Origin: an uncultured Clostridia bacterium
GTDB lineage: Bacteria > Bacillota > Clostridia > Oscillospirales > Acutalibacteraceae
NCBI GenBank assembly: GCA_947598155.1
Contig: CANQFC010000003.1
Span: 1 to 64,000, forward strand
Reading direction: 5' to 3'
Length of the DNA stretch: 64,000 bases
Of this stretch, positions 1 to 64,000 are shown one piece after another (within the stretch, counting starts at the first letter, position 1; each line of letters opens with the position of its first letter). Below the pieces are notes generated by a model. That model was not told the origin of the DNA. It saw nothing but the letters and a program-made list of their open reading frames with translations, and did no database searches. A program made the translations under genes and the position numbers.

Positions 1-99
1 AAGCGAAAAATTACACCGCAAAGGCACACTTTTTAATTTTTCCTCGGCTTTGTATCAAAATCTGCATGATTATATCATGTTCCTAATGATTTTGATACA
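1..99 (+). repeat. Cassette-array repeat, copy R1 (cut by window edge)
   Basis: First of five copies of an imperfect repeat that separates the small genes at 1-3035. It holds the shared block acaccgcaaaggc followed by an inverted repeat: tgtatcaaaatc is answered by gattttgataca, a 12-bp perfect stem across about 25 nt. The upstream part lies outside the window, so the array probably continues to the left. From base 67 onward it is identical to copy R3, because both border the same GNAT cassette. Confidence 0.8.
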
Positions 100-153
100 T
101 ACTGCCATATCGGCGGCGGAGAATTTGCCACTTATTTTTTCGGTAAATGGAAA

Positions 154-576
154 TTATAGTCGCTTAATGAATCTTTTTTGATCTTTTTCGTCAAGAAAAT
201 CCATTGCTCGATAAAACTTATGTGCCGCTGTTCTTTTCATTCCCGAATTAAGTCTTAACATATCAATACCATTATTTCTTGCCCACTGTTCCGCCTCGTT
301 CAAAAGCTCTTTGCCAAATCCACAGCGTTGGTAATCCTCGGCAACGGCTAAACCCAATATATTTGCCATGTCCTCACAATAAAGAACCTTATACTTTTCT
401 ACATGAACAAAGCCTACAATTTGGTTGTCAGTTTCAACAACAAATACTGCTTCCCTGCTTTCATCTAATTCATTGATCCTCGCCTCGATAAAACCTCTTT
501 CACATTCATATCCCAGTTCCTCAATGCAAATTTTCCTAACTTCTTCACAATCGGTAGATTTAATTTTTCTGACCAT
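154..576 (-). CDS. GNAT-family N-acetyltransferase (cassette copy 1)
   Basis: Small acetyltransferase that probably moves an acetyl group from acetyl-CoA to an amine; the substrate is unknown. The fold is seen in the N-terminal VRKIKSTDCEEVRKI strand-helix, the central strands around QIVGFVHVEK, the acetyl-CoA pyrophosphate loop region AEDYQRCGFGKELL and the C-terminal AAHKFYRAMDF. The reading frame can start at 618, but I chose the internal ATG at 576 (140 residues) because GGAGG lies 6 nt before it and the upstream ATG has no Shine-Dalgarno sequence. A possible -10 (TATACT) lies near 621-626 on this strand, so the cassette may carry its own promoter. A second, identical copy is at 1702-2124. 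Confidence 0.85.
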   Translation of the reverse strand: MVRKIKSTDCEEVRKICIEELGYECERGFIEARINELDESREAVFVVETDNQIVGFVHVEKYKVLYCEDMANILGLAVAEDYQRCGFGKELLNEAEQWARNNGIDMLRLNSGMKRTAAHKFYRAMDFLDEKDQKRFIKRL

Positions 577-618
577 AATATCCTCCGGCAAATCTCGGTC
601 TGTTTCTGTTATCTTCAT

Positions 619-650
619 CCAAAGTATAACACAAAAGTGTGAAAAAATCT
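619..650 (-). promoter_or_regulatory. Possible cassette-borne promoter for GNAT copy 1
   Basis: On the minus strand TATACT (621-626) stands 17 nt after a weak -35 (TAGATT). A small inverted repeat, CAC-ACTTTT-GTG, fills the spacer. The same bases occur before the second GNAT copy (about 2167-2198). The -10 is good and the -35 poor, so this is tentative; if real, the cassette does not depend on read-through. Confidence 0.35.
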
Positions 651-666
651 ACGACTGCCGCACCTG

Positions 667-789
667 GCAACGCAACTTATACACCGTAAGCGGAAAAATT
701 ACACCGCAAAGGCGCACTTTTCAATTATTCCTCGGCTTTGTATCAAAGTCTGCAAGATTATATCTATGTTCCTGCTGATTTTGATACAA
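667..789 (+). repeat. Cassette-array repeat, copy R2
   Basis: Begins gcaacgcaacttatacaccg, contains two direct acaccg(c/t)aa motifs, then an inverted repeat whose arms are about 20 nt (tttgtatcaaagtctgcaag against cctgctgattttgatacaaa, three mismatches) around a 14-nt AT-rich loop. Nearly identical to R4; both follow a GNAT cassette. It has no open reading frame of its own. Confidence 0.85.
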
Positions 790-862
790 AACAATTCTTA
801 TCACCGTTTAATCGTCAGTAAGCAGCGCTTCTATTTGCTCTTTTCAGCAAACAGTTAATTTA

Positions 863-1426
863 TCATTTCACAAAAGGAAATTTCCCTTCAATAAAATGTC
901 GATACTCCGGTTGGTCAATCGCCTCTTCATATTCTTTTTGCATGGTTCTTTCGATCCATTCCAATTGCGTCTGACTTGCGTCCTCATATCGTGAAACAGA
1001 AAGAAGTCCTTCCTGTTCCGCCGCAAGGATTGCCTCATAAGCATCCGGCACAAACTCGCAAGATTTTACAAGTACAGGATTGCTTGATGTCACCGCATCG
1101 GGTATCTGTATCTGAAAGCCAGAATCAGTCACCTCTTCTGCCGCATAAATATATCCGGATACCCCTTTATATGTATCTACCAGTGCGTTTGGGTAGTATT
1201 CTTCTATACGTTGTGTGCCGTCTTTATGAAAGCCATAAGAACCCCATTTCGTGCATTTCCCGAAAAAGTCAAATGCGGTTTCTTTACAATACTTTTCAAT
1301 GGCGTTGCTAAGATAAACCAGTACATTTTCACGCTTCTTTGAAAAGTAAATAAGCGGTATGCCATGATTGGAAATGCGCGGCTCCAGTAATTTGATGCCG
1401 CCTATAGGCGAAGCATGAAAATACAC
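863..1426 (-). CDS. Conserved hypothetical protein of the YFHASP type
   Basis: Soluble protein of about 187 residues with no signal peptide or membrane segment. Its opening VYFHASPIGGIKLLEPR, followed by PLIYFSKKRENVLVYLS and KWGSYGFHKDG, matches a small family I recall from Firmicutes genomes without a known function. The YFHASP-to-YFSKKR layout faintly resembles ADP-ribosyltransferase-like folds, but I see no complete catalytic triad and do not assign one. The frame runs back to 1549, into repeat R3. I prefer the GTG at 1426 because GGAGGT precedes it by 7 nt and the family seems to begin there; an ATG at 1441 is the alternative. It is the second cassette of the array. Confidence 0.7.
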   Translation of the reverse strand: MYFHASPIGGIKLLEPRISNHGIPLIYFSKKRENVLVYLSNAIEKYCKETAFDFFGKCTKWGSYGFHKDGTQRIEEYYPNALVDTYKGVSGYIYAAEEVTDSGFQIQIPDAVTSSNPVLVKSCEFVPDAYEAILAAEQEGLLSVSRYEDASQTQLEWIERTMQKEYEEAIDQPEYRHFIEGKFPFVK

Positions 1427-1526
1427 TCCATTTACCTCCATAAAATGCCGATAAACCGGGCGAATATGACCGTATCTCAATAAGTCGTACTGCAAAATCG
1501 TGAATAAATCTACCTCTATTAACCCT

Positions 1527-1648
1527 GCAACGCAATTTATACACCGCAAGCGGAAAAATTACACCTCAAAAGCATACTTTTCAATTATTCCTCGGCTTTG
1601 TATCAAACTCTGCAAGATTATATCATGTTCCTAATGATTTTGATACAT
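1527..1648 (+). repeat. Cassette-array repeat, copy R3
   Basis: Same architecture as R2: gcaacgcaatttatacaccg at the left, duplicated acacc motifs, then the tgtatcaaa / tttgataca hairpin. Its left half differs from R1 at several bases, while from 1615 rightward it is identical to R1. The boundary of the duplicated cassette therefore falls inside the hairpin. Confidence 0.85.
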
Positions 1649-1701
1649 ACTGCCATATCGGCGGCGGAGAATTTGCCACTTATTTTTTCGGTAAATGGAA
1701 A

Positions 1702-2124
1702 TTATAGTCGCTTAATGAATCTTTTTTGATCTTTTTCGTCAAGAAAATCCATTGCTCGATAAAACTTATGTGCCGCTGTTCTTTTCATTCCCGAATTAAG
1801 TCTTAACATATCAATACCATTATTTCTTGCCCACTGTTCCGCCTCGTTCAAAAGCTCTTTGCCAAATCCACAGCGTTGGTAATCCTCGGCAACGGCTAAA
1901 CCCAATATATTTGCCATGTCCTCACAATAAAGAACCTTATACTTTTCTACATGAACAAAGCCTACAATTTGGTTGTCAGTTTCAACAACAAATACTGCTT
2001 CCCTGCTTTCATCTAATTCATTGATCCTCGCCTCGATAAAACCTCTTTCACATTCATATCCCAGTTCCTCAATGCAAATTTTCCTAACTTCTTCACAATC
2101 GGTAGATTTAATTTTTCTGACCAT
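1702..2124 (-). CDS. GNAT-family N-acetyltransferase (cassette copy 2)
   Basis: Identical protein to the one encoded at 154-576; I find no base difference between 67-664 and 1615-2212. The same internal ATG with a strong GGAGG is chosen as start. Two functional copies in one array, with a different gene between them, point to a recent cassette duplication or to recombination between repeats. Acetyl-CoA-dependent acyl transfer is inferred from the GNAT fold; the substrate is unknown. An assembly artefact is less likely, because the flanking repeat copies differ at several bases. Confidence 0.85.
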   Translation of the reverse strand: MVRKIKSTDCEEVRKICIEELGYECERGFIEARINELDESREAVFVVETDNQIVGFVHVEKYKVLYCEDMANILGLAVAEDYQRCGFGKELLNEAEQWARNNGIDMLRLNSGMKRTAAHKFYRAMDFLDEKDQKRFIKRL

Positions 2125-2213
2125 AATATCCTCCGGCAAATCTCGGTCTGTTTCTGTTATCTTCATCCAAAGTATAACACAAAAGTGTGAAAAAATCTAC
2201 GACTGCCGCACCC

Positions 2214-2336
2214 GGCAACGCAACTTATACACCGTAAGCGGAAAAATTACACCGCAAAGGCGCACTTTTCAATTTTTCCTCGGCGTTGTATCAAAGTCCG
2301 CAAGATCATATCTATGTTCCTGCTGATTTTGATACA
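2214..2336 (+). repeat. Cassette-array repeat, copy R4
   Basis: Closely matches R2, including gcaacgcaacttatacaccg and the right arm cctgctgattttgataca. A few substitutions (ggcgttgtatcaaagtccgc) set it apart, so it is not a perfect duplicate. It separates the second GNAT cassette from the NUDIX cassette. Confidence 0.85.
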
Positions 2337-2351
2337 ATCAGATAGACGCAA

Positions 2352-2834
2352 CTACGGTTGTAATTCCTCCATGAATTTCTGCATACGTTCGGTTACCAAT
2401 TCGCTTTCTTTCATAGAGATGAGTTCATTTCTGCTCACCCACTTATACGCAATGGTTTCCCCATCCTGCAAGATGATACTGTCTTTTTTACAGTCCGTCA
2501 CACAAAGAAATTCAACATACAATGTATTATAGCCTCTCACTCGTCCTATTTCAGTCAAATGATCGGATTCAATTCCGGTTTCTTCCCGCAGCTCTCTCAC
2601 CGCACATTCCAAAGGAGTTTCTCCGCATAATGCCGAACCTCCCGCGGTAGCCTCCCACATACCGCCGAAATGTTTGCGTTTGTCACGTTGCATCAGCAAA
2701 TAGCTTCCGTCGTTATGTTTCACGATGATCTCGCTAACTAAATGAAAAAGCCCATCGGGAATAGGTTCTTCCCTTATCAACATCATATTGCTGATTTTAT
2801 TGAAATCTTTATCATAAGCATCCCATATTTCCAT
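2352..2834 (-). CDS. NUDIX hydrolase
   Basis: NUDIX-domain pyrophosphohydrolase of 160 residues, cytoplasmic. The Nudix box is complete: a glycine (GGSALCGET) leads through the spaced glutamate to RELREETGI, which supplies the metal-binding glutamates. The N-terminal part (EIWDAYDKDFN, then GLFHLVSEIIV) resembles the branch related to isopentenyl-diphosphate isomerase and to NUDIX proteins annotated as acting on ADP-ribose or oxidised nucleotides; the substrate cannot be read from sequence. The start is supported by GGAGGGG 8 nt upstream. Last complete gene of the cassette array, in the same orientation as the others. Confidence 0.9.
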   Translation of the reverse strand: MEIWDAYDKDFNKISNMMLIREEPIPDGLFHLVSEIIVKHNDGSYLLMQRDKRKHFGGMWEATAGGSALCGETPLECAVRELREETGIESDHLTEIGRVRGYNTLYVEFLCVTDCKKDSIILQDGETIAYKWVSRNELISMKESELVTERMQKFMEELQP

Positions 2835-2944
2835 ATACTTTTCCCCTCCATGTAAATACTTACGTCAGTCAAATGCAGTTCTTGCTATCCGGTCAATCAT
2901 ATCTCACAAACCGAAATAAACAGTCTTTCACCTGTTCCCGGCAC

Positions 2945-3034
2945 ACATTTTACACCGCAAGCGGAAAAATTACACCGCAAAGGCGCACTTTGGGGTTTTC
3001 CTAGGCTTTGTATCAAGCTCTACAAAATTATATC
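2945..3034 (+). repeat. Cassette-array repeat, copy R5 (one hairpin arm missing)
   Basis: Carries the left part (ttttacaccgcaagcgg, aaaggcgcacttt) and the first hairpin arm (ctttgtatcaagctcta), but the matching right arm is absent. At about 3034 the sequence switches into an unrelated hairpin also found at 31173-31201. It therefore marks the right edge of the cassette array. Confidence 0.75.
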
Positions 3035-3043
3035 CATTTTCGG

Positions 3044-3072
3044 AATCAGCGGGGATTTGGTCTCCGCCGATT
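3044..3072 (+). repeat. Conserved-loop hairpin, copy A
   Basis: aatcagcgg and ccgccgatt form a 9-bp stem with one mismatch around the loop ggatttggtct. The same 11-nt loop sits in a stem of different sequence (aatctgtgg / ccactgatt) on the minus strand at 31173-31201. The shared sequence also extends into cattttcgg just upstream. Function unknown; no gene is read across it with certainty. Confidence 0.6.
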
Positions 3073-3122
3073 TAAAGGCAGATAAAATCCCGCATTAAAA
3101 AATATCGGTCGGTTTTATTGAT

Positions 3123-3989
3123 TTAACTTACCGTGTAATTTTTTGCCCAGCCGTCAACTACCTGTTCAAATTCTTGACCCTTCATTTGGTAAAGGCAGTC
3201 GGAACGGTACTGAGAATAACATTCAAATTCGCCCTTCTCTGCGCTGACTCTCTGAACAAGAAATACATAGCTCCCCAAGCTTATAACGCCCGCTTTGTTT
3301 ATCTCGATTTTCTTGACCTCGTCCCAAAATCCGTCGGGGAAATTATCCGCTCCGCTTGAATTTACAACGGCATCGTGAATTTCGGCGGAATCTAAAATTT
3401 TAACCGCATCCTCAAACCCTGAGCCGCCGTTTATAACATCGGCCGCGTCTTTAAACGAGTCTTTCAGCTTTTCTTTTTGGCTTTCTGCCATTTCTGTTGT
3501 GCCGTTCTCCGAAATTTCAAAAAGGTAACCCGTTACAAACCGAATTGCGGCAAAATTTTGGCGAAAATACTCTTTTATATCATTTTCATTTACGGGAGAC
3601 GAGCCGTTTTCACCGTAACGCTCCTCCAAAAGAAGAGTTTTATAGACCTTGGAAAGCTCAATTTTATAAATCGTTTCCTTTGAAATACCGAGATTTGTGT
3701 AATAATTGCCCCAAAATTGCCAAATATTGTTGACGTCATCGGAAAGCTCTAACCGAGTGCTCTTAGGAACGGTAAGAGAATGGTTATTAAATTCGGAATT
3801 TACGGCAACATACCGCGTGATAAGGGCGTTTACATCTTCGCCCTCTTTGGCCGACGCTTTAAAATACGCCGTTATTTCACTGTCGATTTTTGTGCCGTTA
3901 ACTTTCACCGCCGCGTTTTTTCCGCAACCGGACAAGCACAAAACCAAAGTTAAAAGAGCAAGAAACAATGAAACCGTTTTTTTATACAT
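3123..3989 (-). CDS. Lipoprotein resembling SurA/PrsA-type foldases
   Basis: 288 residues with a lipoprotein signal (MYKKTVSLFLALLTLVLCLSGC; lipobox LSGC), so the mature protein should be anchored on the outer face of the membrane. The start of the mature part, VNGTKIDSEI followed by helical sequence, resembles the N-terminal region of PrsA/SurA chaperones. The C-terminal third (SGFEDAVKIL, GSYVFLVQRV) could be a degenerate parvulin-like domain, but I see no convincing peptidyl-prolyl isomerase signature. It overlaps the upstream membrane-protein gene by 8 bp, so the two are probably co-translated. Role in folding of exported proteins is inferred. Confidence 0.65.
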   Translation of the reverse strand: MYKKTVSLFLALLTLVLCLSGCGKNAAVKVNGTKIDSEITAYFKASAKEGEDVNALITRYVAVNSEFNNHSLTVPKSTRLELSDDVNNIWQFWGNYYTNLGISKETIYKIELSKVYKTLLLEERYGENGSSPVNENDIKEYFRQNFAAIRFVTGYLFEISENGTTEMAESQKEKLKDSFKDAADVINGGSGFEDAVKILDSAEIHDAVVNSSGADNFPDGFWDEVKKIEINKAGVISLGSYVFLVQRVSAEKGEFECYSQYRSDCLYQMKGQEFEQVVDGWAKNYTVS

Positions 3990-4686
3990 TGTTCTCCCCC
4001 TTTAAATATTCTTCGTAAAGCCTTTCCTTTATCAGCCTTATTTCTTCTTTTTTTCTGTTTTCTTCACGTATTTTTTGCTTGTTTTTGCCTATTATGCCGT
4101 TGCGCAGGAATGAAACCCAGAACATTCCGATAAGAGAACCCGCCGCGCAGACGCAAAAATCCGTCATTGTGTCAAGCACGCCCGTTTCGCGGCGCTGTAA
4201 ATTCAAGCCGTAAATACTGTCCATAGAAAATTCATAAATTTCCCAGCCGACTGAGATAAACTGCGCGTAGCAAATTGAGAAAAACGACGAAACGGCAGGC
4301 CCTAAATACCCTCTCTTGCGGAAAATGATATTTACAAGGTCATAGCCGAAATAAGCTGAAATAAGCCCGGCAATAAAATGAGTTAAAATATCTATATGCT
4401 CAAAATCCGTTCTGTTGTTAACGGTTGAACCTATGCAAACTGCGACAAAAATAAAAATGTTAAGCCCGGTAGCAGTTTCGGGCGAAACCTCAATGATAAA
4501 CGAGCGTGTGCCGAATATTTGAAAAAAATCCCAAAGATGAGTAAAAATTACGGCAAAAATCGCCTCAAGAAATTCAACTACCGAGCCGTGGAAAAGCCCG
4601 AAAATACCCCAAGCAATGATAATTGCACGAAGAGTTATCCATAAAATTTTATATGATTTTGGCAAATTACCGTAATTTTTCTGCAT
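3982..4686 (-). CDS. Polytopic membrane protein, YjdF/DUF2238-like
   Basis: 234 residues with about five to six membrane segments and a charged cytoplasmic tail (KNKQKIREENRKKEEI). The stretch HFIAGLISAYFGYDLV, then SVGWEIYEFSMDSIYG and ETGVLDTMTDFCVCAAGS, matches the WEIxEF...DTMxD pattern of the DUF2238/YjdF group of integral membrane proteins, whose function is unknown. It lies between two lipoprotein genes and overlaps the downstream one, which suggests a shared envelope role. Confidence 0.6.
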   Translation of the reverse strand: MQKNYGNLPKSYKILWITLRAIIIAWGIFGLFHGSVVEFLEAIFAVIFTHLWDFFQIFGTRSFIIEVSPETATGLNIFIFVAVCIGSTVNNRTDFEHIDILTHFIAGLISAYFGYDLVNIIFRKRGYLGPAVSSFFSICYAQFISVGWEIYEFSMDSIYGLNLQRRETGVLDTMTDFCVCAAGSLIGMFWVSFLRNGIIGKNKQKIREENRKKEEIRLIKERLYEEYLKGENNV

Positions 4687-4710
4687 CTTCTTACCGCTCT
4701 TTAAATATTA

Positions 4711-6432
4711 TCAAAATGAAACCGTTTTTATAAACGCAACGCTTTTTGTGCCGTCGCTTGCAGGCTGCATATTTCCAAATTCGCCGTCCGTGCTCGCGGT
4801 TTTGCCTGCAATAACCGCCTGACCGTTTACCGTTGTGCAAACTGCAAGGGCGCTGTCGTCACCCGTTCCGCCGTAACCTATTGCGGAAACGAAATTGCCG
4901 TTTGAATCAAATCTTACTGCAAACGCGTCCTTTCCGCCCTGATTTCCTATTGTGGCAAAATTGCGCGTCGCGGATTCGGCTTCGCCAACGGCGACAATAA
5001 AGCCCTGCGAGGTTATGGTAACGTCCTTAAACGTTTCGCGCTTGTTGCCGTAGAATGATTTTACAAAAGCAATACTTCCCGAGCCGGTAAACTTTGCGAT
5101 TACCGCGTCTTCATCGCCTTTATTTTTAATTCCCGCGGCGCCAATATCGCCGTCGCTTGAGGTTGAGGCCCCTACAATTACACAGCCTCCGTCATCGGTC
5201 ACGGATATTGACTCAAAACGCTCTCTTCCAGAACCGCCGAACGACTTTCCGAACTGAAGTTTCAAATCTCCGTTAAATTTAAAGACGCCCGCGTCCGCTC
5301 CGCCCTTTTTTTCATACGCAGTCTGCGTACTGCCGGCATTAAGGGACGCAACTGCGAAAACATCACCGTTCTTTGCTATTGAAAGATCCGTGAAATAATC
5401 GCCAAAACCGCCTATGCCTATTGTATTCTGCGGCTCGCCTGCCGCGTTGAATTTAACTATAACTGCGCGGGAATCGCCTTTCGGAATAGATAAAGACTCC
5501 GCGTCGCCGTCACGGGAATAGGAAAAGCCCGCCGCGTAAATGCTGCCGTCCGCGCCTTCCTTTACGCCGTAAAAATTCTCATTTGAAGTGCCGCCCCAAG
5601 ATTTTCTGAAAACCTCGCTGCCGTCTTCCGAAAGTTTCATAATGAACGCGTCATATTCTGAACCGTGAACCGTTATAAAGTCCTTTGCCCTTGTTTGGCC
5701 TGCTATAATCACACCGCCGTCTTTTGCCGGGGCAATGTCCTCTACGGAAACGCTTGTGGCGCCGCCAAATGCCTTTGACCAAATTAAAGTGCCGTCCTTA
5801 CCGTATTTACATATGGCAAATGCAATTTCTTTTGTGCCTGAAATTGACGCGAACATTCCGTCTTTTGAGGAACCGGAAACAGCGGCAAATGTACCTCCGT
5901 CGGCCGCGGGGACTAATGCCACGGCTTCATCTGAGCCCGTTGTACCGCCCATAGTTTTTGAAAAGCTCTCGTTTGCCGCTGAAATAATGGTAGTTTCAGT
6001 TACGGGGTCGCCCTCAGGAGTTGTAACAGGGTTTCCGCTTACGTCGGTAACAGTGACGGTTTCAACTGCCGTTGTCGTCGGATTTGAGGGGAACCAAATA
6101 CGCGTTGTAAGAACCTCGCCGTTTTCGCCGGTAACCGCCTCGTGATTTATATCGGTAACGGGCACGACAACCTGTTGAGGCTTGTAGTAAATAGACGTTT
6201 CAGGCTCGCCGTCCGCATTTGTAACGACATTGCCGTTTCCGTCTGTAATTGTAATTACCGAAGTTTCGGGAATAACGGTTATCGGCTCGCCGTTGACATC
6301 GGTAAGCTGAACTCCGTTTTCATCCGTAACATAGGCCGCTCCGTCGGCGCCTTTCTTTTTGCACGCCGCAAGGACGAACATAACAGAGATAAAAATAGCT
6401 GTGATAATAATAACTGCTTTTCTGTTTTTCAT
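4711..6432 (-). CDS. Surface lipoprotein with repeat stalk and beta-propeller-like domain
   Basis: 573 residues from the ATG at 6432, which follows GAGGGG; the frame opens 24 bases earlier without a Shine-Dalgarno sequence. A signal peptide ends in VLAAC, a lipobox. Residues of about 30-150 are tandem variants of VTDxNGxxVTxxxGEPxT, a threonine/valine-rich stalk. The rest is made of about seven units of roughly 55 residues, each with a Gly-rich turn (KAFGG, KSWGG, GIGGFG, KSFGG, KSFYG, GYGG) and a DGG(V/C)(I/V)(I/V)AG strand, like SBBP-type propeller repeats. Likely displayed on the cell surface; ligand unknown. It lies between the GH13 enzyme gene and the membrane-protein gene on the same strand. 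Confidence 0.75.
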   Translation of the reverse strand: MKNRKAVIIITAIFISVMFVLAACKKKGADGAAYVTDENGVQLTDVNGEPITVIPETSVITITDGNGNVVTNADGEPETSIYYKPQQVVVPVTDINHEAVTGENGEVLTTRIWFPSNPTTTAVETVTVTDVSGNPVTTPEGDPVTETTIISAANESFSKTMGGTTGSDEAVALVPAADGGTFAAVSGSSKDGMFASISGTKEIAFAICKYGKDGTLIWSKAFGGATSVSVEDIAPAKDGGVIIAGQTRAKDFITVHGSEYDAFIMKLSEDGSEVFRKSWGGTSNENFYGVKEGADGSIYAAGFSYSRDGDAESLSIPKGDSRAVIVKFNAAGEPQNTIGIGGFGDYFTDLSIAKNGDVFAVASLNAGSTQTAYEKKGGADAGVFKFNGDLKLQFGKSFGGSGRERFESISVTDDGGCVIVGASTSSDGDIGAAGIKNKGDEDAVIAKFTGSGSIAFVKSFYGNKRETFKDVTITSQGFIVAVGEAESATRNFATIGNQGGKDAFAVRFDSNGNFVSAIGYGGTGDDSALAVCTTVNGQAVIAGKTASTDGEFGNMQPASDGTKSVAFIKTVSF

Positions 6433-6499
6433 ATAAATTCCCCTCTTCAAAAACAAAGAAATATATACAATATAAATATACCATAACGAGAGTAAATTA

Positions 6500-8368
6500 T
6501 CAATACGTATTTGTTAGAATAACGAACGAGCAGGACGGTATGTTTACACTGCCGTATTTCGGGTTTTCGCCGTAAAGCGCCTTTGATGCGGCAAAATTCT
6601 GCGGAAGATTGTACCTTATTTCGTGTACGTTTCTGTTGGCTATCACCATAACACTGCCGTTTGCGTCTTCACGAATATACGCTACACACCCGAGAACACC
6701 TGAAACAGGGATAAATCTCCCCTCTTTAAAAACGCTGTTTTCAGTGCGTATTTTGCCTAAGGTCTTATAAAAGTCAACGAGTTCACTGTTCTCATTCCCC
6801 CAAGGGTAGCACCCGCGGTTAAAGGGGTCGCGGTACCCCTGAAGGCCCGCCTCGTCTCCGTAATAAACCGACGGCACCCCCGGAAGCGTATATTGAAGCG
6901 CCGCCGCCAGCTTTAACCTTTCAATCCCCTGACTGTATTCTACAAAGCTCAACTTATGTGTTGACTGCCATTCACGGTCACGGTAATCGGAGTTCTCCCC
7001 GGCAAGGCGTGTAATCGCGCGTACCGTATCGTGAGTGCCTATATGGTTCATCATTACGTCAAGGCATTGTTTCGGATAATTCTCAACAATAGTCATAACG
7101 CCGTCCATAAACTGCTCGGCGTTGCCCGTTCGGCAAAATTCAAGAATTGCCTCGGCAAAAGGATAGTTCATAACCGAGTCAAGCTGATCGCCCAAAAGGT
7201 AACGTCTGCGGACGCCGTAGCTTATTTTGTTGGTCGCGTCCTCCCAAACCTCGCCAAGCAAAAGCGCGTCGGGTTTCGCCTTTTTTACCGCGGTTTTTAA
7301 GTCGTCAAGAAAAATATCGGGCAGCTCGTCGGCGACGTCAAGACGGAACCCCCCTGCGCCGAGCCCGAGCCATTTTGCAACAATACCGTTTTCTCCGCAG
7401 ATAAACTCTCTGTAAGACTCGTCCTCCTCCTTAACCTCCGGAAGCGTTTTAAAGCCCCACCAGCTGTCGTATTTATCGGGGAATTTTTGAAATTTGTACC
7501 ATTTTGAGTAATCGCTGTTTTCAGACTGATATGCGCCGACGCTGTCATATCTGCCCTTTTTGTTAAAATAAACGCTGTCGTCGCCCGTATGTGAAAAAAC
7601 GCCGTCAAGAATGATTTTTATTCCCATTTCTTCCGCGCTTTTGCAAAGTCTTTTAAAATCCTCTTCATCGCCCAAAAGCGGATCGATTTTACTGTAATCC
7701 GCCGTATTATAGCGGTGGTTTGAATGAGCCTCGAAAATAGGATTCAAATAAACGCAGTTAACGCCCAAAGCTTTAAGATAAGGGAGTTTTTGCCGTATTC
7801 CCTCAAGGTCTCCTCCGAAATAGTCGTTATTCAAAACCTCGCCGTTTTTGTCGGGACGGAAATACGGTTCGCCGCCCCAATCCGAGCGGACTATTCTGTC
7901 CGAAGGCACATTTTTCTTTTCTTTGCCGGAATTCATAAATCGGTCGGGGAAAATTTGGTAAATAATACCGCCTTTAAGCCAGCCCGGCGTATTGAATTTT
8001 TTGGATACGGTAAGCTGCCAATCGGAGTATTTATCAGCGGAGCCGTCAAATGAACCTATGCCGTTTCCCGAATTTAAAATACTGCCCCTTCCGAACGCGC
8101 CGAGAAAATCAAAATGATAAAAATAAAGGCCGTGTTCTTCTGCTTTAACGGTTACGGCGTAGCTTTCGGAGTCCTCACCCGTGCGCGTTTCGTAATCCAT
8201 TCTGTATTCGGCGTATTCGCCGCCGTCTTTTTTCATCATTAAAAATGCGCCGCCGATATTAAAACTGCACGGCACGCAAATACGAAAAGTCAGCGTTTCG
8301 CCCGCCGTAATACTGCCGAATTTACTTTTAAAATATGCGTTTCGGGAATTGAACGGAATAAAAGTCAT
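6500..8368 (-). CDS. GH13 alpha-glycosidase (neopullulanase/maltogenic amylase type)
   Basis: 622 residues, no signal peptide, so probably cytoplasmic cleavage of imported maltodextrins. The N-terminal ~120 residues are a beta-rich domain comparable to CBM34. The catalytic barrel keeps all GH13 regions: DGVFSHTG (~255), GFRLDVADE with nucleophile Asp344, LLGEVWED with acid/base Glu373 and NHIGTHD with Asp447. MNHIGTHDTVR is typical of the neopullulanase/cyclomaltodextrinase group. The end of the gene is 67 bp before the lipoprotein start, so the two may share a transcript. Exact specificity is inferred. Confidence 0.93.
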   Translation of the reverse strand: MTFIPFNSRNAYFKSKFGSITAGETLTFRICVPCSFNIGGAFLMMKKDGGEYAEYRMDYETRTGEDSESYAVTVKAEEHGLYFYHFDFLGAFGRGSILNSGNGIGSFDGSADKYSDWQLTVSKKFNTPGWLKGGIIYQIFPDRFMNSGKEKKNVPSDRIVRSDWGGEPYFRPDKNGEVLNNDYFGGDLEGIRQKLPYLKALGVNCVYLNPIFEAHSNHRYNTADYSKIDPLLGDEEDFKRLCKSAEEMGIKIILDGVFSHTGDDSVYFNKKGRYDSVGAYQSENSDYSKWYKFQKFPDKYDSWWGFKTLPEVKEEDESYREFICGENGIVAKWLGLGAGGFRLDVADELPDIFLDDLKTAVKKAKPDALLLGEVWEDATNKISYGVRRRYLLGDQLDSVMNYPFAEAILEFCRTGNAEQFMDGVMTIVENYPKQCLDVMMNHIGTHDTVRAITRLAGENSDYRDREWQSTHKLSFVEYSQGIERLKLAAALQYTLPGVPSVYYGDEAGLQGYRDPFNRGCYPWGNENSELVDFYKTLGKIRTENSVFKEGRFIPVSGVLGCVAYIREDANGSVMVIANRNVHEIRYNLPQNFAASKALYGENPKYGSVNIPSCSFVILTNTY

Positions 8369-8482
8369 TTACTGGTCACCTCAAAAATTTAACCTTTTAA
8401 TTTTATCAAATTATATGCGCATAGTCAATAAAATTAAATATGACAAAAGAAATTTAAAGCAAAATTCGGTAAAAACAAACAC

Positions 8483-8501
8483 GGCGGGAATTTTTCCCGC
8501 C
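8483..8501 (-). terminator. Hairpin upstream of the GH13 gene
   Basis: Perfect stem ggcgggaa / ttcccgcc with a 3-nt loop. Read on the minus strand it is followed by gtgtttgttttt, so it could end minus-strand transcripts arriving from the right. It directly borders the dispersed repeat at 8507. Confidence 0.5.
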
Positions 8502-8506
8502 TCATT

Positions 8507-8684
8507 CTGTCGATAAACTGTTGTGCGATAGCAAAATAACTAAAAGTTTTCGCCCGCCTTTTTCAAAAGGCGGTGGGGTTGAGGGGCGACGCCCTCATCG
8601 CAGCCCGCAGGCTGCGAAATTCTTGTCTTTAAAAGAGCGCAGGAGGGGCGAAAAACAGTCCGGTGGACTGTTTTTCGGTGGGGA
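8507..8684 (+). repeat. Dispersed hairpin-rich repeat, copy 1
   Basis: About 178 bp almost identical to 63770-63948. It begins ctgtcgataaa and folds into successive hairpins: ccgccttttt/caaaaggcgg, gagggg/gccctc, gcagcc/ggctgc and aaaaacagtcc/ggactgttttt. In this copy a fifth hairpin (ggggaaccc/gggttcccc) follows outside the shared part. Differences between the copies are few and one falls in a loop. Short open frames across it are not coding. It resembles repeats I recall from Oscillospiraceae genomes. Confidence 0.85.
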
Positions 8685-8760
8685 ACCCTCGCCGGGGGTT
8701 CCCCATAATCTTATCCCTTTTGTACATATGCTTAGTAACGCATACTTTTTCTACAAGCTA

Positions 8761-8781
8761 AGGCGGGAATTTCTCCCGCCT
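8761..8781 (-). terminator. Probable terminator of the 8795-9646 gene
   Basis: aggcggga and tcccgcct form an 8-bp stem around 5 nt, starting 14 bp beyond the stop codon on the minus strand. There is no clean U-tract, so it may be a weak terminator or part of the neighbouring repeat cluster. Confidence 0.45.
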
Positions 8782-8794
8782 GTGGTATTGCGTT

Positions 8795-9646
8795 TTATTG
8801 CTGTTGCTGTGTTGCGCTTGCGTCGAGCATATTTGACATAAATCCGCCTTTATTCTTTTTAGGTTTATATTTGGGCGGATTTTCAAGCTTTGCCCGAAGT
8901 TTTTTACCTGTTCTTGAATGCAAAAGCTCATTTACCGCCTTGACCGTTTCAAAAAATTCATCGTCGTCAATATATTTTCTGCAAACCTCCAACATTTCGG
9001 GGTCGTTGTCCATTTCCCCTAAAATTGTGACGCAAATTAAATTCTGTGTTTCGCTTGACCCGTCCAGATACATCTCTGTAAGCGTTTTAAAAAGCTTTTT
9101 CCTCGTCTGAGCGTCTCCGTTTTTAATTGTTGCCAAAATATAGCTGTTTGCGTGCTCTGTAAAAAATTCGTTGCTCAGAAATTGATCGTATTTTTCAATA
9201 TTTTCCTTGTATTCGCCTTTAAGCTCGGGGTAAACGAGCGAAATTTTATTTGCAAGAGTGTTCGCGTCATAGGACATACCGGCTCGTACAGCCGATCTTG
9301 AAACGGTCGCGGGGGCTTTTTTAGCTGTTTTAACCGCCTTTTTGCCATAGATTTCATCAGCGCAGTCGTTTATCTCACTGCAAAGAGATTTGATTGATTT
9401 TTCATCGCAGTCGTCTAAATCCAAAAGATTGGCGGATATTTTTGCAAACTCGCCGTCTGAATTTTTCTCAAGAATATCTAAAATATTGTCGTGGCTCAAT
9501 AGGCGAACAACGGTATCATTTTTAGTAAAATCCGCGTAAACGCCGTTATCGCCTTCAGCTATCCCGTCAAAGGCAAAACCGAGAGATTCAAACTTTTCGG
9601 CACAGCCCTTGTGAATATCTTTCATAACTTCATTTCTGTCAAGCAT
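8795..9646 (-). CDS. Conserved hypothetical protein (possibly DUF7674-like)
   Basis: 283 residues, soluble, acidic and helical, with no signal peptide. The N-terminal ~95 residues form one unit (DIHKGCAEKFESLGFAFDG ... SLCSEINDCADEIYGKK), then a basic, alanine-rich linker (AVKTAKKAPATVSRSAVRAG), then a second helical unit. In it FFTEHANSYILATIKNG and LTEMYLDGSSETQNL suggest a HEAT-like or DUF7674-type domain. The tail is lysine-rich and ends in a Gln run. I do not recognise a function. It is divergent from ddl, so the 160-bp gap carries both promoters. Confidence 0.6.
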   Translation of the reverse strand: MLDRNEVMKDIHKGCAEKFESLGFAFDGIAEGDNGVYADFTKNDTVVRLLSHDNILDILEKNSDGEFAKISANLLDLDDCDEKSIKSLCSEINDCADEIYGKKAVKTAKKAPATVSRSAVRAGMSYDANTLANKISLVYPELKGEYKENIEKYDQFLSNEFFTEHANSYILATIKNGDAQTRKKLFKTLTEMYLDGSSETQNLICVTILGEMDNDPEMLEVCRKYIDDDEFFETVKAVNELLHSRTGKKLRAKLENPPKYKPKKNKGGFMSNMLDASATQQQQ

Positions 9647-9734
9647 AATTTTTACCTCACTGTGTTTTTACAATATACATTCTAAGTATATCATACTATT
9701 TTACTTTTGTCATTAAATTTTTTTCTTTTGCAAG

Positions 9735-9763
9735 TTGAATATACTTTCTTTTTATGATAAAAT
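9735..9763 (+). promoter_or_regulatory. Sigma-A-type promoter for ddl-DUF1934-argS
   Basis: TTGAAT (9735-9740), a 17-nt spacer and TAAAAT (9758-9763), 43 bp before the ddl start codon. Good match to the housekeeping consensus. Confidence 0.65.
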
Positions 9764-9806
9764 GAATCTAATTTATTATTTTACATTGATTTTTGGAGTG
9801 AACTGA

Positions 9807-10883
9807 ATGAAAAACGTTCTTATTGTTTTCGGCGGAGTTTCAAGCGAACACGATATTTCCTGTATTTCGGCAACATCGGTTTTAAAAAACATTCCTCGCG
9901 ACAAATATAACGTTTATATGCTCGGAATTACAAAAGACGGTAAATCTTACGTTTACTCAGGCGATTTTGAAAAATTAGAAAACGACGGCTGGCTTTCCGA
10001 TAAAAGTCTTTTGAAAAAGGCTGTAATTTCATCATCAAGGGAAGACCACGGGATAATCGTTTTTGAAGGCGATACCGTTAAAACCGTTTACATAGACGTC
10101 TGTTTCCCCGTGATGCACGGCAAAAACGGAGAAGACGGCACAATGCAGGGGCTTTTAACCGTTGCGGGAATACCGTTTGTCGGCTGCGGCACAACGTCTT
10201 CGGCAATCTGTATGGATAAAGCAATAACAAACAGCCTTTGCGACGTAAACGGAATCAAGCAGGCAAAATGGCTTTATATTACTAAATATGATTTCGAGGC
10301 AGACGGCAGGAATTTTGCCAAGAAATGCGCGGAATATCTCGGCTTTCCGTGCTTTGTCAAGCCGGCAAACACGGGTTCTTCCGTCGGGGTGAGAAAATCA
10401 GCTGACGAAGATTGTCTTTATGAGGATCTTAAATACGCCCTTACGTTCGACTCAAAGGTAGTCGTTGAAGAGGGAATAGCGGGCGCGGAGATTGAGAGCG
10501 CCGTATTGGGCAACGGCGAAACTTTTATAGGAGCAGTCGGCGAAATTGTTCCGTGCAATGAATTTTACGACTATGAGGCAAAATACGTTGACGGAAGTAC
10601 CGCCCTTCACATTCCCGCAAGAATATCTGAAGAAAAGCAGGAAGAGGTTAAGCAAATCGCGTCAAAGGTGTATAAAATATTCGGCTGTTCGGGACTTGCG
10701 CGCATCGACTTTTTCATAAGAGAAAGCGACGGCGCGGTTCTTCTGAATGAGCCTAACACGATTCCCGGGTTTACAAACATCAGTATGTACCCTATGCTTA
10801 TGAAAGAAGCCGGAATATCATACCCTGACCTTATTGACAAATTGCTTTGCCTTGCAATCGACAGGCAGAAAGAGGAAAAATGA
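9807..10883 (+). CDS. ddl: D-alanine--D-alanine ligase
   Basis: ATP-dependent ligation of two D-alanines for the peptidoglycan stem peptide. 358 residues, usual length. Seen: the N-terminal VLIVFGGVSSEHDISCIS, MHGKNGEDGTMQGLL, the ATP-grasp segments FVKPANTGSSVGVRKS and RIDFFIRESDGAVLLNEPNT, and the omega-loop YDYEAKY. That last motif is characteristic of D-Ala-D-Ala rather than D-Ala-D-Lac (VanA-type) ligases. ATG start with GGAGTGA upstream. The stop overlaps the next start (ATGA), so translation is coupled to the DUF1934 gene. Confidence 0.96.
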   Translation: MKNVLIVFGGVSSEHDISCISATSVLKNIPRDKYNVYMLGITKDGKSYVYSGDFEKLENDGWLSDKSLLKKAVISSSREDHGIIVFEGDTVKTVYIDVCFPVMHGKNGEDGTMQGLLTVAGIPFVGCGTTSSAICMDKAITNSLCDVNGIKQAKWLYITKYDFEADGRNFAKKCAEYLGFPCFVKPANTGSSVGVRKSADEDCLYEDLKYALTFDSKVVVEEGIAGAEIESAVLGNGETFIGAVGEIVPCNEFYDYEAKYVDGSTALHIPARISEEKQEEVKQIASKVYKIFGCSGLARIDFFIRESDGAVLLNEPNTIPGFTNISMYPMLMKEAGISYPDLIDKLLCLAIDRQKEEK

Positions 10884-11305
10884 CAGAGAAAAAGAAGGTA
10901 AAATTAACGCTTTCATTTGTGCGCGACGGCGAGGACGGCAAAGAAACCGAGAGCTTTTCGTGCGCAGGCGAAATGGAGTTTGAGGATACAAAAACTCACA
11001 TAAGCTATATGCGTAAGCAGGGCGATATGACCGAACACGTAACCGTAACGGTGCATAAAGACGGCAGAGCCGAAATTGACCGAATGGGCGCAGGGTATAA
11101 CAGCAGGCTTTTTATACGGAACGGAAAAGTTATCCCCGCAAACTACCTAACGCCATACGGAGTAATGGATTTAAGCACAAAAGGCAACTTTGTGAGCTTT
11201 GATTTTGACGGGAAAAGCGGAATTTTAAAGCTTTCATACGACCTTTTGTTTTCAGGAAAATTTTATTCGTCAAACGACGTTACAGTTAAGGCAGAGGAAG
11301 AATAA
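10880..11305 (+). CDS. DUF1934 beta-barrel protein (YwiB-like)
   Basis: 141 residues from the ATG at 10880, which overlaps the ddl stop and has AGAGGA upstream; the longer frame starting at 10847 lies inside ddl. Beta-rich sequence (KVKLTLSFVRDG, HVTVTVHKDGRAEI, GILKLSYDLLF) with the GxxxSRLFIRNG turn of the DUF1934/YwiB family, a calycin-like fold of unknown function. In Bacillus, ywiB also precedes argS, so the neighbourhood supports the call. Confidence 0.85.
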   Translation: MTEKKKVKLTLSFVRDGEDGKETESFSCAGEMEFEDTKTHISYMRKQGDMTEHVTVTVHKDGRAEIDRMGAGYNSRLFIRNGKVIPANYLTPYGVMDLSTKGNFVSFDFDGKSGILKLSYDLLFSGKFYSSNDVTVKAEEE

Positions 11306-11317
11306 GAGGAGAAAGAG

Positions 11318-13063
11318 ATGTCAAAAATTGTAAAAAACGCAACTGAGTCTTTATATGGCTTAATTGTGAATGCTCTTGAAAAATCAATTAAAAGCGGCGC
11401 TTTGCCGCAGTCGGAAATTCCGCGGTTCAATATTGAAGTCCCGGCAAACCGAAACAACGGCGACTATTCGTCAAACGCCGCGTTTGTATGCGCAAAAGCG
11501 TTTCACAGAGCCCCAATGCAAATAGCACAGGAAATAGCAAAAAATATTGAGCTTTTCGGCTCTTATTTTACGAAATGCGAAACTGCGGGCGCGGGCTTTC
11601 TTAATTTCTTTTTATCGCAGGATTTTTACGCCGATGTTTTAATCGACATTTACACTCTCGGCAAAAACTACGGCAGAAGTGACTTTGGCAAGGGCAAAAG
11701 GTACAATGTGGAATTTGTATCCGCCAACCCGACGGGGCCTATGCATATGGGCAACGCGAGGGGCGGGGCTTTGGGCGACTGTCTGGCCGCAGTGCTTGAT
11801 TTTGCCGGTTACAAAACAGAGCGTGAGTTTTACGTTAACGACGCGGGAAATCAGATTGAAAAATTCGCTCTTTCGCTTGACATTCGCTATCAGCAGCTTA
11901 TTTTAGGCGAAAACGCTCCGAGTCTGCCGGAAGACAGTTATCACGGTTCGGATATTACCGAGCGCGCGGCGCAGTTCCGTGAAAAATTCGGCGACGGATA
12001 CATTGACAAGCCAACGGACGAAAGAAGAAAAGCCCTCGTTGAATTTGCGCTACCTCTCAACATTCAGAAGATGCACGAAAATATGGAAAAATACCGCATA
12101 AATTACGATACTTGGTTTTTGGAAAGCACTCTTCACAACAGCGGCGACGTTCAGGACTGCATAGACTATTTAACGAAAAAAGGGCTCACCTATGAAAAAG
12201 ACGGCGCCCTATGGTATAAAAATATACAGGTGCAGACCGAAATGCTCAAGGAGCAGGGAAAAACTCAGGAGGAAATTGACTCGCTGGAGCTTAAAGACGA
12301 TGTTCTTATCCGCAAAAACGGCAATCCCACGTACTTTGCGGCGGATATTGCGTATCACCGCAACAAACTCGTTACAAGGGGCTTTGACAAGGCAATCGAC
12401 GTTTGGGGCGCCGACCACCACGGCCACGTAGCGCGTATGAAGGGCGTTTTGCGTGCGCTTGACCTTGACGAGTCACGGCTCGACGTTATTTTAATGCAGC
12501 TTGTTAACTTAGTCAAAGACGGTCAGCCCGTTAAAATGTCAAAACGCACCGGTAAGGCTATAACTCTTACCGATTTGCTTGATGAAATCCCCGTAGACGC
12601 GGTACGTTTTCTTTTCAATATGCGCGAACCCGGCTCGGCAATGGATTTTGACCTTGATTTGGCGGTTGAGCAGTCGGCGAAGAACCCGGTTTATTACTGC
12701 CAATACGCCAACGCAAGAATTCACAGTATTATTAAGAAATTAGAGGCTGACGGCGTTAAATTCAGGGAATGCGGCAAATCGGAACTGACTCTTCTTAAAG
12801 AGACCGAGGAAATCGAGCTTATAAAGCACCTTGCCGCTTTCACCGGGGAAATTCAAAACGCCGCCCAAAATTACGACCCGGCGAAAATTACACGCTACTG
12901 CGTTGATTTAGCCACTCTTTTCCATAAATTTTACAACGCCTGCCGTGTTGCAGTTGAAGACGAAAGCCTTATGCAGGCAAGGCTTTACCTTTGCAAATGC
13001 GTTATGACAACAATTACAAACGTGCTTACAATGTTTAATATTTCCGTTCCCGAATCAATGTAA
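11318..13063 (+). CDS. argS: Arginyl-tRNA synthetase
   Basis: Charges tRNA-Arg with arginine. 581 residues. The N-terminal additional domain comes first, then the class I signature SANPTGPMHMGNARGG (HxGN form of HIGH), the KMSK equivalent VKMSKRTGKAITL, and the DALR anticodon-binding domain (YCQYANARIHSI onward) ending in TMFNISVPESM, close to the usual ArgS end. GAGGAG precedes the ATG by 10 nt. Third gene of the ddl operon. Confidence 0.97.
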   Translation: MSKIVKNATESLYGLIVNALEKSIKSGALPQSEIPRFNIEVPANRNNGDYSSNAAFVCAKAFHRAPMQIAQEIAKNIELFGSYFTKCETAGAGFLNFFLSQDFYADVLIDIYTLGKNYGRSDFGKGKRYNVEFVSANPTGPMHMGNARGGALGDCLAAVLDFAGYKTEREFYVNDAGNQIEKFALSLDIRYQQLILGENAPSLPEDSYHGSDITERAAQFREKFGDGYIDKPTDERRKALVEFALPLNIQKMHENMEKYRINYDTWFLESTLHNSGDVQDCIDYLTKKGLTYEKDGALWYKNIQVQTEMLKEQGKTQEEIDSLELKDDVLIRKNGNPTYFAADIAYHRNKLVTRGFDKAIDVWGADHHGHVARMKGVLRALDLDESRLDVILMQLVNLVKDGQPVKMSKRTGKAITLTDLLDEIPVDAVRFLFNMREPGSAMDFDLDLAVEQSAKNPVYYCQYANARIHSIIKKLEADGVKFRECGKSELTLLKETEEIELIKHLAAFTGEIQNAAQNYDPAKITRYCVDLATLFHKFYNACRVAVEDESLMQARLYLCKCVMTTITNVLTMFNISVPESM

Positions 13064-13131
13064 AATCTGCTGAAGTGCAACAAAAACCGCCCCGATGACA
13101 GTTAGCCATAAAACAGAATATCTGATAAATA

Positions 13132-13182
13132 ATACCGTTGGCATTTTCACCGGGGAACCGGTATGTCAACGGTATGTTTTTT
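13132..13182 (+). terminator. Terminator-like hairpin after argS
   Basis: ataccgttggcat and atgtcaacggtat pair over 13 positions with one mismatch, with an inner ccgg/ccgg pairing, followed by gttttttgg. It stands 69 bp after the argS stop and just before the accessory pair at 13221-14316. Confidence 0.6.
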
Positions 13183-13220
13183 GGTATTCAGTTTTAATTG
13201 GCGGGGCAACAACGGAGAAG

Positions 13221-13700
13221 TTATTCGTCAACCCATACGTCAATTTCTTCTTTAGTAGGTTGCTCAAATCTCGATTCAAATTTTCTGGCAAGATTATTGT
13301 CAATAATGTACGCTGTCGTTTCTCCCGCATTTACTGATTGATTTCTTTGGTTTATACGTGCCTTCCAAATATCTTTTCTTATATCAATATAATGCAATTC
13401 ACATTCTATATTTCTGTTTCTATAAAATTCTTTTGCCTCGTTTCTTCCGGCACTTGTCCAGAATCCCCAATCAAGAATTACATTAACATCTACTTTGATA
13501 ACCTCTAATGACTTTTCAAACAGATAGTTACGCACTTTCTCTGCATATTCATCATGCTTTTCTCCTGCATAAAGTCCAAATACCGCAAGCATAATTTCGT
13601 CAACCGACAATATAACAGCTTTATTATCAGCTTGTAAATGTTTGGCATATGTACTTTTGCCGCAACATATTTTTCCACATATGATATATACTTTAGCCAT
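13221..13700 (-). CDS. P-loop ATPase/kinase-like protein (AAA_33 type)
   Basis: 159 residues. Walker A is GKICCGKST near residue 9, and a Walker B-like stretch VNVILDWGFW lies near 75. DIWKARINQRNQ fits the lid/arginine region of small predicted kinases. The family includes zeta-toxin-like and aminoglycoside-resistance-associated P-loop kinases; the substrate is unknown. TTTGGAGGC lies 9 nt before the ATG. It forms an accessory pair with the GNAT gene at 13864, inserted between two housekeeping synthetase genes. I see no antitoxin-like partner. Confidence 0.75.
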   Translation of the reverse strand: MAKVYIICGKICCGKSTYAKHLQADNKAVILSVDEIMLAVFGLYAGEKHDEYAEKVRNYLFEKSLEVIKVDVNVILDWGFWTSAGRNEAKEFYRNRNIECELHYIDIRKDIWKARINQRNQSVNAGETTAYIIDNNLARKFESRFEQPTKEEIDVWVDE

Positions 13701-13737
13701 GGCTATATGCCTCCAAAAACTCCAATTTTCATTTCAG

Positions 13738-13787
13738 ACTTGCCAAACAGGTTAAAGACGCGAAGCGGGTTTATCTGTTTGGCAAGT
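13738..13787 (-). repeat. 13-bp perfect inverted repeat between the accessory genes
   Basis: acttgccaaacag (13738-13750) is answered by ctgtttggcaagt (13775-13787) across 24 nt. A second small hairpin, ctttag-ctc-ctaaag, lies just to the right. The element occupies most of the 163-bp gap between the GNAT and the kinase-like gene. It has no T-tract, so it is not a classic terminator; a recombination site or a structured leader is possible. Confidence 0.6.
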
Positions 13788-13863
13788 ACACAGGGGATAG
13801 CCGCTTTAGCTCCTAAAGGGTTTTACAACGTCTCGACAAACGGAAACTTGTTTACCCTTTATA

Positions 13864-14316
13864 TTATATTTCTTTGACATACAACCGGTCTGTTCCGCCG
13901 CCATAATTGATAATATCCCTGAGATAACGATATCCATACTTTTCGTATAAACCTATATGTATTGATGGGATATATGTTTTATCAAATCCATTTGCCTTTG
14001 CATACTCGTTTGCAAAGGCAATTAGCTTTTCGCTAATTCTATGTCCACGATAATCTTCCGATACAAAAACACCCGATATCCATGGATATATTTCAGGTAA
14101 CGGATAATAGTCTTTCTTCCTGATGTAGGTTGTACCTACAATCTGATCATTTACGATTGCCGCAAATGGAGTTTCCCAATCCGTAAATGTCCATGCCCTA
14201 AGTTCGCCTAACATATGGTCTTTTACTTCTTCCCATGAGAAATTTTCAACAAAACATATTAGCATATCTGCTAAGGCTGTACCTTTGTCTACTTTTTTTA
14301 TTTTCAATATATCCAT
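13864..14316 (-). CDS. GNAT-family N-acetyltransferase
   Basis: 150 residues from the ATG at 14316, chosen because GGAGG stands before it; the frame opens 45 bases earlier. The GNAT core is seen in PFAAIVNDQIVGTTYIRK, ISGVFVSEDYRGHRISEKLI (acetyl-CoA loop as EDYRGHRI) and YEKYGYRYLRD. The PWISGVFV strand resembles acetyltransferases annotated as acting on small molecules; the substrate is unknown. Unrelated in sequence to the array GNAT at 154-576. It sits upstream of the kinase-like gene on the same strand. Confidence 0.85.
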   Translation of the reverse strand: MDILKIKKVDKGTALADMLICFVENFSWEEVKDHMLGELRAWTFTDWETPFAAIVNDQIVGTTYIRKKDYYPLPEIYPWISGVFVSEDYRGHRISEKLIAFANEYAKANGFDKTYIPSIHIGLYEKYGYRYLRDIINYGGGTDRLYVKEI

Positions 14317-14597
14317 ATAAATAAATTGCCTCCAACTCCCGATTGTCAAGCAGTCGCCCACTCGACAATTAACATTATACCACCCAAACGTGAAGAAATC
14401 TACTGTCCGTTAAGACGGTTGATTGAATTTTTACGGAGTTTCTGCCCACCTCTAATAGAAAACGCCCCGGCGATTTTGTCCTCGCCCAGAGCGTTCCTAT
14501 CCGCTGTCCCGGCTTGTTCCCGTCAATCGTAGACAAGCTAAAACGATATAATGTTTTATGAACAGCCCCGAAAAGGCGGTTTTTGTTTTTTGGTTTT
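14317..14597. other. Non-coding stretch between the accessory pair and valS
   Basis: About 280 bp without a supportable gene. It holds a short inverted repeat (attgtc ... gacaat, about 14340-14368) near the accessory-gene end and, close to valS, a run rich in T (ggcggtttttgttttttgg). On the minus strand the latter gives weak terminator-like pairing only. Confidence 0.4.
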
Positions 14598-17300
14598 TTA
14601 TCTGTTTGCTATTTTGGCAATCGCTTCGTTTATCATATCCATTTTTTCGGTATATTTCGCCAGCTTTTCCCGCTGTTCCTCAACAAGCTTTGCTGGTGCC
14701 TTGGCGACAAAATTGGCGTTGTTAAGCTTGTTGGAGATGAAGTCTATATCCTTTTGCACCGCCGTCTTTTCCTTGGCGAGCCGTTCAAGCTCCGCCTTAA
14801 AGTCAACAAGCTCATCCATAGGTATATAAATCCTTGCGTCGGCGGTGATAACGGTTACCGCCGTATTGTCCTCATAGCCGGGTATAATTTCAACCTCGCT
14901 TGCAGAGGCAAGGCGTACAAAGAAATCCGCTCCGTTTTTAAAGGTTTCCGAAAACGCCGTATCAATTATGACCTTAGCCTTCTTCGACGGCGCAACGTTC
15001 ATCTCGCTCCTTCTGTTTCTTACGGCCTTGATAGCGGTCATAACCCTTTCCATTTCGCTCTCTTCGGACTTAAATTCAAGCTCCTTTGAATATACGGGCC
15101 AGTCGGAAATCATTATTGACTCTCCGCAGTGCGGAAGCGTCTGCCAAATTTCCTCCGTAATAAAGGGCATAAACGGGTGAAGCAGTTTGAGCGTGTTGCT
15201 CATTACATATACCAAAACGGCCTTGGCTGTCGATTTTGCCTTTTCGCTGTCGGAATTAAGGCGGATTTTTGCAAGCTCTATATACCAGTCGCAGAAAACA
15301 TCCCAAATAAAATCATACAGCTTTTGTACCGCAAGGCCGAGCTCGTATTTATCAAGCGAATCGGTAACCGACCTTATAAGGTCGTTGTACTGGGAAAGCA
15401 CCCATTTATCCTCGATTGCAAGCTCCTCGGGTATATGTGGAGCAGGCTCGTTTTCGTCAAGATTCATCAAAATGAACCTTGCGGCGTTCCAGATTTTATT
15501 TGCAAAGTTACGGCTTGCCTCGACCTTTTCGTCGGAAAATCTCATATCGTTTCCGGGGCTGTTGCCCGTTGCAAGGGTAAATCTCAAAGCGTCCGCTCCG
15601 AATTTATCAATAATTTCAAGGGGGTCAATGCCGTTGCCGAGAGATTTTGACATCTTTCTGCCCAAAGCATCGCGCACAAGGCCGTGGATAAGCACCGTAT
15701 CGAACGGCGGTTTTCCCGTGTACTCAAGCGCCGAGAAAATCATTCTTGAAACCCAAAAACCGATAATATCATAGCCGGTAACGAGGGTGTTTGTGGGATA
15801 GTAATGCTTTAAATCCTCCGTTTCGTCTGGCCAGCCGAGAGTTGAAAACGGCCAAAGCGCAGAGGAAAACCATGTGTCAAGCGTGTCAGGGTCCTGCTGT
15901 AAATGCTTTGAACCGCATTTCGGGCAAACGTCAACGCCTGTCTTTGAAACAACCGTTTCGCCGCAGTCGTCACAGTACCAGGCAGGTATCCTGTGGCCCC
16001 ACCAGAGCTGACGGGAAATGCACCAATCGCGTGTTCCCCTCATCCAGCTCATATAATTTTTTGTAAAGCGTTCGGGTATAAATTTAATTTCGCCCTTTTC
16101 AACAGATTCAATCGCAGGGCCTGCAAGCGGCTCCATACGGACAAACCATTGTTTTGAAACCATGGGCTCAATGCTTGAATGGCATCTGTAACAAGTGCCT
16201 ACATCGTGCTTAATGGGTTCAATTTCCTTAATATATCCGCCCTCTTCAAGGTCCTTGAGTATGGCTTTTCTCGCTTCAAGAGTGGTCATACCCGCATATT
16301 TTCCGCAGTCAAGAACCTCCGGCTCGTTTTGTGTTGCCTTTCCCGACGCCCTGATTTCATCGGCCTGCGCCTTTTCCTTGGCGCCCGTGAGATGCCCGTC
16401 ATAGGTAAATGTGCGGACTATCGGGAGATTGTGCCTAAGGCCTACCTCAAAGTCGTTGGGGTCGTGGGCAGGGGTTATTTTAACAACGCCGGTTCCCTTT
16501 GTCATATCCGCATGCTCGTCGCATACTATGGGTATTTCCTTGTTGAGAAGCGGAAGTATTACATGACAGCCGTGAAGATGCGCATATCTCGGGTCCTCGG
16601 CGTTTATTGCTACCGCCGTATCGCCGAGCATTGTTTCGGGACGGGTTGTTGCAAGCTCAAGCTTTTCGCCCGTTTCCTTAACCGTATAGAGCAAGTGCCA
16701 GAAGTTAGAGTCCTTTTCCTCATACTCAACCTCGGCGTCGGAAATTGAGGTGTTGCAATGCGGGCACCAGTTTACCATTCTGTTCCCGCGGTAAATTAAA
16801 CCTTTTTCGTAAAGGCGGACAAAAACCTCTTTAACCGCATTCGAGCAACCCTCGTCAAGAGTAAATCTCTCCCTGTCCCAGTCGCAGGACGAGCCCATTT
16901 TCTTTAGCTGTTCAATAATTCTGCCGCCGTATTTTTCTTTCCAGTCCCATGCTCTTTCAAGGAATTTTTCCCTGCCGATTTCTTCCTTCGTTATTCCCTC
17001 ATTGCGCATTGCCTCAACAATTTTCGCCTCAGTCGCTATTGAGGCGTGGTCCGTGCCGGGTAGCCAAAGCGTATCAAAGCCCGCCATTCGGTGATACCTT
17101 ATCAGAATATCCTGCAAGGTATTGTCAAGCGCGTGGCCCATATGGAGCTGACCTGTAATATTCGGGGGCGGAATAACAATAGTATAAGTTTTTTTGCCCT
17201 CCTCACGCTTTGCGTGAAAGTATTTATTTTCAACCCATGTTTTATAAATGCGTTCTTCGGTAGTTTTAGGGTTGTACTGTTTTTCAAGCTCTTTCGCCAT
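14598..17300 (-). CDS. valS: Valyl-tRNA synthetase
   Basis: Charges tRNA-Val, with hydrolytic editing of threonine. 900 residues, normal length. Class I signatures: PPPNITGQLHMGHALDN (HMGH) and GRKMSKSLGNGIDP (KMSKS). The editing domain includes TTRPETMLGDTAVAIN, and a CxxC pair (VDVCPKCGS) lies in the insert. The C-terminal ~65 residues form the ValS coiled coil (FKAELERLAKEKTAVQ onward). It lies 22 bp after DUF4364, downstream of the glycopolymer cluster, so it is probably read from the same long transcript. I see no T-box leader directly upstream. Confidence 0.97.
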   Translation of the reverse strand: MAKELEKQYNPKTTEERIYKTWVENKYFHAKREEGKKTYTIVIPPPNITGQLHMGHALDNTLQDILIRYHRMAGFDTLWLPGTDHASIATEAKIVEAMRNEGITKEEIGREKFLERAWDWKEKYGGRIIEQLKKMGSSCDWDRERFTLDEGCSNAVKEVFVRLYEKGLIYRGNRMVNWCPHCNTSISDAEVEYEEKDSNFWHLLYTVKETGEKLELATTRPETMLGDTAVAINAEDPRYAHLHGCHVILPLLNKEIPIVCDEHADMTKGTGVVKITPAHDPNDFEVGLRHNLPIVRTFTYDGHLTGAKEKAQADEIRASGKATQNEPEVLDCGKYAGMTTLEARKAILKDLEEGGYIKEIEPIKHDVGTCYRCHSSIEPMVSKQWFVRMEPLAGPAIESVEKGEIKFIPERFTKNYMSWMRGTRDWCISRQLWWGHRIPAWYCDDCGETVVSKTGVDVCPKCGSKHLQQDPDTLDTWFSSALWPFSTLGWPDETEDLKHYYPTNTLVTGYDIIGFWVSRMIFSALEYTGKPPFDTVLIHGLVRDALGRKMSKSLGNGIDPLEIIDKFGADALRFTLATGNSPGNDMRFSDEKVEASRNFANKIWNAARFILMNLDENEPAPHIPEELAIEDKWVLSQYNDLIRSVTDSLDKYELGLAVQKLYDFIWDVFCDWYIELAKIRLNSDSEKAKSTAKAVLVYVMSNTLKLLHPFMPFITEEIWQTLPHCGESIMISDWPVYSKELEFKSEESEMERVMTAIKAVRNRRSEMNVAPSKKAKVIIDTAFSETFKNGADFFVRLASASEVEIIPGYEDNTAVTVITADARIYIPMDELVDFKAELERLAKEKTAVQKDIDFISNKLNNANFVAKAPAKLVEEQREKLAKYTEKMDMINEAIAKIANR

Positions 17301-17322
17301 TTATATTCACTCCTTAATATTT

Positions 17323-17877
17323 TTAAACCGTAAGCGATGTAATTATCGTTGAATAAACCTTAACCGGATCGTTGATAAAATTCTGTTTGACCTGCTCAAG
17401 CTGTAAACTGTCGCACACATAGACGGACAGTTTCATAAACTGCGTGTTTTTATCGAACAAGGTAAATGTTATTGTATATCCGCCGTTTTCCTCTTTAGTG
17501 ACTTCTATTTTGTTTTCCCTTTCGGCCCTTGCTTTCGTAAGAAGCCGTATAGCTGAATTGACCGCCTTCTCACGGACGGTTTTCGGCAGGCTTGTCTGAA
17601 GCATATCGGCGGCCTCTCTGCCTTTTTGAGTTACGGTAATAACCTCTTCATCGTCCAAAATGTCCGCCGTAATATTGGCGGTTTTCAAGAGTTCTTCAAT
17701 AGCTTGGCCGACCTCAAAATAGTTCGCTAACCCGTCCTCCTGCATAGCTTCGTTAAGCATTTGCCGCGTCATCGGGGAATCCACGGATTTCAGCAGGTAG
17801 CAAATCAGCAGACGAATGTCGTCTCTGCTGCGAAGCCCGCCCAATTCAATTCCTGCGTCAAAAGCGTCAAATTCCAT
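17323..17877 (-). CDS. DUF4364 family protein (winged-helix-like)
   Basis: 184 residues from the ATG at 17877, with AGGAGA just upstream; the longer frame lies inside the preceding HAD gene. The N-terminal ~75 residues (DIRLLICYLLKSVDSPMTRQ ... LTVTQKG-like wing ITVTQKGREAA) look like a winged helix. The rest is a beta-rich domain (YTITFTLFDKNTQFMKLSVY). This is the layout of the DUF4364 family found in Clostridia; function unknown, possibly a regulator. Overlaps the HAD gene by 11 bp. Confidence 0.75.
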   Translation of the reverse strand: MEFDAFDAGIELGGLRSRDDIRLLICYLLKSVDSPMTRQMLNEAMQEDGLANYFEVGQAIEELLKTANITADILDDEEVITVTQKGREAADMLQTSLPKTVREKAVNSAIRLLTKARAERENKIEVTKEENGGYTITFTLFDKNTQFMKLSVYVCDSLQLEQVKQNFINDPVKVYSTIITSLTV

Positions 17878-18688
17878 ATTTATTCTCCTGTAATATACTG
17901 TAAATTTCTTTAATATCCTCAAAAACAAAAGCCGGTTTTACTTCGCTTGCGTCAATATCCTCTTTAGAACTCTCGCCGCTCAAAACGCAGGCAGTGTCAA
18001 CGCCGGCGTTTACTCCCGACGCTATATCGGTATAAAGCCTGTCGCCTATCACAACGGTTTGCGCCTTAGTAAATCCACTCATCTGAACCGCGTAATCAAT
18101 CATAAATTTATCCGGCTTGCCTATGTAAAGCGGCCTTCTGTGCGCCGCGTAATTTATCGCCTCGCAAATCGCAAAGCAATCAGGCACTAAACCAAATTCC
18201 GTGGGACAGCCCCTGTCGGGATTTGTCGCAATATAAGGAATATCCTTTTTCGTCTGTAAAAGGTACGAAACGTCAATCAGCTTTTGGTATGTCAGCTCCG
18301 TGTCGTACCCAACCGCAACACACTCCGCGTCCTCGGTGCTGTTTGTGACCGATACTCCCATTTTTTTCATCTCGTTTATCATAGAGCGGGTGCCCAAGCA
18401 GTAAATTCTTTTATTTTTATGGTGCTCGTTCAGGTAAAGAGCCGTTGCCTGAGATGATGTAAAAAAATTGTCCTCTGTAACCTTAACGCCCATATTTGAC
18501 AGTTTCACGACATAATCCTTAACGGAGCGCGAGGAGTTATTGGTTATAAAAATATATCTTCCGCCGTTTTTCTCAATATGTTCAAGAAATTCATTCACAT
18601 ATGGGAAAAGCCTTGCTCCCTCGTAAATCGTGCCGTCCATATCGAGTAAAAAAAGGCGCTTATTTTTTATTAAACTTTTGTCAAGCAT
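17867..18688 (-). CDS. HAD-IIA family phosphatase (NagD/PNPase-like)
   Basis: 273 residues. HAD motif I LFLLDMDGTIYEG with the nucleophile aspartate, motif II YIFITNNSSRS, and motifs III/IV in GKPDKFMIDYA and TVVIGDRLYTDIASG. The cap between motifs II and III is of the NagD type. Family members dephosphorylate small phospho-metabolites such as glycerol phosphates or nucleotides. It overlaps the flippase gene by 8 bp, so a role with the neighbouring glycerol-phosphate polymer genes is possible but not shown. Confidence 0.88.
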   Translation of the reverse strand: MLDKSLIKNKRLFLLDMDGTIYEGARLFPYVNEFLEHIEKNGGRYIFITNNSSRSVKDYVVKLSNMGVKVTEDNFFTSSQATALYLNEHHKNKRIYCLGTRSMINEMKKMGVSVTNSTEDAECVAVGYDTELTYQKLIDVSYLLQTKKDIPYIATNPDRGCPTEFGLVPDCFAICEAINYAAHRRPLYIGKPDKFMIDYAVQMSGFTKAQTVVIGDRLYTDIASGVNAGVDTACVLSGESSKEDIDASEVKPAFVFEDIKEIYSILQENKYGI

Positions 18689-20252
18689 TTTCTTTACCGC
18701 CTTTGTTCTCAGGCGCTTTACGCCTAAAAACGCCCAAAAGAAGAGTTACTAAATCCTTCATTTCCCGCGTCTTTATAAATATAACAAGATTTATTAAATT
18801 CGGAACAATTGCGCAGATAACCGCGCGGATAATCAGTTCCGCAAATAAATTTTCAGTGAACGACGACGCTTTTTCCGCTAAAATCCAAGTTGCCGCAAAC
18901 GAAACCGCGGTAATAACCGCATAAAGCAAATAGGTTAAATAATACGACGACAGCCTGTGTTTAAGCACATATTTGTAAACAAGGTACGGCTGAGTCCACA
19001 TCGGGATTATAAGCATACTGATGACATTGGCGGCGATAACTCCGTCTATTGACTTAAATTTCCAAGCTAAGACGATTGACAGGACAATATTTATTACAGC
19101 CTCTAATATTGCGAAACCGCAATCCTGCCTGTAAAGTCCGGCGCTGTCCTTTGCCATAAGCACAACGCGGCGCATACCGTAAATATAAAAATAAAGAACC
19201 AGCAGAATCAGAGTAGATGTCGGGAAAAGACTGTTTTCCTCACCCTGCATCCAAAGGCGCATAAAAGGCTGTACCAAAACGCCGAACGACACTGTAAAAA
19301 ATGAAAATATTAAATAGTTGAAAAAATATAACAGCTTAAAACGATTATAAACCGTTTCTTCCTTTTCAACCGTGACAATATTGCCGAAGCTCGCCGTAAT
19401 TCCGTTGAAAACCTGAGTTACAAGCTGATTGAGCGCGTTAGTTATCAGCGTGTAATTGCCGTAAACGCCCGCAACCGCCGTACCGATAAAATATGTGATT
19501 ATCGCGGAACCTGTCGCCGTAACGCTGACTCCGCCCACTCGGTGGCAAAGCATTGCTCCCATATTTTTGGTAAGCGATTTTCGCTCCTCGCCCGTAATGG
19601 TATCGGTCGATTTATCAGAGGCTATTTCGGGGTAGCGTTTTCTGAACTGATAACCTATTGAAACTGCGCCTATAAGTCTGCAAACGATTTTAACTACCGC
19701 AAAAACTATAAAGCTGTGAGTAGTTTTAAGCAAAATCACCTGGCTTATAAGCGTTATTATTGAAACAAACGCGTCGTTTCTGTTAACGATATAGTTATTC
19801 TGGTCGGCAACAATCAAAGCTTTTCGGTTTGCGTAGAGGTAAGACGCGACCGTATCCGCCGCGTAAAGAATGAAAAGAATTGAAATATACCATTTCGGCT
19901 TGTCAGTATCTTTAATAACAAAATTAACGGCAAACGACAGAATAAACGCTCCGCCCATAAATACCGCCGCGATGACCTTGTAAGCCTGCTTATAAAAATT
20001 CAGAACCCGTTTAACGGCGGCGTTGTCTTTCTCTTCAATCGGCTTGTAAAGCTTATAAAGAAGGCCCGTGCTAAGCCCCAGTTCCGCCAAAGACAGAACC
20101 TGAAGAAAGTTTTTAAACGTTGTGTCAACACCGCCCATTGAGAGGCCAAGCTCAGAAACAAACACCGCTCTCGTAATAAAGTTGCTGAGCATTAAAACCG
20201 CGTAACCGCCGACGCCGAATATTGAGTTGACTAAAACTTTTTTACTTCTCAT
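18681..20252 (-). CDS. Polysaccharide flippase (MOP superfamily, Wzx-like)
   Basis: 523 residues with about 12-14 membrane helices and no signal peptide. The N-terminal VNSIFGVGGYAVLMLSNFIT and the pairing with ligase and glycosyltransferases fit a lipid-linked oligosaccharide flippase. It would move undecaprenyl-linked repeat units to the outer face of the membrane. Overlaps the ligase gene by 11 bp and the HAD gene by 8 bp, so it is part of one operon. Confidence 0.85.
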   Translation of the reverse strand: MRSKKVLVNSIFGVGGYAVLMLSNFITRAVFVSELGLSMGGVDTTFKNFLQVLSLAELGLSTGLLYKLYKPIEEKDNAAVKRVLNFYKQAYKVIAAVFMGGAFILSFAVNFVIKDTDKPKWYISILFILYAADTVASYLYANRKALIVADQNNYIVNRNDAFVSIITLISQVILLKTTHSFIVFAVVKIVCRLIGAVSIGYQFRKRYPEIASDKSTDTITGEERKSLTKNMGAMLCHRVGGVSVTATGSAIITYFIGTAVAGVYGNYTLITNALNQLVTQVFNGITASFGNIVTVEKEETVYNRFKLLYFFNYLIFSFFTVSFGVLVQPFMRLWMQGEENSLFPTSTLILLVLYFYIYGMRRVVLMAKDSAGLYRQDCGFAILEAVINIVLSIVLAWKFKSIDGVIAANVISMLIIPMWTQPYLVYKYVLKHRLSSYYLTYLLYAVITAVSFAATWILAEKASSFTENLFAELIIRAVICAIVPNLINLVIFIKTREMKDLVTLLLGVFRRKAPENKGGKENA

Positions 20253-21741
20253 CTTTGGATTTTCCCGTAAATTTATTGTAAATATTTGCGATTAGCAAAT
20301 CAATTTTCTCCGTAATTAAATCAGTTTTTAGCTTTTTGCCGTCATCAGTAAAGACCTGTATATAACCTAAGTACATCCAGAAAATAAACATTGAAAAACG
20401 CGTTATAAACAGAATTGTAACCTCTGCCATACTGTTTATCGCCAGCATCGCCAGCACAGCAAGCAATAAAGCAAACACATAATAATATTTATCGTTCTTC
20501 TCTATGTGCAAAAATATGTTTTTAAGCAGGTAAATCACCATAATCGCAAAAAAGACGAATATAAAAAACGAACCTACCGCCCCGACGCTGACCATTGTTT
20601 GAATTATGATGTTGTGAAAATGGCGAAGGTAATTGTCTACAATAAAAACGTTTCTGTGCGACTGCGGACCGTAACCGAAAATCGGCTTTTCTTTAAACTC
20701 CTCCAGCCCAAATTTCCAAATAACCGTTCTGCCGGTAAAAAGCCCGTAGTTCTCACCGATATTGCGGTCTATTTCAACGCCTACGATTTTTTCACTGTCA
20801 TCATCTTCCGGAAGAAAGTCGGGGGTCTCGGGCGTGTCTTCAAAATAAAATTCTCCGCCTAAGGAGCGGTAAATACTCGGCAAATACGATAATCCTTTCC
20901 GTGAAACCGTGATAAGACCAAACAGCACGGCAACTGACAGCGCGGCGGCCAACGCTCCCGTCAAAGAGGCCTTTACGGCAGAAAGATTTTTATTTTCGTG
21001 AATTTTCTTTGCGGCAGAGAACATTACCGCAACAAATACAAACGCAAAAAGGGAGATAAACGCGCCCTTTGCGTTTTCCATACACATGGACATAAAGTTA
21101 ACAACGGAAGTATATGCGAGAAACACGCCGTAAGGAACGCCTATTTTTTTGCCTTTTGCCCTTATTACGGCAATTTGGAGTACCGTTATCGCAAGGGCAA
21201 GCGCCGTTATCATATACCCCGTGTTGCTGTAAAGCCCGAAAAGCCTGTTCTGCGACCAGCCAATCGCGTATTTTTGATCTCCGAATAAAACTTCCTTATG
21301 GTAAAGAATTATAAACATTCCCATTGAAATCGTTGAAAGAACGGCAGTCATCGCGATAAAAATACCGTTTAAAACCGAAAGCTCAAAGAGCGAACGGTCT
21401 TTTGTTTTGCCGAAGGAATCGGGATAAAGCAAAAGCAGCGCTATTGCCGTATATCCCCAGCTTGCCACATTGAGATTAAACCCAGTTTTGAAATTCAGGA
21501 CTACGGAAAGCGCAAAAACGAGCATAAAACATATCAGCCAGAACATTCCCCGTGCTTTAAGGAATTTTCTCTTAGCAAACAAATCGTAAAGCAGTAACAG
21601 CGCCCCCGCGCCAAGCATAACAAACATAAGCTTATAGCAATATGATACGCAAGGAACGAGCAGCGTCGGAATAAGAAAAATTAGAAGTACCGCTTTATAA
21701 TAAAAAACTATCGAATCTTTTGCTTTTCCTGAAATTTTCAT
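20242..21741 (-). CDS. O-antigen ligase/polymerase-like protein (Wzy_C)
   Basis: 499 residues with about 10-12 membrane helices. A large extracytoplasmic loop contains GLFTGRTVIWKFGLEEFKEK and FGYGPQSHRN, then HFHNIIIQTMVSVGAVG; the IFGYGP...HNxxxQ pattern is the Wzy_C/WaaL signature. It should polymerise or attach the glycan exported by the neighbouring flippase. Whether it acts as polymerase or ligase cannot be told from sequence. Confidence 0.85.
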   Translation of the reverse strand: MKISGKAKDSIVFYYKAVLLIFLIPTLLVPCVSYCYKLMFVMLGAGALLLLYDLFAKRKFLKARGMFWLICFMLVFALSVVLNFKTGFNLNVASWGYTAIALLLLYPDSFGKTKDRSLFELSVLNGIFIAMTAVLSTISMGMFIILYHKEVLFGDQKYAIGWSQNRLFGLYSNTGYMITALALAITVLQIAVIRAKGKKIGVPYGVFLAYTSVVNFMSMCMENAKGAFISLFAFVFVAVMFSAAKKIHENKNLSAVKASLTGALAAALSVAVLFGLITVSRKGLSYLPSIYRSLGGEFYFEDTPETPDFLPEDDDSEKIVGVEIDRNIGENYGLFTGRTVIWKFGLEEFKEKPIFGYGPQSHRNVFIVDNYLRHFHNIIIQTMVSVGAVGSFFIFVFFAIMVIYLLKNIFLHIEKNDKYYYVFALLLAVLAMLAINSMAEVTILFITRFSMFIFWMYLGYIQVFTDDGKKLKTDLITEKIDLLIANIYNKFTGKSKDEK

Positions 21742-21753
21742 ATTTTTCCCCCG

Positions 21754-22863
21754 TTATCGCTCAAAGTACAACTTTGATATAACATTTGCCTGAGATGAAA
21801 GTGAAAATCCGCTTTTTTCAAGCTTATCTGAAACATCATTGCAATCCGTTCTGCCTAAGTCAAGCATTTCGGACGCTCTTTGCGCCCATTTAAGAGACCC
21901 TTCCGACAGCGGATAAAACTCAATCAGTCCCGTTATATCGCATTCCCTTGTCACCGCGTCGCCGACAAGGGCGGAAAGTCCGTTTGCCTGCGCTTCCACA
22001 AGCGTTATCGGCAGACCCTCAAAAAGCGACGGCATTAAAAACAAGTCCATTGCGGAGTAATATTTGTATATATCCTCCTGAAAATCCACGAAGATTACAT
22101 TTTCGCTCAAATTCAAATCATTTACCTTGTTTTTCACGCTTTCAAGGAGCTCTCCCCCGCCGATGAGCATCAGCGTACAGTCGTTTCGGATTTTACAAAG
22201 CTCACTGAATATATCAATAAGGAAAAGATGATTTTTTTGCGCTGTAAAGCGCCCGATATGGCCAATCACATATTTTGTGTTAACGCCGTATTTTTCGCGG
22301 ATTTCACGCGCTTTTTCCGCATCATACGCAAATTTTGATGTATCGACCGCATTGTTGAGTATTAACGATGCGCGCGCTCTCTTTTTACCGTACATCCATT
22401 CGGCGGCGGGAACGGAGCAGGCGCATTTGACGTCATAAAATCTGTTCGCAAACACTCTCAAAATTTTATGCAGATTACTGAATACCGCTCTTCTGAGAGG
22501 CGAAGACAAATCGGTAAAACTGCTGTGAGAATGCATTATAATTTTTTTTACCCTGCACTTTTTTGCGTATTTAAAGACAGTCAGAGTTGAAATTGAGGAG
22601 AGGTTAAAATGAACGGCGTCATACCCTCTTGAAAATACGTCTTTCAAAAAACGCCTGTACAAAAAAGGCGCTTTATACATTGAAATATCAAACTCAAAAT
22701 ACTGCGTGCCATGCTCTTCCGTCCATTTTTTCAAACGGTCATTTCGGAAAGAGAGAATATCAACGCAAAATTGTTCCGGGTCAAGCTCGCCCAGAATATT
22801 GATAATATACTGTGTTATGCCGCTGCTCGGAGCAGTCGGCGCGAATATCAATATTTTCTTCAT
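21754..22863 (-). CDS. GT4-family glycosyltransferase
   Basis: 369 residues, GT-B fold, cytoplasmic face. N-terminal KILIFAPTAPSSGITQYI is the first Rossmann unit. The C-terminal half carries YVIGHIGRFTAQKNHLFLID, NVIFVDFQEDIYKYYSAMD and MPSLFEGLPITLVEAQANG, with the EGLPITLVEAQ sugar-nucleotide site of GT4 enzymes. Adds one sugar to the lipid-linked surface glycan; donor and acceptor unknown. Confidence 0.92.
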   Translation of the reverse strand: MKKILIFAPTAPSSGITQYIINILGELDPEQFCVDILSFRNDRLKKWTEEHGTQYFEFDISMYKAPFLYRRFLKDVFSRGYDAVHFNLSSISTLTVFKYAKKCRVKKIIMHSHSSFTDLSSPLRRAVFSNLHKILRVFANRFYDVKCACSVPAAEWMYGKKRARASLILNNAVDTSKFAYDAEKAREIREKYGVNTKYVIGHIGRFTAQKNHLFLIDIFSELCKIRNDCTLMLIGGGELLESVKNKVNDLNLSENVIFVDFQEDIYKYYSAMDLFLMPSLFEGLPITLVEAQANGLSALVGDAVTRECDITGLIEFYPLSEGSLKWAQRASEMLDLGRTDCNDVSDKLEKSGFSLSSQANVISKLYFER

Positions 22864-22887
22864 TCAAATTCCCGATAGCGTTATTCG

Positions 22888-23277
22888 CTATTTTCCTAAA
22901 TCCTTTTTAATTTGAGTTGTAGAAATTTCAGGCGTCCTCTCAAGATAAACCACTTCGCACTCGTCTTTAAGAAAGTCAAATTTGCCTTTCCAGTCGTCGC
23001 CCATAACAAACGTGTCAACCTTAAATTCCCTGACGTCGTTCGCCTTTTGCTCCCAATTCTCTTCAGGAATAACCAAATCAACGTACCTTATCGCCTCAAG
23101 CAGTTTCTTTCTCTGCTCATAGGAAAAATAACATTTTTTATGCTTTTCGTTCCAGTTAAACTCGTCCGTTGAAAGCGCGACGATTAAATAGTCGCCAAGC
23201 TCTTTGGCGCGCCGTAAAAGATTGATGTGCCCGTAATGAAGTAAATCAAAGGTGCCGTATGTAATTACTTTTTTCAT
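22888..23277 (-). CDS. tagD: Glycerol-3-phosphate cytidylyltransferase (TagD-like)
   Basis: 129 residues, the usual TagD length. Makes CDP-glycerol from CTP and glycerol 3-phosphate. Seen: [20 protein letters not shown] with the HYGH form of the HxGH site, the substrate residues around [28 protein letters not shown] and the C-terminal [13 protein letters not shown] (the ISTT nucleotide motif). CDP-glycerol is the donor for glycerol-phosphate polymers. Its place beside LicD and glycosyltransferases suggests the surface polymer carries glycerol phosphate. Confidence 0.93.
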
Positions 23278-23310
23278 ACATAAATCTCCTTTGTAAACGG
23301 TTTAAAGCGT

Positions 23311-24141
23311 TTAATACTGCCCAAAATCCAGCGCTTTTACCCCGTGGCGGTTATATCTTTTGTCCTCGGGAGGAGGAGTCATATAATCCCCGTAAAAATA
23401 TTCAAGGTAAGAAGTGTAGCCGGCAGGGGCGGATATTTCAAAGTCCTCAAACGGAAGAAGTACCGTATTTTCAACCCATTCGTACCGTATTGTTTCCTTT
23501 TCATATCCGTAAGCTCCGCCGATATTTACGATTTTTTCGGGATTTCTGCCGGGCGCGTTGTAACGCCTGCACTCTTTATCCAACATTTCGCAGAGTTTCT
23601 CCCGCGAATAAAACGACGCTATAACCTTAAGCGCCGCGTAGGCCGCGCGTTTAACATATTCTTTTGGCCCGCAGACCTTGTAATTCTGCTTTGCGAGAAG
23701 CAGCCTTCTCAAATAATACGTCCTTTTTTTGTGCTTTTCTTTTTCTTCTTCGCTTTCGGGAACTGCGTCAAACGGAAATACGTCGACAAATATGCCCTTT
23801 TTCGCGTCATTTGCCGCGCTGTCCTCCTCAAGAACTGTGTTTTTAAGCAGGACTTTTGCAAAATTCAGGCCGTATGCGCCGTCCGTTTCGGTCGTCTGAA
23901 GAAAGAACCTTTCACCGAGCTGCGTTTTTGACAGTTCAATAAAAAGTTCATAGTCGCCGCGAAGCATTCCGATGTCCATATCGTCGTCCCAAGGAATAAA
24001 CCCCTTATGGCGTACCGCGCCCAAAAGCGAACCCGCAATTATAAAATATTTAATGCCGTTTTCTTCGCAGATTCTCTTGATTTCCTTTGCGATTATTGTT
24101 TCACAGTCGTGAAGTTTCGGCAAATAATCAAAATTTTCCAT
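23311..24141 (-). CDS. LicD-family phosphotransferase
   Basis: 276 residues. The LicD core is clear: YFIIAGSLLGAVRHKGFIPW and DDDMDIGMLRGDYELF, where the DDD/DxD aspartates bind metal and nucleotide, then GIFVDVFPFDAVPE. LicD enzymes are known for adding phosphocholine, and the related eukaryotic fukutin group transfers ribitol phosphate from CDP-ribitol. Since TagD (CDP-glycerol) is the next gene and no licA/licB/licC is seen, glycerol-phosphate transfer is a reasonable inference here. Confidence 0.88.
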   Translation of the reverse strand: MENFDYLPKLHDCETIIAKEIKRICEENGIKYFIIAGSLLGAVRHKGFIPWDDDMDIGMLRGDYELFIELSKTQLGERFFLQTTETDGAYGLNFAKVLLKNTVLEEDSAANDAKKGIFVDVFPFDAVPESEEEKEKHKKRTYYLRRLLLAKQNYKVCGPKEYVKRAAYAALKVIASFYSREKLCEMLDKECRRYNAPGRNPEKIVNIGGAYGYEKETIRYEWVENTVLLPFEDFEISAPAGYTSYLEYFYGDYMTPPPEDKRYNRHGVKALDFGQY

Positions 24142-24214
24142 AATTTCCTTGATGTTACGGCGTATTGCGCCGAACCGTTCCTAACATTATATTTTCAAAA
24201 AGGGGCTTTCCCCG

Positions 24215-25408
24215 TCATAATAAAAAATTTTTTGACAGCAATTCTTCATAAAGTTCCCTGTATTCGGAATACTTTTTCATTGCGTCAAATTCACAGGGGC
24301 AGTCCGTTTTGACTCCCGCCAAGGACTTCGCCGCGCTATACATTCTTTCCGTATCGCCGACGGGTACCGCAACGCCCCTTCCGTTCGTCAGGCTTTCGGG
24401 ACTTCCGCCCGTTTCGTATGTCACTGCGGGGGTTCCGCAGGCAACGGCCTCAAGATTGGTCGTCGGGTAGTTATCCTCATAAGTGGGGTTTAAAAAGACG
24501 TCCGCCGCGGTGTAGATTTCCGCAAGCTCCTTTGCGCTTTGCGTGCGTTCAATTCCTATAACGCCCTCAGGCATTTTCGCGGCTTGCGCGCCCGTAAGCC
24601 CAACAATGACAAGCGTTTCGTCCTTATCTAAATAAGACGCTATTTTAATTAAATCCGAAAGTCCCTTGCGCTCTTCCCAAACGCTCGCCACTCCCAAATA
24701 TATCTTTTTGTTTTCGGCGCCGTATTTTTTGCGGAAATCGCTCTTTGTCGGTTTAAAAATATTTGTGTTTATGCCGTTGTTTATCACCTTTACGGGATAT
24801 TCTCTAAGAAAAGATTTTTCCACAAGTCCTTTAAGCCAAACGGACGGGGTAACAAGCGTTAAGTTTGGAAGACCCGTAAAAAGCTCTTTTTTTTCATTAT
24901 AATTTTTTTCCGAGCTGTCAATCAGCAAGCTCTGCGGGTATTCTTTTTTTGACGGGCAGTTATTACAGCCGGTTTTCCATTTTTCACAGCCCGAAGCGGT
25001 AAAATACGCGCAGTGGCCTGTAAAGGACCAGCAGTCGTGCAAAGTCCAAACCAACGGTTTACCGCATTTTTTTAAATAGCCGAATAAAATTCTGACGTCA
25101 AGGTAATAACCGTGAATATTATGCAGATGAATAATGTCGGGGTCGTATTCTTGGATTTTACGCACTAAAGCCGCCGTCGCGTTTGACGAATAAAACCCCT
25201 GGCGGTCTGTGACTCTCGAAAGCGCTCCGTGAATTTTAACGAGCGTTTCACTGCCTATTTTGTAAGACGGCACGCCGTTCGGAGCAGTCCCCCTGCCGTA
25301 GCAGATAAGCCCTTCTCCGCCGTTTTGCTCAACGGTATTTAATATATCTACCGCTATTTTCCCCGTGCTGCCAAATCCGCAGGTAGAATTTATCTGAAGG
25401 ATTTTCAT
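24215..25408 (-). CDS. GT4-family glycosyltransferase
   Basis: 397 residues. N-terminal ILQINSTCGFGSTGKIAVDI is a glycine-rich loop of the GT-B fold. HLHNIHGYYLDVRIL and WTLHDCWSFTGHCAYFT are typical of the subgroup with a WTLHDxWxxTGHC motif, followed by a Cys cluster (SGCEKWKTGCNNCP). The donor-site EDNYPTTNLEAVACGTPA is near residue 320. Probably adds a sugar to the same lipid-linked glycan. Its start overlaps the stop of the preceding glycosyltransferase gene. Confidence 0.92.
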   Translation of the reverse strand: MKILQINSTCGFGSTGKIAVDILNTVEQNGGEGLICYGRGTAPNGVPSYKIGSETLVKIHGALSRVTDRQGFYSSNATAALVRKIQEYDPDIIHLHNIHGYYLDVRILFGYLKKCGKPLVWTLHDCWSFTGHCAYFTASGCEKWKTGCNNCPSKKEYPQSLLIDSSEKNYNEKKELFTGLPNLTLVTPSVWLKGLVEKSFLREYPVKVINNGINTNIFKPTKSDFRKKYGAENKKIYLGVASVWEERKGLSDLIKIASYLDKDETLVIVGLTGAQAAKMPEGVIGIERTQSAKELAEIYTAADVFLNPTYEDNYPTTNLEAVACGTPAVTYETGGSPESLTNGRGVAVPVGDTERMYSAAKSLAGVKTDCPCEFDAMKKYSEYRELYEELLSKNFLL

Positions 25409-26622
25409 TTATTCCCCTCCGAAGAGCCGATTATGCCGTTCAGCGCCCGCGTAAGGCTGTCAATAAAGCTTTTGCCCGTAAAATTGTTCACATAATATTC
25501 CCGCCCGCGGTCGGCGCAGACGGCATACTTTTCACTGTTGTCCGCATAATCCGCGATAGCTTTTGCCAGCGCTTCGCTGTCATCGGCGGGAACGCATATC
25601 CCGCAGCCCGACTCCTCAATTATCTGTTCGGCGGCGCCGCTTACCGCTGCGATTATCGGTCTGTTCCCGGACATATATTCCTGAAGCTTTGCCGGCACAG
25701 TTTGCCCTATAACTCCCTGCTGTTTAAGCGTTAAAAGGAAAACGTCGGTATTTTCGTACCGTTTCCAAAGCTCCTCTTTCGGAATACGTCCGTAAAATGT
25801 GATAATTTTATCGGTATGGAGCTTTTCAGAAAGTTCTTTGCATTTCTGAAGCTCGCTCCCGTCGCCGTAAATTTCAATTTTAATATCGTCTCTGCCTGAG
25901 ATAATCGACGCGGCCTTTATTATACATTCAACGTTCTGAACACTGCCTATATTGCCGCCGAAAGAAAACACAAAAGGTTCGCCCTTATTGCGCATTTTCG
26001 GTTTAAGATTCATATCGTCAGAGTGCTGGGGAATATAGACTATTTTATTTTCAGGCACACCGTTCACCTTGCAAAGATACTCGATAAACGGCTTTGAGGT
26101 TACGCCGATGCAGTCCGCGCTGTTATAAATGCTTTTTGAATATTTGCTCATTACTTTGAAAAGGGGATTTTTCTCGCTTATGTTCCAAGCTTTAAGCGAT
26201 TCGGGCCAAAGGTCAAGGCAGTAAATAAAAAAAGGTAGTGCGCCTTTTTTTGCGAACGCGCGCGCGGCGTTTGCCATAAGCACGGGAGAAGTCTGGTAGC
26301 AAACCGCAACGTCATAATCCCCGCGCAGGTTCAGCGCCTTACCCGTTGACGTCAGGCAAAACGAGGCATAATTTAAAGCGCGGAAAAATATGCCGTTCCG
26401 TCTTGAAACGGAAAAACAGCGGATAACATTTACGCCGTTCCAGACGAATTTTCTGTTTTTTAAACCTTTGCATCCCGCAGGCACTTTACCCGTTTCATAG
26501 TCGGGGAGCGACGTTAACACCGTTACCCGATGTCCTTCTTCCGCAAGCATTTTCGCAATTTCATTTATGCGAAAATTGTCCGGATAAAAGTGCTGAGATA
26601 CTATAAGAATATTCAAAGCCAT
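25405..26622 (-). CDS. GT4-family glycosyltransferase, WbuB-like
   Basis: 405 residues. NILIVSQHFYPDNFRINEIA and GHRVTVLTSLPDYETG are the opening of the WbuB-type glycosyltransferases, often linked to N-acetylfucosamine transfer; this specificity is not established here. GGNIGSVQNVECII and PAKLQEYMSGNRPIIAAVSG form the nucleotide-sugar site. First glycosyltransferase after yebC, and coupled to the next one by a 4-bp overlap. Confidence 0.9.
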   Translation of the reverse strand: MALNILIVSQHFYPDNFRINEIAKMLAEEGHRVTVLTSLPDYETGKVPAGCKGLKNRKFVWNGVNVIRCFSVSRRNGIFFRALNYASFCLTSTGKALNLRGDYDVAVCYQTSPVLMANAARAFAKKGALPFFIYCLDLWPESLKAWNISEKNPLFKVMSKYSKSIYNSADCIGVTSKPFIEYLCKVNGVPENKIVYIPQHSDDMNLKPKMRNKGEPFVFSFGGNIGSVQNVECIIKAASIISGRDDIKIEIYGDGSELQKCKELSEKLHTDKIITFYGRIPKEELWKRYENTDVFLLTLKQQGVIGQTVPAKLQEYMSGNRPIIAAVSGAAEQIIEESGCGICVPADDSEALAKAIADYADNSEKYAVCADRGREYYVNNFTGKSFIDSLTRALNGIIGSSEGNK

Positions 26623-26636
26623 CCTCCTGAGGAATA

Positions 26637-27377
26637 TTATCCTTCGTAATCGTCTTCATTCTCCCAATTATGATAAACATTCTGAATGTCGTCGTTATCG
26701 TCAAACATTTCAAGCATTCTGCCCATATTTTTTATATCGTCGGGATTTGAAAGCGCAGTGTATGAAGACGGAACATATTCGACCTCCGCCGAAATGTATT
26801 TGTATCCCTTTGATTCAAGGTCGTCGCGAACGGCGCCCATATCGTTGGGCTCAGTGCGCACATCGTAAATCTCATCATCCGTAATAAAGTCAACGGCGCC
26901 TGCCTCAATGGCGTCCGTCATAAGCTGTTCTTCGTCGATGCCTTCTTTCTCAAAAAGGATGACGCCCTGACGGCTGAACATAAACGAAACACAGCCGCTT
27001 GTGCCCATATTGCCGCCGAATTTGTCAAAAGCATGGCGCACGTCCGCGGCGGTTCTGTTGCGGTTGTCCGTAAGCGCTTCGACTATAACCGCAATCCCCG
27101 ACGGACCGTAGCCCTCGTAAACTATATCTTCGTAATTGTCGCTTCCGCCCTCGCCCGCGGCTTTTTTGATTATTCTGTCAATGTTGTCGTTAGGCACATT
27201 CGCCGCCTTTGCCTTGGCGATAACGTCTTTAAGTTTTGAGTTTCCGGCAGGGTCGGGGCCGCCTTCTTTAACGGCTACGGCGATCTCTCTCCCGATTTTT
27301 GTAAACACCTTTGCTCTGGCATTATCTGTTTTTTCTTTTTTCCTTTTAATGGTACTCCATTTTGAATGTCCGGACAT
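26637..27377 (-). CDS. YebC/PmpR-family protein (TACO1 family)
   Basis: 246 residues, usual length. MSGHSKWSTIKRKKEKTDNA is the invariant family start; NVPNDNIDRIIKKAAGEG and YEGYGPSGIAVIVEALTDN follow. Family members were named as transcription regulators; more recent work links them to translation, relieving ribosome stalling. GT genes follow at 15 bp. Confidence 0.95.
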   Translation of the reverse strand: MSGHSKWSTIKRKKEKTDNARAKVFTKIGREIAVAVKEGGPDPAGNSKLKDVIAKAKAANVPNDNIDRIIKKAAGEGGSDNYEDIVYEGYGPSGIAVIVEALTDNRNRTAADVRHAFDKFGGNMGTSGCVSFMFSRQGVILFEKEGIDEEQLMTDAIEAGAVDFITDDEIYDVRTEPNDMGAVRDDLESKGYKYISAEVEYVPSSYTALSNPDDIKNMGRMLEMFDDNDDIQNVYHNWENEDDYEG

Positions 27378-27582
27378 AGCTATACCTCTGCATTATAAAA
27401 TTTTACTCTTTATTTTACCACATAATACTATATAATTCAATAGTTAACATTTATTTGTGCAAACGCCGTATTAAAATATTTCGCAAAAATATTTTAAATA
27501 CTGTTCAAAATTCCGAAAATGTGTTACAATAGACAAAATTATTCAGTATAGCAAAAAATAAACTGAACAGTGGTGATAATTT
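27378..27582 (+). promoter_or_regulatory. yebC-uxaC divergent intergenic region
   Basis: A candidate promoter for uxaC is the extended -10 TGTTACAAT at about 27519-27527, with a poor -35. Downstream of it, ttcagt (27542-27547) and actgaa (27562-27567) form an inverted repeat that could be an operator for a sugar-acid regulator. Both assignments are tentative. Confidence 0.35.
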
Positions 27583-28986
27583 ATGAAATCGTTTATGGAC
27601 GAGGATTTTCTTTTGACAACAGATACGGCAAAGGAAATATTCAATTACGGGGCAAAGGATACGCCGATTTTTGACTGGCACTGTCATTTGTCTCCGAAAG
27701 AAATTTATGAAAACAAAACTCCCCGCGACATCACGGAGCTATGGCTTGGCGGCGATCATTACAAATGGCGCGCCATGCGCAGTTACGGCATTGAGGAAAA
27801 ATATATTACCGGCGACGCTTCGCCTTATGAGAAATTTTTAAAATACGCCGAGGCCCTGAGCTATTGCATAGGAAATCCGCTGTATCATTGGACTCATCTC
27901 GAACTTCAGCGTTATTTCGACGTTTATGAGCCGTTGACTTTGAAATCAGCGCCCTCAATTTGGCAGAAATGCAACGAAAAAATAAAAAGCGGCGGCTTTA
28001 CTCCTAAAGAGCTTATTGAAAAATCAAACGTCGTTTGCGTATGCACAACGGACGACGCCGCTGACACGCTTGAATACCACAAGCTTTTGGCGCAGGACAG
28101 CGCCTTTAAGTGCAGGGTTCTGCCGGCATTCAGACCCGACAAAGCGTTTCTTATAGGCACCCCTGCGTTTACTTCGTGGATAGCCGCTATGGAAACCGCC
28201 GCCGAAATGAAGATTACGTCGTTTGAGGAGCTTAAAACGGCGCTTGGCAGGAGAATTGAATTTTTTGATTCCATGGGCTGCCGGGCGTCCGACCATTCGT
28301 TCGCGTCCTGCCCGTACACGGAGGCCTCCGCTCAAGAGCTTGAGGAAATATTTAAAAAGGCGCTTTCCGGCGGTTATTTAACGGACACGGAGACAGACAA
28401 ATACCGTACCGCCCTTTTGCAGTTCCTCGGCAGAGAATACGCAAAAAAAGGCTGGGTAATGGAACTGCACCTCGGCGCTATGCGCAACAACAACACAAAG
28501 ATGTTTTTATCTTTGGGCGCAGACACGGGCTTTGACTCTGTTGACGACCGGCCGATAGCCGAAAATCTTTCAAAATTTATGGATTCTCTTGAGAAAGACG
28601 GGTTGCTTCCGAAGACTGTGCTTTTTACGCTCAATCCTAAGGATAACACCGTGCTTGGCACAATGCTCGGCAACTTTCAATCAAGCGAGGCGCATTCAAA
28701 AATTCAATTCGGCTCGGCGTGGTGGTTCAACGACCATTACAACGGTATGCGCCAACATCTTACCGACCTCGCCTCTTTGGGCGTGCTCGGCAAATTCATC
28801 GGTATGATAACCGATTCAAGAAGTTTCCTTTCATACCCGAGGCACGAATACTTCCGAAGAATTCTCTGTGAAATGCTCGGCGGCCTCGTTGAGGACGGCA
28901 AATACCCGTGCGATATAGCGTTTTTATCACAGGTAGTCGCCGATATTTCGTTTAACAACGCCAAAAAATATTTCGGAATCAAATAA
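27583..28986 (+). CDS. uxaC: Glucuronate (uronate) isomerase
   Basis: 467 residues. Isomerises D-glucuronate to D-fructuronate and D-galacturonate to D-tagaturonate, the entry into uronate breakdown. Amidohydrolase-type metal ligands appear in FDWHCHLSPKEI near the N-terminus, with WELHLGAMRNN-like WVMELHLGAMRNNN in the middle and MITDSRSFLSYPRHEYFRRI near the end. The start has GTGGTGA upstream. No other uronate genes are in the window, so it stands alone on its strand. Confidence 0.95.
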   Translation: MKSFMDEDFLLTTDTAKEIFNYGAKDTPIFDWHCHLSPKEIYENKTPRDITELWLGGDHYKWRAMRSYGIEEKYITGDASPYEKFLKYAEALSYCIGNPLYHWTHLELQRYFDVYEPLTLKSAPSIWQKCNEKIKSGGFTPKELIEKSNVVCVCTTDDAADTLEYHKLLAQDSAFKCRVLPAFRPDKAFLIGTPAFTSWIAAMETAAEMKITSFEELKTALGRRIEFFDSMGCRASDHSFASCPYTEASAQELEEIFKKALSGGYLTDTETDKYRTALLQFLGREYAKKGWVMELHLGAMRNNNTKMFLSLGADTGFDSVDDRPIAENLSKFMDSLEKDGLLPKTVLFTLNPKDNTVLGTMLGNFQSSEAHSKIQFGSAWWFNDHYNGMRQHLTDLASLGVLGKFIGMITDSRSFLSYPRHEYFRRILCEMLGGLVEDGKYPCDIAFLSQVVADISFNNAKKYFGIK

Positions 28987-29006
28987 GCATAAAGAATTTT
29001 CACACA

Positions 29007-29086
29007 TAACTTAGGCAAGAGATGTCCCACGCCTCCTGAGGCGGGTTCCATTTTCCTCCTGCCACGCCGCTTGACGGGGCAAGCCC
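29007..29086 (+). repeat. Structured repeat, copy C (left of HAD-asnA)
   Basis: Begins with taacttaggcaagagatgtc (29007-29026), the exact reverse complement of 31233-31252. It continues with the hairpin cgcct/aggcg and ends gccacgccgcttgacggggcaag, which matches the far end of the element at 31124-31252. Compared with that copy it lacks the internal conserved-loop hairpin. The two copies face each other across the HAD-asnA pair. Confidence 0.7.
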
Positions 29087-29122
29087 TTTATTTAAAACCG
29101 TTTATCTGATAAAGGAGAAAAA

Positions 29123-29938
29123 ATGTCAGTTCAAATTATCGCGACAGACCTTGACGGCACGCTTTTGGCGCCCGACCACATAACCGTTACGGAAAGAACG
29201 AAAAGCGCGCTCTTAAAAGCACATAAAAAGGGCGTTAAAATAGCAGTGGCAACAGGCAGAACGCTCGGATTCATCACGCCTGTAATCGAGCAGATTCCGT
29301 TTATTGATTATGTAATCTACTCAAACGGCGCAAGCGTTTATGACATTCACGGCAAAAAAATAATTTTTAAGAATCATATTCCGCCCGATATTACGGCTTC
29401 AATTTTGAAAAAGCTTGACGGGTTAAACGTATATTACAATATTTACATTGACAGCAAAGTTTATACGCAGGAAAACAAAGCGCAGTATTACACGAACCGC
29501 GATTTACCGGAAGAATTTTTAAAAATTTTTATCGCTTCCGCAAACGTCTGCCAAAACCTTTGCAGGGAGCTTGACGGCAAAGGCGCGGAAATTGTCGCGG
29601 TTTATTCCGAAGACGAGGTTCTAAGAAACAGCATCGGCGAATATTTTAATTCATTGGGACTCCTTGTCACCGCTTCGCTTAAAGACGAAATCGAGGCGAC
29701 TGTGCCGTCGGCTAACAAGGGTACGGCGCTTTCAGCCCTATGCGAGATTTTGAATATCGGTCAAGACGGGGCTATGGCGTTCGGCGACGCCTTAAACGAC
29801 ATTCAGATGATTGAATTTGCAAAATATTCGTTTGCTATGGGCAACGCCTGCGAAGAATTAAAAAAAGCGGCGTCATATACCGCCCTTTCAAATGCCGACG
29901 ACGGGCTCGCGAAGGCAGTCGAAAAATACGCTTTATGA
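29123..29938 (+). CDS. Cof-type HAD-IIB phosphatase
   Basis: 271 residues. Motif I IIATDLDGTLLAPD, motif II VAVATGRT-type KIAVATGRTLGF, motifs III/IV in VPSANKGTALSALCEIL and AMAFGDALNDIQMIEFA, and the C-terminal AMGNACEELKKAASY typical of Cof/YidA sugar phosphatases. Cytoplasmic; substrate unknown. GGAGA lies 8 nt before the start. It ends 97 bp before asnA. Confidence 0.92.
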   Translation: MSVQIIATDLDGTLLAPDHITVTERTKSALLKAHKKGVKIAVATGRTLGFITPVIEQIPFIDYVIYSNGASVYDIHGKKIIFKNHIPPDITASILKKLDGLNVYYNIYIDSKVYTQENKAQYYTNRDLPEEFLKIFIASANVCQNLCRELDGKGAEIVAVYSEDEVLRNSIGEYFNSLGLLVTASLKDEIEATVPSANKGTALSALCEILNIGQDGAMAFGDALNDIQMIEFAKYSFAMGNACEELKKAASYTALSNADDGLAKAVEKYAL

Positions 29939-29972
29939 CGGCGGGTCAGCCCCTTGTTGTATCATGTTCTTG

Positions 29973-30001
29973 TTGACTGACTCGGTCGGTTATGTTATCA
30001 T
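29973..30001 (+). promoter_or_regulatory. Promoter for asnA
   Basis: TTGACT (29973-29978), a 17-nt spacer and TATCAT (29996-30001), 34 bp before the TTG start of asnA. It suggests asnA can be transcribed independently of the HAD gene. Confidence 0.6.
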
Positions 30002-30035
30002 AATTTCATATTTTCTATGGAAAGGACTCTTAACT

Positions 30036-31043
30036 TTGAACACTGTAACAGTACCCAAGGATTATGCTCCTAAGCTCAACAGCTATGACCAGCAAAGAGC
30101 TATTTCATATATAAAACAGACGTTTCAGTTCGGCTTTGCGGACGCTCTGGGCTTAAAAAGGGTCTCCGCTCCGTTGTTCGTTACGGAAAGTTCAGGTCTT
30201 AACGACAATCTTAACGGCGTTGAAAGACCCGTGTCGTTTGACATTCCGGCAATCGGAGAAGACGCGCAGGTCGTCCATTCGCTCGCAAAATGGAAAAGGC
30301 TTGCCCTGAAACGCTACAATTTCAACGTTCACGAGGGGCTTTACACCGATATGAACGCTATAAGGCGCGACGAGGAGCTTGACAATCTTCATTCCGTTTA
30401 CGTTGACCAGTGGGATTGGGAAAAAATCATTCTTCCCGAGGACAGGACGGAAAAATACCTTAAAAGTACGGTTCAAAATATTGTCGATGTTATTTGCGAC
30501 TCCTCTGAAAAGCTAAAAAAGCAGTTTCCGCAGATAACCGTTTCTCTTTCAAGGAAAATTTCCTTTATTACATCGCAGGAGCTTGAGGATATATACCCCG
30601 ATTTATGCCCTCACGAGCGTGAAAACGAATATCTGAAAATACATAAAACCGCATTTATTATGCAAATCGGCGGAAAACTGCGTTCGGGCAAGCCGCACGA
30701 CGGCAGAGCCCCCGACTATGACGACTGGGCGCTCAACGGCGATATTCTGTTTTGGAATGATACGCTTGGCAGAGCCTTTGAAATATCGTCAATGGGAATC
30801 CGAGTAAACGCGGAAAGCCTTGACAGACAGCTTACAATTTCGGGCTGCGACGACAGGCGCGTTTTACCGTTCCATAAAATGCTTTTAAACGGCGAGCTGC
30901 CTCTGACAATCGGCGGCGGTATAGGGCAGTCAAGGCTTTGTATGCTGCTTATCGGCTGCGCGCACATAGGCGAGGTTCAGTCAAGTATTTGGGACAGTGA
31001 AACTTATAAAATCTGCGAAGAAAACGGCATAGCATTGCTTTAA
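30036..31043 (+). CDS. asnA: Aspartate--ammonia ligase (asparagine synthetase A)
   Basis: Makes asparagine from aspartate and ammonia with ATP, giving AMP. 335 residues against about 330 for the Escherichia coli enzyme. Shared landmarks: QVVHSLAKWKRLALKRYNF, HEGLYTDMNAIRRDEELDN, LHSVYVDQWDWE, KPHDGRAPDYDDW, ALNGDILFWN, ELSSMGIRV-like EISSMGIRVNAE and IGGGIGQSRLCMLL. I chose the TTG at 30036 with GGAAAGG upstream. The frame extends back to 29892, but that would overlap the HAD gene and add residues the family lacks. Confidence 0.95.
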   Translation: MNTVTVPKDYAPKLNSYDQQRAISYIKQTFQFGFADALGLKRVSAPLFVTESSGLNDNLNGVERPVSFDIPAIGEDAQVVHSLAKWKRLALKRYNFNVHEGLYTDMNAIRRDEELDNLHSVYVDQWDWEKIILPEDRTEKYLKSTVQNIVDVICDSSEKLKKQFPQITVSLSRKISFITSQELEDIYPDLCPHERENEYLKIHKTAFIMQIGGKLRSGKPHDGRAPDYDDWALNGDILFWNDTLGRAFEISSMGIRVNAESLDRQLTISGCDDRRVLPFHKMLLNGELPLTIGGGIGQSRLCMLLIGCAHIGEVQSSIWDSETYKICEENGIALL

Positions 31044-31072
31044 TACGGTAATTTTTTTACATATAACAAAAA

Positions 31073-31110
31073 CCCGAACAGTACCCTAATTTACTGTTCG
31101 GGCATTTTTT
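31073..31110 (+). terminator. Terminator of asnA
   Basis: cccgaacagta (31073-31083) and tactgttcggg (31092-31102) form a perfect 11-bp stem, 8-nt loop, followed by catttttt. It starts 29 bp after the asnA stop. Confidence 0.9.
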
Positions 31111-31123
31111 ATTTTAACAAGTG

Positions 31124-31252
31124 CTTACCCCGTCATTAAACGTGGCAAGGCGCGGTGTAAACCGCGCTGAGAAATCAGTGGAGACCAAATCCCCACAGAT
31201 TCCGAAAATGTCTCCCGCCTTCTGAGGCGGGAGACATCTCTTGCCTAAGTTA
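31124..31252 (-). repeat. Structured repeat, copy B (contains the conserved-loop hairpin)
   Basis: Inverse of copy C at 29007-29086 at both ends. Inside it lie three stems: gcgcggt/accgcgc, the conserved-loop hairpin at 31173-31201 (minus-strand loop ggatttggtct, as at 3053-3063) and gtctcccgcct/aggcgggagac, an 11-bp stem. It ends just before the stop of the FemAB gene at 31274, so minus-strand transcripts would run into it. Confidence 0.75.
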
Positions 31253-31273
31253 TATTCTATTTGCTATATAAAA

Positions 31274-32527
31274 TTACTGCCTGTGTAAAAGCTTTGCCGC
31301 TTTTTTATATGCCCTTTTCAAGACGGGCATATATTTTTCCATAAGCTCATATTTAATTTTGTTGACAGGCAAAATAAATTCACCTGCATACTCAACAATT
31401 ATGGGGCTGAACTGACGCTTAAATTCATAAAGTCCGTCGTCAAACGTGCCTGCAAGACCGCCGAGGTTGAGATAATCACAGCCGTTTTCTATGCACTCTG
31501 TGCACTGCGAACCGAGTCCGCAAAGCGTTGCGCAAAATGAGGGGAAAATTGTGAGGTCACTGCCTGCATAAAGATACTCAGCAATTCTGATACCGTCTGT
31601 ATTTTGCGGATAAACCGTCAGAAGCGCGGCAAGGTTTACTGTATTGCCCCTTTCGTCTGAAATTTTTTTTGCTTCGGCAATTTGCCCTGTAATTTTTTCC
31701 GCCATATCAGGCTCTTTTTTCAATCTTGCTTCAAGATTTTTGATATATTTCTTTATATCGGTTTTCTCGAATCCGAAAAATGCTCCGTCAGAAAAAGCCT
31801 TTGACAAAAGCGTAAAATAGTCTTCCTCCCGAAGAGAAATATTCTGCCTTTTTTCGGTTGCGCTGATTATTCTTTTAAACTCCGTAATATTTTCGGGCGT
31901 CGGCACTGCTCTTTCGTAATAAAGACCTCTTGCCGACTGAAAATTAGCGTAATATTTGCGAATTTTCTGCTTATAATTCTTTTTTAATTCATCAAATTTG
32001 AGCGGCGTACCGTCCGCCTTTTTTAAAGGTATAAGCGCATTGAAACGTGGCTGAACCGCATCGTGAAGCCCTTTGCCGAAGCCGCCGTGAATAAATCCGA
32101 CGTCAGTAAAACTCTGCATATCGCTTTTGCCTTTTTCAATGTCAAATACGTCAAGAAAATTTTCAGTCGGAATGTCAGGAAGCGTTTTGCCCACGGGAAT
32201 CAATGGGTCGACGGTAATGGAATAAATGCCGTTATTTCTACAAAATTTTTCCGCACCGACAGCAAATGCTTTTACCATTTCCCTGTCAGAGTAATCCAAA
32301 AGCGGGCCGCGCGGAGCATAAGCGTACTTAAACCCGGGCAAAAGCTCACGCACAAGAATAAGGCAGACTCCGCAAATTGCGGTTTCATCATACATTCCGC
32401 AAAAATATGGCTTCCAATTGTTTTTAAGAACCGTCCAGGACTGCGTTTGCTGAATCGGCGCGCCCGAAAAGCTGTTTGCAAAGTCAGAAAACTCTTTTAC
32501 ATCAATATTTTCTTTGAAAATATACAT
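31274..32527 (-). CDS. FemAB-type peptidoglycan bridge ligase (distal copy)
   Basis: 417 residues from the ATG at 32527, with AAAGGAAG upstream; the frame starts earlier inside the neighbouring gene. Fem ligases add amino acids from aminoacyl-tRNA to the lipid II stem peptide on the cytoplasmic face. Two GNAT-like halves are seen: QQTQSWTVLKNNWKPYF in the first, and ALLTVYPQNTDGIRIAEYLY with YLNLGGLAGTFDDGLYEFKR in the second. A charged helical insert (KNLEARLKKEPDMAEK) is the coiled-coil arm. Amino acid added is unknown. Confidence 0.88.
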   Translation of the reverse strand: MYIFKENIDVKEFSDFANSFSGAPIQQTQSWTVLKNNWKPYFCGMYDETAICGVCLILVRELLPGFKYAYAPRGPLLDYSDREMVKAFAVGAEKFCRNNGIYSITVDPLIPVGKTLPDIPTENFLDVFDIEKGKSDMQSFTDVGFIHGGFGKGLHDAVQPRFNALIPLKKADGTPLKFDELKKNYKQKIRKYYANFQSARGLYYERAVPTPENITEFKRIISATEKRQNISLREEDYFTLLSKAFSDGAFFGFEKTDIKKYIKNLEARLKKEPDMAEKITGQIAEAKKISDERGNTVNLAALLTVYPQNTDGIRIAEYLYAGSDLTIFPSFCATLCGLGSQCTECIENGCDYLNLGGLAGTFDDGLYEFKRQFSPIIVEYAGEFILPVNKIKYELMEKYMPVLKRAYKKAAKLLHRQ

Positions 32528-32543
32528 AAACAACTTCCTTTTA

Positions 32544-33875
32544 TTAAACACTGTTTTTAACTGTTTTCGCCTTAAGCGCACCTTTAAAAAATTTATTTTT
32601 AACGGCCATAAGCAACGGGAACATATCCTTAAATAATTTGAATTTCAGTTTATCGGCTATAAGGTACATTTCGCCCACATATTCGGTAATTTCTCCGTTA
32701 TAGCTTTTTTTATACTTGCAAAGACCGAAAAGATGATTGTTTTCATCATAAGGGTCGCCCGTAATTCTGCCGAGATCGTGATAATCCATTCCGAGTCTAA
32801 AACTCTCTTCAATCCGCACCCAGTTAAGAAAATGCGTTGTGCGCAAGGTATTGCGGAGAAGATTTCTTGTACCGCCGTAAAGGCAGATTGCAGTTTTGCC
32901 AAAATGTGTGGTAATACCAACGCTCAACGCAATTTTCTGCGGATAAGTATCTCCGTATTTTTCATGCAGTTCCTTTTCAATTCTTTCATTGCGGTTAATT
33001 GTAACCGTACACTCTTCAATTTCTTTTTTTACTGCCGAAATTGCTTTTTTATCTTTTTTCTCGGCATTTTCAAGTGTTTCCAGCTCTTGTACAAGCCTTT
33101 CCTTGCGGCCTGTCGTTTCCGCATATTTTTCAGTTCTTTTGATATTATCAATATAAATAATCGTTAAAATTGCCCTGCCCTCTAATGATTCTATTATGTT
33201 TTCATAATAGCTTTTTTTGCGTTGGATAAATGAAACTCTGTCCGAAACCTCAGTCATTACCTCATAAAAATCGTCCATCTTTTCAGGATGCTTTTTGAGC
33301 GTTTCTGCATCGTAATTTTCTGCAACAAGACCGCCGTCCTTAGCGCCGTTAAGCCCGTGCCGAACACCCTTTTCGCACTTGGAAAGAAATGTTTCGGGGG
33401 TAAATCCTGTTAAATGCGACTGAACGGTAACTGTCGGCTGAATTAAATAATCATAACGCTTTTCTTCGGGATTTCTGACAAAGCCGGCTTTGAAAAGAGA
33501 ATTAACCGCAGATATATCCTGCCGCTCTTTATCAACGATTTCAAAGACAAGCGGGTCGGTAATCAAAACACATATTTTGCGTTTTTTCATTTCCGCTTTA
33601 ATAAACTCAGCAAATGCAAATACAAGCTCTTCATTATATGTGTCGCAGACAAAGCCGTCCTGACAGTACCAAAGCTTTGTCATTTTAACATCTCTTTCAA
33701 GACAAAGCGCGGCGAGTACGGGAGTTTCACCCTCAAAACCCATAAAAAAGGTCGGTTTCCAATTCGATTTTACCTTTGCCCAATACGATGTCTGGTAAAT
33801 TGAGCCGCCGTTTTCCTCTGAAAACCTGTTAAATTCAGCCATATCCGCAGTTTCACGGAAAATATATTTACTCAT
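32544..33875 (-). CDS. FemAB-type peptidoglycan bridge ligase (proximal copy)
   Basis: 443 residues, paralogue of the downstream gene with 16 bp between them. Landmarks: GGSIYQTSYWAKVKSNWKPT, a longer coiled-coil arm (RKERLVQELETLENAEKK to ECTVTINRNERIEKEL) and the end signature MDYHDLGRITGD followed by GLCKYKKSYNGEITEYVGE. Start supported by AAAGGA 8 nt upstream. Two tandem Fem ligases suggest a cross-bridge of at least two residues, or sequential additions, in this organism's peptidoglycan; this is inference. Confidence 0.88.
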   Translation of the reverse strand: MSKYIFRETADMAEFNRFSEENGGSIYQTSYWAKVKSNWKPTFFMGFEGETPVLAALCLERDVKMTKLWYCQDGFVCDTYNEELVFAFAEFIKAEMKKRKICVLITDPLVFEIVDKERQDISAVNSLFKAGFVRNPEEKRYDYLIQPTVTVQSHLTGFTPETFLSKCEKGVRHGLNGAKDGGLVAENYDAETLKKHPEKMDDFYEVMTEVSDRVSFIQRKKSYYENIIESLEGRAILTIIYIDNIKRTEKYAETTGRKERLVQELETLENAEKKDKKAISAVKKEIEECTVTINRNERIEKELHEKYGDTYPQKIALSVGITTHFGKTAICLYGGTRNLLRNTLRTTHFLNWVRIEESFRLGMDYHDLGRITGDPYDENNHLFGLCKYKKSYNGEITEYVGEMYLIADKLKFKLFKDMFPLLMAVKNKFFKGALKAKTVKNSV

Positions 33876-33887
33876 ACTTTTATTCCT

Positions 33888-35357
33888 TTAATCCTGTGTC
33901 ATAAGTTTGATATATCTCTTAAAGAACGTCAGAGCGCCCTGCGCAGACGAAAGCGGCAATCTCTCGTTCGTGCCGTGGGTGCAAAGAAGCAGTTTTGTGT
34001 CGACAACAAACGGGGCAAATCTGTAAATATTTTCGCATACGGGCTCATAATTGTAAGCGTCCGTTGCGCCCATAACAAGAAACGGCGCGACAAGATTTTT
34101 GCTGTCGGCGCTCTCGCAAAGCTCTTTTATTGCTTTAAACGAGCGTGAGGACGTGGGCGAAACCGCAGAGGCGTCTTTCCCTGTGAGGAATTTTATGTCG
34201 ATATTTTTATTCCTTACCGATTTTCTTATATGCTCCTCAACGTCCGCCCTTGTAACGCCCGGCATTGTCCTGAAATTAACGGTAATTGACGCCCTTTGGG
34301 GCAAAACGTTGAACTGCGGACTGCCCGACGCCATTGTAACCGCCGTGCAGGTTCTTATAAGCGACGCGGCGGGCGGAATTTTTGTCATAACGGCGAGAAT
34401 AATCGGTTTTAAAAGCCAAATATTGCAGGTGACAAGCCTTGCGGGGTACGAGCACCTTTTACCTATTTCAGTAAAGAGCTCGTAAACGAATTTAGGCATT
34501 ATAGCTTTAAACTGATGGTTTTCAAGGTCTTTTATTACGTCCGCAAGGTGGCCGAGCGCCGTGTGCTTGGGCGGCTGTGAGGAATGTCCGCCTTTCGCGT
34601 TTACGCTGATTTCATAGTTAACGCTGCCCTTTTCCGCAACACCTACGCCGGCTAAATTGCAATTAAGAACGCCGTTTACATTTACGGGGAGAATTGCGCC
34701 GCCCTCATCTATAATTGATTCAAGGTGAACGCCGTGCTCTTTAAAATATTCCGCAATTTGCTTGGCGCCGTTATCAGGAGCGGCAACGACCTCTTCATTG
34801 TGGCCAAGGCAAATATATACTGACCTTTTAGGAGTATATCCGTCTTTGATAAGCTGTTCAACGCTTTCCATAACGGCAATGAGGTGGTTTTTCATATCCA
34901 TAGCGCCCCTGCCCCAAATATACTCGCCGTCATTAAAGCCTTCAAACGGGTCATACGTCCAGTCGCCCAGCGTGCCGTCGGCAATAGGTACTACGTCTTG
35001 ATGGCCGAGCAGAGCTATTCCGTCAAGCGAAGGGTCTGAGCCCTCCCATTTATAGATAAGGCTTGCGTCGCCAATCTCTGTTTTTGAAAGCGTTTTATGG
35101 ATTAACGGGTACCTTTCCTCCAAAAAAGCGTGAAATTTTTCAAATTCTTTCCAGTCGACCGCTTTTCTGTCGTAATTGGAAACTGTTTTTATCTTTATTG
35201 CGTCGGAAAGATTTTTGCAATAGCGAGCAACGTCAACTTCTTCTTTTTCAACCTCTTTTTCTACGGCGTCTTTCTTTGAAGGTACAAAGAACGCCGCGCG
35301 CACTGCCGTTACAGCCAAAAGTAACGCGATTACACCTAAAATAATATACCCTGTCAT
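33888..35357 (-). CDS. M20-family metallopeptidase, membrane-anchored
   Basis: 489 residues. An N-terminal membrane segment (YIILGVIALLLAVTAVRAAF) suggests anchoring. M20 metal-site motifs: LLGHQDVVPIADG (HxD), GRGAMDMKNHLIA and CLGHNEEVVAAPDNG, with a dimerisation domain in the middle (GGHSSQPPKHTALGHL) and a C-terminal LLCTHGTNERLPL. The overall layout resembles the PM20D1/carboxypeptidase S branch, which hydrolyses or forms N-acyl amino acids and dipeptides. Substrate unknown. Its start overlaps the stop of DUF3592 (ATGA). Confidence 0.9.
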   Translation of the reverse strand: MTGYIILGVIALLLAVTAVRAAFFVPSKKDAVEKEVEKEEVDVARYCKNLSDAIKIKTVSNYDRKAVDWKEFEKFHAFLEERYPLIHKTLSKTEIGDASLIYKWEGSDPSLDGIALLGHQDVVPIADGTLGDWTYDPFEGFNDGEYIWGRGAMDMKNHLIAVMESVEQLIKDGYTPKRSVYICLGHNEEVVAAPDNGAKQIAEYFKEHGVHLESIIDEGGAILPVNVNGVLNCNLAGVGVAEKGSVNYEISVNAKGGHSSQPPKHTALGHLADVIKDLENHQFKAIMPKFVYELFTEIGKRCSYPARLVTCNIWLLKPIILAVMTKIPPAASLIRTCTAVTMASGSPQFNVLPQRASITVNFRTMPGVTRADVEEHIRKSVRNKNIDIKFLTGKDASAVSPTSSRSFKAIKELCESADSKNLVAPFLVMGATDAYNYEPVCENIYRFAPFVVDTKLLLCTHGTNERLPLSSAQGALTFFKRYIKLMTQD

Positions 35358-36019
35358 ATCGCACCGTCTTTCTTTTTTATGGTTTCTGTATCTACATAAT
35401 AAAAATTTTTGCGCTTGGGAAGATAGTAAACAGTTACCGCTGTATTGACAATTTCTTTCGGAAGTTTTTGCTTTATGGTTTTGCTCTTAAACGGAGGTGC
35501 GTTTTTACCCCTGATTTTTGTGCTGTCGCAAAGAATTTTCTGTCCGCCTATTACGTCAACTGCTTGTTCAATTCTTACGAGCTCCGTTTTGCCGTTTTCT
35601 TTTATATATTTCCTCACTTTAACGGGGACAAGCGCAAACGCCAAAATCAAAGCGGATACCGCCGCAAGCGCAAGCCCTGCATAAAGAAATATAAAATATT
35701 TTTCTTCCGTTTTAATAAATATTTTTTCCGGAGACCCTTTTGTGAAGTAAACTTTTATTTCCTTGCCGATATAATCGTCTTCGTTATAATCGTCATAATA
35801 AGGCTGATAATTTTTTCCTTCGGCATTATACCAAAGAATATATTTCCTTTCGCCGTTCTCAAGCTGAACCGAGGAGATAAACGCAGACTCACTTTCGGCG
35901 GATTTCATATATTTTTTGTCGCGTGTTATCACTCCCGCGCCTAAAGCCGCAAAAAAAACGCCGATAATAATAAATGCCAGTAGAACCGCGGTTATTGCCT
36001 TTAGCTTTGATTTTTTCAT
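35354..36019 (-). CDS. DUF3592-like membrane protein
   Basis: 221 residues with two clear membrane segments (ITAVLLAFIIIGVFFAALGAG and FIFLYAGLALAAVSALILAF). Between them lies a beta-rich extracytoplasmic stretch with DDYIGKEIKVYFTKGSPEKI, the DUF3592 hallmark, followed by a cytoplasmic C-terminal domain ending in YYLPKRKNFYYVD. Function unknown. It sits directly after polC and before the M20 peptidase gene. Confidence 0.65.
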   Translation of the reverse strand: MKKSKLKAITAVLLAFIIIGVFFAALGAGVITRDKKYMKSAESESAFISSVQLENGERKYILWYNAEGKNYQPYYDDYNEDDYIGKEIKVYFTKGSPEKIFIKTEEKYFIFLYAGLALAAVSALILAFALVPVKVRKYIKENGKTELVRIEQAVDVIGGQKILCDSTKIRGKNAPPFKSKTIKQKLPKEIVNTAVTVYYLPKRKNFYYVDTETIKKKDGAI

Positions 36020-36035
36020 AAATTTAACTCCCCTT

Positions 36036-39000
36036 TTAAGAGAATAATGATATTTGAGCCGTATCGGGAAGCTCTTTGAGCGCGCCGGCGTCTTTAAGCG
36101 CGGCGACGACTGAGCTTGAAGCCCCGGTTCTAAGCTGAAAATCGTCTACGGAAATAAAATGGTCAACGCCCGCTCTGCCTTTCGCAAGAGCCTTTGCGGC
36201 GTTTTCGCCGACTCCTGACAGCGCAGAAAACGCCATTCTGATTTTTCCGTCCTCAATGTAATATTCGGTAGCCCTTGATTTATAAATATCAACAGGCAAA
36301 AGCTCAATTCCCCTTGCCATCATTTCATTTACCACCTGCAAAGCGGTAAAAGCCGATTTCTCTGTTGCGGAGGCGTTTCTGTTTTTAATTTTTATATCGA
36401 GCTGGGACATCTTTTCTTTTACCGCCGCATGGCCTTTCATAACCGTTGCGGCGTCAAGGTCGCCGCCGCGGACTGTCAAAAATGCCGTGTAATACTCGAC
36501 GGGTTTGTAAATTTTGTACCAACCGAGGCGCAAAGCCGCAATAACGTAAGCCGCCGCATGTGCTTTCGGGAACATATATTTAATTTTTCGGCAGGAGTCC
36601 ATATACCATTCGGGCACATCGCATTTGCGCATAGCCTCTTCCGCTCCCTCCGGGAACCCCGATTTTGCCACAATTCCCTTACGCGTTTTCTCCATAATGT
36701 TAAAAGCCATACCTGGCTCCAGCCCTTTGTGCATAAGGTAAATCATTATGGAGTCGCGGGTACCGATAACGTCCGAAATTGTGCAAATTTTCTTTTTTAT
36801 GAGCTCCTGAGCGTTTCCGAGCCAAACGTCAGTACCGTGTGAAAGCCCCGATATTTGCAGAAGATCGGAAAATTTCTGCGGTTTACACTCAACAAGCATT
36901 CCTCTTACAAAATCGGTTCCCATTTCCGGGATTGAAAGGGTGCCAGTTTCAACGCCTATGTCCTCCGCTGTTACTCCAAGCGCCTCCGGGGAAGTGCAAA
37001 GGCTCACTATTTTCGGGTCGCAAATGTCAACGTCCATAACGGGAATACCCGTTAAATCTTCAAGATGCTTGTAAAGTGTGGGAACATCGTGCCCTAAAAT
37101 GTCAAGTTTCAAAATTGTGTCATGCAGAAAATGGAAGTCAAAGTGCGTTGTTTCCATATCGGAATCTGTATCATCGGCAGGAAACTGAACGGGCGTAAAA
37201 TCGTAAACGTCATATTCGTTTGGCACAACCACCATTCCGCCGGGGTGCTGACCGGTAGTGCGTTTAATGCCTGTGCACCCTCTTGTAAGCCTGTCCTCTT
37301 CGGCTTTTGTAACCTTAAGTCCGCGTTCTTCAAGATAATTTTTTACAAATCCGTAAGCGGTCTTATCGGCGACTGTGGCAATAGTGCCCGCCTTAAAAAC
37401 GTGCGACGAGCCGAATAGCTGTTCGGTGTATCTGTGCGCTTTTCCCTGATATTCGCCTGAAAAGTTTAAGTCAATATCGGGCGCCTTGTCGCCGTGAAAG
37501 CCGAGGAAGGTCTGGAACGGGATTTCGTGGCCGTCGCGAACCATAGGAGCGCCGCATTGAGGGCAGTTTTTCGGCGGCATATCAAACCCCGACGCGTACT
37601 CGCCTTTTAAGAAAAATTCAGAATATTTACATTTTGGACAGCGGTAATGCGGAGCCAAGGGGTTTACCTCGGAAATACCGGCCATTGTAGCTACAAACGA
37701 GGAGCCGACAGAACCCCTTGAGCCTACGTGATAGCCGTGAGCCTCCGAATCCCAAACGAGCTTTTGAGCGATAATGTAAAGAACGGCAAATCCGTGTTCG
37801 ATAATGGATTCAAGCTCCATTGTAAGGCGGTCGGCAACGTATTCGGGAACGGGGTCGCCGTACCATTCCTTTGCCTTATCCCAGCAGATTTTGCGCAGTT
37901 CCTCCTCACTGCCCTCTATTGACGGCTGAAACGTTCCTTTCGGAACGGGGCGGACATATTCAATCATATCGGCGATTTTATTTGTATTTTCAACAACGAC
38001 TTCATAAGCTGTGTCCTTGCCGAGATATGAAAATTCCTCAAGCATTTCATCCGTTGTCTTAAAATAGAGCGGCGCTTGATTATCCGCGTCCTTAAACCCT
38101 TGACCCGACATTAAAACCGCGCGGTAAACCGCGTCCTCCGGGTCCATAAAGTGAACATCGCCGGTAGCTACGGTGAGCTTGCCGAGGGAATCCGCCAAGG
38201 TAATGATTTTTCTGTTTATCTCTTCAATATCGGCAAAGGTTTTAATGTGAGCGTACCTTGGGTCATCGGAACGAATCATAAACTGATTGTTACCGTTCGG
38301 CTGAATTTCAAGATAATCGTAAAATTCGGCGATTTTTCTTGTTTTCTCTTCAGGGTCGCCGAAAACGATACTTCTGTAAAGTTCCCCCGCCTCGCAGGCG
38401 GAACCGATAATAAGCCCCTCTCTAAACTCGTTTATCTTTGAACGCGGCATCCTCGGCCTTTTGTAAAAGTAATCTATGTTAGATGTTGAAATAAGCTTGT
38501 AAAGATTTTTAAGCCCGGTTTTATTCTTAACAAGAATTATTATGTGGTAGCTGGGCAAATCCTTATACGAGACATTCGGGTTGCCAACATCGTCCACAAG
38601 GTACCCCTCAACGCCGTAAATTATTTTTATCTCTTTACCGTCTTTTGCCAGCTTTTCAGCCGCGTTCATAGCGTCGGGATAACCCTGCACGTTGCCGTGA
38701 TCCGTTATCGCAATAGCGGTGTGTCCCCAAGACGCCGCCCGTTTTACGAGCTTGCCCGCGTCGGTCATTCCGTCCATCTGCGACATATTTGTATGTAAAT
38801 GCAGTTCAACGCGCTTTTTCTCTGCGTTGTCCTGTTTTTTAATTTTCACGACCGAATTTACCGACGTTGCGGAAATAATGTTTTCACCCGTAAATTTGTC
38901 ATAAGTTACCCTTCCGTAGATTAAAACGGTCATATCCTCGGAAAGGTGGTCTATAAGATTTTGCGCCTTTTCTTTGTCTTCAAAAATCTTTACACTGTAA

Positions 39001-39788
39001 GAATAATCATCGTCCGTAATATTAAACGTGATTATTGAATTGCGTTTGTCGCGGGTAAGCCTTACGTCAATCCCGAAAACTCTTCCCCAAACGGTGACTG
39101 CGCCGCTTTCAATATTTATTTCCCGAAGTTTTACGATGTTTTTATACCTTATCAAATTGCCGTAAAGGGGTTTAAGAGTTTCAAAGTAAAGCGGAAATCC
39201 CTCTATTAAAATATGCTTTTTCGGCGTACCGTCTTCAGAGCGTTCAGGTAAATCGGGAATATTACGCTCTCTTTTGTACTCCTCATCGGCCTTTTTCTGC
39301 ATTGAATCAAGCGCCGACTGCGAGTCAAAGGTTTCATCTTCCGAAAAGGTGACAACGGACTCAAAGCCGTATATCCCCTTGATTATTTTTTCAGCTTCCT
39401 TTTGGCATTTTGCGTTTTCAAGAATTTCCTTGCCGCCTTTTTTCAGGCGAATTTTTATTTCATTGCCGTTTAAGGAATATTCGGCGCCGTTAAAATATCC
39501 GTTGGCGACGGTTATTCTGTCCCGAAGTACGGAAACAACCGTATCCATATAAGAAATAAGAAATCCCTTTCTCTCGTTTTTAATGACGAGTTTTACCGTA
39601 ACGCCGACATTTTTTGATACCTCGGATTCAATTTGCGAAATTCTTGTTTCATCTATTTCTCTATACGGATTTATGTAAAAAATCGCTTTGTTTTCCTCGG
39701 TTTTCATAGAAATAATTTCCGAAAACGCTATATCCAAATATTCGTCTGTATTAAATTTTTCGCCGAATAAATCTTTGAACAATGTCAT
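36036..39788 (-). CDS. polC: DNA polymerase III alpha subunit, PolC type, without exonuclease domain
   Basis: Gram-positive replicative polymerase. 1250 residues, whereas PolC is usually about 1430-1450. Order: N-terminal domain and OB fold (1-320), PHP domain (from VELHLHTNMS, His330/His332, Asp363/His364, Glu394), a zinc knuckle (Cys717, 720, 742, 745), polymerase core with APDIDLNFSG (Asp771/Asp773), and a C-terminal clamp-binding QISLF. The DnaQ-like exonuclease normally inserted in the PHP domain after GVEGYLVDD is missing: only about 13 residues separate it from YHIIILVKNKTGLKNL (38547-38591). No frameshift is seen. The PHP metal ligands appear intact. Confidence 0.96.
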   Translation of the reverse strand: MTLFKDLFGEKFNTDEYLDIAFSEIISMKTEENKAIFYINPYREIDETRISQIESEVSKNVGVTVKLVIKNERKGFLISYMDTVVSVLRDRITVANGYFNGAEYSLNGNEIKIRLKKGGKEILENAKCQKEAEKIIKGIYGFESVVTFSEDETFDSQSALDSMQKKADEEYKRERNIPDLPERSEDGTPKKHILIEGFPLYFETLKPLYGNLIRYKNIVKLREINIESGAVTVWGRVFGIDVRLTRDKRNSIITFNITDDDYSYSVKIFEDKEKAQNLIDHLSEDMTVLIYGRVTYDKFTGENIISATSVNSVVKIKKQDNAEKKRVELHLHTNMSQMDGMTDAGKLVKRAASWGHTAIAITDHGNVQGYPDAMNAAEKLAKDGKEIKIIYGVEGYLVDDVGNPNVSYKDLPSYHIIILVKNKTGLKNLYKLISTSNIDYFYKRPRMPRSKINEFREGLIIGSACEAGELYRSIVFGDPEEKTRKIAEFYDYLEIQPNGNNQFMIRSDDPRYAHIKTFADIEEINRKIITLADSLGKLTVATGDVHFMDPEDAVYRAVLMSGQGFKDADNQAPLYFKTTDEMLEEFSYLGKDTAYEVVVENTNKIADMIEYVRPVPKGTFQPSIEGSEEELRKICWDKAKEWYGDPVPEYVADRLTMELESIIEHGFAVLYIIAQKLVWDSEAHGYHVGSRGSVGSSFVATMAGISEVNPLAPHYRCPKCKYSEFFLKGEYASGFDMPPKNCPQCGAPMVRDGHEIPFQTFLGFHGDKAPDIDLNFSGEYQGKAHRYTEQLFGSSHVFKAGTIATVADKTAYGFVKNYLEERGLKVTKAEEDRLTRGCTGIKRTTGQHPGGMVVVPNEYDVYDFTPVQFPADDTDSDMETTHFDFHFLHDTILKLDILGHDVPTLYKHLEDLTGIPVMDVDICDPKIVSLCTSPEALGVTAEDIGVETGTLSIPEMGTDFVRGMLVECKPQKFSDLLQISGLSHGTDVWLGNAQELIKKKICTISDVIGTRDSIMIYLMHKGLEPGMAFNIMEKTRKGIVAKSGFPEGAEEAMRKCDVPEWYMDSCRKIKYMFPKAHAAAYVIAALRLGWYKIYKPVEYYTAFLTVRGGDLDAATVMKGHAAVKEKMSQLDIKIKNRNASATEKSAFTALQVVNEMMARGIELLPVDIYKSRATEYYIEDGKIRMAFSALSGVGENAAKALAKGRAGVDHFISVDDFQLRTGASSSVVAALKDAGALKELPDTAQISLFS

Positions 39789-39793
39789 AATTG

Positions 39794-40846
39794 CTACATC
39801 CTGTCTATCTCTTTCAAAAGCTCCGATACAATATTTTCCTCGCTGACTTTTCTAAGCACCTCGCCGTGCTTAAACAAAACCGCGCACCCGTCGCCGCCGG
39901 CAATGCCGATGTCGGCTTCCTTAGCTTCTCCCGGGCCGTTCACAACGCACCCCATTACCGCGACCGTAATATGTTTTTTGCAGTTTTCCAAAGCGCTTTC
40001 AACCTGATTTGCCAAAGAAATAAGGTCTATTTTAGTCCGTCCGCAGGTGGGGCAGGAAACAAGCCTTACACAGTCGGTTTTAATACCCGCTCCCTTTAAT
40101 ATGTCAAACCCCGCTTTGACTTCCTTGACAGGGTCATCCGTCATTGAAACGCGTATCGTATCGCCGATGCCGTCAAGAAGTAAAGAGCCTATTCCTATGC
40201 TCGATTTAATGAGCGCCATATTGTGCGTGCCGGCCTCCGTTACGCCCAAATGGAGCGGATAATCGCATTTTTGCGCCAGCATTTTGTATGACGCAACCAT
40301 TCGCTGAACGTCCGACGACTTGATTGAAACTACAATATCGTTAAAATCAAATTTTTCAAGAAGAGAAATATGGTAAAGCGCGCTCTCGCAAAGGGCTTGC
40401 GGCGTGGGCGAACCGTATTTCGCCAAAATATCCTTTTCAAGCGAACCCGAATTTACGCCTATCCTTATAGGAACGCCTTGAAGACGGCAGGCGTCGGCAA
40501 CGGTTTTAACTTTACTTTCATCGCCTATATTACCGGGATTTATGCGTATTTTATCCGCGCCTGCCGCAATACTTTCAAGCGCGCATCGGTAATCAAAATG
40601 TATATCTGCAACAACGGGAATTTTTACGGCCTCTTTAACGGCGTAAAGCGTTTTTGCGGCGGCGGAGTCTGGAACTGTCAGCCGTACAATTTCACACCCC
40701 GCTTTTTCAAGCTCTATTGCCTGTTTAACGTTCCCCTCTATATCGTCCGCGGGAACATTCAGCATTGACTGAACGGTAATCGGGTTATCTCCGCCTATTG
40801 AAATATTGCCGATTTTCACCGTTCTCGCCTTTCTTCTCTCTATCAC
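39794..40846 (-). CDS. ispG: 4-hydroxy-3-methylbut-2-en-1-yl diphosphate synthase
   Basis: Penultimate enzyme of the MEP isoprenoid pathway; converts MEcPP to HMBPP using a 4Fe-4S cluster. 350 residues, the bacterial short form. Seen: GGDNPITVQSMLN, ADIHFDYRCALES, KIRINPGNIGD, the cluster ligands in LVSCPTCGRTKIDL and VAVMGCVVNGPGEAKEADIG. The start is GTG at 40846, in a GTGA overlap with the rseP stop. Confidence 0.97.
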   Translation of the reverse strand: MIERRKARTVKIGNISIGGDNPITVQSMLNVPADDIEGNVKQAIELEKAGCEIVRLTVPDSAAAKTLYAVKEAVKIPVVADIHFDYRCALESIAAGADKIRINPGNIGDESKVKTVADACRLQGVPIRIGVNSGSLEKDILAKYGSPTPQALCESALYHISLLEKFDFNDIVVSIKSSDVQRMVASYKMLAQKCDYPLHLGVTEAGTHNMALIKSSIGIGSLLLDGIGDTIRVSMTDDPVKEVKAGFDILKGAGIKTDCVRLVSCPTCGRTKIDLISLANQVESALENCKKHITVAVMGCVVNGPGEAKEADIGIAGGDGCAVLFKHGEVLRKVSEENIVSELLKEIDRM

Positions 40847-41919
40847 GCGGCGTGCCCCCTTACTATTGTCAAAATATCGTTGAATGTCACAACGAGCATC
40901 AGCCCCAAAAGCAGTACAAGCCCCGTTGCATGGACAAATCCCTCATATTTCGGGTTAATCGGTTTTCTGCGGATTCCCTCAATAATGAGGAAGAAAAGTC
41001 TGCCGCCGTCAAGCGCGGGGAGCGGAAACAGATTGAAAACGCCTATATTTATTGAGATAAGCGCCATCATCTCAAGCGCGGATTTTAACCCGTCCTTACC
41101 GCTAACCGCGTTTTGCGTTGCATCCGCAATAACATTTACCGTACCCACGGGGCCCGATAAATCGGTAAGCCCATATTTGCCCGTTACCAAGTCAAAAAGG
41201 CTCAGCCAAACTATCCGCACTATTGAAACTGAGCGCTTGAACGAATTTTTCAAAACATTCAGCGCGGTCGGCTCTTCGCCCAAAATAACAAAATCGTATT
41301 CTATCAACGTATATTTATCTTCTTTTTGGCATTTAAATGTGACGTCTTTAAGCTCGGTTTTTTTGCCGTCACGGCGCACCGTCATATCAAAAACGCCGTC
41401 GTCGGAACGCGTCATAAGGAATGAAATGTCCATATCCGAAAAAACCCTGTGGCCGTCAATAGACAAAATTTCATCGTTTACCTTAAGCCCGGTCTGCTTG
41501 CTTGACGCGCCGTCGTAAAAATCAATTATTTTATTTGTCCCTATAAGGTTTTCCATTGAAAGCACAACGGCGACAAGAATCAGCCCTACCAAAAGATTTG
41601 TGAGAGCGCCCGCGGCAACTATTATTATTTTCTGCCAAACCTTTTTACGGTTAAAAGCGTTTTCGTCATCGCTGTCCTCGTCTTCGCCCTCCATACTCAC
41701 AAAACCGCCTATCGGCAGAACGCGCAATGCGTAAGTCGTGCCGTTTTTTCGGCGTTTAAATATTGCGGGACCCATTCCGAGAGAAAATTCATTTACCGTT
41801 ACCTTGAAAAGCTTGGCAAACGAAAAATGCCCCAGCTCGTGAGACGCTATTAAAAATCCGAAAAACAATATTGCCACCAAATATGGCCAAACCTTTGAAA
41901 AAATTTCCAAAAAAATCAC
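40843..41919 (-). CDS. rseP: Site-2 intramembrane zinc protease
   Basis: 358 residues, polytopic. Zinc site HELGH at 27-31 (SHELGHFSFAKLFK), a PDZ domain (KQTGLKVNDEILSIDGHRVF) and the second catalytic motif NLFPLPALDGGRLFF near the C-terminus. Family members cut transmembrane segments of anti-sigma factors and leftover signal peptides. GTG start overlapping the dxr stop (GTGA), without a clear Shine-Dalgarno sequence, so translation is probably coupled. Confidence 0.95.
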   Translation of the reverse strand: MIFLEIFSKVWPYLVAILFFGFLIASHELGHFSFAKLFKVTVNEFSLGMGPAIFKRRKNGTTYALRVLPIGGFVSMEGEDEDSDDENAFNRKKVWQKIIIVAAGALTNLLVGLILVAVVLSMENLIGTNKIIDFYDGASSKQTGLKVNDEILSIDGHRVFSDMDISFLMTRSDDGVFDMTVRRDGKKTELKDVTFKCQKEDKYTLIEYDFVILGEEPTALNVLKNSFKRSVSIVRIVWLSLFDLVTGKYGLTDLSGPVGTVNVIADATQNAVSGKDGLKSALEMMALISINIGVFNLFPLPALDGGRLFFLIIEGIRRKPINPKYEGFVHATGLVLLLGLMLVVTFNDILTIVRGHAA

Positions 41920-43073
41920 CGTTTCTGTGCGTATTTTATAACCGTTTCCCTCGCAAGTTTATCCGCGTTTTCAACATCCTCAAGAGTATAATTCTGAATG
42001 TCCGGCGCAAGTGAAGACGCCTTTTCAACTAAATCGCCTATGTCTAAAAATCCGATTTTTCCCTCACGGAACATAAGGTTCGCCTGTTCGTTCGCGCTGT
42101 TTGCAAACGCAGGCGCCACACCGCCTTTCATAAACGCCCGCTTGCAGACATCAATAAGCTTAAATGTTTCACAGTCAGGCCTATAAAAAGACAAATTACC
42201 TATTTCAGTTAAGTCGAGTTCCTTTGTAGGGGCGTCATATCTTTCGGGGTAAGTGAGCGCGTATTGAATCGGTATTTTCATATCGGGAACGCCTAACTGC
42301 GCAATTACCGCATTATCATCATACTCAACTGCCGAATGAATTATACTCTCCCTATGCACAACAACGTCTATTTTTGACGGGGCAATGCCGAAAAGGAACG
42401 CCGCTTCAATAATTTCCAAACCCTTGTTCATCATAGTAGCGGAGTCGATGGTAATTTTTGCGCCCATCGACCAGTTGGGGTGTTTAAGCGCGTCCTGCAC
42501 CGTCACGGATTTCAGCTCATCTCTCGTTTTGCCGAAAAACGGACCTCCCGACGCTGTCAAAATCAGTTTTTTGACGGCCTTATTTGACGGCTTTCCCTGA
42601 AGACATTGAAAAATCGCTGAATGTTCTGAGTCAACGGGCAAAATCCGAACGCCCTTTTCCTTTGCCCTGCTCATTACTATCCTGCCGCCCGCGACAAGTG
42701 TTTCCTTATTGGCAAGCGCAACCGTTTTTCCGCAGTCAACGGCGGTAAGCGTGGGCCTTAAGCCCGCCATTCCCACAATGCCGTTAATTACCGTGTCCGC
42801 TTGCGGAAAGGCAGCGCATTCGCAGACTCCTTTAAGCCCGGACAAAATTTTCGTATCGGTATCCGCAACGCGCGTCTTGAGCTCAGAGGCCGCATTCTTA
42901 TCAACCAAAGCGGCAATGCGGGGCTTAAATTTGCGGATTTGCCCCTCTATTATATCTACATTAGAATATGCCGAAAGTGCGGACACCTTAAAGCCGCACT
43001 TCTCCGCAATTTCAAGGCTCTGCGTACCTATTGAACCCGTAGAACCTAAAATACTTAAATTTTTCGCGGCCAT
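41916..43073 (-). CDS. dxr: 1-deoxy-D-xylulose 5-phosphate reductoisomerase
   Basis: Second step of the MEP pathway, NADPH-dependent. 385 residues. NADPH loop ILGSTGSIGTQSLEIAEK, ALANKETLVAGGRIVMSRA, substrate/metal site LPVDSEHSAIFQCLQG, LTASGGPFFGKTRDEL and ATMMNKGLEIIEAAFLFG. The conserved acidic DSE and MNKGLE residues are present. The gene overlaps its neighbours at both ends. Confidence 0.97.
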   Translation of the reverse strand: MAAKNLSILGSTGSIGTQSLEIAEKCGFKVSALSAYSNVDIIEGQIRKFKPRIAALVDKNAASELKTRVADTDTKILSGLKGVCECAAFPQADTVINGIVGMAGLRPTLTAVDCGKTVALANKETLVAGGRIVMSRAKEKGVRILPVDSEHSAIFQCLQGKPSNKAVKKLILTASGGPFFGKTRDELKSVTVQDALKHPNWSMGAKITIDSATMMNKGLEIIEAAFLFGIAPSKIDVVVHRESIIHSAVEYDDNAVIAQLGVPDMKIPIQYALTYPERYDAPTKELDLTEIGNLSFYRPDCETFKLIDVCKRAFMKGGVAPAFANSANEQANLMFREGKIGFLDIGDLVEKASSLAPDIQNYTLEDVENADKLARETVIKYAQKR

Positions 43074-43957
43074 TAAAATACCACTCCAAAAATATTTATG
43101 ATAGAGTAAAAAGCGATAAGTACAAACACCTCGCTGTCAAAGCGATCCATCACTCCGCCGTGTTCAGGAACCAAATTGCTGAAATCCTTAACGCCGCAGT
43201 TCCTTTTAAGCGCCGAAAACGTGAGGTCGCCGAACATACCGATAACGCAGAGCACAGCCGAAACAAGCGCTACCGACAAATACTTTCTGTGAGGCTCATC
43301 AAATATAAGATTGTCAAATACAGCGTACAAAATCAGCGTGCTTGCGATTCCGCCGATAACTCCGCCGACAGCCCCCTCAACCGTCTTTTTGGGGCTTATT
43401 TTCGGGCAAAGCTTATGCTTTCCGCAAAAACTGCCCGTGAAATATGCAAAAGAATCGGTAAGCCAAGCGCAGAACATCACATAAAGAATAAAGAAAAGCC
43501 CGTGATGCCTGCCATACCCTGCGTTAGGAAACATTTTATCTATTTCGTTACAGTAAAGCAAAACTGTTATTGAAAACGGAATACCGCAGGAGGAAACGAT
43601 AACCGACGCCATATCCTGAAACCTTATGTTATCAAAATCAAAAATCATAACGGTAAAGCACAAAACGGCGTAAAGCATAAGTAAATAAGACGGTTTTAAG
43701 GATAACCCCAGCTTTTCGCCGAGAGCTAAAAGCTGTGTTCTGAACCCGAAACACATTGGAATAGCAAAGCTAACCGCTCCCGTCAGAAATTTTACGATTT
43801 TATTTTTTATTCCGAGCGCGTGGTTTATTTCATATGTCGCCATAATGCTGACTATGGCGGCGGCAAGCGGAAACAGCCACGGCGCAACGCCTCGCAGCGC
43901 GATTACGGCAATTCCCGCGGCCGCGCAGAGAATACCGGCAAATACTTTCTTCTTCAT
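43073..43957 (-). CDS. cdsA: Phosphatidate cytidylyltransferase
   Basis: Makes CDP-diacylglycerol from phosphatidate and CTP. 294 residues, about eight membrane helices. The C-terminal signature is clear: TDSFAYFTGSFCGKHK then SPKKTVEGAVGGVIGG, and HGGVMDRFDSEVFV near the end. Its last base overlaps the dxr start. Confidence 0.95.
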   Translation of the reverse strand: MKKKVFAGILCAAAGIAVIALRGVAPWLFPLAAAIVSIMATYEINHALGIKNKIVKFLTGAVSFAIPMCFGFRTQLLALGEKLGLSLKPSYLLMLYAVLCFTVMIFDFDNIRFQDMASVIVSSCGIPFSITVLLYCNEIDKMFPNAGYGRHHGLFFILYVMFCAWLTDSFAYFTGSFCGKHKLCPKISPKKTVEGAVGGVIGGIASTLILYAVFDNLIFDEPHRKYLSVALVSAVLCVIGMFGDLTFSALKRNCGVKDFSNLVPEHGGVMDRFDSEVFVLIAFYSIINIFGVVF

Positions 43958-43990
43958 AGCAGAATATATATCCTCTCTCAGTATTTAAAT

Positions 43991-44725
43991 TTACACTCCG
44001 CCGAATCTTCGGTTGCGCCGCTCAAATTCGCGCAGGGCGGCGACCAAATCTTCTTCCTTAAAATCCGGCCACAAAACGTCGGAGAACCAAAGCTCCGAAT
44101 AAGCCGACTGATACGTCAGAAAATTTGAGAGCCTGCACTCTCCGCTTGGGCGGATTATTAAGTCCGGATCGGGCATACCTTTAGTGTAAAGGTGCTCGGA
44201 AATTGCATTTTCATCAATGTCGTCCACATTCATTTCGCCGTTTTTAACTTTTTCGGCTATTGCGCGCACTGCCTGCGCAATTTCGTGCCTGCCGCCGTAA
44301 TTTATAGCGATATTAAGAATAACCTTCGACTTGTCGCTGCTGATTTTCTCAATATGGTCCATAAGATTGGCAATATCTTCGGGGATTCCGTTTTTATCGC
44401 CGATAAACCTCAGAGTAATGCCCTTCTCTTCGTTTTCGGCGGAGCGTTCGTCCGCTTCACGGAGATATTCACGGAAAAGCTCCATAATAGCGTTAACCTC
44501 TTCCTGAGGTCTTTTCCAATTTTCAGTTGAAAAGGCGTAAAAGGTGAGACATTTAATGCCTATATCGGCGGCAAATTCGCCTATTTTGCGAAAAGTTTTC
44601 GCGCCCTCAATATGGCCCTTGTAGCGAGGCAGATTTCGTTGTTTCGCCCACCTGCCGTTGCCGTCCATAATAATTCCGATATGCTCCGGCAGAACGGAAA
44701 ATTCGGGAAGATTGTTTTTATCCAT
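43991..44725 (-). CDS. uppS: Undecaprenyl diphosphate synthase
   Basis: cis-prenyltransferase making the C55 lipid carrier for peptidoglycan and wall polymers. Seen: HIGIIMDGNGRWAKQRNLPR (catalytic Asp), AFSTENWKRP, and the C-terminal PDLIIRPSGECRLSNFLTYQ with YSELWFSDVLWPDF. A GTG at 44740 is an alternative start; I give the ATG at 44725 because family members begin close to it, but neither has a good Shine-Dalgarno sequence. Confidence 0.96.
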   Translation of the reverse strand: MDKNNLPEFSVLPEHIGIIMDGNGRWAKQRNLPRYKGHIEGAKTFRKIGEFAADIGIKCLTFYAFSTENWKRPQEEVNAIMELFREYLREADERSAENEEKGITLRFIGDKNGIPEDIANLMDHIEKISSDKSKVILNIAINYGGRHEIAQAVRAIAEKVKNGEMNVDDIDENAISEHLYTKGMPDPDLIIRPSGECRLSNFLTYQSAYSELWFSDVLWPDFKEEDLVAALREFERRNRRFGGV

Positions 44726-44776
44726 ATTTGTTTTAAACACATTTAAGGGCAGCTTTGTTAAGGCTACCCTTAAATA

Positions 44777-45331
44777 TTATATCTCCATAATTTCTTTCTC
44801 TTTCTCAGACGACGCCTCGTCTGTTTTCTTCGCGAAATCATCGGTAATCTTCTGGATTTTTGTCTCCGCGTCCTTTTGATCGTCCTCGGTAATTTCGGAA
44901 GATTTTTTAAGAGCCTTTATTTGGTCTATGGCGTCGCGGCGGATATTGCGTATCTTAACTTTGCATTCCTCGCCCATAGCCCTGACGTTTTTTGACATTT
45001 CTTTTCTGCGTTCCTCAGTGAGAGGAGGAAAGTTAAGCCTAATAACCCTGCCGTCATTCATAGGGTTAATGCCGATGTCCGAAGCCTGAATTGCCTTTTC
45101 AATGGGTTTGATTGTTGAGACGTCCCACGGTTGAATAACAAGTATTCTGCCCTCCTGAACCGAAACGGCGGCCATCTGCTGAACGGGAGTCGGAACGCCG
45201 TAATAGTCCACGACTATTTTGTCAAGCACGGCGGCGGAAGCGCGCCCTGCGCGCATACCGGCATACTCGCGCTCTAACGCCGCAAGAGATTTTTCCATTT
45301 TTTCTTTCATTTGTTCAAAAACTTTTTCCAT
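44777..45331 (-). CDS. frr: Ribosome recycling factor
   Basis: 184 residues, standard length. Splits post-termination ribosomes together with EF-G. Seen: REYAGMRAGRASAAVLDKI, YYGVPTPVQQMAAVSV, VIRLNFPPLTEERRKEM and RNIRRDAIDQIKALKK. AGGAGG precedes the start. It follows pyrH by 3 bp. Confidence 0.97.
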   Translation of the reverse strand: MEKVFEQMKEKMEKSLAALEREYAGMRAGRASAAVLDKIVVDYYGVPTPVQQMAAVSVQEGRILVIQPWDVSTIKPIEKAIQASDIGINPMNDGRVIRLNFPPLTEERRKEMSKNVRAMGEECKVKIRNIRRDAIDQIKALKKSSEITEDDQKDAETKIQKITDDFAKKTDEASSEKEKEIMEI

Positions 45332-45334
45332 AAA

Positions 45335-46045
45335 TTATTCCTCCGTACAAAGTGTTCCTATTGTCTCGCCAAGCGCCGCTTTAACCATATTTTCAGGCTC
45401 GTTAAGGTTAAACACCAGAATCGGTATTCCGTTATCCCTGCAAAGAGAGGCGGCTGTGCCGTCCATAACCTTAAGCCCTTTGCTTAAAATATCCTGCTGT
45501 TTAACAACATCGAATTTAACGGCGTCGGCAAATTTGTTCGGGTCTTTATCATAGACTCCGTCAACATTTGTAGCTTTAAAAATTATATCCGCGTCTATCT
45601 CCGCTGCGCGCAGCGCGGCGCCCGTGTCGGTTGAGAAAAACGGACTCCCCGTTCCGCAGCCGAAAATCACTGTTCTGCCGTTTTCAAGATGGGCTACCGC
45701 TCTGTCTTTTTTAAACGGTTCCGCAATTCTTACCATATCAATCGCGGTTTGAACGACCGCCTCAACGCCAAGGGATTTAAGCGTGTCGGCAAGAGCGAGC
45801 GAATTCATAACAGTTGCGAGCATACCTATATGGTCTGCCGTTGTCCTGTCCATATCTCCGCTGGACCTGCCTCTCCAAAAATTTCCTCCGCCGACAACAA
45901 CGGCTACCTGAACGCCCAAATCGACTAAATGCTTAACGGACGTGCAGACGCTGTTCATAACGTCAAAATCAAAGCCGTGGCCTTTTTCGCCCGCAAGAAC
46001 TTCGCCGCTTAACTTCAAAAGGATTCTTTTATATTTGATTTCCAA
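45335..46045 (-). CDS. pyrH: UMP kinase
   Basis: Phosphorylates UMP to UDP. 236 residues. Seen: [75 protein letters not shown] and [13 protein letters not shown]. The start codon is TTG at 46045 with CGGAGGTG upstream. First gene of the long minus-strand run that continues through frr to the Fem ligases; a -10 TATAAT at 46086-46091 lies upstream, with no good -35. Confidence 0.97.
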
Positions 46046-46166
46046 AAAAACACCTCCGAGGTTTAAAACTTTGTATTAAATTTCCATTATATTCTACATT
46101 AAATTAACAATTATGTAAATAGAAAAATTACACAATTTAACCTTTTGTTATTCTACATTTTTATTA

Positions 46167-46195
46167 TTGACTTAAATACCGCCGAATTATATAAT
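46167..46195 (+). promoter_or_regulatory. Promoter for the N-acetylhexosamine kinase gene
   Basis: TTGACT (46167-46172), a 17-nt spacer and TATAAT (46190-46195), 27 bp before the start codon. Near-consensus housekeeping promoter, divergent from pyrH. Confidence 0.75.
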
Positions 46196-46222
46196 ATGTT
46201 TAATTCTTTTCGGAGGAACAGT

Positions 46223-47359
46223 ATGGAGAATCAAGATTTAAACTTGGATATGGATATAATATCGTTAAAATTCGGCATTTCAGGCGAGTTAACCGATTTT
46301 CGCCGATACGGAAACGGAAATATTAACGGCACTTTTTTTCTTGAATTTAACAACGACGGTCACGCCGACAAATATATACTGCAAAAAATAAACACTGATG
46401 TTTTTACAAATCCCGCCGGTCTTATGAAAAATATAATAGACATTACCGAGCACATTAAAAAGCACTATTCGCTCAAGGGTATTGACGGCAGCCGCAGAAC
46501 GCTTGAGTTTTTGCAGTGCGACGACGGCGAATACTGCTTTACGGACGAAAACGGCAACTGCTGGCGCATTTACAATTTTATTGACAATGCTTTTACCTGC
46601 AACACCATTGACAATGCCGATATATTCTGCGAGGCCGGCAGGGCTTTCGGCGAATTTATAAATATTCTGAGCAGTTTCGACACTTCGGCTCTTTATGAAA
46701 CTATCCCTGATTTTCACAACACTCCAAAACGGCTTGACGCATTCAAACAGGCTGTCAGCCTCAACAAAGCCGGCAGGCTTTGCAAGGTGCAGAAAGAAGT
46801 CGAATTTATACTTGCGCGCCAAAGCGACGCCAGCGTTTTAACGGACTTATCCGAGGCCGGCCTTATTCCGCTGCGAGTTACCCATAACGACACAAAAATA
46901 AACAACATTTTGTTTGATGAAAAGACGAACGAGGGCATCTGCGTTATTGACCTTGACACCGTTATGACGGGGCTTTCTCTCTACGATTTCGGCGACTGCA
47001 TAAGGTCCGGCGCCAATAAAACCGCCGAAGACGACCCGAATACGGACAATGTCGGCATTGATTTAGCTCTTTACGAGGCGTTTACCTCGGGCTTTCTTTC
47101 ATCAGCAGGCCAAGCGCTGACCGAAACAGAAAAAGAATATCTGCCGTTTTCCGCAAAGCTTTTGACTCTTGAGTGCGGAATGCGGTTTTTGACCGATTAT
47201 TTAAACGGCGATACATATTTCAGGACTGCATATCCCGAGCATAATTTAGACAGATGCAGAAATCAGTTAAAATTAGTTGAGGATATTGAAAGCAATATGG
47301 ATACGTTAAAGGAAATCAACGAAAAATATTGCCGAGATATTCCTCGCGCAAATAAATAA
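46223..47359 (+). CDS. nahK: N-acetylhexosamine 1-kinase (NahK-like)
   Basis: 378 residues from the ATG at 46223, preceded by CGGAGGA; the frame runs further upstream through the promoter. Phosphotransferase of the APH/choline kinase fold. It follows bifidobacterial NahK closely in pattern: GNGNINGTFFLEF, YILQKINTDVFTNPAGLMKN, catalytic IPLRVTHNDTKINNIL, VIDLDTVMTGLSLYDFGD and LTLECGMRFLTDYLNGD, then TAYPEHNLDRCRNQLKLV. NahK phosphorylates GlcNAc/GalNAc at C1, in use of mucin or milk-type glycans. No phosphorylase (lnpA) gene is nearby. Confidence 0.9.
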   Translation: MENQDLNLDMDIISLKFGISGELTDFRRYGNGNINGTFFLEFNNDGHADKYILQKINTDVFTNPAGLMKNIIDITEHIKKHYSLKGIDGSRRTLEFLQCDDGEYCFTDENGNCWRIYNFIDNAFTCNTIDNADIFCEAGRAFGEFINILSSFDTSALYETIPDFHNTPKRLDAFKQAVSLNKAGRLCKVQKEVEFILARQSDASVLTDLSEAGLIPLRVTHNDTKINNILFDEKTNEGICVIDLDTVMTGLSLYDFGDCIRSGANKTAEDDPNTDNVGIDLALYEAFTSGFLSSAGQALTETEKEYLPFSAKLLTLECGMRFLTDYLNGDTYFRTAYPEHNLDRCRNQLKLVEDIESNMDTLKEINEKYCRDIPRANK

Positions 47360-47404
47360 AATTACACGCGCCGTTTTGCGCCAACCGTAAAAGCGTTTAT
47401 CATA

Positions 47405-47438
47405 AAAACCCCTGACTTTAAAGTTCAGGGGTTTCTTT
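47405..47438. terminator. Bidirectional terminator between nahK and comF
   Basis: aaacccctga-cttt and aaag-ttcaggggttt pair over 14 positions with one bulged base, with T-runs on both strands. The comF stop codon lies inside it. Confidence 0.8.
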
Positions 47439-48140
47439 TTGATGTTCTTCCCTTTGTACGGCTGTCAGCGCCGCCACGGCGCAGTAGACTCCTTTCGCTC
47501 CCGCGATTTTCAATACTCTTGCGCATTCGTTAAGCGTTGAGCCCGTTGTTTTAATGTCGTCCACAAGCAAAACCGTTTTACCCGTTAAATCCGTATTTGA
47601 GGCAACATCGTACGCGCCCGCAACATTGCCGCGCCGGTAAAGCGCGCCCGAAGTGTGCTGTGTTTGCGTTTCAAAAGGCTTTACAAGCACATGGCAAACG
47701 GGAATGCCGAGAATTTTGGACAATTCCGCCGCTAAATTTTGCGCCGGGTTATACTCTCTTTTAGCTTTTTGACTTTCACTGAACGGGACGTAGTCAATAA
47801 AATCAAATTTTATTTGGCCAAAATCATTTTTAACCGTTTCAGCTAAATCCTCCGCCAGCGTTTTCGCAATATACGGCTTGTCGGCGAATTTATACCGTCG
47901 GATTGCGGTTTCAACAGTTTTTTCGTAATAAAACGGAGCGCAAACACCGTCATATTTCATTTTTGCCTTTTTACACCTGCACCGCTCCTTGCCCGCCCCG
48001 CAAAACAAGCATTTTTCGCCGGTAATTCTCGGTAAATCGTTTTTACATCTGAGGCAGAGACTTTCGCCGAAATTTATCAATTCTCCGCAATATTTACAGT
48101 GATTACCGAAAATCAAGTATGAAATAAAATTATTCAGCAT
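47418..48140 (-). CDS. comF: ComF-family phosphoribosyltransferase-like protein
   Basis: 240 residues from the ATG at 48140 (a start 18 bases earlier is possible). The N-terminal zinc-ribbon has CKYCGELI, CLRCKND and CLFCGAGKERCRC. It is followed by the helical part (VETAIRRYKF) and the PRTase loop VLLVDDIKTTGSTLNEC. ComF is needed for taking up single-stranded DNA in transformation, although many ComF-like genes occur outside competence loci. No other com gene is in the window. Confidence 0.92.
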   Translation of the reverse strand: MLNNFISYLIFGNHCKYCGELINFGESLCLRCKNDLPRITGEKCLFCGAGKERCRCKKAKMKYDGVCAPFYYEKTVETAIRRYKFADKPYIAKTLAEDLAETVKNDFGQIKFDFIDYVPFSESQKAKREYNPAQNLAAELSKILGIPVCHVLVKPFETQTQHTSGALYRRGNVAGAYDVASNTDLTGKTVLLVDDIKTTGSTLNECARVLKIAGAKGVYCAVAALTAVQREEHQKETPEL

Positions 48141-48254
48141 TTTTAACACCCACAACATATTAACATATTTTTATTTTTTTGTCATATTTTGTCTGAATTT
48201 TTTTCGGATATTTTAAAAATGTTCGATAAAAATAGTCTTAAAAGGGTGGTAAAA

Positions 48255-49277
48255 ATGGCAGAAAAAATCGGTAAACAAACTTATTTATTAAATTCAAAAC
48301 CGTCGATTTGCGGTTACAGCGCCGTTGTCGGCAAAACCGAGGGCGAAGGGCCCATAGCTGAGGATTTTGACTATATTTTCAGCGACGATACAATCAACGA
48401 CAGCGCATCATTTGAAAAAGCGGAAAGCGCTTTACAGCGTGAAGCCGTCACAAGGGCAATCGCCAAGGCAAACGCCTGTACTGATAATGTTGACATTATA
48501 ATGGGCGGCGATTTGCTCAATCAATGTATAGGCACTACCTTCGGAATCAAAGAAATGAATATCCCGTTTTTAGGGCTTTACGGCGCTTGCTCTACAATGG
48601 CTCTGTCTTTAGCGCTCGGTTCGACCCTTGTGGATTCGGGCGCTATGCAAAACGCGGTCGTCACTACGTCCTCGCATTTCGCGTCTGCCGAAAGGCAGTT
48701 CAGAATGCCGCTTGAATACGGCGGCCAGAGAACGCCGACCGCGCAGAGAACGGCAACCGCCGCAGGCGCCTGTTACCTTTCGGAGCATAAAAAAAATACG
48801 CCGAGTATCGGCGCCGCTATTTTCGGTAAAATAATCGACCTCGACATTAAAGACCCAAATAATATGGGCGCGGCTATGGCTCCTGCCGCGGCGGATACCA
48901 TATCCCGATTCTTAAAGGACACGAACACAAGGCCGTCGGATTACGATTTAATTTTAACGGGGGACCTCGGCAAAGTGGGCAAAGACCTTTTGATCGAGCT
49001 CTTGATGAAAGATGAAAACATCGACATCTCCTCGGTACACGACGACTGCGGCCTGATTATTTACGATATTGAAAACCAGGACGTGCACGCAGGCGGTTCG
49101 GGGTGCGGCTGTTCGGCGGCAGTACTCAATTCAAACATTATGAAAAGAATGATTAACGGCGAGCTTAAAAAAGTCCTGTTTGTAGGCACGGGAGCACTTC
49201 TCTCTCTCACGTCTAACCTTCAGGGCGAAAGCATACCCGGCATTGCGCACGGAGTTCTTATTACTACGGAGGAATAA
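48255..49277 (+). CDS. spoVAD: Stage V sporulation protein AD
   Basis: 340 residues from the ATG at 48255, preceded by AAAGGGTGG; the frame opens 66 bases earlier. Thiolase-like fold. Seen: SKPSICGYSAVVGKTEGEGP, GGDLLNQCIGTTFG, GLYGACSTMALSLALG, SSHFASAERQFRMPLEYGGQ and GSGCGCSAAVLNS. SpoVAD binds dipicolinic acid and helps load it into the spore core, so the organism is probably a spore former. The usual spoVAC and spoVAE partners are absent here. Confidence 0.95.
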   Translation: MAEKIGKQTYLLNSKPSICGYSAVVGKTEGEGPIAEDFDYIFSDDTINDSASFEKAESALQREAVTRAIAKANACTDNVDIIMGGDLLNQCIGTTFGIKEMNIPFLGLYGACSTMALSLALGSTLVDSGAMQNAVVTTSSHFASAERQFRMPLEYGGQRTPTAQRTATAAGACYLSEHKKNTPSIGAAIFGKIIDLDIKDPNNMGAAMAPAAADTISRFLKDTNTRPSDYDLILTGDLGKVGKDLLIELLMKDENIDISSVHDDCGLIIYDIENQDVHAGGSGCGCSAAVLNSNIMKRMINGELKKVLFVGTGALLSLTSNLQGESIPGIAHGVLITTEE

Positions 49278-49279
49278 AA

Positions 49280-49423
49280 ATGGCAAGCGATGTTGCTACA
49301 ATAATAAATATGTCAAAGGCGCTCAGACTTTTGAGCTTTATGGAGACGGCACTGACTGTTGGGATAATAGCCTTTACCGTTTTCAGAATTATTTGCGGAA
49401 TACGTGAAATTCGGGAATCATAA
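49280..49423 (+). CDS. Small membrane protein downstream of spoVAD
   Basis: 47 residues, starting 2 bp after the spoVAD stop with GGAGGA in the right place. One hydrophobic helix (TALTVGIIAFTVFRIICG) ends in a charged tail (IREIRES). Tight spacing and a strong ribosome site argue for a real gene co-translated with spoVAD. It is far shorter than SpoVAE (about 115 residues) and I do not see SpoVAE similarity. Function unknown. Confidence 0.7.
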   Translation: MASDVATIINMSKALRLLSFMETALTVGIIAFTVFRIICGIREIRES

Positions 49424-49441
49424 ATAAAAATATAACGATTA

Positions 49442-49482
49442 AAAGCCGTTTGCTGTATATAGAGCAAACGGCTTTGTTTTTT
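49442..49482. terminator. Terminator between spoVAD unit and fba
   Basis: aaagccgtttgct (49442-49454) and agcaaacggcttt (49463-49475) form a perfect 13-bp stem with an 8-nt loop, followed by gttttttgtttt. It can serve the spoVAD unit on the plus strand and fba on the minus strand. Confidence 0.9.
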
Positions 49483-49494
49483 GTTTTATTCAAA

Positions 49495-50430
49495 TTATGC
49501 TTTATCCTTACAGCCGAGAACAGTCTCAATTTTATGCGCAACGACCGCCTCAATAGCGTCCCTCGCGGGGGTAAGGTACTTTCTGGGGTCAAAATCCTTC
49601 GGATTTTCGGCAAAGTGCTTGCGGAGAGCGGCGGTCATCGCAATGCGAATATCAGAGTCAACATTTATCTTGCAGACCGCCATTGAAGATGCCTTTCTGA
49701 GCATATCCTCTGGGATACCGATTGCGTCGGGCATTTCGCCGCCAAATTCGTTAATCATTTTGATATGGTCCTGATTAACTGAGCTTGCGCCGTGAAGAAC
49801 TATGGGGAAACCCGGAAGTCTTTTCTCAACCTCCTCAAGAATATCAAAACGCAGCTGCGGCTTTTGACCGGGCTTGAATTTATACGCGCCGTGCGACGTA
49901 CCGATAGCGATAGCCAGCGAGTCAACGCCCGTTCTTGTGACAAAATCCTCAACCTGCTCGGGCTTTGTGTAGGATTCGTTGCCGGATTCAACTACAACGT
50001 CGTCCTCTATGCCGGCAAGCGTGCCAAGCTCACCCTCAACAACTACGCCGTGAGCGTGCGCATATTCAACGACCTTTTTTGTAAGAGCGATATTTTCTTC
50101 ATAAGGATGAGAACTACCGTCAATCATAACCGATGTAAATCCGCCGTCAACGCAGGCTTTGCAGGTTTCAAAGTCGGGGCCGTGGTCAAGGTGAAGAGCA
50201 ATGGGAAGACCCGTTTCATCTGCGGCCGCCTTAACCATAGCTACAAGGTAATCGTGAGAGGCATATTTTCTTGCGCCGGACGAGCACTGAAGAATTACGG
50301 GAGCGTTGAGCTTTTTGGCGGCTCTTGTAATTCCCTGTATAATCTCCATATTGTTTACGTTAAAAGCGCCTATGGCATAACCGCCCTCATACGCCTTTTT
50401 GAACATTTCTTTTGTTGTTACCAATGGCAT
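49495..50430 (-). CDS. fba: Class II fructose-bisphosphate aldolase
   Basis: Zinc-dependent cleavage of fructose 1,6-bisphosphate in glycolysis. 311 residues. Seen: YAIGAFNVNNMEIIQGI, the zinc-binding ALHLDHGPDFETCKACVDGG and MIDGSSHPYEENI, VVEGELGTLAGIEDDV, and the phosphate-binding GTSHGAYKF and VLHGASSV. Single gene with its own terminator. Confidence 0.97.
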   Translation of the reverse strand: MPLVTTKEMFKKAYEGGYAIGAFNVNNMEIIQGITRAAKKLNAPVILQCSSGARKYASHDYLVAMVKAAADETGLPIALHLDHGPDFETCKACVDGGFTSVMIDGSSHPYEENIALTKKVVEYAHAHGVVVEGELGTLAGIEDDVVVESGNESYTKPEQVEDFVTRTGVDSLAIAIGTSHGAYKFKPGQKPQLRFDILEEVEKRLPGFPIVLHGASSVNQDHIKMINEFGGEMPDAIGIPEDMLRKASSMAVCKINVDSDIRIAMTAALRKHFAENPKDFDPRKYLTPARDAIEAVVAHKIETVLGCKDKA

Positions 50431-50623
50431 AATAGATACACTCCTTATAAAAAATCGAATATATTTATATCATATCTGCAAAGCGGGTATGATACACTGT
50501 TCCCGTTGCGCTCAAAATCTTTTATTTTGAGCACCGCAGTGGCTATTATACATTAGTCTGCCCAAAAAGTCAATAAATTAACAAATAACGGCGGAGCGAA
50601 TAATATAAAACGAGGTGATTTTT

Positions 50624-51661
50624 TTGGAAAAGTATTATTCATCCGTCCTGACAGCGTCGGGGCTTTTGTGCAATATGAAATTTTTTTGCGAAAAATACCC
50701 CGAAAGTAAATTTTACATAATACCCGACGGTACGGATTTTGAAAGGTCTGTCTTTTTTGACGAAATCCTGAAACGCTTAAACGGGTACAGCGCCGTTATA
50801 TATTCCCCGTTTTACGACGATACGCCCAACGGAATTTACGTTAAAAATTTTGACACCTACATTCTTGCCGACTCCCCGTACAGCAGAGTATGCCCCGTGT
50901 CCCCGGGAATTTGCGAAAATGAGATTGTATTTTCAAAGAACAGAAAAATCCCGCAGGATGACAAAATTCAGCTTGCGGAATACTATTCCGCCGAAAAAAA
51001 GCAGTATAAAAAAGCTGTTTCCCTTTTAAATCTTGCGAACGTCTGCAAGGAAAACCGCAATTCCCTTTTGGCGGATTATATTGTCGATGAAAGACTTGTA
51101 AACGCGCTTAAAAGAATCCTAAAAAAATTGCCTTTAAACATCAGAAAGGGCAGACCATCCGTAAAATTTCTTTCCGCGGTAACTCCCTTAGGCTATCATA
51201 CCATTTGGAATACGGTGTTTGAAAATTTTGAAACCGTTATCGAGCTTGAAGACGAGGCGGCGTTTTCCTCGGCAATAATCGCAGGGATAGTCCGCGACAG
51301 GCTTTTAGACGAACGCGAGGAATTTATCCTGATTCCCGATTTATTCCACCGCACGATTCCGCAGATGATATTGCTTCCGCAAAGCGGCTTTGCTATTGTC
51401 CGCTCAGATGAAAATCACCCTCTGCCGTTCGCTCCGTCTTACAGAATAAACACGGAAAAATTCACGCTTGCGCCAAAAGAGGTCAAGCGCAAATGCTCGC
51501 TTTTGCTTGAAGCGGAAAATACATATTTGGAAAACGCCGTTTCCTGCGTTTACGAGGGCAGAGACGCCCGCCGCAAAGCCTGCCGCCTGCTTCTGCCTTA
51601 CAGCGACGTTGAAAACGCCAAAAAGACAGCCCAAGAGCTGTTCGACAAGATAACGGTATAA
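50624..51661 (+). CDS. Hypothetical protein; possible P-loop-less relative of a two-domain ATPase
   Basis: 345 residues from the TTG at 50624, with GAGGTGA upstream (a GTG at 50615 overlaps that site). Two similar halves seem present, the second from about residue 195 (VTPLGYHTIWNTVFENFETV). The stretch GIYVKNFDTYILADSPYSRV followed by VCPVSPGICENEI resembles the LDGVxIP...VDGTAPH...PKYPG stretch of PRK06851-type ATPases of clostridia. The place where those carry a Walker A loop reads YIIPDGTDFERSVFFDE, without GKS/T. Relationship is tentative; function unknown. Confidence 0.55.
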   Translation: MEKYYSSVLTASGLLCNMKFFCEKYPESKFYIIPDGTDFERSVFFDEILKRLNGYSAVIYSPFYDDTPNGIYVKNFDTYILADSPYSRVCPVSPGICENEIVFSKNRKIPQDDKIQLAEYYSAEKKQYKKAVSLLNLANVCKENRNSLLADYIVDERLVNALKRILKKLPLNIRKGRPSVKFLSAVTPLGYHTIWNTVFENFETVIELEDEAAFSSAIIAGIVRDRLLDEREEFILIPDLFHRTIPQMILLPQSGFAIVRSDENHPLPFAPSYRINTEKFTLAPKEVKRKCSLLLEAENTYLENAVSCVYEGRDARRKACRLLLPYSDVENAKKTAQELFDKITV

Positions 51662-51669
51662 CAGTATAA

Positions 51670-51696
51670 AAAAGCGGGCTGAAACTGCCCGCTTTT
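51670..51696. terminator. Bidirectional terminator before rpsR
   Basis: aaaagcgggc (51670-51679) and gcccgctttt (51687-51696) form a perfect 10-bp stem with A/T runs on both sides. It separates the plus-strand hypothetical gene from the convergent ribosomal operon. Confidence 0.85.
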
Positions 51697-51704
51697 AGTG
51701 TTTA

Positions 51705-51947
51705 TCAGTCGTTTGTGTAGGGAAGAAGAGCTATCTGCCTTGCTCTCTTAATCGCCGTTGTAAGCTCTCTTTGGTGGTACGCGCAAGTACCCGTTACACG
51801 GCGAGGAAGTATTTTCGCACGGTCTGAAGTGTAACGACGAAGCTTTGCGGCGTCTTTATAATCAATTTTATCAACCTTTTCTACGCAAAAAGCACAAACT
51901 TTTTTACGTGCTTTTCTCATAGGTCTGGCACCTTTTTCGTAAGCCAT
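51705..51947 (-). CDS. rpsR: Ribosomal protein bS18
   Basis: 80 residues. Part of the small-subunit platform, where it pairs with bS6. Seen: [20 protein letters not shown] with a CxxC pair, [20 protein letters not shown] and [20 protein letters not shown]. The Cys pair indicates the zinc-binding form. Last gene of rpsF-ssb-rpsR. Confidence 0.97.
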
Positions 51948-51972
51948 TATATGTTCCTCCTATTAAAATAAA

Positions 51973-52437
51973 TCAAAACGGAAGCCCCTCGTCGTCATCT
52001 GAGCCGAAAGGGAATCCCTGAGAATCATCGGGTAAAACCGAAAAGCTGCCTGCGTCTGCGCTTTGGTAAGAAACTGCAGGCGCCGCCTGCGGCTGAGCGT
52101 AATTACCGCCGCTCTCGCTCTTGCTACCGCAGAACGAAACGTTTTGAGCTACAATTTCAACCGCCGTGCGTTTATTTCCGTTTTTATCTTCATAATTGCG
52201 GGTCTGAATTGAGCCCTGAATCGCAATCATCTGACCCTTGGTAAAGAAACGCGTAATAAACTCGGCAGTGTTTCGCCATGCAACCACGTTAATGAAATCA
52301 GTCTGTTTTTCTTCGCCTGCTTTAACGTAAGCTCGGTCAACCGCAACGGTAAATGAAGTAACGGAAATACCGCTACCTGTTGTACGAAGTTCGGGAGTGG
52401 CAGTAAGCCTGCCCATAATAACTGCACAGTTAAGCAT
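51973..52437 (-). CDS. ssb: Single-stranded DNA-binding protein
   Basis: 154 residues. OB-fold start MLNCAVIMGRLTATPELRTT, VDFINVVAWRNTAEFITRFF-type segment and GSIQTRNYEDKNGNKRTAVE. An acidic tail ends in DDDEGLPF, the usual protein-interaction tip. Lies between rpsF and rpsR, the conserved order. Confidence 0.97.
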   Translation of the reverse strand: MLNCAVIMGRLTATPELRTTGSGISVTSFTVAVDRAYVKAGEEKQTDFINVVAWRNTAEFITRFFTKGQMIAIQGSIQTRNYEDKNGNKRTAVEIVAQNVSFCGSKSESGGNYAQPQAAPAVSYQSADAGSFSVLPDDSQGFPFGSDDDEGLPF

Positions 52438-52452
52438 ATCTTCTACCTCCGA

Positions 52453-52731
52453 TTACTTCTTGACAATCAATGAACGGAGCACGCCGTCAGTGATTTTTGC
52501 AATACGGTCAAGCTCTGCCGGGAAATCTGCCGCGCTTTCAAAATTGTAAAGCACGTAATAACCCTCTGCCTCATCGTCAATAAGGTAAGCAAGTTTTCTT
52601 TTGCCCCACTCATCAACGCTTTCAAGAGTGCCGTTTGCCTCGATAAGAGCCTTGAATTTTTCGTTAAGCTCCGCCGCCTTTTCTTCGCCCGCGGCTACCG
52701 AAAAGACAAAAACCGATTCGTATTTTGACAT
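52453..52731 (-). CDS. rpsF: Ribosomal protein bS6
   Basis: 92 residues from the ATG at 52731, preceded by AAGGAGG; an in-frame GTG at 52740 lies in the ribosome site and is not used. Seen: KYESVFVFSVAAGEEKAAE, ESVDEWGKRKLAYLIDDEAE and GYYVLYNFESAADFPAELDR. First gene of its operon. Confidence 0.96.
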   Translation of the reverse strand: MSKYESVFVFSVAAGEEKAAELNEKFKALIEANGTLESVDEWGKRKLAYLIDDEAEGYYVLYNFESAADFPAELDRIAKITDGVLRSLIVKK

Positions 52732-52809
52732 CTTTTGCACCTCCTTATGGACTTTGCCCCTTGTGTGTCACCCCAAGGGGAAGGACGCCGATTTTCTCGG
52801 CAGAAAGAA
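52732..52809 (-). promoter_or_regulatory. rpsF leader with two hairpins (possible S6:S18 control site)
   Basis: On the minus strand the leader contains gccga-gaaaa-tcggc (plus 52787-52801) and a stem cccctt/aagggg closing gtgtgtcacccc (plus 52757-52780), just before the ribosome site. Leaders of rpsF operons in many bacteria bind the S6:S18 complex. I did not verify the consensus, so the assignment rests on position and structure. Confidence 0.4.
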
Positions 52810-52838
52810 ATTATACCAATACTTAACCGAAAAGTCAA
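52810..52838 (-). promoter_or_regulatory. Promoter for rpsF-ssb-rpsR
   Basis: On the minus strand TTGACT (plus 52833-52838), a 17-nt spacer and TATAAT (plus 52810-52815). Strong housekeeping match, about 80 bp before the rpsF start; it lies just inside the gap after the preceding ligase gene. Confidence 0.85.
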
Positions 52839-52845
52839 GCATCAA

Positions 52846-54300
52846 TTACCTTATTTTTACGATTTTGCTGTTTTGGTTTTGATCGTCCCGGCGTAATCTG
52901 CGCCTTTTAAAAATGCTTATTCTTTCCTGATATTCTCCCGTATCACACTTTTCGACTATAACAAAAAACATAGTTATCAGAAAAAGATAGGGAAGAGGAC
53001 AGAAAATTCCCGGATTTACAAGCGACATCATTTCAAGCCCCGCATAAGAAATAAACACAGTTATATTGAACAAAGTGACTTTTCTCCAAAGGAGCATATT
53101 CCTGCGGATAAACTGTACGACATACGCAATTATTCCAACCGTGCCGAAGGACGCCGCGATTTGTATCGGTTCGCAGTGGTACCAGCAAAGCGCAAATTCC
53201 TTTGACTCGTGTACGTCGCGGTTGCCCATATAGCCGAGCCCCGTCCCAAAAAGCGGATGATTTAGAAAATCGTTTATTCCCCTTGCGCAGTGAATTGCCC
53301 TCACTTCCGTCGATTCGCCCATCAGGAACCCGCTAACCGCCGTAAAGAGCCTGTTTATCGTATAGCCGAATATCTCTACAAACTGCCTGAAGAAAACCAT
53401 TACGGCAAACAAAATACATCCGCAGATAAAAAGATAAGCTATTCTTCGGCTTTTGTCGTACAGCGTATACATTATTATACACATTGCGAGCTCGACCGCG
53501 CCGAAAACCATTCCGCCCCTTGAACCAGTTAAAAGAATAGCGAAAAAATACACAAATCCTAAAATTGTCGCATAGCTTTTTCGGTTCGCGAGCAAAAACG
53601 GGAAAGGCATTACCATCATTAAGAAAGTGGACAGATTATTTCTCCACTGCATAAATAATACGCCTTTAATGTCAAGCACCTTGTTTATATTTATAATGTA
53701 AAACGAGAAAATTATAAACGAGCCGAAAGCGCCCGCTATAACCATTATTTTTGTTACCATATTTATCAGCGAATAATCTTTGTTTACGTCGATGTTCGCG
53801 AAGAAAAGCAAATACATAAACGCCATACCGAAACCGAGCCCCGCCATATGGTAAAGCGATGTGGGCGCCCAATACTCCTGGGCGGTAATAAACCCAAACC
53901 CCCCGAGAATTATTGAAAGAGATACAAACATCATGGGCCAGAACTGAGAGCCCTGAATTTTTATCGGCCTCCAATAGAAAACGAAATGCAGTAAAAGGCA
54001 CAAGATAAGCGGAATAGCCAACATTTTATACCGAATAAACGTGCTGTATGAGTCATAACAGTGAATGGCTATCATATAGGTCAAAAGAAAAGGCAGTAGA
54101 GTAGCCATAAAATCGTCGCTAATCAAAAAAATCAACGCCACTATAAACCCAAACACAAGCGTGCCGTAAACATGAAGACCGAGCGTTGTAAAAACCGCCG
54201 CAAGACAGCAGAGCATAATCATCCACTCCGTAGTCAAAAAAAACGAGCGCACAGATTTAAGCGTATTCTGAAATTTTTCAGACTTTACAAACGACATCAT
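52846..54300 (-). CDS. O-antigen ligase/polymerase-like membrane protein
   Basis: 484 residues, about 12 membrane helices. The hallmark loop contains LNHPLFGTGLGYMGNRDV, then ALCWYHCEPIQIAASFGTVG, which is the Wzy_C pattern (G-x-G ... H/C-x-x-x-Q). LLTGSRGGMVFGAVELAM is also typical. It is separate from the glycopolymer cluster at 17.9-26.6 kb, so its partner glycan is unknown. Upstream on this strand is the divergent XRE operon. Confidence 0.8.
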   Translation of the reverse strand: MMSFVKSEKFQNTLKSVRSFFLTTEWMIMLCCLAAVFTTLGLHVYGTLVFGFIVALIFLISDDFMATLLPFLLTYMIAIHCYDSYSTFIRYKMLAIPLILCLLLHFVFYWRPIKIQGSQFWPMMFVSLSIILGGFGFITAQEYWAPTSLYHMAGLGFGMAFMYLLFFANIDVNKDYSLINMVTKIMVIAGAFGSFIIFSFYIININKVLDIKGVLFMQWRNNLSTFLMMVMPFPFLLANRKSYATILGFVYFFAILLTGSRGGMVFGAVELAMCIIMYTLYDKSRRIAYLFICGCILFAVMVFFRQFVEIFGYTINRLFTAVSGFLMGESTEVRAIHCARGINDFLNHPLFGTGLGYMGNRDVHESKEFALCWYHCEPIQIAASFGTVGIIAYVVQFIRRNMLLWRKVTLFNITVFISYAGLEMMSLVNPGIFCPLPYLFLITMFFVIVEKCDTGEYQERISIFKRRRLRRDDQNQNSKIVKIR

Positions 54301-54413
54301 ACTTCTCCTTTATATCATTTTGATTATAAAGGAAAATATAAAAAATTCAATAATTGTAACAACAATTTAATAATTATTACAAAAGTCTTACAACGGAAAA
54401 ATGTAAAATATAC

Positions 54414-54464
54414 TTGACATTTTAAAATACAATGATATAATAAATGTAAAGTAAGTTTTACTTT
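54414..54464 (+). promoter_or_regulatory. Promoter and operator of the XRE-ABC operon
   Basis: TTGACA (54414-54419), a 16-nt spacer and TATAAT (54436-54441). Just after the -10, AAAGTAA (54448-54454) and TTACTTT (54458-54464) form a perfect 7-bp inverted repeat over the expected transcription start, the usual place for an autoregulating repressor site. Confidence 0.75.
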
Positions 54465-54478
54465 TTTGGAGTGATACT

Positions 54479-54688
54479 TTGAAAAACCGTTTAGAGGAGC
54501 TAAGAAAATCCCGAAATCTTCGGCAGGACGAGCTCGGCGAGGCGCTGGGCGTTTCCCGGCAGACTGTAATATCCATTGAAAAAGGAAAATATAACCCCTC
54601 AATAACGCTTGCGTTTAAAATAGCGAGGTTTTTCGGCGCGTCTATTGAGGAAATATTTATTTATGAAGGTGACGGGAATGAAACATAA
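54479..54688 (+). CDS. XRE-family HTH regulator
   Basis: 69 residues, TTG start with TTGGAGTG upstream. Cro/CI-type helix-turn-helix: LRKSRNLRQDELGEALGVSR, QTVISIEKGKYNPSITLAFK, with C-terminal IARFFGASIEEIF. It probably represses its own operon through the inverted repeat at 54448-54464. Such short regulators commonly precede ABC-2 exporter operons. Overlaps the next gene by 11 bp. Confidence 0.92.
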   Translation: MKNRLEELRKSRNLRQDELGEALGVSRQTVISIEKGKYNPSITLAFKIARFFGASIEEIFIYEGDGNET

Positions 54689-55103
54689 ATCAATCAAATA
54701 TATCGTTATATCTCTTCTGAACTGCTTTGTCATTACAACCGGCGCTTTTTCCGCGGCGTTTTATTTTTCCGAAGTCGGTTCAAAAGCTTCCTCATATTTT
54801 TTCGGCGCAGGTTCGGGAGCGGCGGCCGTTATGGTGTTTAACACTGTTAAGCTCGCGGTAATGCTTAAAAATCCTAAATACCGCAAAGAACAGGAGGCCG
54901 CGCAAAAGGACGAGCGGCTCATTTCGATTCGCAACCGCTCTATGGCCGTGTCTTTTTACACAATGATAATATGCGCCGCCGTCGCGAGCTTTATTTTTGC
55001 CGCTAAAGGCGATTTGGAAAAAGCGGGGCATTTTTCCGGGTTTTTATGCGTCAGCACCGCCGTCTATTTTATCGCGTATATAATTTTATCCCACAAGGAG
55101 TGA
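54678..55103 (+). CDS. Small polytopic membrane protein
   Basis: 141 residues from the ATG at 54678, which has GACGGG upstream and overlaps the XRE gene. Four membrane segments: two near the N-terminus (YIVISLLNCFVITTGAF, SGAAAVMVFNTVKLAV) and two near the C-terminus. Between them is a charged loop, NPKYRKEQEAAQKDERLISI. The layout is like DUF2178-type proteins found next to XRE regulators. Function unknown, presumably tied to the exporter. Confidence 0.7.
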   Translation: MKHKSIKYIVISLLNCFVITTGAFSAAFYFSEVGSKASSYFFGAGSGAAAVMVFNTVKLAVMLKNPKYRKEQEAAQKDERLISIRNRSMAVSFYTMIICAAVASFIFAAKGDLEKAGHFSGFLCVSTAVYFIAYIILSHKE

Positions 55104-55108
55104 AATAA

Positions 55109-56020
55109 ATGAATTTAACCGTAAACCAAATTTACAAAAGCTTTGGCGAAAAGAATGTTCTTAAAGGAATTTCTTTTTCTGCCCAGAGCGGTAAGGCGCT
55201 GGGGATTTTGGGCAGAAACGGGGCCGGAAAAACCACGCTTATTCGCATAATTATGCAGGTATTCGGCGCAAATTCCGGCACTGTCACGCTTGACGGCGAG
55301 GCAATAGACCCGGAAAAAGTACGAATAGGCTATCTGCCTGAGGAGCGCGGCCTTTACCCAAAGCAAAAAATAATGACTCAGCTTTTATACTTCGCGGAGC
55401 TTAAGGGCGTCGATAAAAAAAGTGCGAGAAATACCGCCGATAAATATTTTAAAGAGCTTGAAATCGAGCAGTACAAAAACGTTCGGCTTGACACTCTCTC
55501 AAAAGGCAATCAGCAGAAAATTCAGCTTATCGCGGCGCTCATTGCAAACCCCGACATCGTTATTCTTGACGAGCCTTTTTCGGGGCTTGACCCGGTTAAT
55601 GCCGGAATGCTTAAAAATATTGTAAAAGAGCTTATCGCGGACGGTAAAATGGTGCTTTTCTCCAGCCACCAAATGAATTACATTGAAGAATTTTGCGACG
55701 ATATTGTCATTCTTAACGGGGGAAAATCGGTACTTGAGGGAAGTATAAAGAAGATAAAGAGGAGCTACGCAAGAAATATTCTTGAAATATCCACGCAGGA
55801 GACCGAAAACGCCTTGAACGCAGTTTTAAACGCCTCGCTCCCGTTTGTCAGCAAAGCGGAGGTTATTGACGGCAAACTTACAGTTATTCTTAAAGATGAG
55901 GAAAGCAAGCCACAGCTTATTAAATTCGCAGCGGAAAATATTCCGGATATTGACGGAATAGCGGTAAAAGAGCCGACGCTTGCCGACATATTTATTCATT
56001 ACACGGAGGGCAGCGTATGA
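55109..56020 (+). CDS. ABC transporter ATPase (NatA-like)
   Basis: 303 residues. Walker A GILGRNGAGKTTLIRI, signature LSKGNQQKIQLIAALIANP (NatA/ABC-2 variant), Walker B DIVILDEPFSGLDPVN and the switch histidine in LFSSHQMNYIEEF. The C-terminal ~80 residues form a DUF4162-like domain. Powers the permease encoded next; the stop overlaps its start. Confidence 0.93.
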   Translation: MNLTVNQIYKSFGEKNVLKGISFSAQSGKALGILGRNGAGKTTLIRIIMQVFGANSGTVTLDGEAIDPEKVRIGYLPEERGLYPKQKIMTQLLYFAELKGVDKKSARNTADKYFKELEIEQYKNVRLDTLSKGNQQKIQLIAALIANPDIVILDEPFSGLDPVNAGMLKNIVKELIADGKMVLFSSHQMNYIEEFCDDIVILNGGKSVLEGSIKKIKRSYARNILEISTQETENALNAVLNASLPFVSKAEVIDGKLTVILKDEESKPQLIKFAAENIPDIDGIAVKEPTLADIFIHYTEGSV

Positions 56021-57234
56021 AACAGTTTACAAAGATTTTCAGATTTGAATTTTTAAACATAGTAAAAAGCAAAGCTTTTATTTTCCTTACGCTTATTTTA
56101 TTTATCGGCACAACGGCGGCGCTTTTTTATCCTCGTTTTACGGGCGGCAAAAAATCACCGTCTGTAAGCGTGGACGAACCCGAAAGAGTCGCGGTATTTG
56201 ACCAATCCGGCGATTTGGGAGAATATATAAAAGAAAATATGACGTCTTACGAAATTACGCTTTGCAAAACCGAAGGCGAGGCCGCGGAGCTTTTAAAGGC
56301 AGAAAATGTTGACGCGTCGGTGGTTATCACCTCTCCCCTTACATATGTTTACTCCGTTAACGATATGGGGCTTTACGATGAGACGGCGAACATTATAAGC
56401 GAGCTTTTGCAGGTTAAATACCGTGAAACGCGGCTCAAAGAGTTAGGGCTTACCGATAGCCAAATTACGGAAATACAGTCGGCCGTTGCAGTACCCGAAT
56501 ACAAAATAGTGGGTCAGGACCAGTCGCAAAGCTTTTTTTACACATATATTTTACTGTTTATGCTCTATATTTCGGTAATTGCGTATGGCCAAATGATCGC
56601 TCAGAGCGTTGCGACGGAAAAGAGTTCAAGAGCTATGGAGCTTTTGATTACAAGCGCAAAACCCGACAGCCTGATTTTCGGCAAGGTGCTGGGCACAGGA
56701 TTCGCCGGCCTTTCGCAGATGCTCATAATTCTTTTGTGGGCGGTCGCCTGTTACCGTATAAACGCGCCGTACTGGGAGGACAGTTTAATAATAGCCTCCA
56801 TTTTTGATATGCCTGTTTCGCTCATATTCTACGCGGCGGTTTTCTTTGTGCTCGGATTTTTGATTTACGCTTTTCTTTACGGAGCTCTGGGCTCGCTTGC
56901 CTCAAAAATGGAAGATATAGGCACGCTGACAACTCCGCTGACTTTCCTTATGATTCTCGCGTTTATGGTGCCGATTTTCAGCATAACCTCCGGAAAAGTC
57001 GACACAGCCATTATGAAAATTCTGTCGTTTGTCCCGTTCTGTTCGCCTATGGCTATGTTTGCGCGAATCGCAATGAGTACGGTAAAGCCGCTGCACATTG
57101 CAATTTCAATAATAATTCTTATAGCGTCAAATATCATCATAGGTTATGTAGCCGTTCTTATATACCGAATGGGGATTTTAATGTACGGCAAGCCGCCTAA
57201 AATTACTCAAATTTTAAAACAGCTGAAAAAATAA
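56017..57234 (+). CDS. ABC-2 type permease (NatB-like)
   Basis: 405 residues. One N-terminal membrane helix (AFIFLTLILFIGTTAALF), a ~130-residue extracytoplasmic domain, then five to six helices. AQSVATEKSSRAMELLITSA and PDSLIFGKVLGTGFAGLSQM form the ABC-2 coupling region. The layout matches sodium or peptide exporters of the NatB/YhaP group; substrate unknown. Confidence 0.9.
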   Translation: MKQFTKIFRFEFLNIVKSKAFIFLTLILFIGTTAALFYPRFTGGKKSPSVSVDEPERVAVFDQSGDLGEYIKENMTSYEITLCKTEGEAAELLKAENVDASVVITSPLTYVYSVNDMGLYDETANIISELLQVKYRETRLKELGLTDSQITEIQSAVAVPEYKIVGQDQSQSFFYTYILLFMLYISVIAYGQMIAQSVATEKSSRAMELLITSAKPDSLIFGKVLGTGFAGLSQMLIILLWAVACYRINAPYWEDSLIIASIFDMPVSLIFYAAVFFVLGFLIYAFLYGALGSLASKMEDIGTLTTPLTFLMILAFMVPIFSITSGKVDTAIMKILSFVPFCSPMAMFARIAMSTVKPLHIAISIIILIASNIIIGYVAVLIYRMGILMYGKPPKITQILKQLKK

Positions 57235-57375
57235 ATTTATGATGCGCCGATAAACTGTTTACAGAATGTTCATCGTTTATCTATTGTTTTTCAATAAATT
57301 TGCGGTATATTTAATACAGTTCTTCCAAGTGACAGACATTTCATTTTCATTCTCCTTTCTTTCGCTTTTAAAAAG

Positions 57376-57412
57376 CAAAAAAGCGGCTCCCCCGACGGGA
57401 GCTGCTTTTTTA
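57376..57412. terminator. Terminator between the ABC operon and the binding-protein gene
   Basis: aaaaaagcggctccc and gggagctgctttttt pair with one mismatch around a short loop. Runs of A and T on both sides make it usable in both directions. Confidence 0.85.
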
Positions 57413-57475
57413 TATATAAAATTATTCAATAATGGGCTTGCGCCGTCATTATGCGTTAGGCGTTGCCGCCGCCTT

Positions 57476-58750
57476 TTACTGAAATTCCTTTATTCCTTGA
57501 TTTTTTGCTTTCGCTATACGGCAGTCGTCCATCATTTTCACACAGCCGTTCACATCCACTTTGCCGTGGAAAAGCTGATTAAAAGCGGCTGTGGCGTCGT
57601 CGCCGCTGTATCCGATTATTCTTGAAGACGATGTGGATACGCGTTCATTTTCGGCTATTGACGCCGCCGCGTCCGTCACCATTTTTGACTGTATATTTGT
57701 ATTCTGACCTTTAAAACAGCTCACCGTAGAAATGCCCGCAAACGCCTTGTTATAATTTTCCGCCGTGGCGCAGAAGTTAAGAAAATCAAGCGCCATATTC
57801 AGCTTGTCGCTGTTTTTGTTTACCATCATCATATTTAGGTTGCCGCCCTCATATGTACCCTTTTCCGCAGTATCCATAAAAACAGGCATTAGGGCGAAAT
57901 CGTCAACCGAATATTTATTTCCTTTTTCCAAATCGGTATAAAACCACGTGTCCCATATAAATGTCATTACGGCCTTTCCGGATGCCATTGTGGGGCTGAT
58001 TTCCGACCATCCGGTATTAAGATAATCAGTGCCGAACCACCCTTTTTTCTCAGCGTCCGCTATCCACTGCACCATATTTTTAACTTCGGGAATATCGGCG
58101 TATTTTATCTCGTTTTTATTTATCTTGCTGAGCGTATCGGCGTTGTCGGCGAACAGAGGGTCAAGGCCGAACTGTATCATCCACGAACAGCCGTCGGCAG
58201 GCCAGCATATCGGCGTGTATCCGCTGTCGGCGAGCACTTCGCAAAGCGCGTCAAACTCCTCCTGAGTAGTGGCGGGTTTAAGCCCTAAACTGTCAAAAAT
58301 TGTTTTGTTATAATAACAGCCCGAAACAGAGCTCTCCCAGAACGGCAGACCCAACAGATTGCCGTTTTCATCCATACAATATGCTTTTGCGCTGTCGGTA
58401 AGGTCGCTTACCCAGCTTTGGTCGTTTAAGTATTTAAAGTTTCCCGCCACGTCAAAGCGTTTTAAGTCGGAATTGTGAAAATGCAGGAATATATCGGGAA
58501 CTTCTCCTTTGGAAAATTTTTCCTCGCAAGTCGTTTCATATTCCGAATCCTCGTAAGAAATAATTTCCAGATTATTTCCGGTTGATTCCTCATATTGCTT
58601 AAAAATACTTTGCATATAGCTTTTTTCAAGGTCGCTTTTTTTGCCTATCAAAGTAATGGTATTTGCGTTTTTACCGGGCAATTTGCCGCAAGAAGTAAGG
58701 GTAAATATCGTTGAAATCGCCAGTATAAGGCTTAATATCTTTTTTTTCAC
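57476..58750 (-). CDS. Extracellular solute-binding lipoprotein (sugar ABC type)
   Basis: 424 residues with a lipoprotein signal (ILAISTIFTLTSCGK). Family 1 solute-binding fold: LEIISYEDSEYETTCEEKFS, GEVPDIFLHF, NLLGLPFWESSVSGCYYNK and KAVMTFIWDTWFYTD. Members bind sugars or oligosaccharides for import. No permease or ATPase gene accompanies it; instead it overlaps the stop of the sensor kinase gene (ATGA). It may therefore present ligand to that kinase. Ligand unknown. Confidence 0.9.
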   Translation of the reverse strand: MKKKILSLILAISTIFTLTSCGKLPGKNANTITLIGKKSDLEKSYMQSIFKQYEESTGNNLEIISYEDSEYETTCEEKFSKGEVPDIFLHFHNSDLKRFDVAGNFKYLNDQSWVSDLTDSAKAYCMDENGNLLGLPFWESSVSGCYYNKTIFDSLGLKPATTQEEFDALCEVLADSGYTPICWPADGCSWMIQFGLDPLFADNADTLSKINKNEIKYADIPEVKNMVQWIADAEKKGWFGTDYLNTGWSEISPTMASGKAVMTFIWDTWFYTDLEKGNKYSVDDFALMPVFMDTAEKGTYEGGNLNMMMVNKNSDKLNMALDFLNFCATAENYNKAFAGISTVSCFKGQNTNIQSKMVTDAAASIAENERVSTSSSRIIGYSGDDATAAFNQLFHGKVDVNGCVKMMDDCRIAKAKNQGIKEFQ

Positions 58751-61716
58751 TGCTCTTTTCCTCCGTCTGTGTCTTGGCTGTCAGTGTCATCCGATTTTTT
58801 CAAAAGCTGTCTCACAATTTCCTTTACGGCTTCCATATCTATCGGTTTTGCGAGGTGCGCGTCCATACCCGAATCAAGCGCGTTGCGGACGTCCTCTGAA
58901 AAAGTATTGGCCGTCATTGCCGCTATGGGAATTGTCTTAGCTTCAGGGTGTGAAGACGCCCGTATTTTTTTCGTGGCCTCATAACCGTTCATAACAGGCA
59001 TCTGCACGTCCATAAAAATCATATCGTAACGCCCCGGCTCTGATTTTTCAAACATCTCGACCGCTTTTTCGCCGTTTTCGGCGAGTTCGCAGTTTGCGCC
59101 TTCCATTCTAAGCATCTCGGTAAGTATTTCGGCGTTCATCTCATTGTCCTCCGCTACAAGGAACATACGGCCTTCCATCACTTTGGCGTCGGTTTCTGCG
59201 GGGCGTTCTTTTTCTGTATCTTCACAGGCAAATAACGGCTCGATTGTCTGCCAGAACGTTGAAACAAAGAACGGCTTGGGCATAAAAGCGTTTATTCCGG
59301 CTTCGCGGGCCTCCGTTTCAATATCGCTCCAGTCATAAGAAGTTAGCACAAGGATAGGTACGTCATCTCCCACCTGTTCCCGTATTTTACGGGCAGTTTC
59401 AACGCCGTCCATACCGGGCATTTTCCAGTCAAGAAGTATAACGTGAAAGCTTTGAGAGTCGTTATGGGCGCGTACTGCCGCCTCAACTGCGGCGGCGCCG
59501 CTTGTAGCTATTGAAACATCAACGCCCGTGTCACGCATAAGCTCCTTTATGTTAAGGCAAATATCCTCTTCATCGTCAGCGACAAGTATGCGCGTCACCT
59601 TACTGCGGGATACCATTTCATCCTGCTCGGGCTCAGGCAGAGCAAGAGAAATCTCCAGCGTGAATGCGCTGCCTTTTCCCGGCGCGCTCTCAAGATGTAT
59701 AATTCCGCCCATAAGGTCAACAAGATTCTTTGTAATGGCCATACCGAGCCCCGTTCCCTGAACGGTATTGGTAACCGAGCTTATTTCACGGCTGAACGGG
59801 TTGAAAATAATCTTTTGAAATTCTTCGCTCATACCTATGCCGTTGTCCTTTACAACAAAACGCAGATTAGTGTACTGCGGAGCGGACGAGGGAAGCTCGC
59901 TTATTGAAAAATCAATATTTCCGCCCTCCTGCGTATATTTTACGGCATTGGAAAGAAGATTAAGCAATATTTGATTGAGTCTCAGCTTGTCTCCGAGAAT
60001 CTGTTCGGGCGGAGCGCCGTTAACGTGTATTTCAAAGTTTTGCGATTTTGCCTTAGCCTGGGGCATAATAATTATATTGAGTTCCTCAAGTAGCTCAGGC
60101 AGACTAAAACGGTCAATATTAAGAGAGGTTTTACCGCTTTCTATCTTGCTCATATCCAAAACATCGTTAATAAGGCTCAGCAAGTGGTGACTTGACGCCG
60201 TTATCTTGCGGGTGTATTCCCTAACCTTTTCCGGGCGGTCGGCGTCCTTTTCAAGAAGTATGGAAAACCCTACTATCGCGTTCATAGGCGTGCGTATATC
60301 GTGGGACATATTTGAAAGGAAATTGCTTTTCGCCTCATTAGCACTTCTTGCCGCGTCCAAAGCCTCCTGAAGTTGATGGTTCATCTGCTGCTCAACGGTA
60401 CGGTCGGACATAACCACAATGTATTTTTTCACATCTCGTATGCTCATACTGTATATAGTTACTCTGTACCAGCGGCGCTCGCCCGTATTCTGATGCATAT
60501 ACTCGCATTCCCAGAATTTATTGCCGTTGAGGGGAATTTCGCTCAGCTCGTTTTTCGGAACTATTATATTGTAATCAACAGCGCATTTTGCGAGGCTTTT
60601 TATGTTGCTCTGAACCTCGCCCACGGGAATACCCAGCAGGCGCTCAACATTTGGGCTTATGTAATCCACGTGCTGATTTTCTGAATCAAGCATTATAAAT
60701 ATATCTTCAACCGTACTTGAAAGTACGTCGAACATACGCTCCCTGTACTGGAGCTCGGTCTTGTTTCTGCGATACTGCATACGGTTTCTCACAAGGATAA
60801 CGGTGAACGCCATAACGCCTATCAGCAGAAAAATTATAAGTAAGACATTCATCGTCACCCTCTGCACAGAGAGGAATCCGGCGCTTAAAACGCTTTGAGG
60901 CACAACGCTCAGAAGGATATAATCCTGATAACCTACCGACTGGTATAAAATAAAACTGTCGACCCCTGCTATGTCGCACTGCAAAAGCCCGGAAGTACCG
61001 TTTTTCCAGTCATTCTGCAATTTTGCTATTTCTGTTTCATTAAGACCGGATTTCGCTTTAAGGTAAACCAAGTAATTGGAAAAAATGTTTCCTCCCTTTT
61101 GCGTGGAAAGAAGTACCGTTCCGTTGTTATGGATAACAAAGCATTTCGCTTTTCCCGAAAAAGCGTCTACATTGAGAGATTTTGACATATCTTGATTGTT
61201 ATATGTGATGGCTATGGCGTCATAGCCAAAGTCCATATATTCCTTATGAGCAACGGGAATAACAAAGGCGGTCACGTCTTGCCCGTCGGGCATCTTGTAG
61301 CCTGCCATAATTTTTTGGCCGTTATCTATAAGCAGATTCCATTCCTCTCCGAGATTCTCCATAGAGGCTTTTGCGCCGTCCAAAGACATAGCGCTCTTAT
61401 CCGAAGAGATAAAGTAAAACCCTGAAAATCCCCAAAACTCCTGTTCTTTTTTTATGTAATCGTTAATTTTTTCGCTTTTATCGCCGCCGTTGAGTTCAAT
61501 ATATCCGTCCCAGTTGTCCAGCATTCCCCAGTTTCTTTTTACAAATGAGCCGAACGAACGGTTGACCTGTCCGTATATTTCTTCAAGATGATTGGCGCTA
61601 TCCTCATAAATACGCTGAGCGATAAAATTAAAATAAAACTGTCCTATAATAACGGACGCAATACAGACTATACACAGCAAAAATACGGGCAACAACTTAA
61701 AAAACCATTTTTTCAT
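58747..61716 (-). CDS. Hybrid sensor histidine kinase with two receiver domains
   Basis: 989 residues. Membrane helix 8-28, extracytoplasmic sensor domain (double Cache-like) to about 285, helix 288-310, PAS domain (~325-440), HisKA with SHDIRTPMNAIVG (His472), HATPase_c with Asn590 and DNGIGM, then receivers with phospho-acceptors Asp763 and Asp903. The C-terminus is acidic. There is no Hpt or DNA-binding output in the protein. The promoter is at 61781-61809. Sensing through the co-encoded binding protein is inferred from the 4-bp gene overlap. Confidence 0.95.
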   Translation of the reverse strand: MKKWFFKLLPVFLLCIVCIASVIIGQFYFNFIAQRIYEDSANHLEEIYGQVNRSFGSFVKRNWGMLDNWDGYIELNGGDKSEKINDYIKKEQEFWGFSGFYFISSDKSAMSLDGAKASMENLGEEWNLLIDNGQKIMAGYKMPDGQDVTAFVIPVAHKEYMDFGYDAIAITYNNQDMSKSLNVDAFSGKAKCFVIHNNGTVLLSTQKGGNIFSNYLVYLKAKSGLNETEIAKLQNDWKNGTSGLLQCDIAGVDSFILYQSVGYQDYILLSVVPQSVLSAGFLSVQRVTMNVLLIIFLLIGVMAFTVILVRNRMQYRRNKTELQYRERMFDVLSSTVEDIFIMLDSENQHVDYISPNVERLLGIPVGEVQSNIKSLAKCAVDYNIIVPKNELSEIPLNGNKFWECEYMHQNTGERRWYRVTIYSMSIRDVKKYIVVMSDRTVEQQMNHQLQEALDAARSANEAKSNFLSNMSHDIRTPMNAIVGFSILLEKDADRPEKVREYTRKITASSHHLLSLINDVLDMSKIESGKTSLNIDRFSLPELLEELNIIIMPQAKAKSQNFEIHVNGAPPEQILGDKLRLNQILLNLLSNAVKYTQEGGNIDFSISELPSSAPQYTNLRFVVKDNGIGMSEEFQKIIFNPFSREISSVTNTVQGTGLGMAITKNLVDLMGGIIHLESAPGKGSAFTLEISLALPEPEQDEMVSRSKVTRILVADDEEDICLNIKELMRDTGVDVSIATSGAAAVEAAVRAHNDSQSFHVILLDWKMPGMDGVETARKIREQVGDDVPILVLTSYDWSDIETEAREAGINAFMPKPFFVSTFWQTIEPLFACEDTEKERPAETDAKVMEGRMFLVAEDNEMNAEILTEMLRMEGANCELAENGEKAVEMFEKSEPGRYDMIFMDVQMPVMNGYEATKKIRASSHPEAKTIPIAAMTANTFSEDVRNALDSGMDAHLAKPIDMEAVKEIVRQLLKKSDDTDSQDTDGGKEQ

Positions 61717-61780
61717 AAATATTTCCTACTCCTTAATATTCCCGCCAAATCCCATTATTCGGCACAATTATACATATTTT

Positions 61781-61809
61781 ATTCTATCATAGGCCATTTG
61801 AAAAGTCAA
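61781..61809 (-). promoter_or_regulatory. Promoter for the sensor kinase-binding protein operon
   Basis: On the minus strand TTGACT (plus 61804-61809), a 17-nt spacer and TAGAAT (plus 61781-61786), about 65 bp before the kinase start. Confidence 0.7.
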
Positions 61810-61866
61810 ACTGAAAAGGGCGAGCAAAAAAGTAAGCTGAAATCGGCAGTACAAACCGTTTTGAAA

Positions 61867-62484
61867 TTATTTAAGTATTTCGGCTTTGCCGTTAAGCAAA
61901 TTGAAATTTTTTATATAATCGGGAAATTCGCTCTCAACTCGGCCTGCGTTATGAATATCAACGAGTTCTCTTGCCTCACAGCTTATAACCGTCAACGCCA
62001 GTAATAAAAGCGGATTATTCTCAGCGTCGGCGGTTCCGCCCGTTATTTCATTTCCTCCCCAGATTATCAGCTCGTCATCATCGTCAAAAGAGCAGGCCAC
62101 GCGAAGTTTTGAAAGCGTTTTGACGGTTAAATCCACCGTTTTTCGGTCAATGCCTCTCAGACCCGTTATCTGCGTAAAGCCTTTTTCGCAGACCGACGCC
62201 AGCGCGCAGTAAACAAAAAATTCCGTTTTGCTGTTCAAATTTACTGACATACCGAAAAGTCTGTTCCGTGAAACCGTAACCCTGTTCCCTTTTACGCTGA
62301 CATTCGCGCCGATATATTCGAGCGAATTCAGCAATTTTTCGGTAAATCCGTCAATTTGAATTTTTGAAAGCGTCACGCCTTTTTTTGAAAGGGCTCCCGC
62401 GCAAAGCAAAAAAGCTATGGAGCTGTCGCTTGTTTTTAAATCAATTTCGCCGTGTAAATCGGACGGCGTGCATTTTATATTCAT
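61867..62484 (-). CDS. Half-length EPSP-synthase-like protein
   Basis: 205 residues; EPSP synthase (AroA) is about 430. SDSSIAFLLCAGALSKKGVT and TEKLLNSLEYIGANVSVKGN follow the repeated alpha-beta pattern of the AroA/MurA fold. NNPLLLLALTVISCEARELV with GRVESEFPDYIKNFNLLNGK resembles the closing part (HRIAMALAVA ... KSFPxFxxxLxxLG). The DHR and basic phosphate-binding residues of true AroA are absent. Start ATG with GGGGA upstream, stop clean, so it looks like a complete small gene rather than a break. Catalytic activity is doubtful. Confidence 0.6.
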   Translation of the reverse strand: MNIKCTPSDLHGEIDLKTSDSSIAFLLCAGALSKKGVTLSKIQIDGFTEKLLNSLEYIGANVSVKGNRVTVSRNRLFGMSVNLNSKTEFFVYCALASVCEKGFTQITGLRGIDRKTVDLTVKTLSKLRVACSFDDDDELIIWGGNEITGGTADAENNPLLLLALTVISCEARELVDIHNAGRVESEFPDYIKNFNLLNGKAEILK

Positions 62485-62551
62485 AAAAATCCCCGTCTGT
62501 CAGAAAAATGACATTTTTTTAAAGCCGAATATCTCAAAAGCGCAATTAACT

Positions 62552-62582
62552 AAATCGGCACAGCGTTGGGCTGTGCCGATTT
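62552..62582 (-). terminator. Hairpin after trpS
   Basis: aaatcggcacagc (62552-62564) and gctgtgccgattt (62570-62582) form a perfect 13-bp stem with a 5-nt loop. It is 58 bp past the trpS stop. No strong U-tract follows on either strand, so termination is likely but not certain. Confidence 0.65.
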
Positions 62583-62640
62583 TAACATACGCGCAAAAAA
62601 TAACCGTTGATTTGTTCTGTTGCTTTCGCTGTACGGCAGT

Positions 62641-63657
62641 TTATCGGTCTATCTGAAAAAGCCCTGTTTTTTTCATAGCCTTGCCGAGTGTGCGGTATGC
62701 CAGACGGCTCGCCTTTTCGGCGCCTGCTTTCGCGCACTCCGTCAGATACGCTTTGTCGTTCATAAGCCTGTTAAATTCAGTTTTAAACGGGCGCAGCTCT
62801 TCAACAACCGCCTGCGCAACAGCCGATTTGAAATCGCCGTATCCTCTGCCGTCAAATTCTTTTTCTATCTCGTCAAACGTTTTGCCCGTACAGCAGGAAT
62901 AGATACCCATAAGATTGTTAATTCCGTCTTTGCCCTCGCCGTATCTTACAATAGATTCGCAGTCCGTTACGGCGCTCTTTATTTTTTTGACGATGGCGCC
63001 GTCATCATCGAGCATTGAGATGTAGCTCTTGGGATTCGGGTCGGATTTACTCATTTTCTGCGCGGGGTCCTGAAGTGATTTTACCCTTGCGCCGATTTTT
63101 CCTATAAACGCCTCGGGAATTTTAAATGTATTCCCGTAAACGTTATTAAAGCGTTCCGCAATATCCCTTGCAATTTCCAGATGCTGCCTTTGGTCGTCGC
63201 CTATGGGCACAAAATCCGTCTGATAAAGCAAAATATCCGCCGCCATTAAAATAGGATATGTGAACAGCCCGACATTTACATTTTCGGGGTGTTTTTCGCT
63301 CTTATCCTTAAACTGAGTCATTCTCGCCGCCTCGCCGAACTGAGTACAGCAGTTAAGAATCCACGCAAGCTGGGTGTGCTGAGGCACATGGCTCTGAATG
63401 AACACAATATTTTTTTCGGGGTCGATTCCCAGCGCCAAAAGTACCGCGTACATTTCAAGCGTTCTTCTGCGTAAATCGGCAGGTTCGGGGCGCACCGTCA
63501 AGGAATGCAAATCCGCCACTGCGTAAATGCAATTATAATCGCCCTCCGACATATCCTTCCAATTTTTCAGGGCGCCCAAATAGTTCCCAAGCGTCGGCGT
63601 ACCCGTCGGCTGAATTGCGCTCAAAACGATTTTCTTTTTTACCTCGGCGTTTTCCAT
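62641..63657 (-). CDS. trpS: Tryptophanyl-tRNA synthetase
   Basis: 338 residues from the ATG at 63657 (GGAAAGG upstream; an in-frame GTG sits 9 bases earlier). Class I signatures: SAIQPTGTPTLGNYLGAL (TxGN form of HIGH) and AQKMSKSDPNPKSYI (KMSKS). IYAVADLHSLTV and YQTDFVPIGDDQRQHLEIAR are standard for TrpRS. Single gene with its own promoter; I see no T-box leader. Confidence 0.97.
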   Translation of the reverse strand: MENAEVKKKIVLSAIQPTGTPTLGNYLGALKNWKDMSEGDYNCIYAVADLHSLTVRPEPADLRRRTLEMYAVLLALGIDPEKNIVFIQSHVPQHTQLAWILNCCTQFGEAARMTQFKDKSEKHPENVNVGLFTYPILMAADILLYQTDFVPIGDDQRQHLEIARDIAERFNNVYGNTFKIPEAFIGKIGARVKSLQDPAQKMSKSDPNPKSYISMLDDDGAIVKKIKSAVTDCESIVRYGEGKDGINNLMGIYSCCTGKTFDEIEKEFDGRGYGDFKSAVAQAVVEELRPFKTEFNRLMNDKAYLTECAKAGAEKASRLAYRTLGKAMKKTGLFQIDR

Positions 63658-63704
63658 ATTTTTCACCTTTCCGATATACCTTAAACAAATTCTATATTTT
63701 TAAT

Positions 63705-63733
63705 ATTATCCTATTTTTTACTCTGTTTGTCAA
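63705..63733 (-). promoter_or_regulatory. Promoter for trpS
   Basis: On the minus strand TTGACA (plus 63728-63733), a 17-nt spacer and GATAAT (plus 63705-63710), 48 bp before the start codon. Near-consensus. Confidence 0.8.
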
Positions 63734-63740
63734 GAAAAGA

Positions 63741-63766
63741 AAAATGCGGCAAAATTACCGCATTTT
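63741..63766 (-). terminator. Terminator of a gene beyond the right edge
   Basis: aaaatgcgg (63741-63749) and ccgcatttt (63758-63766) form a 9-bp stem; on the minus strand tttcttttc follows. It should end a minus-strand transcript entering from the right. Confidence 0.65.
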
Positions 63767-63769
63767 AGT

Positions 63770-63948
63770 CTGTCGATAAATTGTTTTGCGATAGCAAAAT
63801 AACTAAAAGTTTTCGCCCGCCTTTTTCAAAAGGCGGTGGGGTTGAGGGGCAACGCCCTCATCGCAGCCCGCAGGCTGCGAAATTCTTGTGCTTTAAAAGA
63901 GCACAGGAGGGGCGAAAAACAGTCCAGTGGACTGTTTTTCGGTGGGGA
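63770..63948 (+). repeat. Dispersed hairpin-rich repeat, copy 2
   Basis: Second copy of the element at 8507-8684, same orientation on the plus strand, again directly next to a terminator hairpin. Differences include gtgctttaaaagagcac here, a closed 5-bp stem, where copy 1 has a weaker pairing, and a loop change in the aaaaacagtcc hairpin. Similarity ends after cggtgggga; the last 52 bases of the window hold nothing I recognise. Confidence 0.85.
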
Positions 63949-64000
63949 TTCTCGCCTGTCGGCTCGGTCGGTGCTTTTGCCTCGTTGACGCAAAGGTCGC

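Follow-up and report, generated by a model that had tools for sequence, protein, structure and literature searches.

Phage-type attachment sites suggest integron-like exchange of mostly single-gene cassettes in gut Clostridia

Introduction

Integrons are the best-known route by which single-gene cassettes are swapped in bacteria. A 64,000-nucleotide stretch of the genome of an uncultured Clostridia bacterium, referred to here as the window, begins with an array in which four minus-strand genes alternate with a palindromic repeat. A preliminary description of this DNA noted the resemblance to integron cassette arrays and proposed either an integrase-free cassette cluster or a new repeat-bounded cassette system in Clostridia. 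We asked what kind of element the array represents and which enzyme could move its units.

Results

Base 1 of the window is the start of contig C3; the array is thus cut by the assembly, and no left end was found. The first junction (1–101), also cut by the contig start, consists of a right-end leader and half-site (6–76) with a TC core at 75–76, followed by a left half-site (77–101). Cassette 1 carries a gene for a GNAT acetyltransferase of 154 aa (154–618, minus strand), and the next junction (667–790) contains a leader with two ACACCG motifs (667–736) and an attP-like palindrome (737–790) with its TC core at 763–764. The gene of cassette 2 (863 to about 1441, minus strand) encodes an uncharacterised protein, 'YFHASP', of 192 aa when read from an ATG; a start further upstream is possible, and the mechanical ORF from a TTG extends to 1549, into the repeat. 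The junction at 1527–1648 has an attP-like palindrome (1597–1648) whose right arm is 1 bp short, with the TC core at 1623–1624. Cassette 3 (1702–2166, minus strand) encodes a GNAT protein of 154 aa identical to that of cassette 1 and is followed by the junction at 2215–2338 (palindrome 2285–2338, TC core 2311–2312). Cassette 4 encodes a NUDIX hydrolase of 160 aa (2352–2834, minus strand). The right end of the array, on the attR side (2941–3034, TC core 3033–3034), has the leader and the left arm only, because the array ends there, and adjoins the right half of an occupied target (3035–3073), which is one of the palindromic repeats interspersed in this genome.

The open reading frames confirmed the four small genes of the preliminary description, and Pfam backed the GNAT and NUDIX assignments; YFHASP had no Pfam match, and a homologue of it sits in a cassette of another locus (L119). 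The repeat had been said to begin with gcaacgcaac, which is true at 667 and 2215 only: the copy at 1527 begins with gcaacgcaat, the last copy lacks the motif, and the first is cut by the contig start. Similarly, a hairpin had been assigned to all five copies; the full TTTGTATCAAA..TTTGATACAAA palindrome is present in four, and the fifth (2941–3034) has the left arm alone. A repeat search of the window returned 103-nt copies at 662, 1522, and 2210, with identities to the copy at 662 of 91% for 1522 and 95% for 2210; it also returned 44-nt blocks, each present four or five times. When a palindrome-bearing copy was folded as DNA, an equally good fold was obtained in 3/200 and 1/200 shuffles for the two strands. 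The 5' end of a cassette, read in the orientation of the gene, is GATATAAT; a consensus promoter scan detected no promoter at the junctions, and promoter-like sites were fewer than in shuffled sequences.

The junction repeat is a 26-TC-26 bp palindrome, which is the layout of a large-serine-recombinase attP. A published account gives such an attP a half-site of 25–26 bp and a total length of 50 bp (PMC3783163). The window junctions fit the attP geometry of approximately 50 bp, two inverted half-sites of approximately 25 bp, and a 2-bp core. Insertions begin and end at TC in most copies: of 47 junction-type ends, 42 had TC at the boundary, as did 54 of 63 flank-type ends. The boundary was taken as the best match to a consensus itself ending in TC, and the count excluded duplicates, short stretches, and matches below 20 of 28. 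The inner part of the left half-site is variable, and 1 or more bp are missing from some junctions, features that would not be expected for a strict attP.

The same observations bear on the idea that the units are integron cassettes, with attC sites and a tyrosine integrase IntI that was lost or never present. Units with mostly one gene, one hairpin each, uniform orientation, and accessory cargo are what that idea predicts. However, the integron integrase profile TIGR02249 scored above its cut-off in 0 of the 26 repeat-bearing genomes, its weak matches occurring in 26/26 of them and equally in 14/14 control genomes. Moreover, the boundaries place the crossover at the central TC/GA of the palindrome and not at an attC R box (GTTRRRY), two neighbouring cassettes each contribute one part of the palindrome, and the ends match those of a prophage family with large serine recombinases. 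On the profile search and the crossover position we reject an integron origin as extremely improbable; the doubt already voiced about a classical integron was justified, and the alternative of an integrase-free integron cluster is contradicted.

Empty and filled target sites were compared. One position in the copies of the interspersed repeat of the window's genome holds the window array, two single cassettes, and the end of a Heliusvirales-type prophage. In 23 aligned empty copies, counted by eye and compared with the filled sites at C1, C3, and C5, TC was present at this position in 16; an empty copy within the window (31136–31272, minus strand) has AGA where most aligned copies have TTC or CTC. 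The core occurs once in the empty target and twice in the filled one at the repeat sites and at L157, where a two-gene unit interrupts a methyltransferase gene. When this unit was taken out of the sequence together with one TC, the joined stretch of 802 bp (267 codons) was open throughout. Apart from L157, the repeat sites, and the phage site, no joined flanks yielded a decisive frame. For an array shared by two genomes (G001 and G002), an orthologous empty site was sought; G037 shares the right flank and has another gene on the left, and there was therefore no clean empty site.

These sites also address whether homologous recombination between repeats shuffles the arrays, with att-like ends of historical significance only. 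The occurrence of two identical GNAT cassettes in one array and the long conserved leaders would suit such a process, whereas the TC-bounded units at unrelated sites, the agreement with empty sites, and the continuous frame at L157 require site-specific insertion. We therefore consider recombination between repeats improbable as the explanation.

In a phage collection, three records matched the cassette ends; all were of Ca. Heliusvirales (47.6–65.0 kb, recombinase genes close to the right end), and every match stopped at TC. The prophage PV036426, which has twin large serine recombinases, is bounded by the same two ends as the cassettes, and the prophage end also has the leader with two ACACCG repeats. 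Pfam identified both recombinases (A and B) of PV036420 and the B recombinase of PV036426, and tblastn identified recombinase A of PV036426 and recombinase B of PV036416. Compared with known structures, the B recombinase had 3g13 as its best match and matched the TnpX structure 2mhc weakly. Of 470 B-type recombinase loci in IMG/VR, the 80 best were inspected, and a right-end core was located downstream of the recombinase on its own strand in 16 and on the other strand in 1. In 64 of the 80, including L214 and L215 (84–85% identity), the recombinase strand showed no core that was recognised at E<=1; some contigs stop short, and at identities under 75% the bare core is all that the search finds. 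Exact scans of IMG/VR returned 0 matches to the cassette-type core and one stretch with the phage-type core. Several right ends of this site type are located in methyltransferase genes.

B-type relatives of at least 56% identity were present in only 4 of the 26 genomes searched; one of these, G208, has its B gene spread over two frames, and the loci in G422 (C1, 63%) and G449 (C34, 56%) had no matching ends in the fetched stretches. The assembly of the window's genome has no close recombinase, the nearest being 34–41% identical. Its own recombinase trio (C5, 193.7–197.7 kb) was rejected as the source, with at most 34–41% identity to the phage recombinases and no matching ends in 19.9 kb. The left part of a prophage with the same left end lies in the same interspersed repeat on contig C7 of this genome (G000); the half expected to carry the recombinase is missing.

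A dinucleotide core and inverted ends would also be consistent with an IS110/IS1111-type (bridge-RNA) element or another dinucleotide-target transposon, with the conserved leader as guide RNA, and the genome has one IS110-family gene. However, the 9 kb surrounding that gene contained no cassette-type end, the same leader and ends adjoin serine recombinases in phages, and no Rfam family reached its gathering score in the window. On the evidence of the ends we reject this kind of element as very improbable.

Repeat matches were found in 24 of 394 genomes of the order and in no plasmid. Units measured 0.4–2 kb, mostly 0.6–1.1 kb, with one gene in most and two in some; the cassette-listing script skipped short-arm junctions (the GNAT units of the window), and two spans duplicating neighbours were removed by hand. 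The units keep their att sites, and among their longest listed ORFs there is no recombinase, transfer, replication, or packaging gene. The arrays of G001 and G002 occupy one locus with common flanks and differ by whole cassettes. Families f1 and f14 share a GNAT149 cassette with 99.2% identity over 520 bp, and f1 and f26 share a DUF3795-like cassette with 97.1% identity over 544 bp. This supports the first description of a repeat-bounded array with uniform orientation, accessory-enzyme cargo, and cassette turnover between genomes. Single copies scattered without turnover had been named as evidence against such a system; single units exist, yet the same cassettes recur in other arrays and places.

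The principal competing explanation is that the units are decay products of Heliusvirales-type prophages, relics resembling cis-mobilizable elements (CIMEs) in which the phage was deleted and only a gene next to its right end stayed behind, flanked by attL and attR, the arrays being accretions of relics that arose without dedicated cassette traffic. The unit ends are of the same type as the prophage ends, the genes that follow the prophage recombinases, up to the right end, are oriented like cassette genes, and one recombinase-bearing contig has a single small gene in that interval. However, cassette proteins were absent from the recombinase loci searched, except for one weak HTH match, and the same cassettes recur with 84–99% DNA identity in different genomes and orders, which argues for repeated mobility rather than independent decay. 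We consider decay of this kind unlikely, though the most credible of the competing explanations.

Discussion

The units are probably non-autonomous gene cassettes that prophage serine integrases move in trans. A unit comprises TC, a left half-site of 25–26 bp, usually one gene, a conserved leader of approximately 70 bp, a right half-site of 26 bp, and TC. Where units are joined head to tail, their half-sites make up an attP-like palindrome of 54 bp centred on TC (GA on the other strand), and the same palindrome would be formed in a cassette circle. The prophage recombinase may act in trans on such circles at attB sites, and a recombination directionality factor would permit excision. Since the prophage end has it too, the leader with its two ACACCG repeats may be an accessory site. 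Serine integrases normally recombine attP with attB only, so array growth needs an extra assumption: a circle may recombine at an occupied att site, or multi-cassette circles may integrate.

Cassettes that are swappable, mostly single-gene, and bounded by phage-type ends suggest an integron-like exchange system that borrows a phage enzyme. Like the units described here, integron cassettes usually have one gene and one recombination site, form arrays of uniform orientation with accessory cargo, and are exchanged between species; unlike them, the units have serine-recombinase-type att sites with a 2-bp core split between neighbours, no integron integrase above cut-off, and no fixed platform gene that we could find. 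Heliusvirales temperate phages share the left and right ends, the TC core, and, in the window's genome, the genomic-repeat target with the cassettes. Tn5397 (TndX) and Tn4451 (TnpX) likewise use a large serine recombinase, as those phages do, and are conjugative or mobilisable transposons, whereas the units are gene cassettes. Pseudo-SCC elements of staphylococci have att ends and no integrase, occur singly or in tandem, and need the recombinase of another element. CIMEs resemble the units in the same respects, having att ends without an integrase, single or tandem occurrence, and reliance on another element's recombinase; those described arise by ICE or IME decay, the classical ones being 1.2–13 kb with cargo genes (PMC7563491, PMC5704250). 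The units differ from CIMEs in having mostly one gene, one orientation, a shared leader, and phage serine-recombinase sites, and in recurring across families and in many places. In the titles and abstract openings of the open-access PMC literature, we found no earlier description of serine-integrase gene-cassette arrays, and the phrase 'new repeat-bounded cassette system in Clostridia' came close to the data.

A broader reading, to which we give about an even chance, is that the integron has a serine-integrase counterpart: a standing pool of mostly single-gene cassettes with phage-type attP sites, which Heliusvirales-type phages, resident or infecting, would exchange across families of gut Clostridia through their recombinases. 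The cassettes would dock at the interspersed palindromic repeats of the host, which would thus offer dozens of empty sites per genome. If true, phage serine integrases would underlie a second cassette-swapping route, mechanistically unrelated to integrons, that many genomes of at least one gut community possess. This route would provide multi-target serine integrases for which attP and attB sites are proposed, would be a concrete source of cross-family transfer of small accessory genes, and would link the load of temperate phages to cassette traffic.

Structure of the cassette array

ORF calls and a repeat search confirmed the four minus-strand genes (GNAT, YFHASP, GNAT, and NUDIX) alternating with repeat copies, as the preliminary description had them; Pfam supported GNAT and NUDIX and gave no match for YFHASP. 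The palindrome that it assigned to the repeat was present; it was not the repeat of one unit, and alignment of about 60 copies, from which the cassette unit was defined, resolved it into two half-sites of adjacent cassettes, arranged as 26-TC-26. On the plus strand, a cassette consisted of TC, a left half-site (TATGTTCCTGCTGATTTTGATACAA, with a variable inner part), a minus-strand gene, a leader in which ACACCG occurs twice, and a right half-site (TTTGTATCAAActcTGCAAGATTATA) terminating in TC. Cassettes 1–4 of the window, each with its gene on the minus strand, occupied about 75–764, 763–1624, 1623–2312, and 2311–3034. Base 1 is the start of contig C3, the sequence to its left being absent from the assembly, and the right limit of the array was 3034. 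Array ends carried a single arm, with divergence beginning directly past TC. TC stood at the boundary in 42 of the 47 junction-type ends and in 54 of the 63 flank-type ends, counted after removal of duplicates and weak matches; each boundary was set where the fit to a consensus itself ending in TC was best. The junction fold was matched by only 3/200 and 1/200 shuffles on the two strands.

Relationship to phage attachment sites

The cassettes had the same site as phages with twin large serine recombinases (A and B). Three matches were found in a phage collection, all Ca. Heliusvirales, and every match stopped at the TC position. In PV036426, the left end was at base 52, and the right end stopped 53 bp short of the last base of the record; the host flanks, joined with a single TC, gave one short open frame. 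Two overlapping large serine recombinase genes lay upstream of the phage right end, as called by Pfam (both of PV036420, B of PV036426) or tblastn (A of PV036426, B of PV036416). Among the best 80 of 470 IMG/VR loci with B-type relatives (66–93% identity, best segment), the right-end core was downstream on the recombinase strand in 16 and on the opposite strand in 1; six of the 80, all of at least 75% identity, had the full leader and core, and the scan found no right-end core in two loci of 84–85% identity. A recombinase followed by a right end was also found in three MAGs: G208 contig C2 (A 56%; B 94% and 78% in two frames), G209 C84 (partial B, 88%), and G449 C52 (partial B, 71%; cassette-type core).

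A crystal structure report on an A118-like integrase (PMC3783163) gives attP half-sites of 25 bp and a zinc-domain motif, TTTAGTATC; the outer TTTGTATC of the cassette site resembles this motif, a possible lead from sequence comparison. By eye, the leader motif was present in inverted form (TTGCGGTGTA..GGAATAATTAAAAGG) within the element at a prophage left end (L165:1-400), so that the prophage has such motifs in opposite orientations at its two ends. At G000:C5:193677-197687 (L051), in the window's genome, three adjacent large serine recombinase genes probably belong to another integrative element.

Target sites

The array flank in the window was a copy of an interspersed palindromic repeat of ~140 bp, with 29 BLAST places in G000, query included; in the 38 further genomes searched from the genus, all matches were short and partial. 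Copies included stretches L196-L211 and window 31136-31272, and copies lay 140 bp apart at C5:125.8 kb. Empty sites were observed: aligned empty copies commonly read GGCGGGTTC^CATTTTCGGAATCAG, with TC at the site in 16 of 23 (counted by eye). Filled sites in G000 were those of the window array (right side only), a C1 cassette, and a C5 cassette, the last with a diverged left half of the repeat and a right half-site 1 bp short. The left half of another copy preceded, at C7:19344, the left end of part of a Heliusvirales-type prophage, whose helicase was 85% identical to that of PV036413 and 61% to that of PV036426; three nearby ORFs corresponded, by length and order only, to the exonuclease, small protein, and polymerase of PV036426. 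Thus, within a single genome, cassettes and prophage use a common target. The prophage left part spans G000:C7:1-19344 (L192, L034, L010), truncated by the contig start. By eye, Vsr-, methylase-, and Dcm-like genes adjoin its left end, and tandem ~189-bp units near that end (L010:5100-5700) repeat the 3' part of an adjoining tRNA-like sequence.

Elsewhere, GGG preceded TC at several left flanks, and many right ends broke methyltransferase genes, at a codon beginning with the GA core. Methyltransferase, RlmL, or MmeI domains were present in 14 of 17 flank frames scanned (with the methyltransferase match itself weak and below the cut-off in L155, L124, and L082), which is not a rate since the 17 were picked from 63 flank-type ends for having open frames; three type III-like frames of the 17 had no Pfam match. 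Some of these 17 ends are probably prophage ends. Right ends in methyltransferase or restriction-modification genes were seen in L040, L091, L092, L103, L104, L117, L133, L136, L138, L150, and L155, in phages PV036416 and PV036420, and, placed by motif only, in L089, L149, and L159. One of the 17 is a cassette unit, the two-gene L157; when it was removed from the sequence with one TC, the entire 802-bp joined stretch was open, through ..FEERF|DVILTNPPFG... The Asp codon at the interrupting right ends is presumably that of methyltransferase motif I or IV (DPxxGSG or DPPY), an assignment by motif from one half of each gene. Conserved codons of methyltransferase genes may be the targets of this recombinase family.

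Cargo, turnover, and distribution

The unit script listed 41 units, of which two duplicated a neighbouring span; 39 were kept, some of them holding two genes. In 37 of the 39, the longest ORF was on the minus strand, the exceptions being an antisense ORF of a broken NUDIX gene and a Fic-like gene (named by eye). The latter, in a unit at L122:5620-7203 with the same bounding ends, ran in the opposite direction; past this unit a second one began, with an identical left-end sequence. Forty cassette proteins formed 27 clusters. Pfam families in the scanned cassettes were GNAT, NUDIX, HAD hydrolase, FMN reductase, and HTH with GyrI-like, with weak matches to PNPOx and TfoX_N; several scanned proteins had no clear family. 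'DUF3795-like' is our provisional label for cassette cargo that gave no Pfam match.

Cassettes were shared between genomes. The YFHASP protein of the window had a homologue in L119 (86%), and cassette DNA was up to 99.2% identical between families f1 and f14 (520 bp) and 97.1% identical between f1 and f26 (544 bp). G001 and G002, two species in the window's genus, had a common array locus with both flanks alike. The order in G002 was GNAT161, HAD, GNAT149; the G001 array, split on two contigs, had an additional DUF3795-like cassette ahead of GNAT161 and, in its second fragment, a NUDIX cassette ahead of GNAT149.

A right-end sequence model had matches in 24 of the 394 genomes searched from the order (window's genome counted), in 13 of 168 genera and seven families, some matches being prophage ends. 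When 84,980 species genomes were scanned with an exact pattern, 50 stretches were found, all with the isolate prefix 'Lapin' in their record titles. This is the French for rabbit, so they are presumably rabbit-gut MAGs. Since the pattern was exact, variants of the repeat may occur in other communities. The phage relatives come from human feces.

Possible mechanism and relation to known systems

We propose that a phage recombinase would integrate cassettes in trans, and that cassettes could be excised and form circles. No close recombinase was found in the assembly of the window's genome; the enzyme would therefore derive from the part of the C7 prophage that is missing, from a different phage, or from the past. 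Arrays might grow by insertion into an attL already in place, which the additional cassette at the left edge of the G001 array suggests, or by integration of multi-cassette circles. Array growth is the least secure part of the scheme, since one-way attP x attB recombination is what serine integrases are known for.

The array works like an integron without being one: no integron integrase passed its cut-off in the 26 repeat-bearing genomes searched, and the crossover position differs. Cis-mobilizable elements (CIMEs) with tandem accretion are the nearest known kind, as described in PMC7563491 and PMC5704250, whereas the cassettes are mostly single-gene units of uniform orientation that end in phage serine-recombinase sites, use dispersed targets, and belong to a shared pool of genes. 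Searches of titles and abstract openings in the open-access literature gave no prior description of serine-integrase gene-cassette arrays. On a bold reading, which we hold to be evenly balanced between right and wrong, these arrays would be a serine-integrase analogue of integrons.
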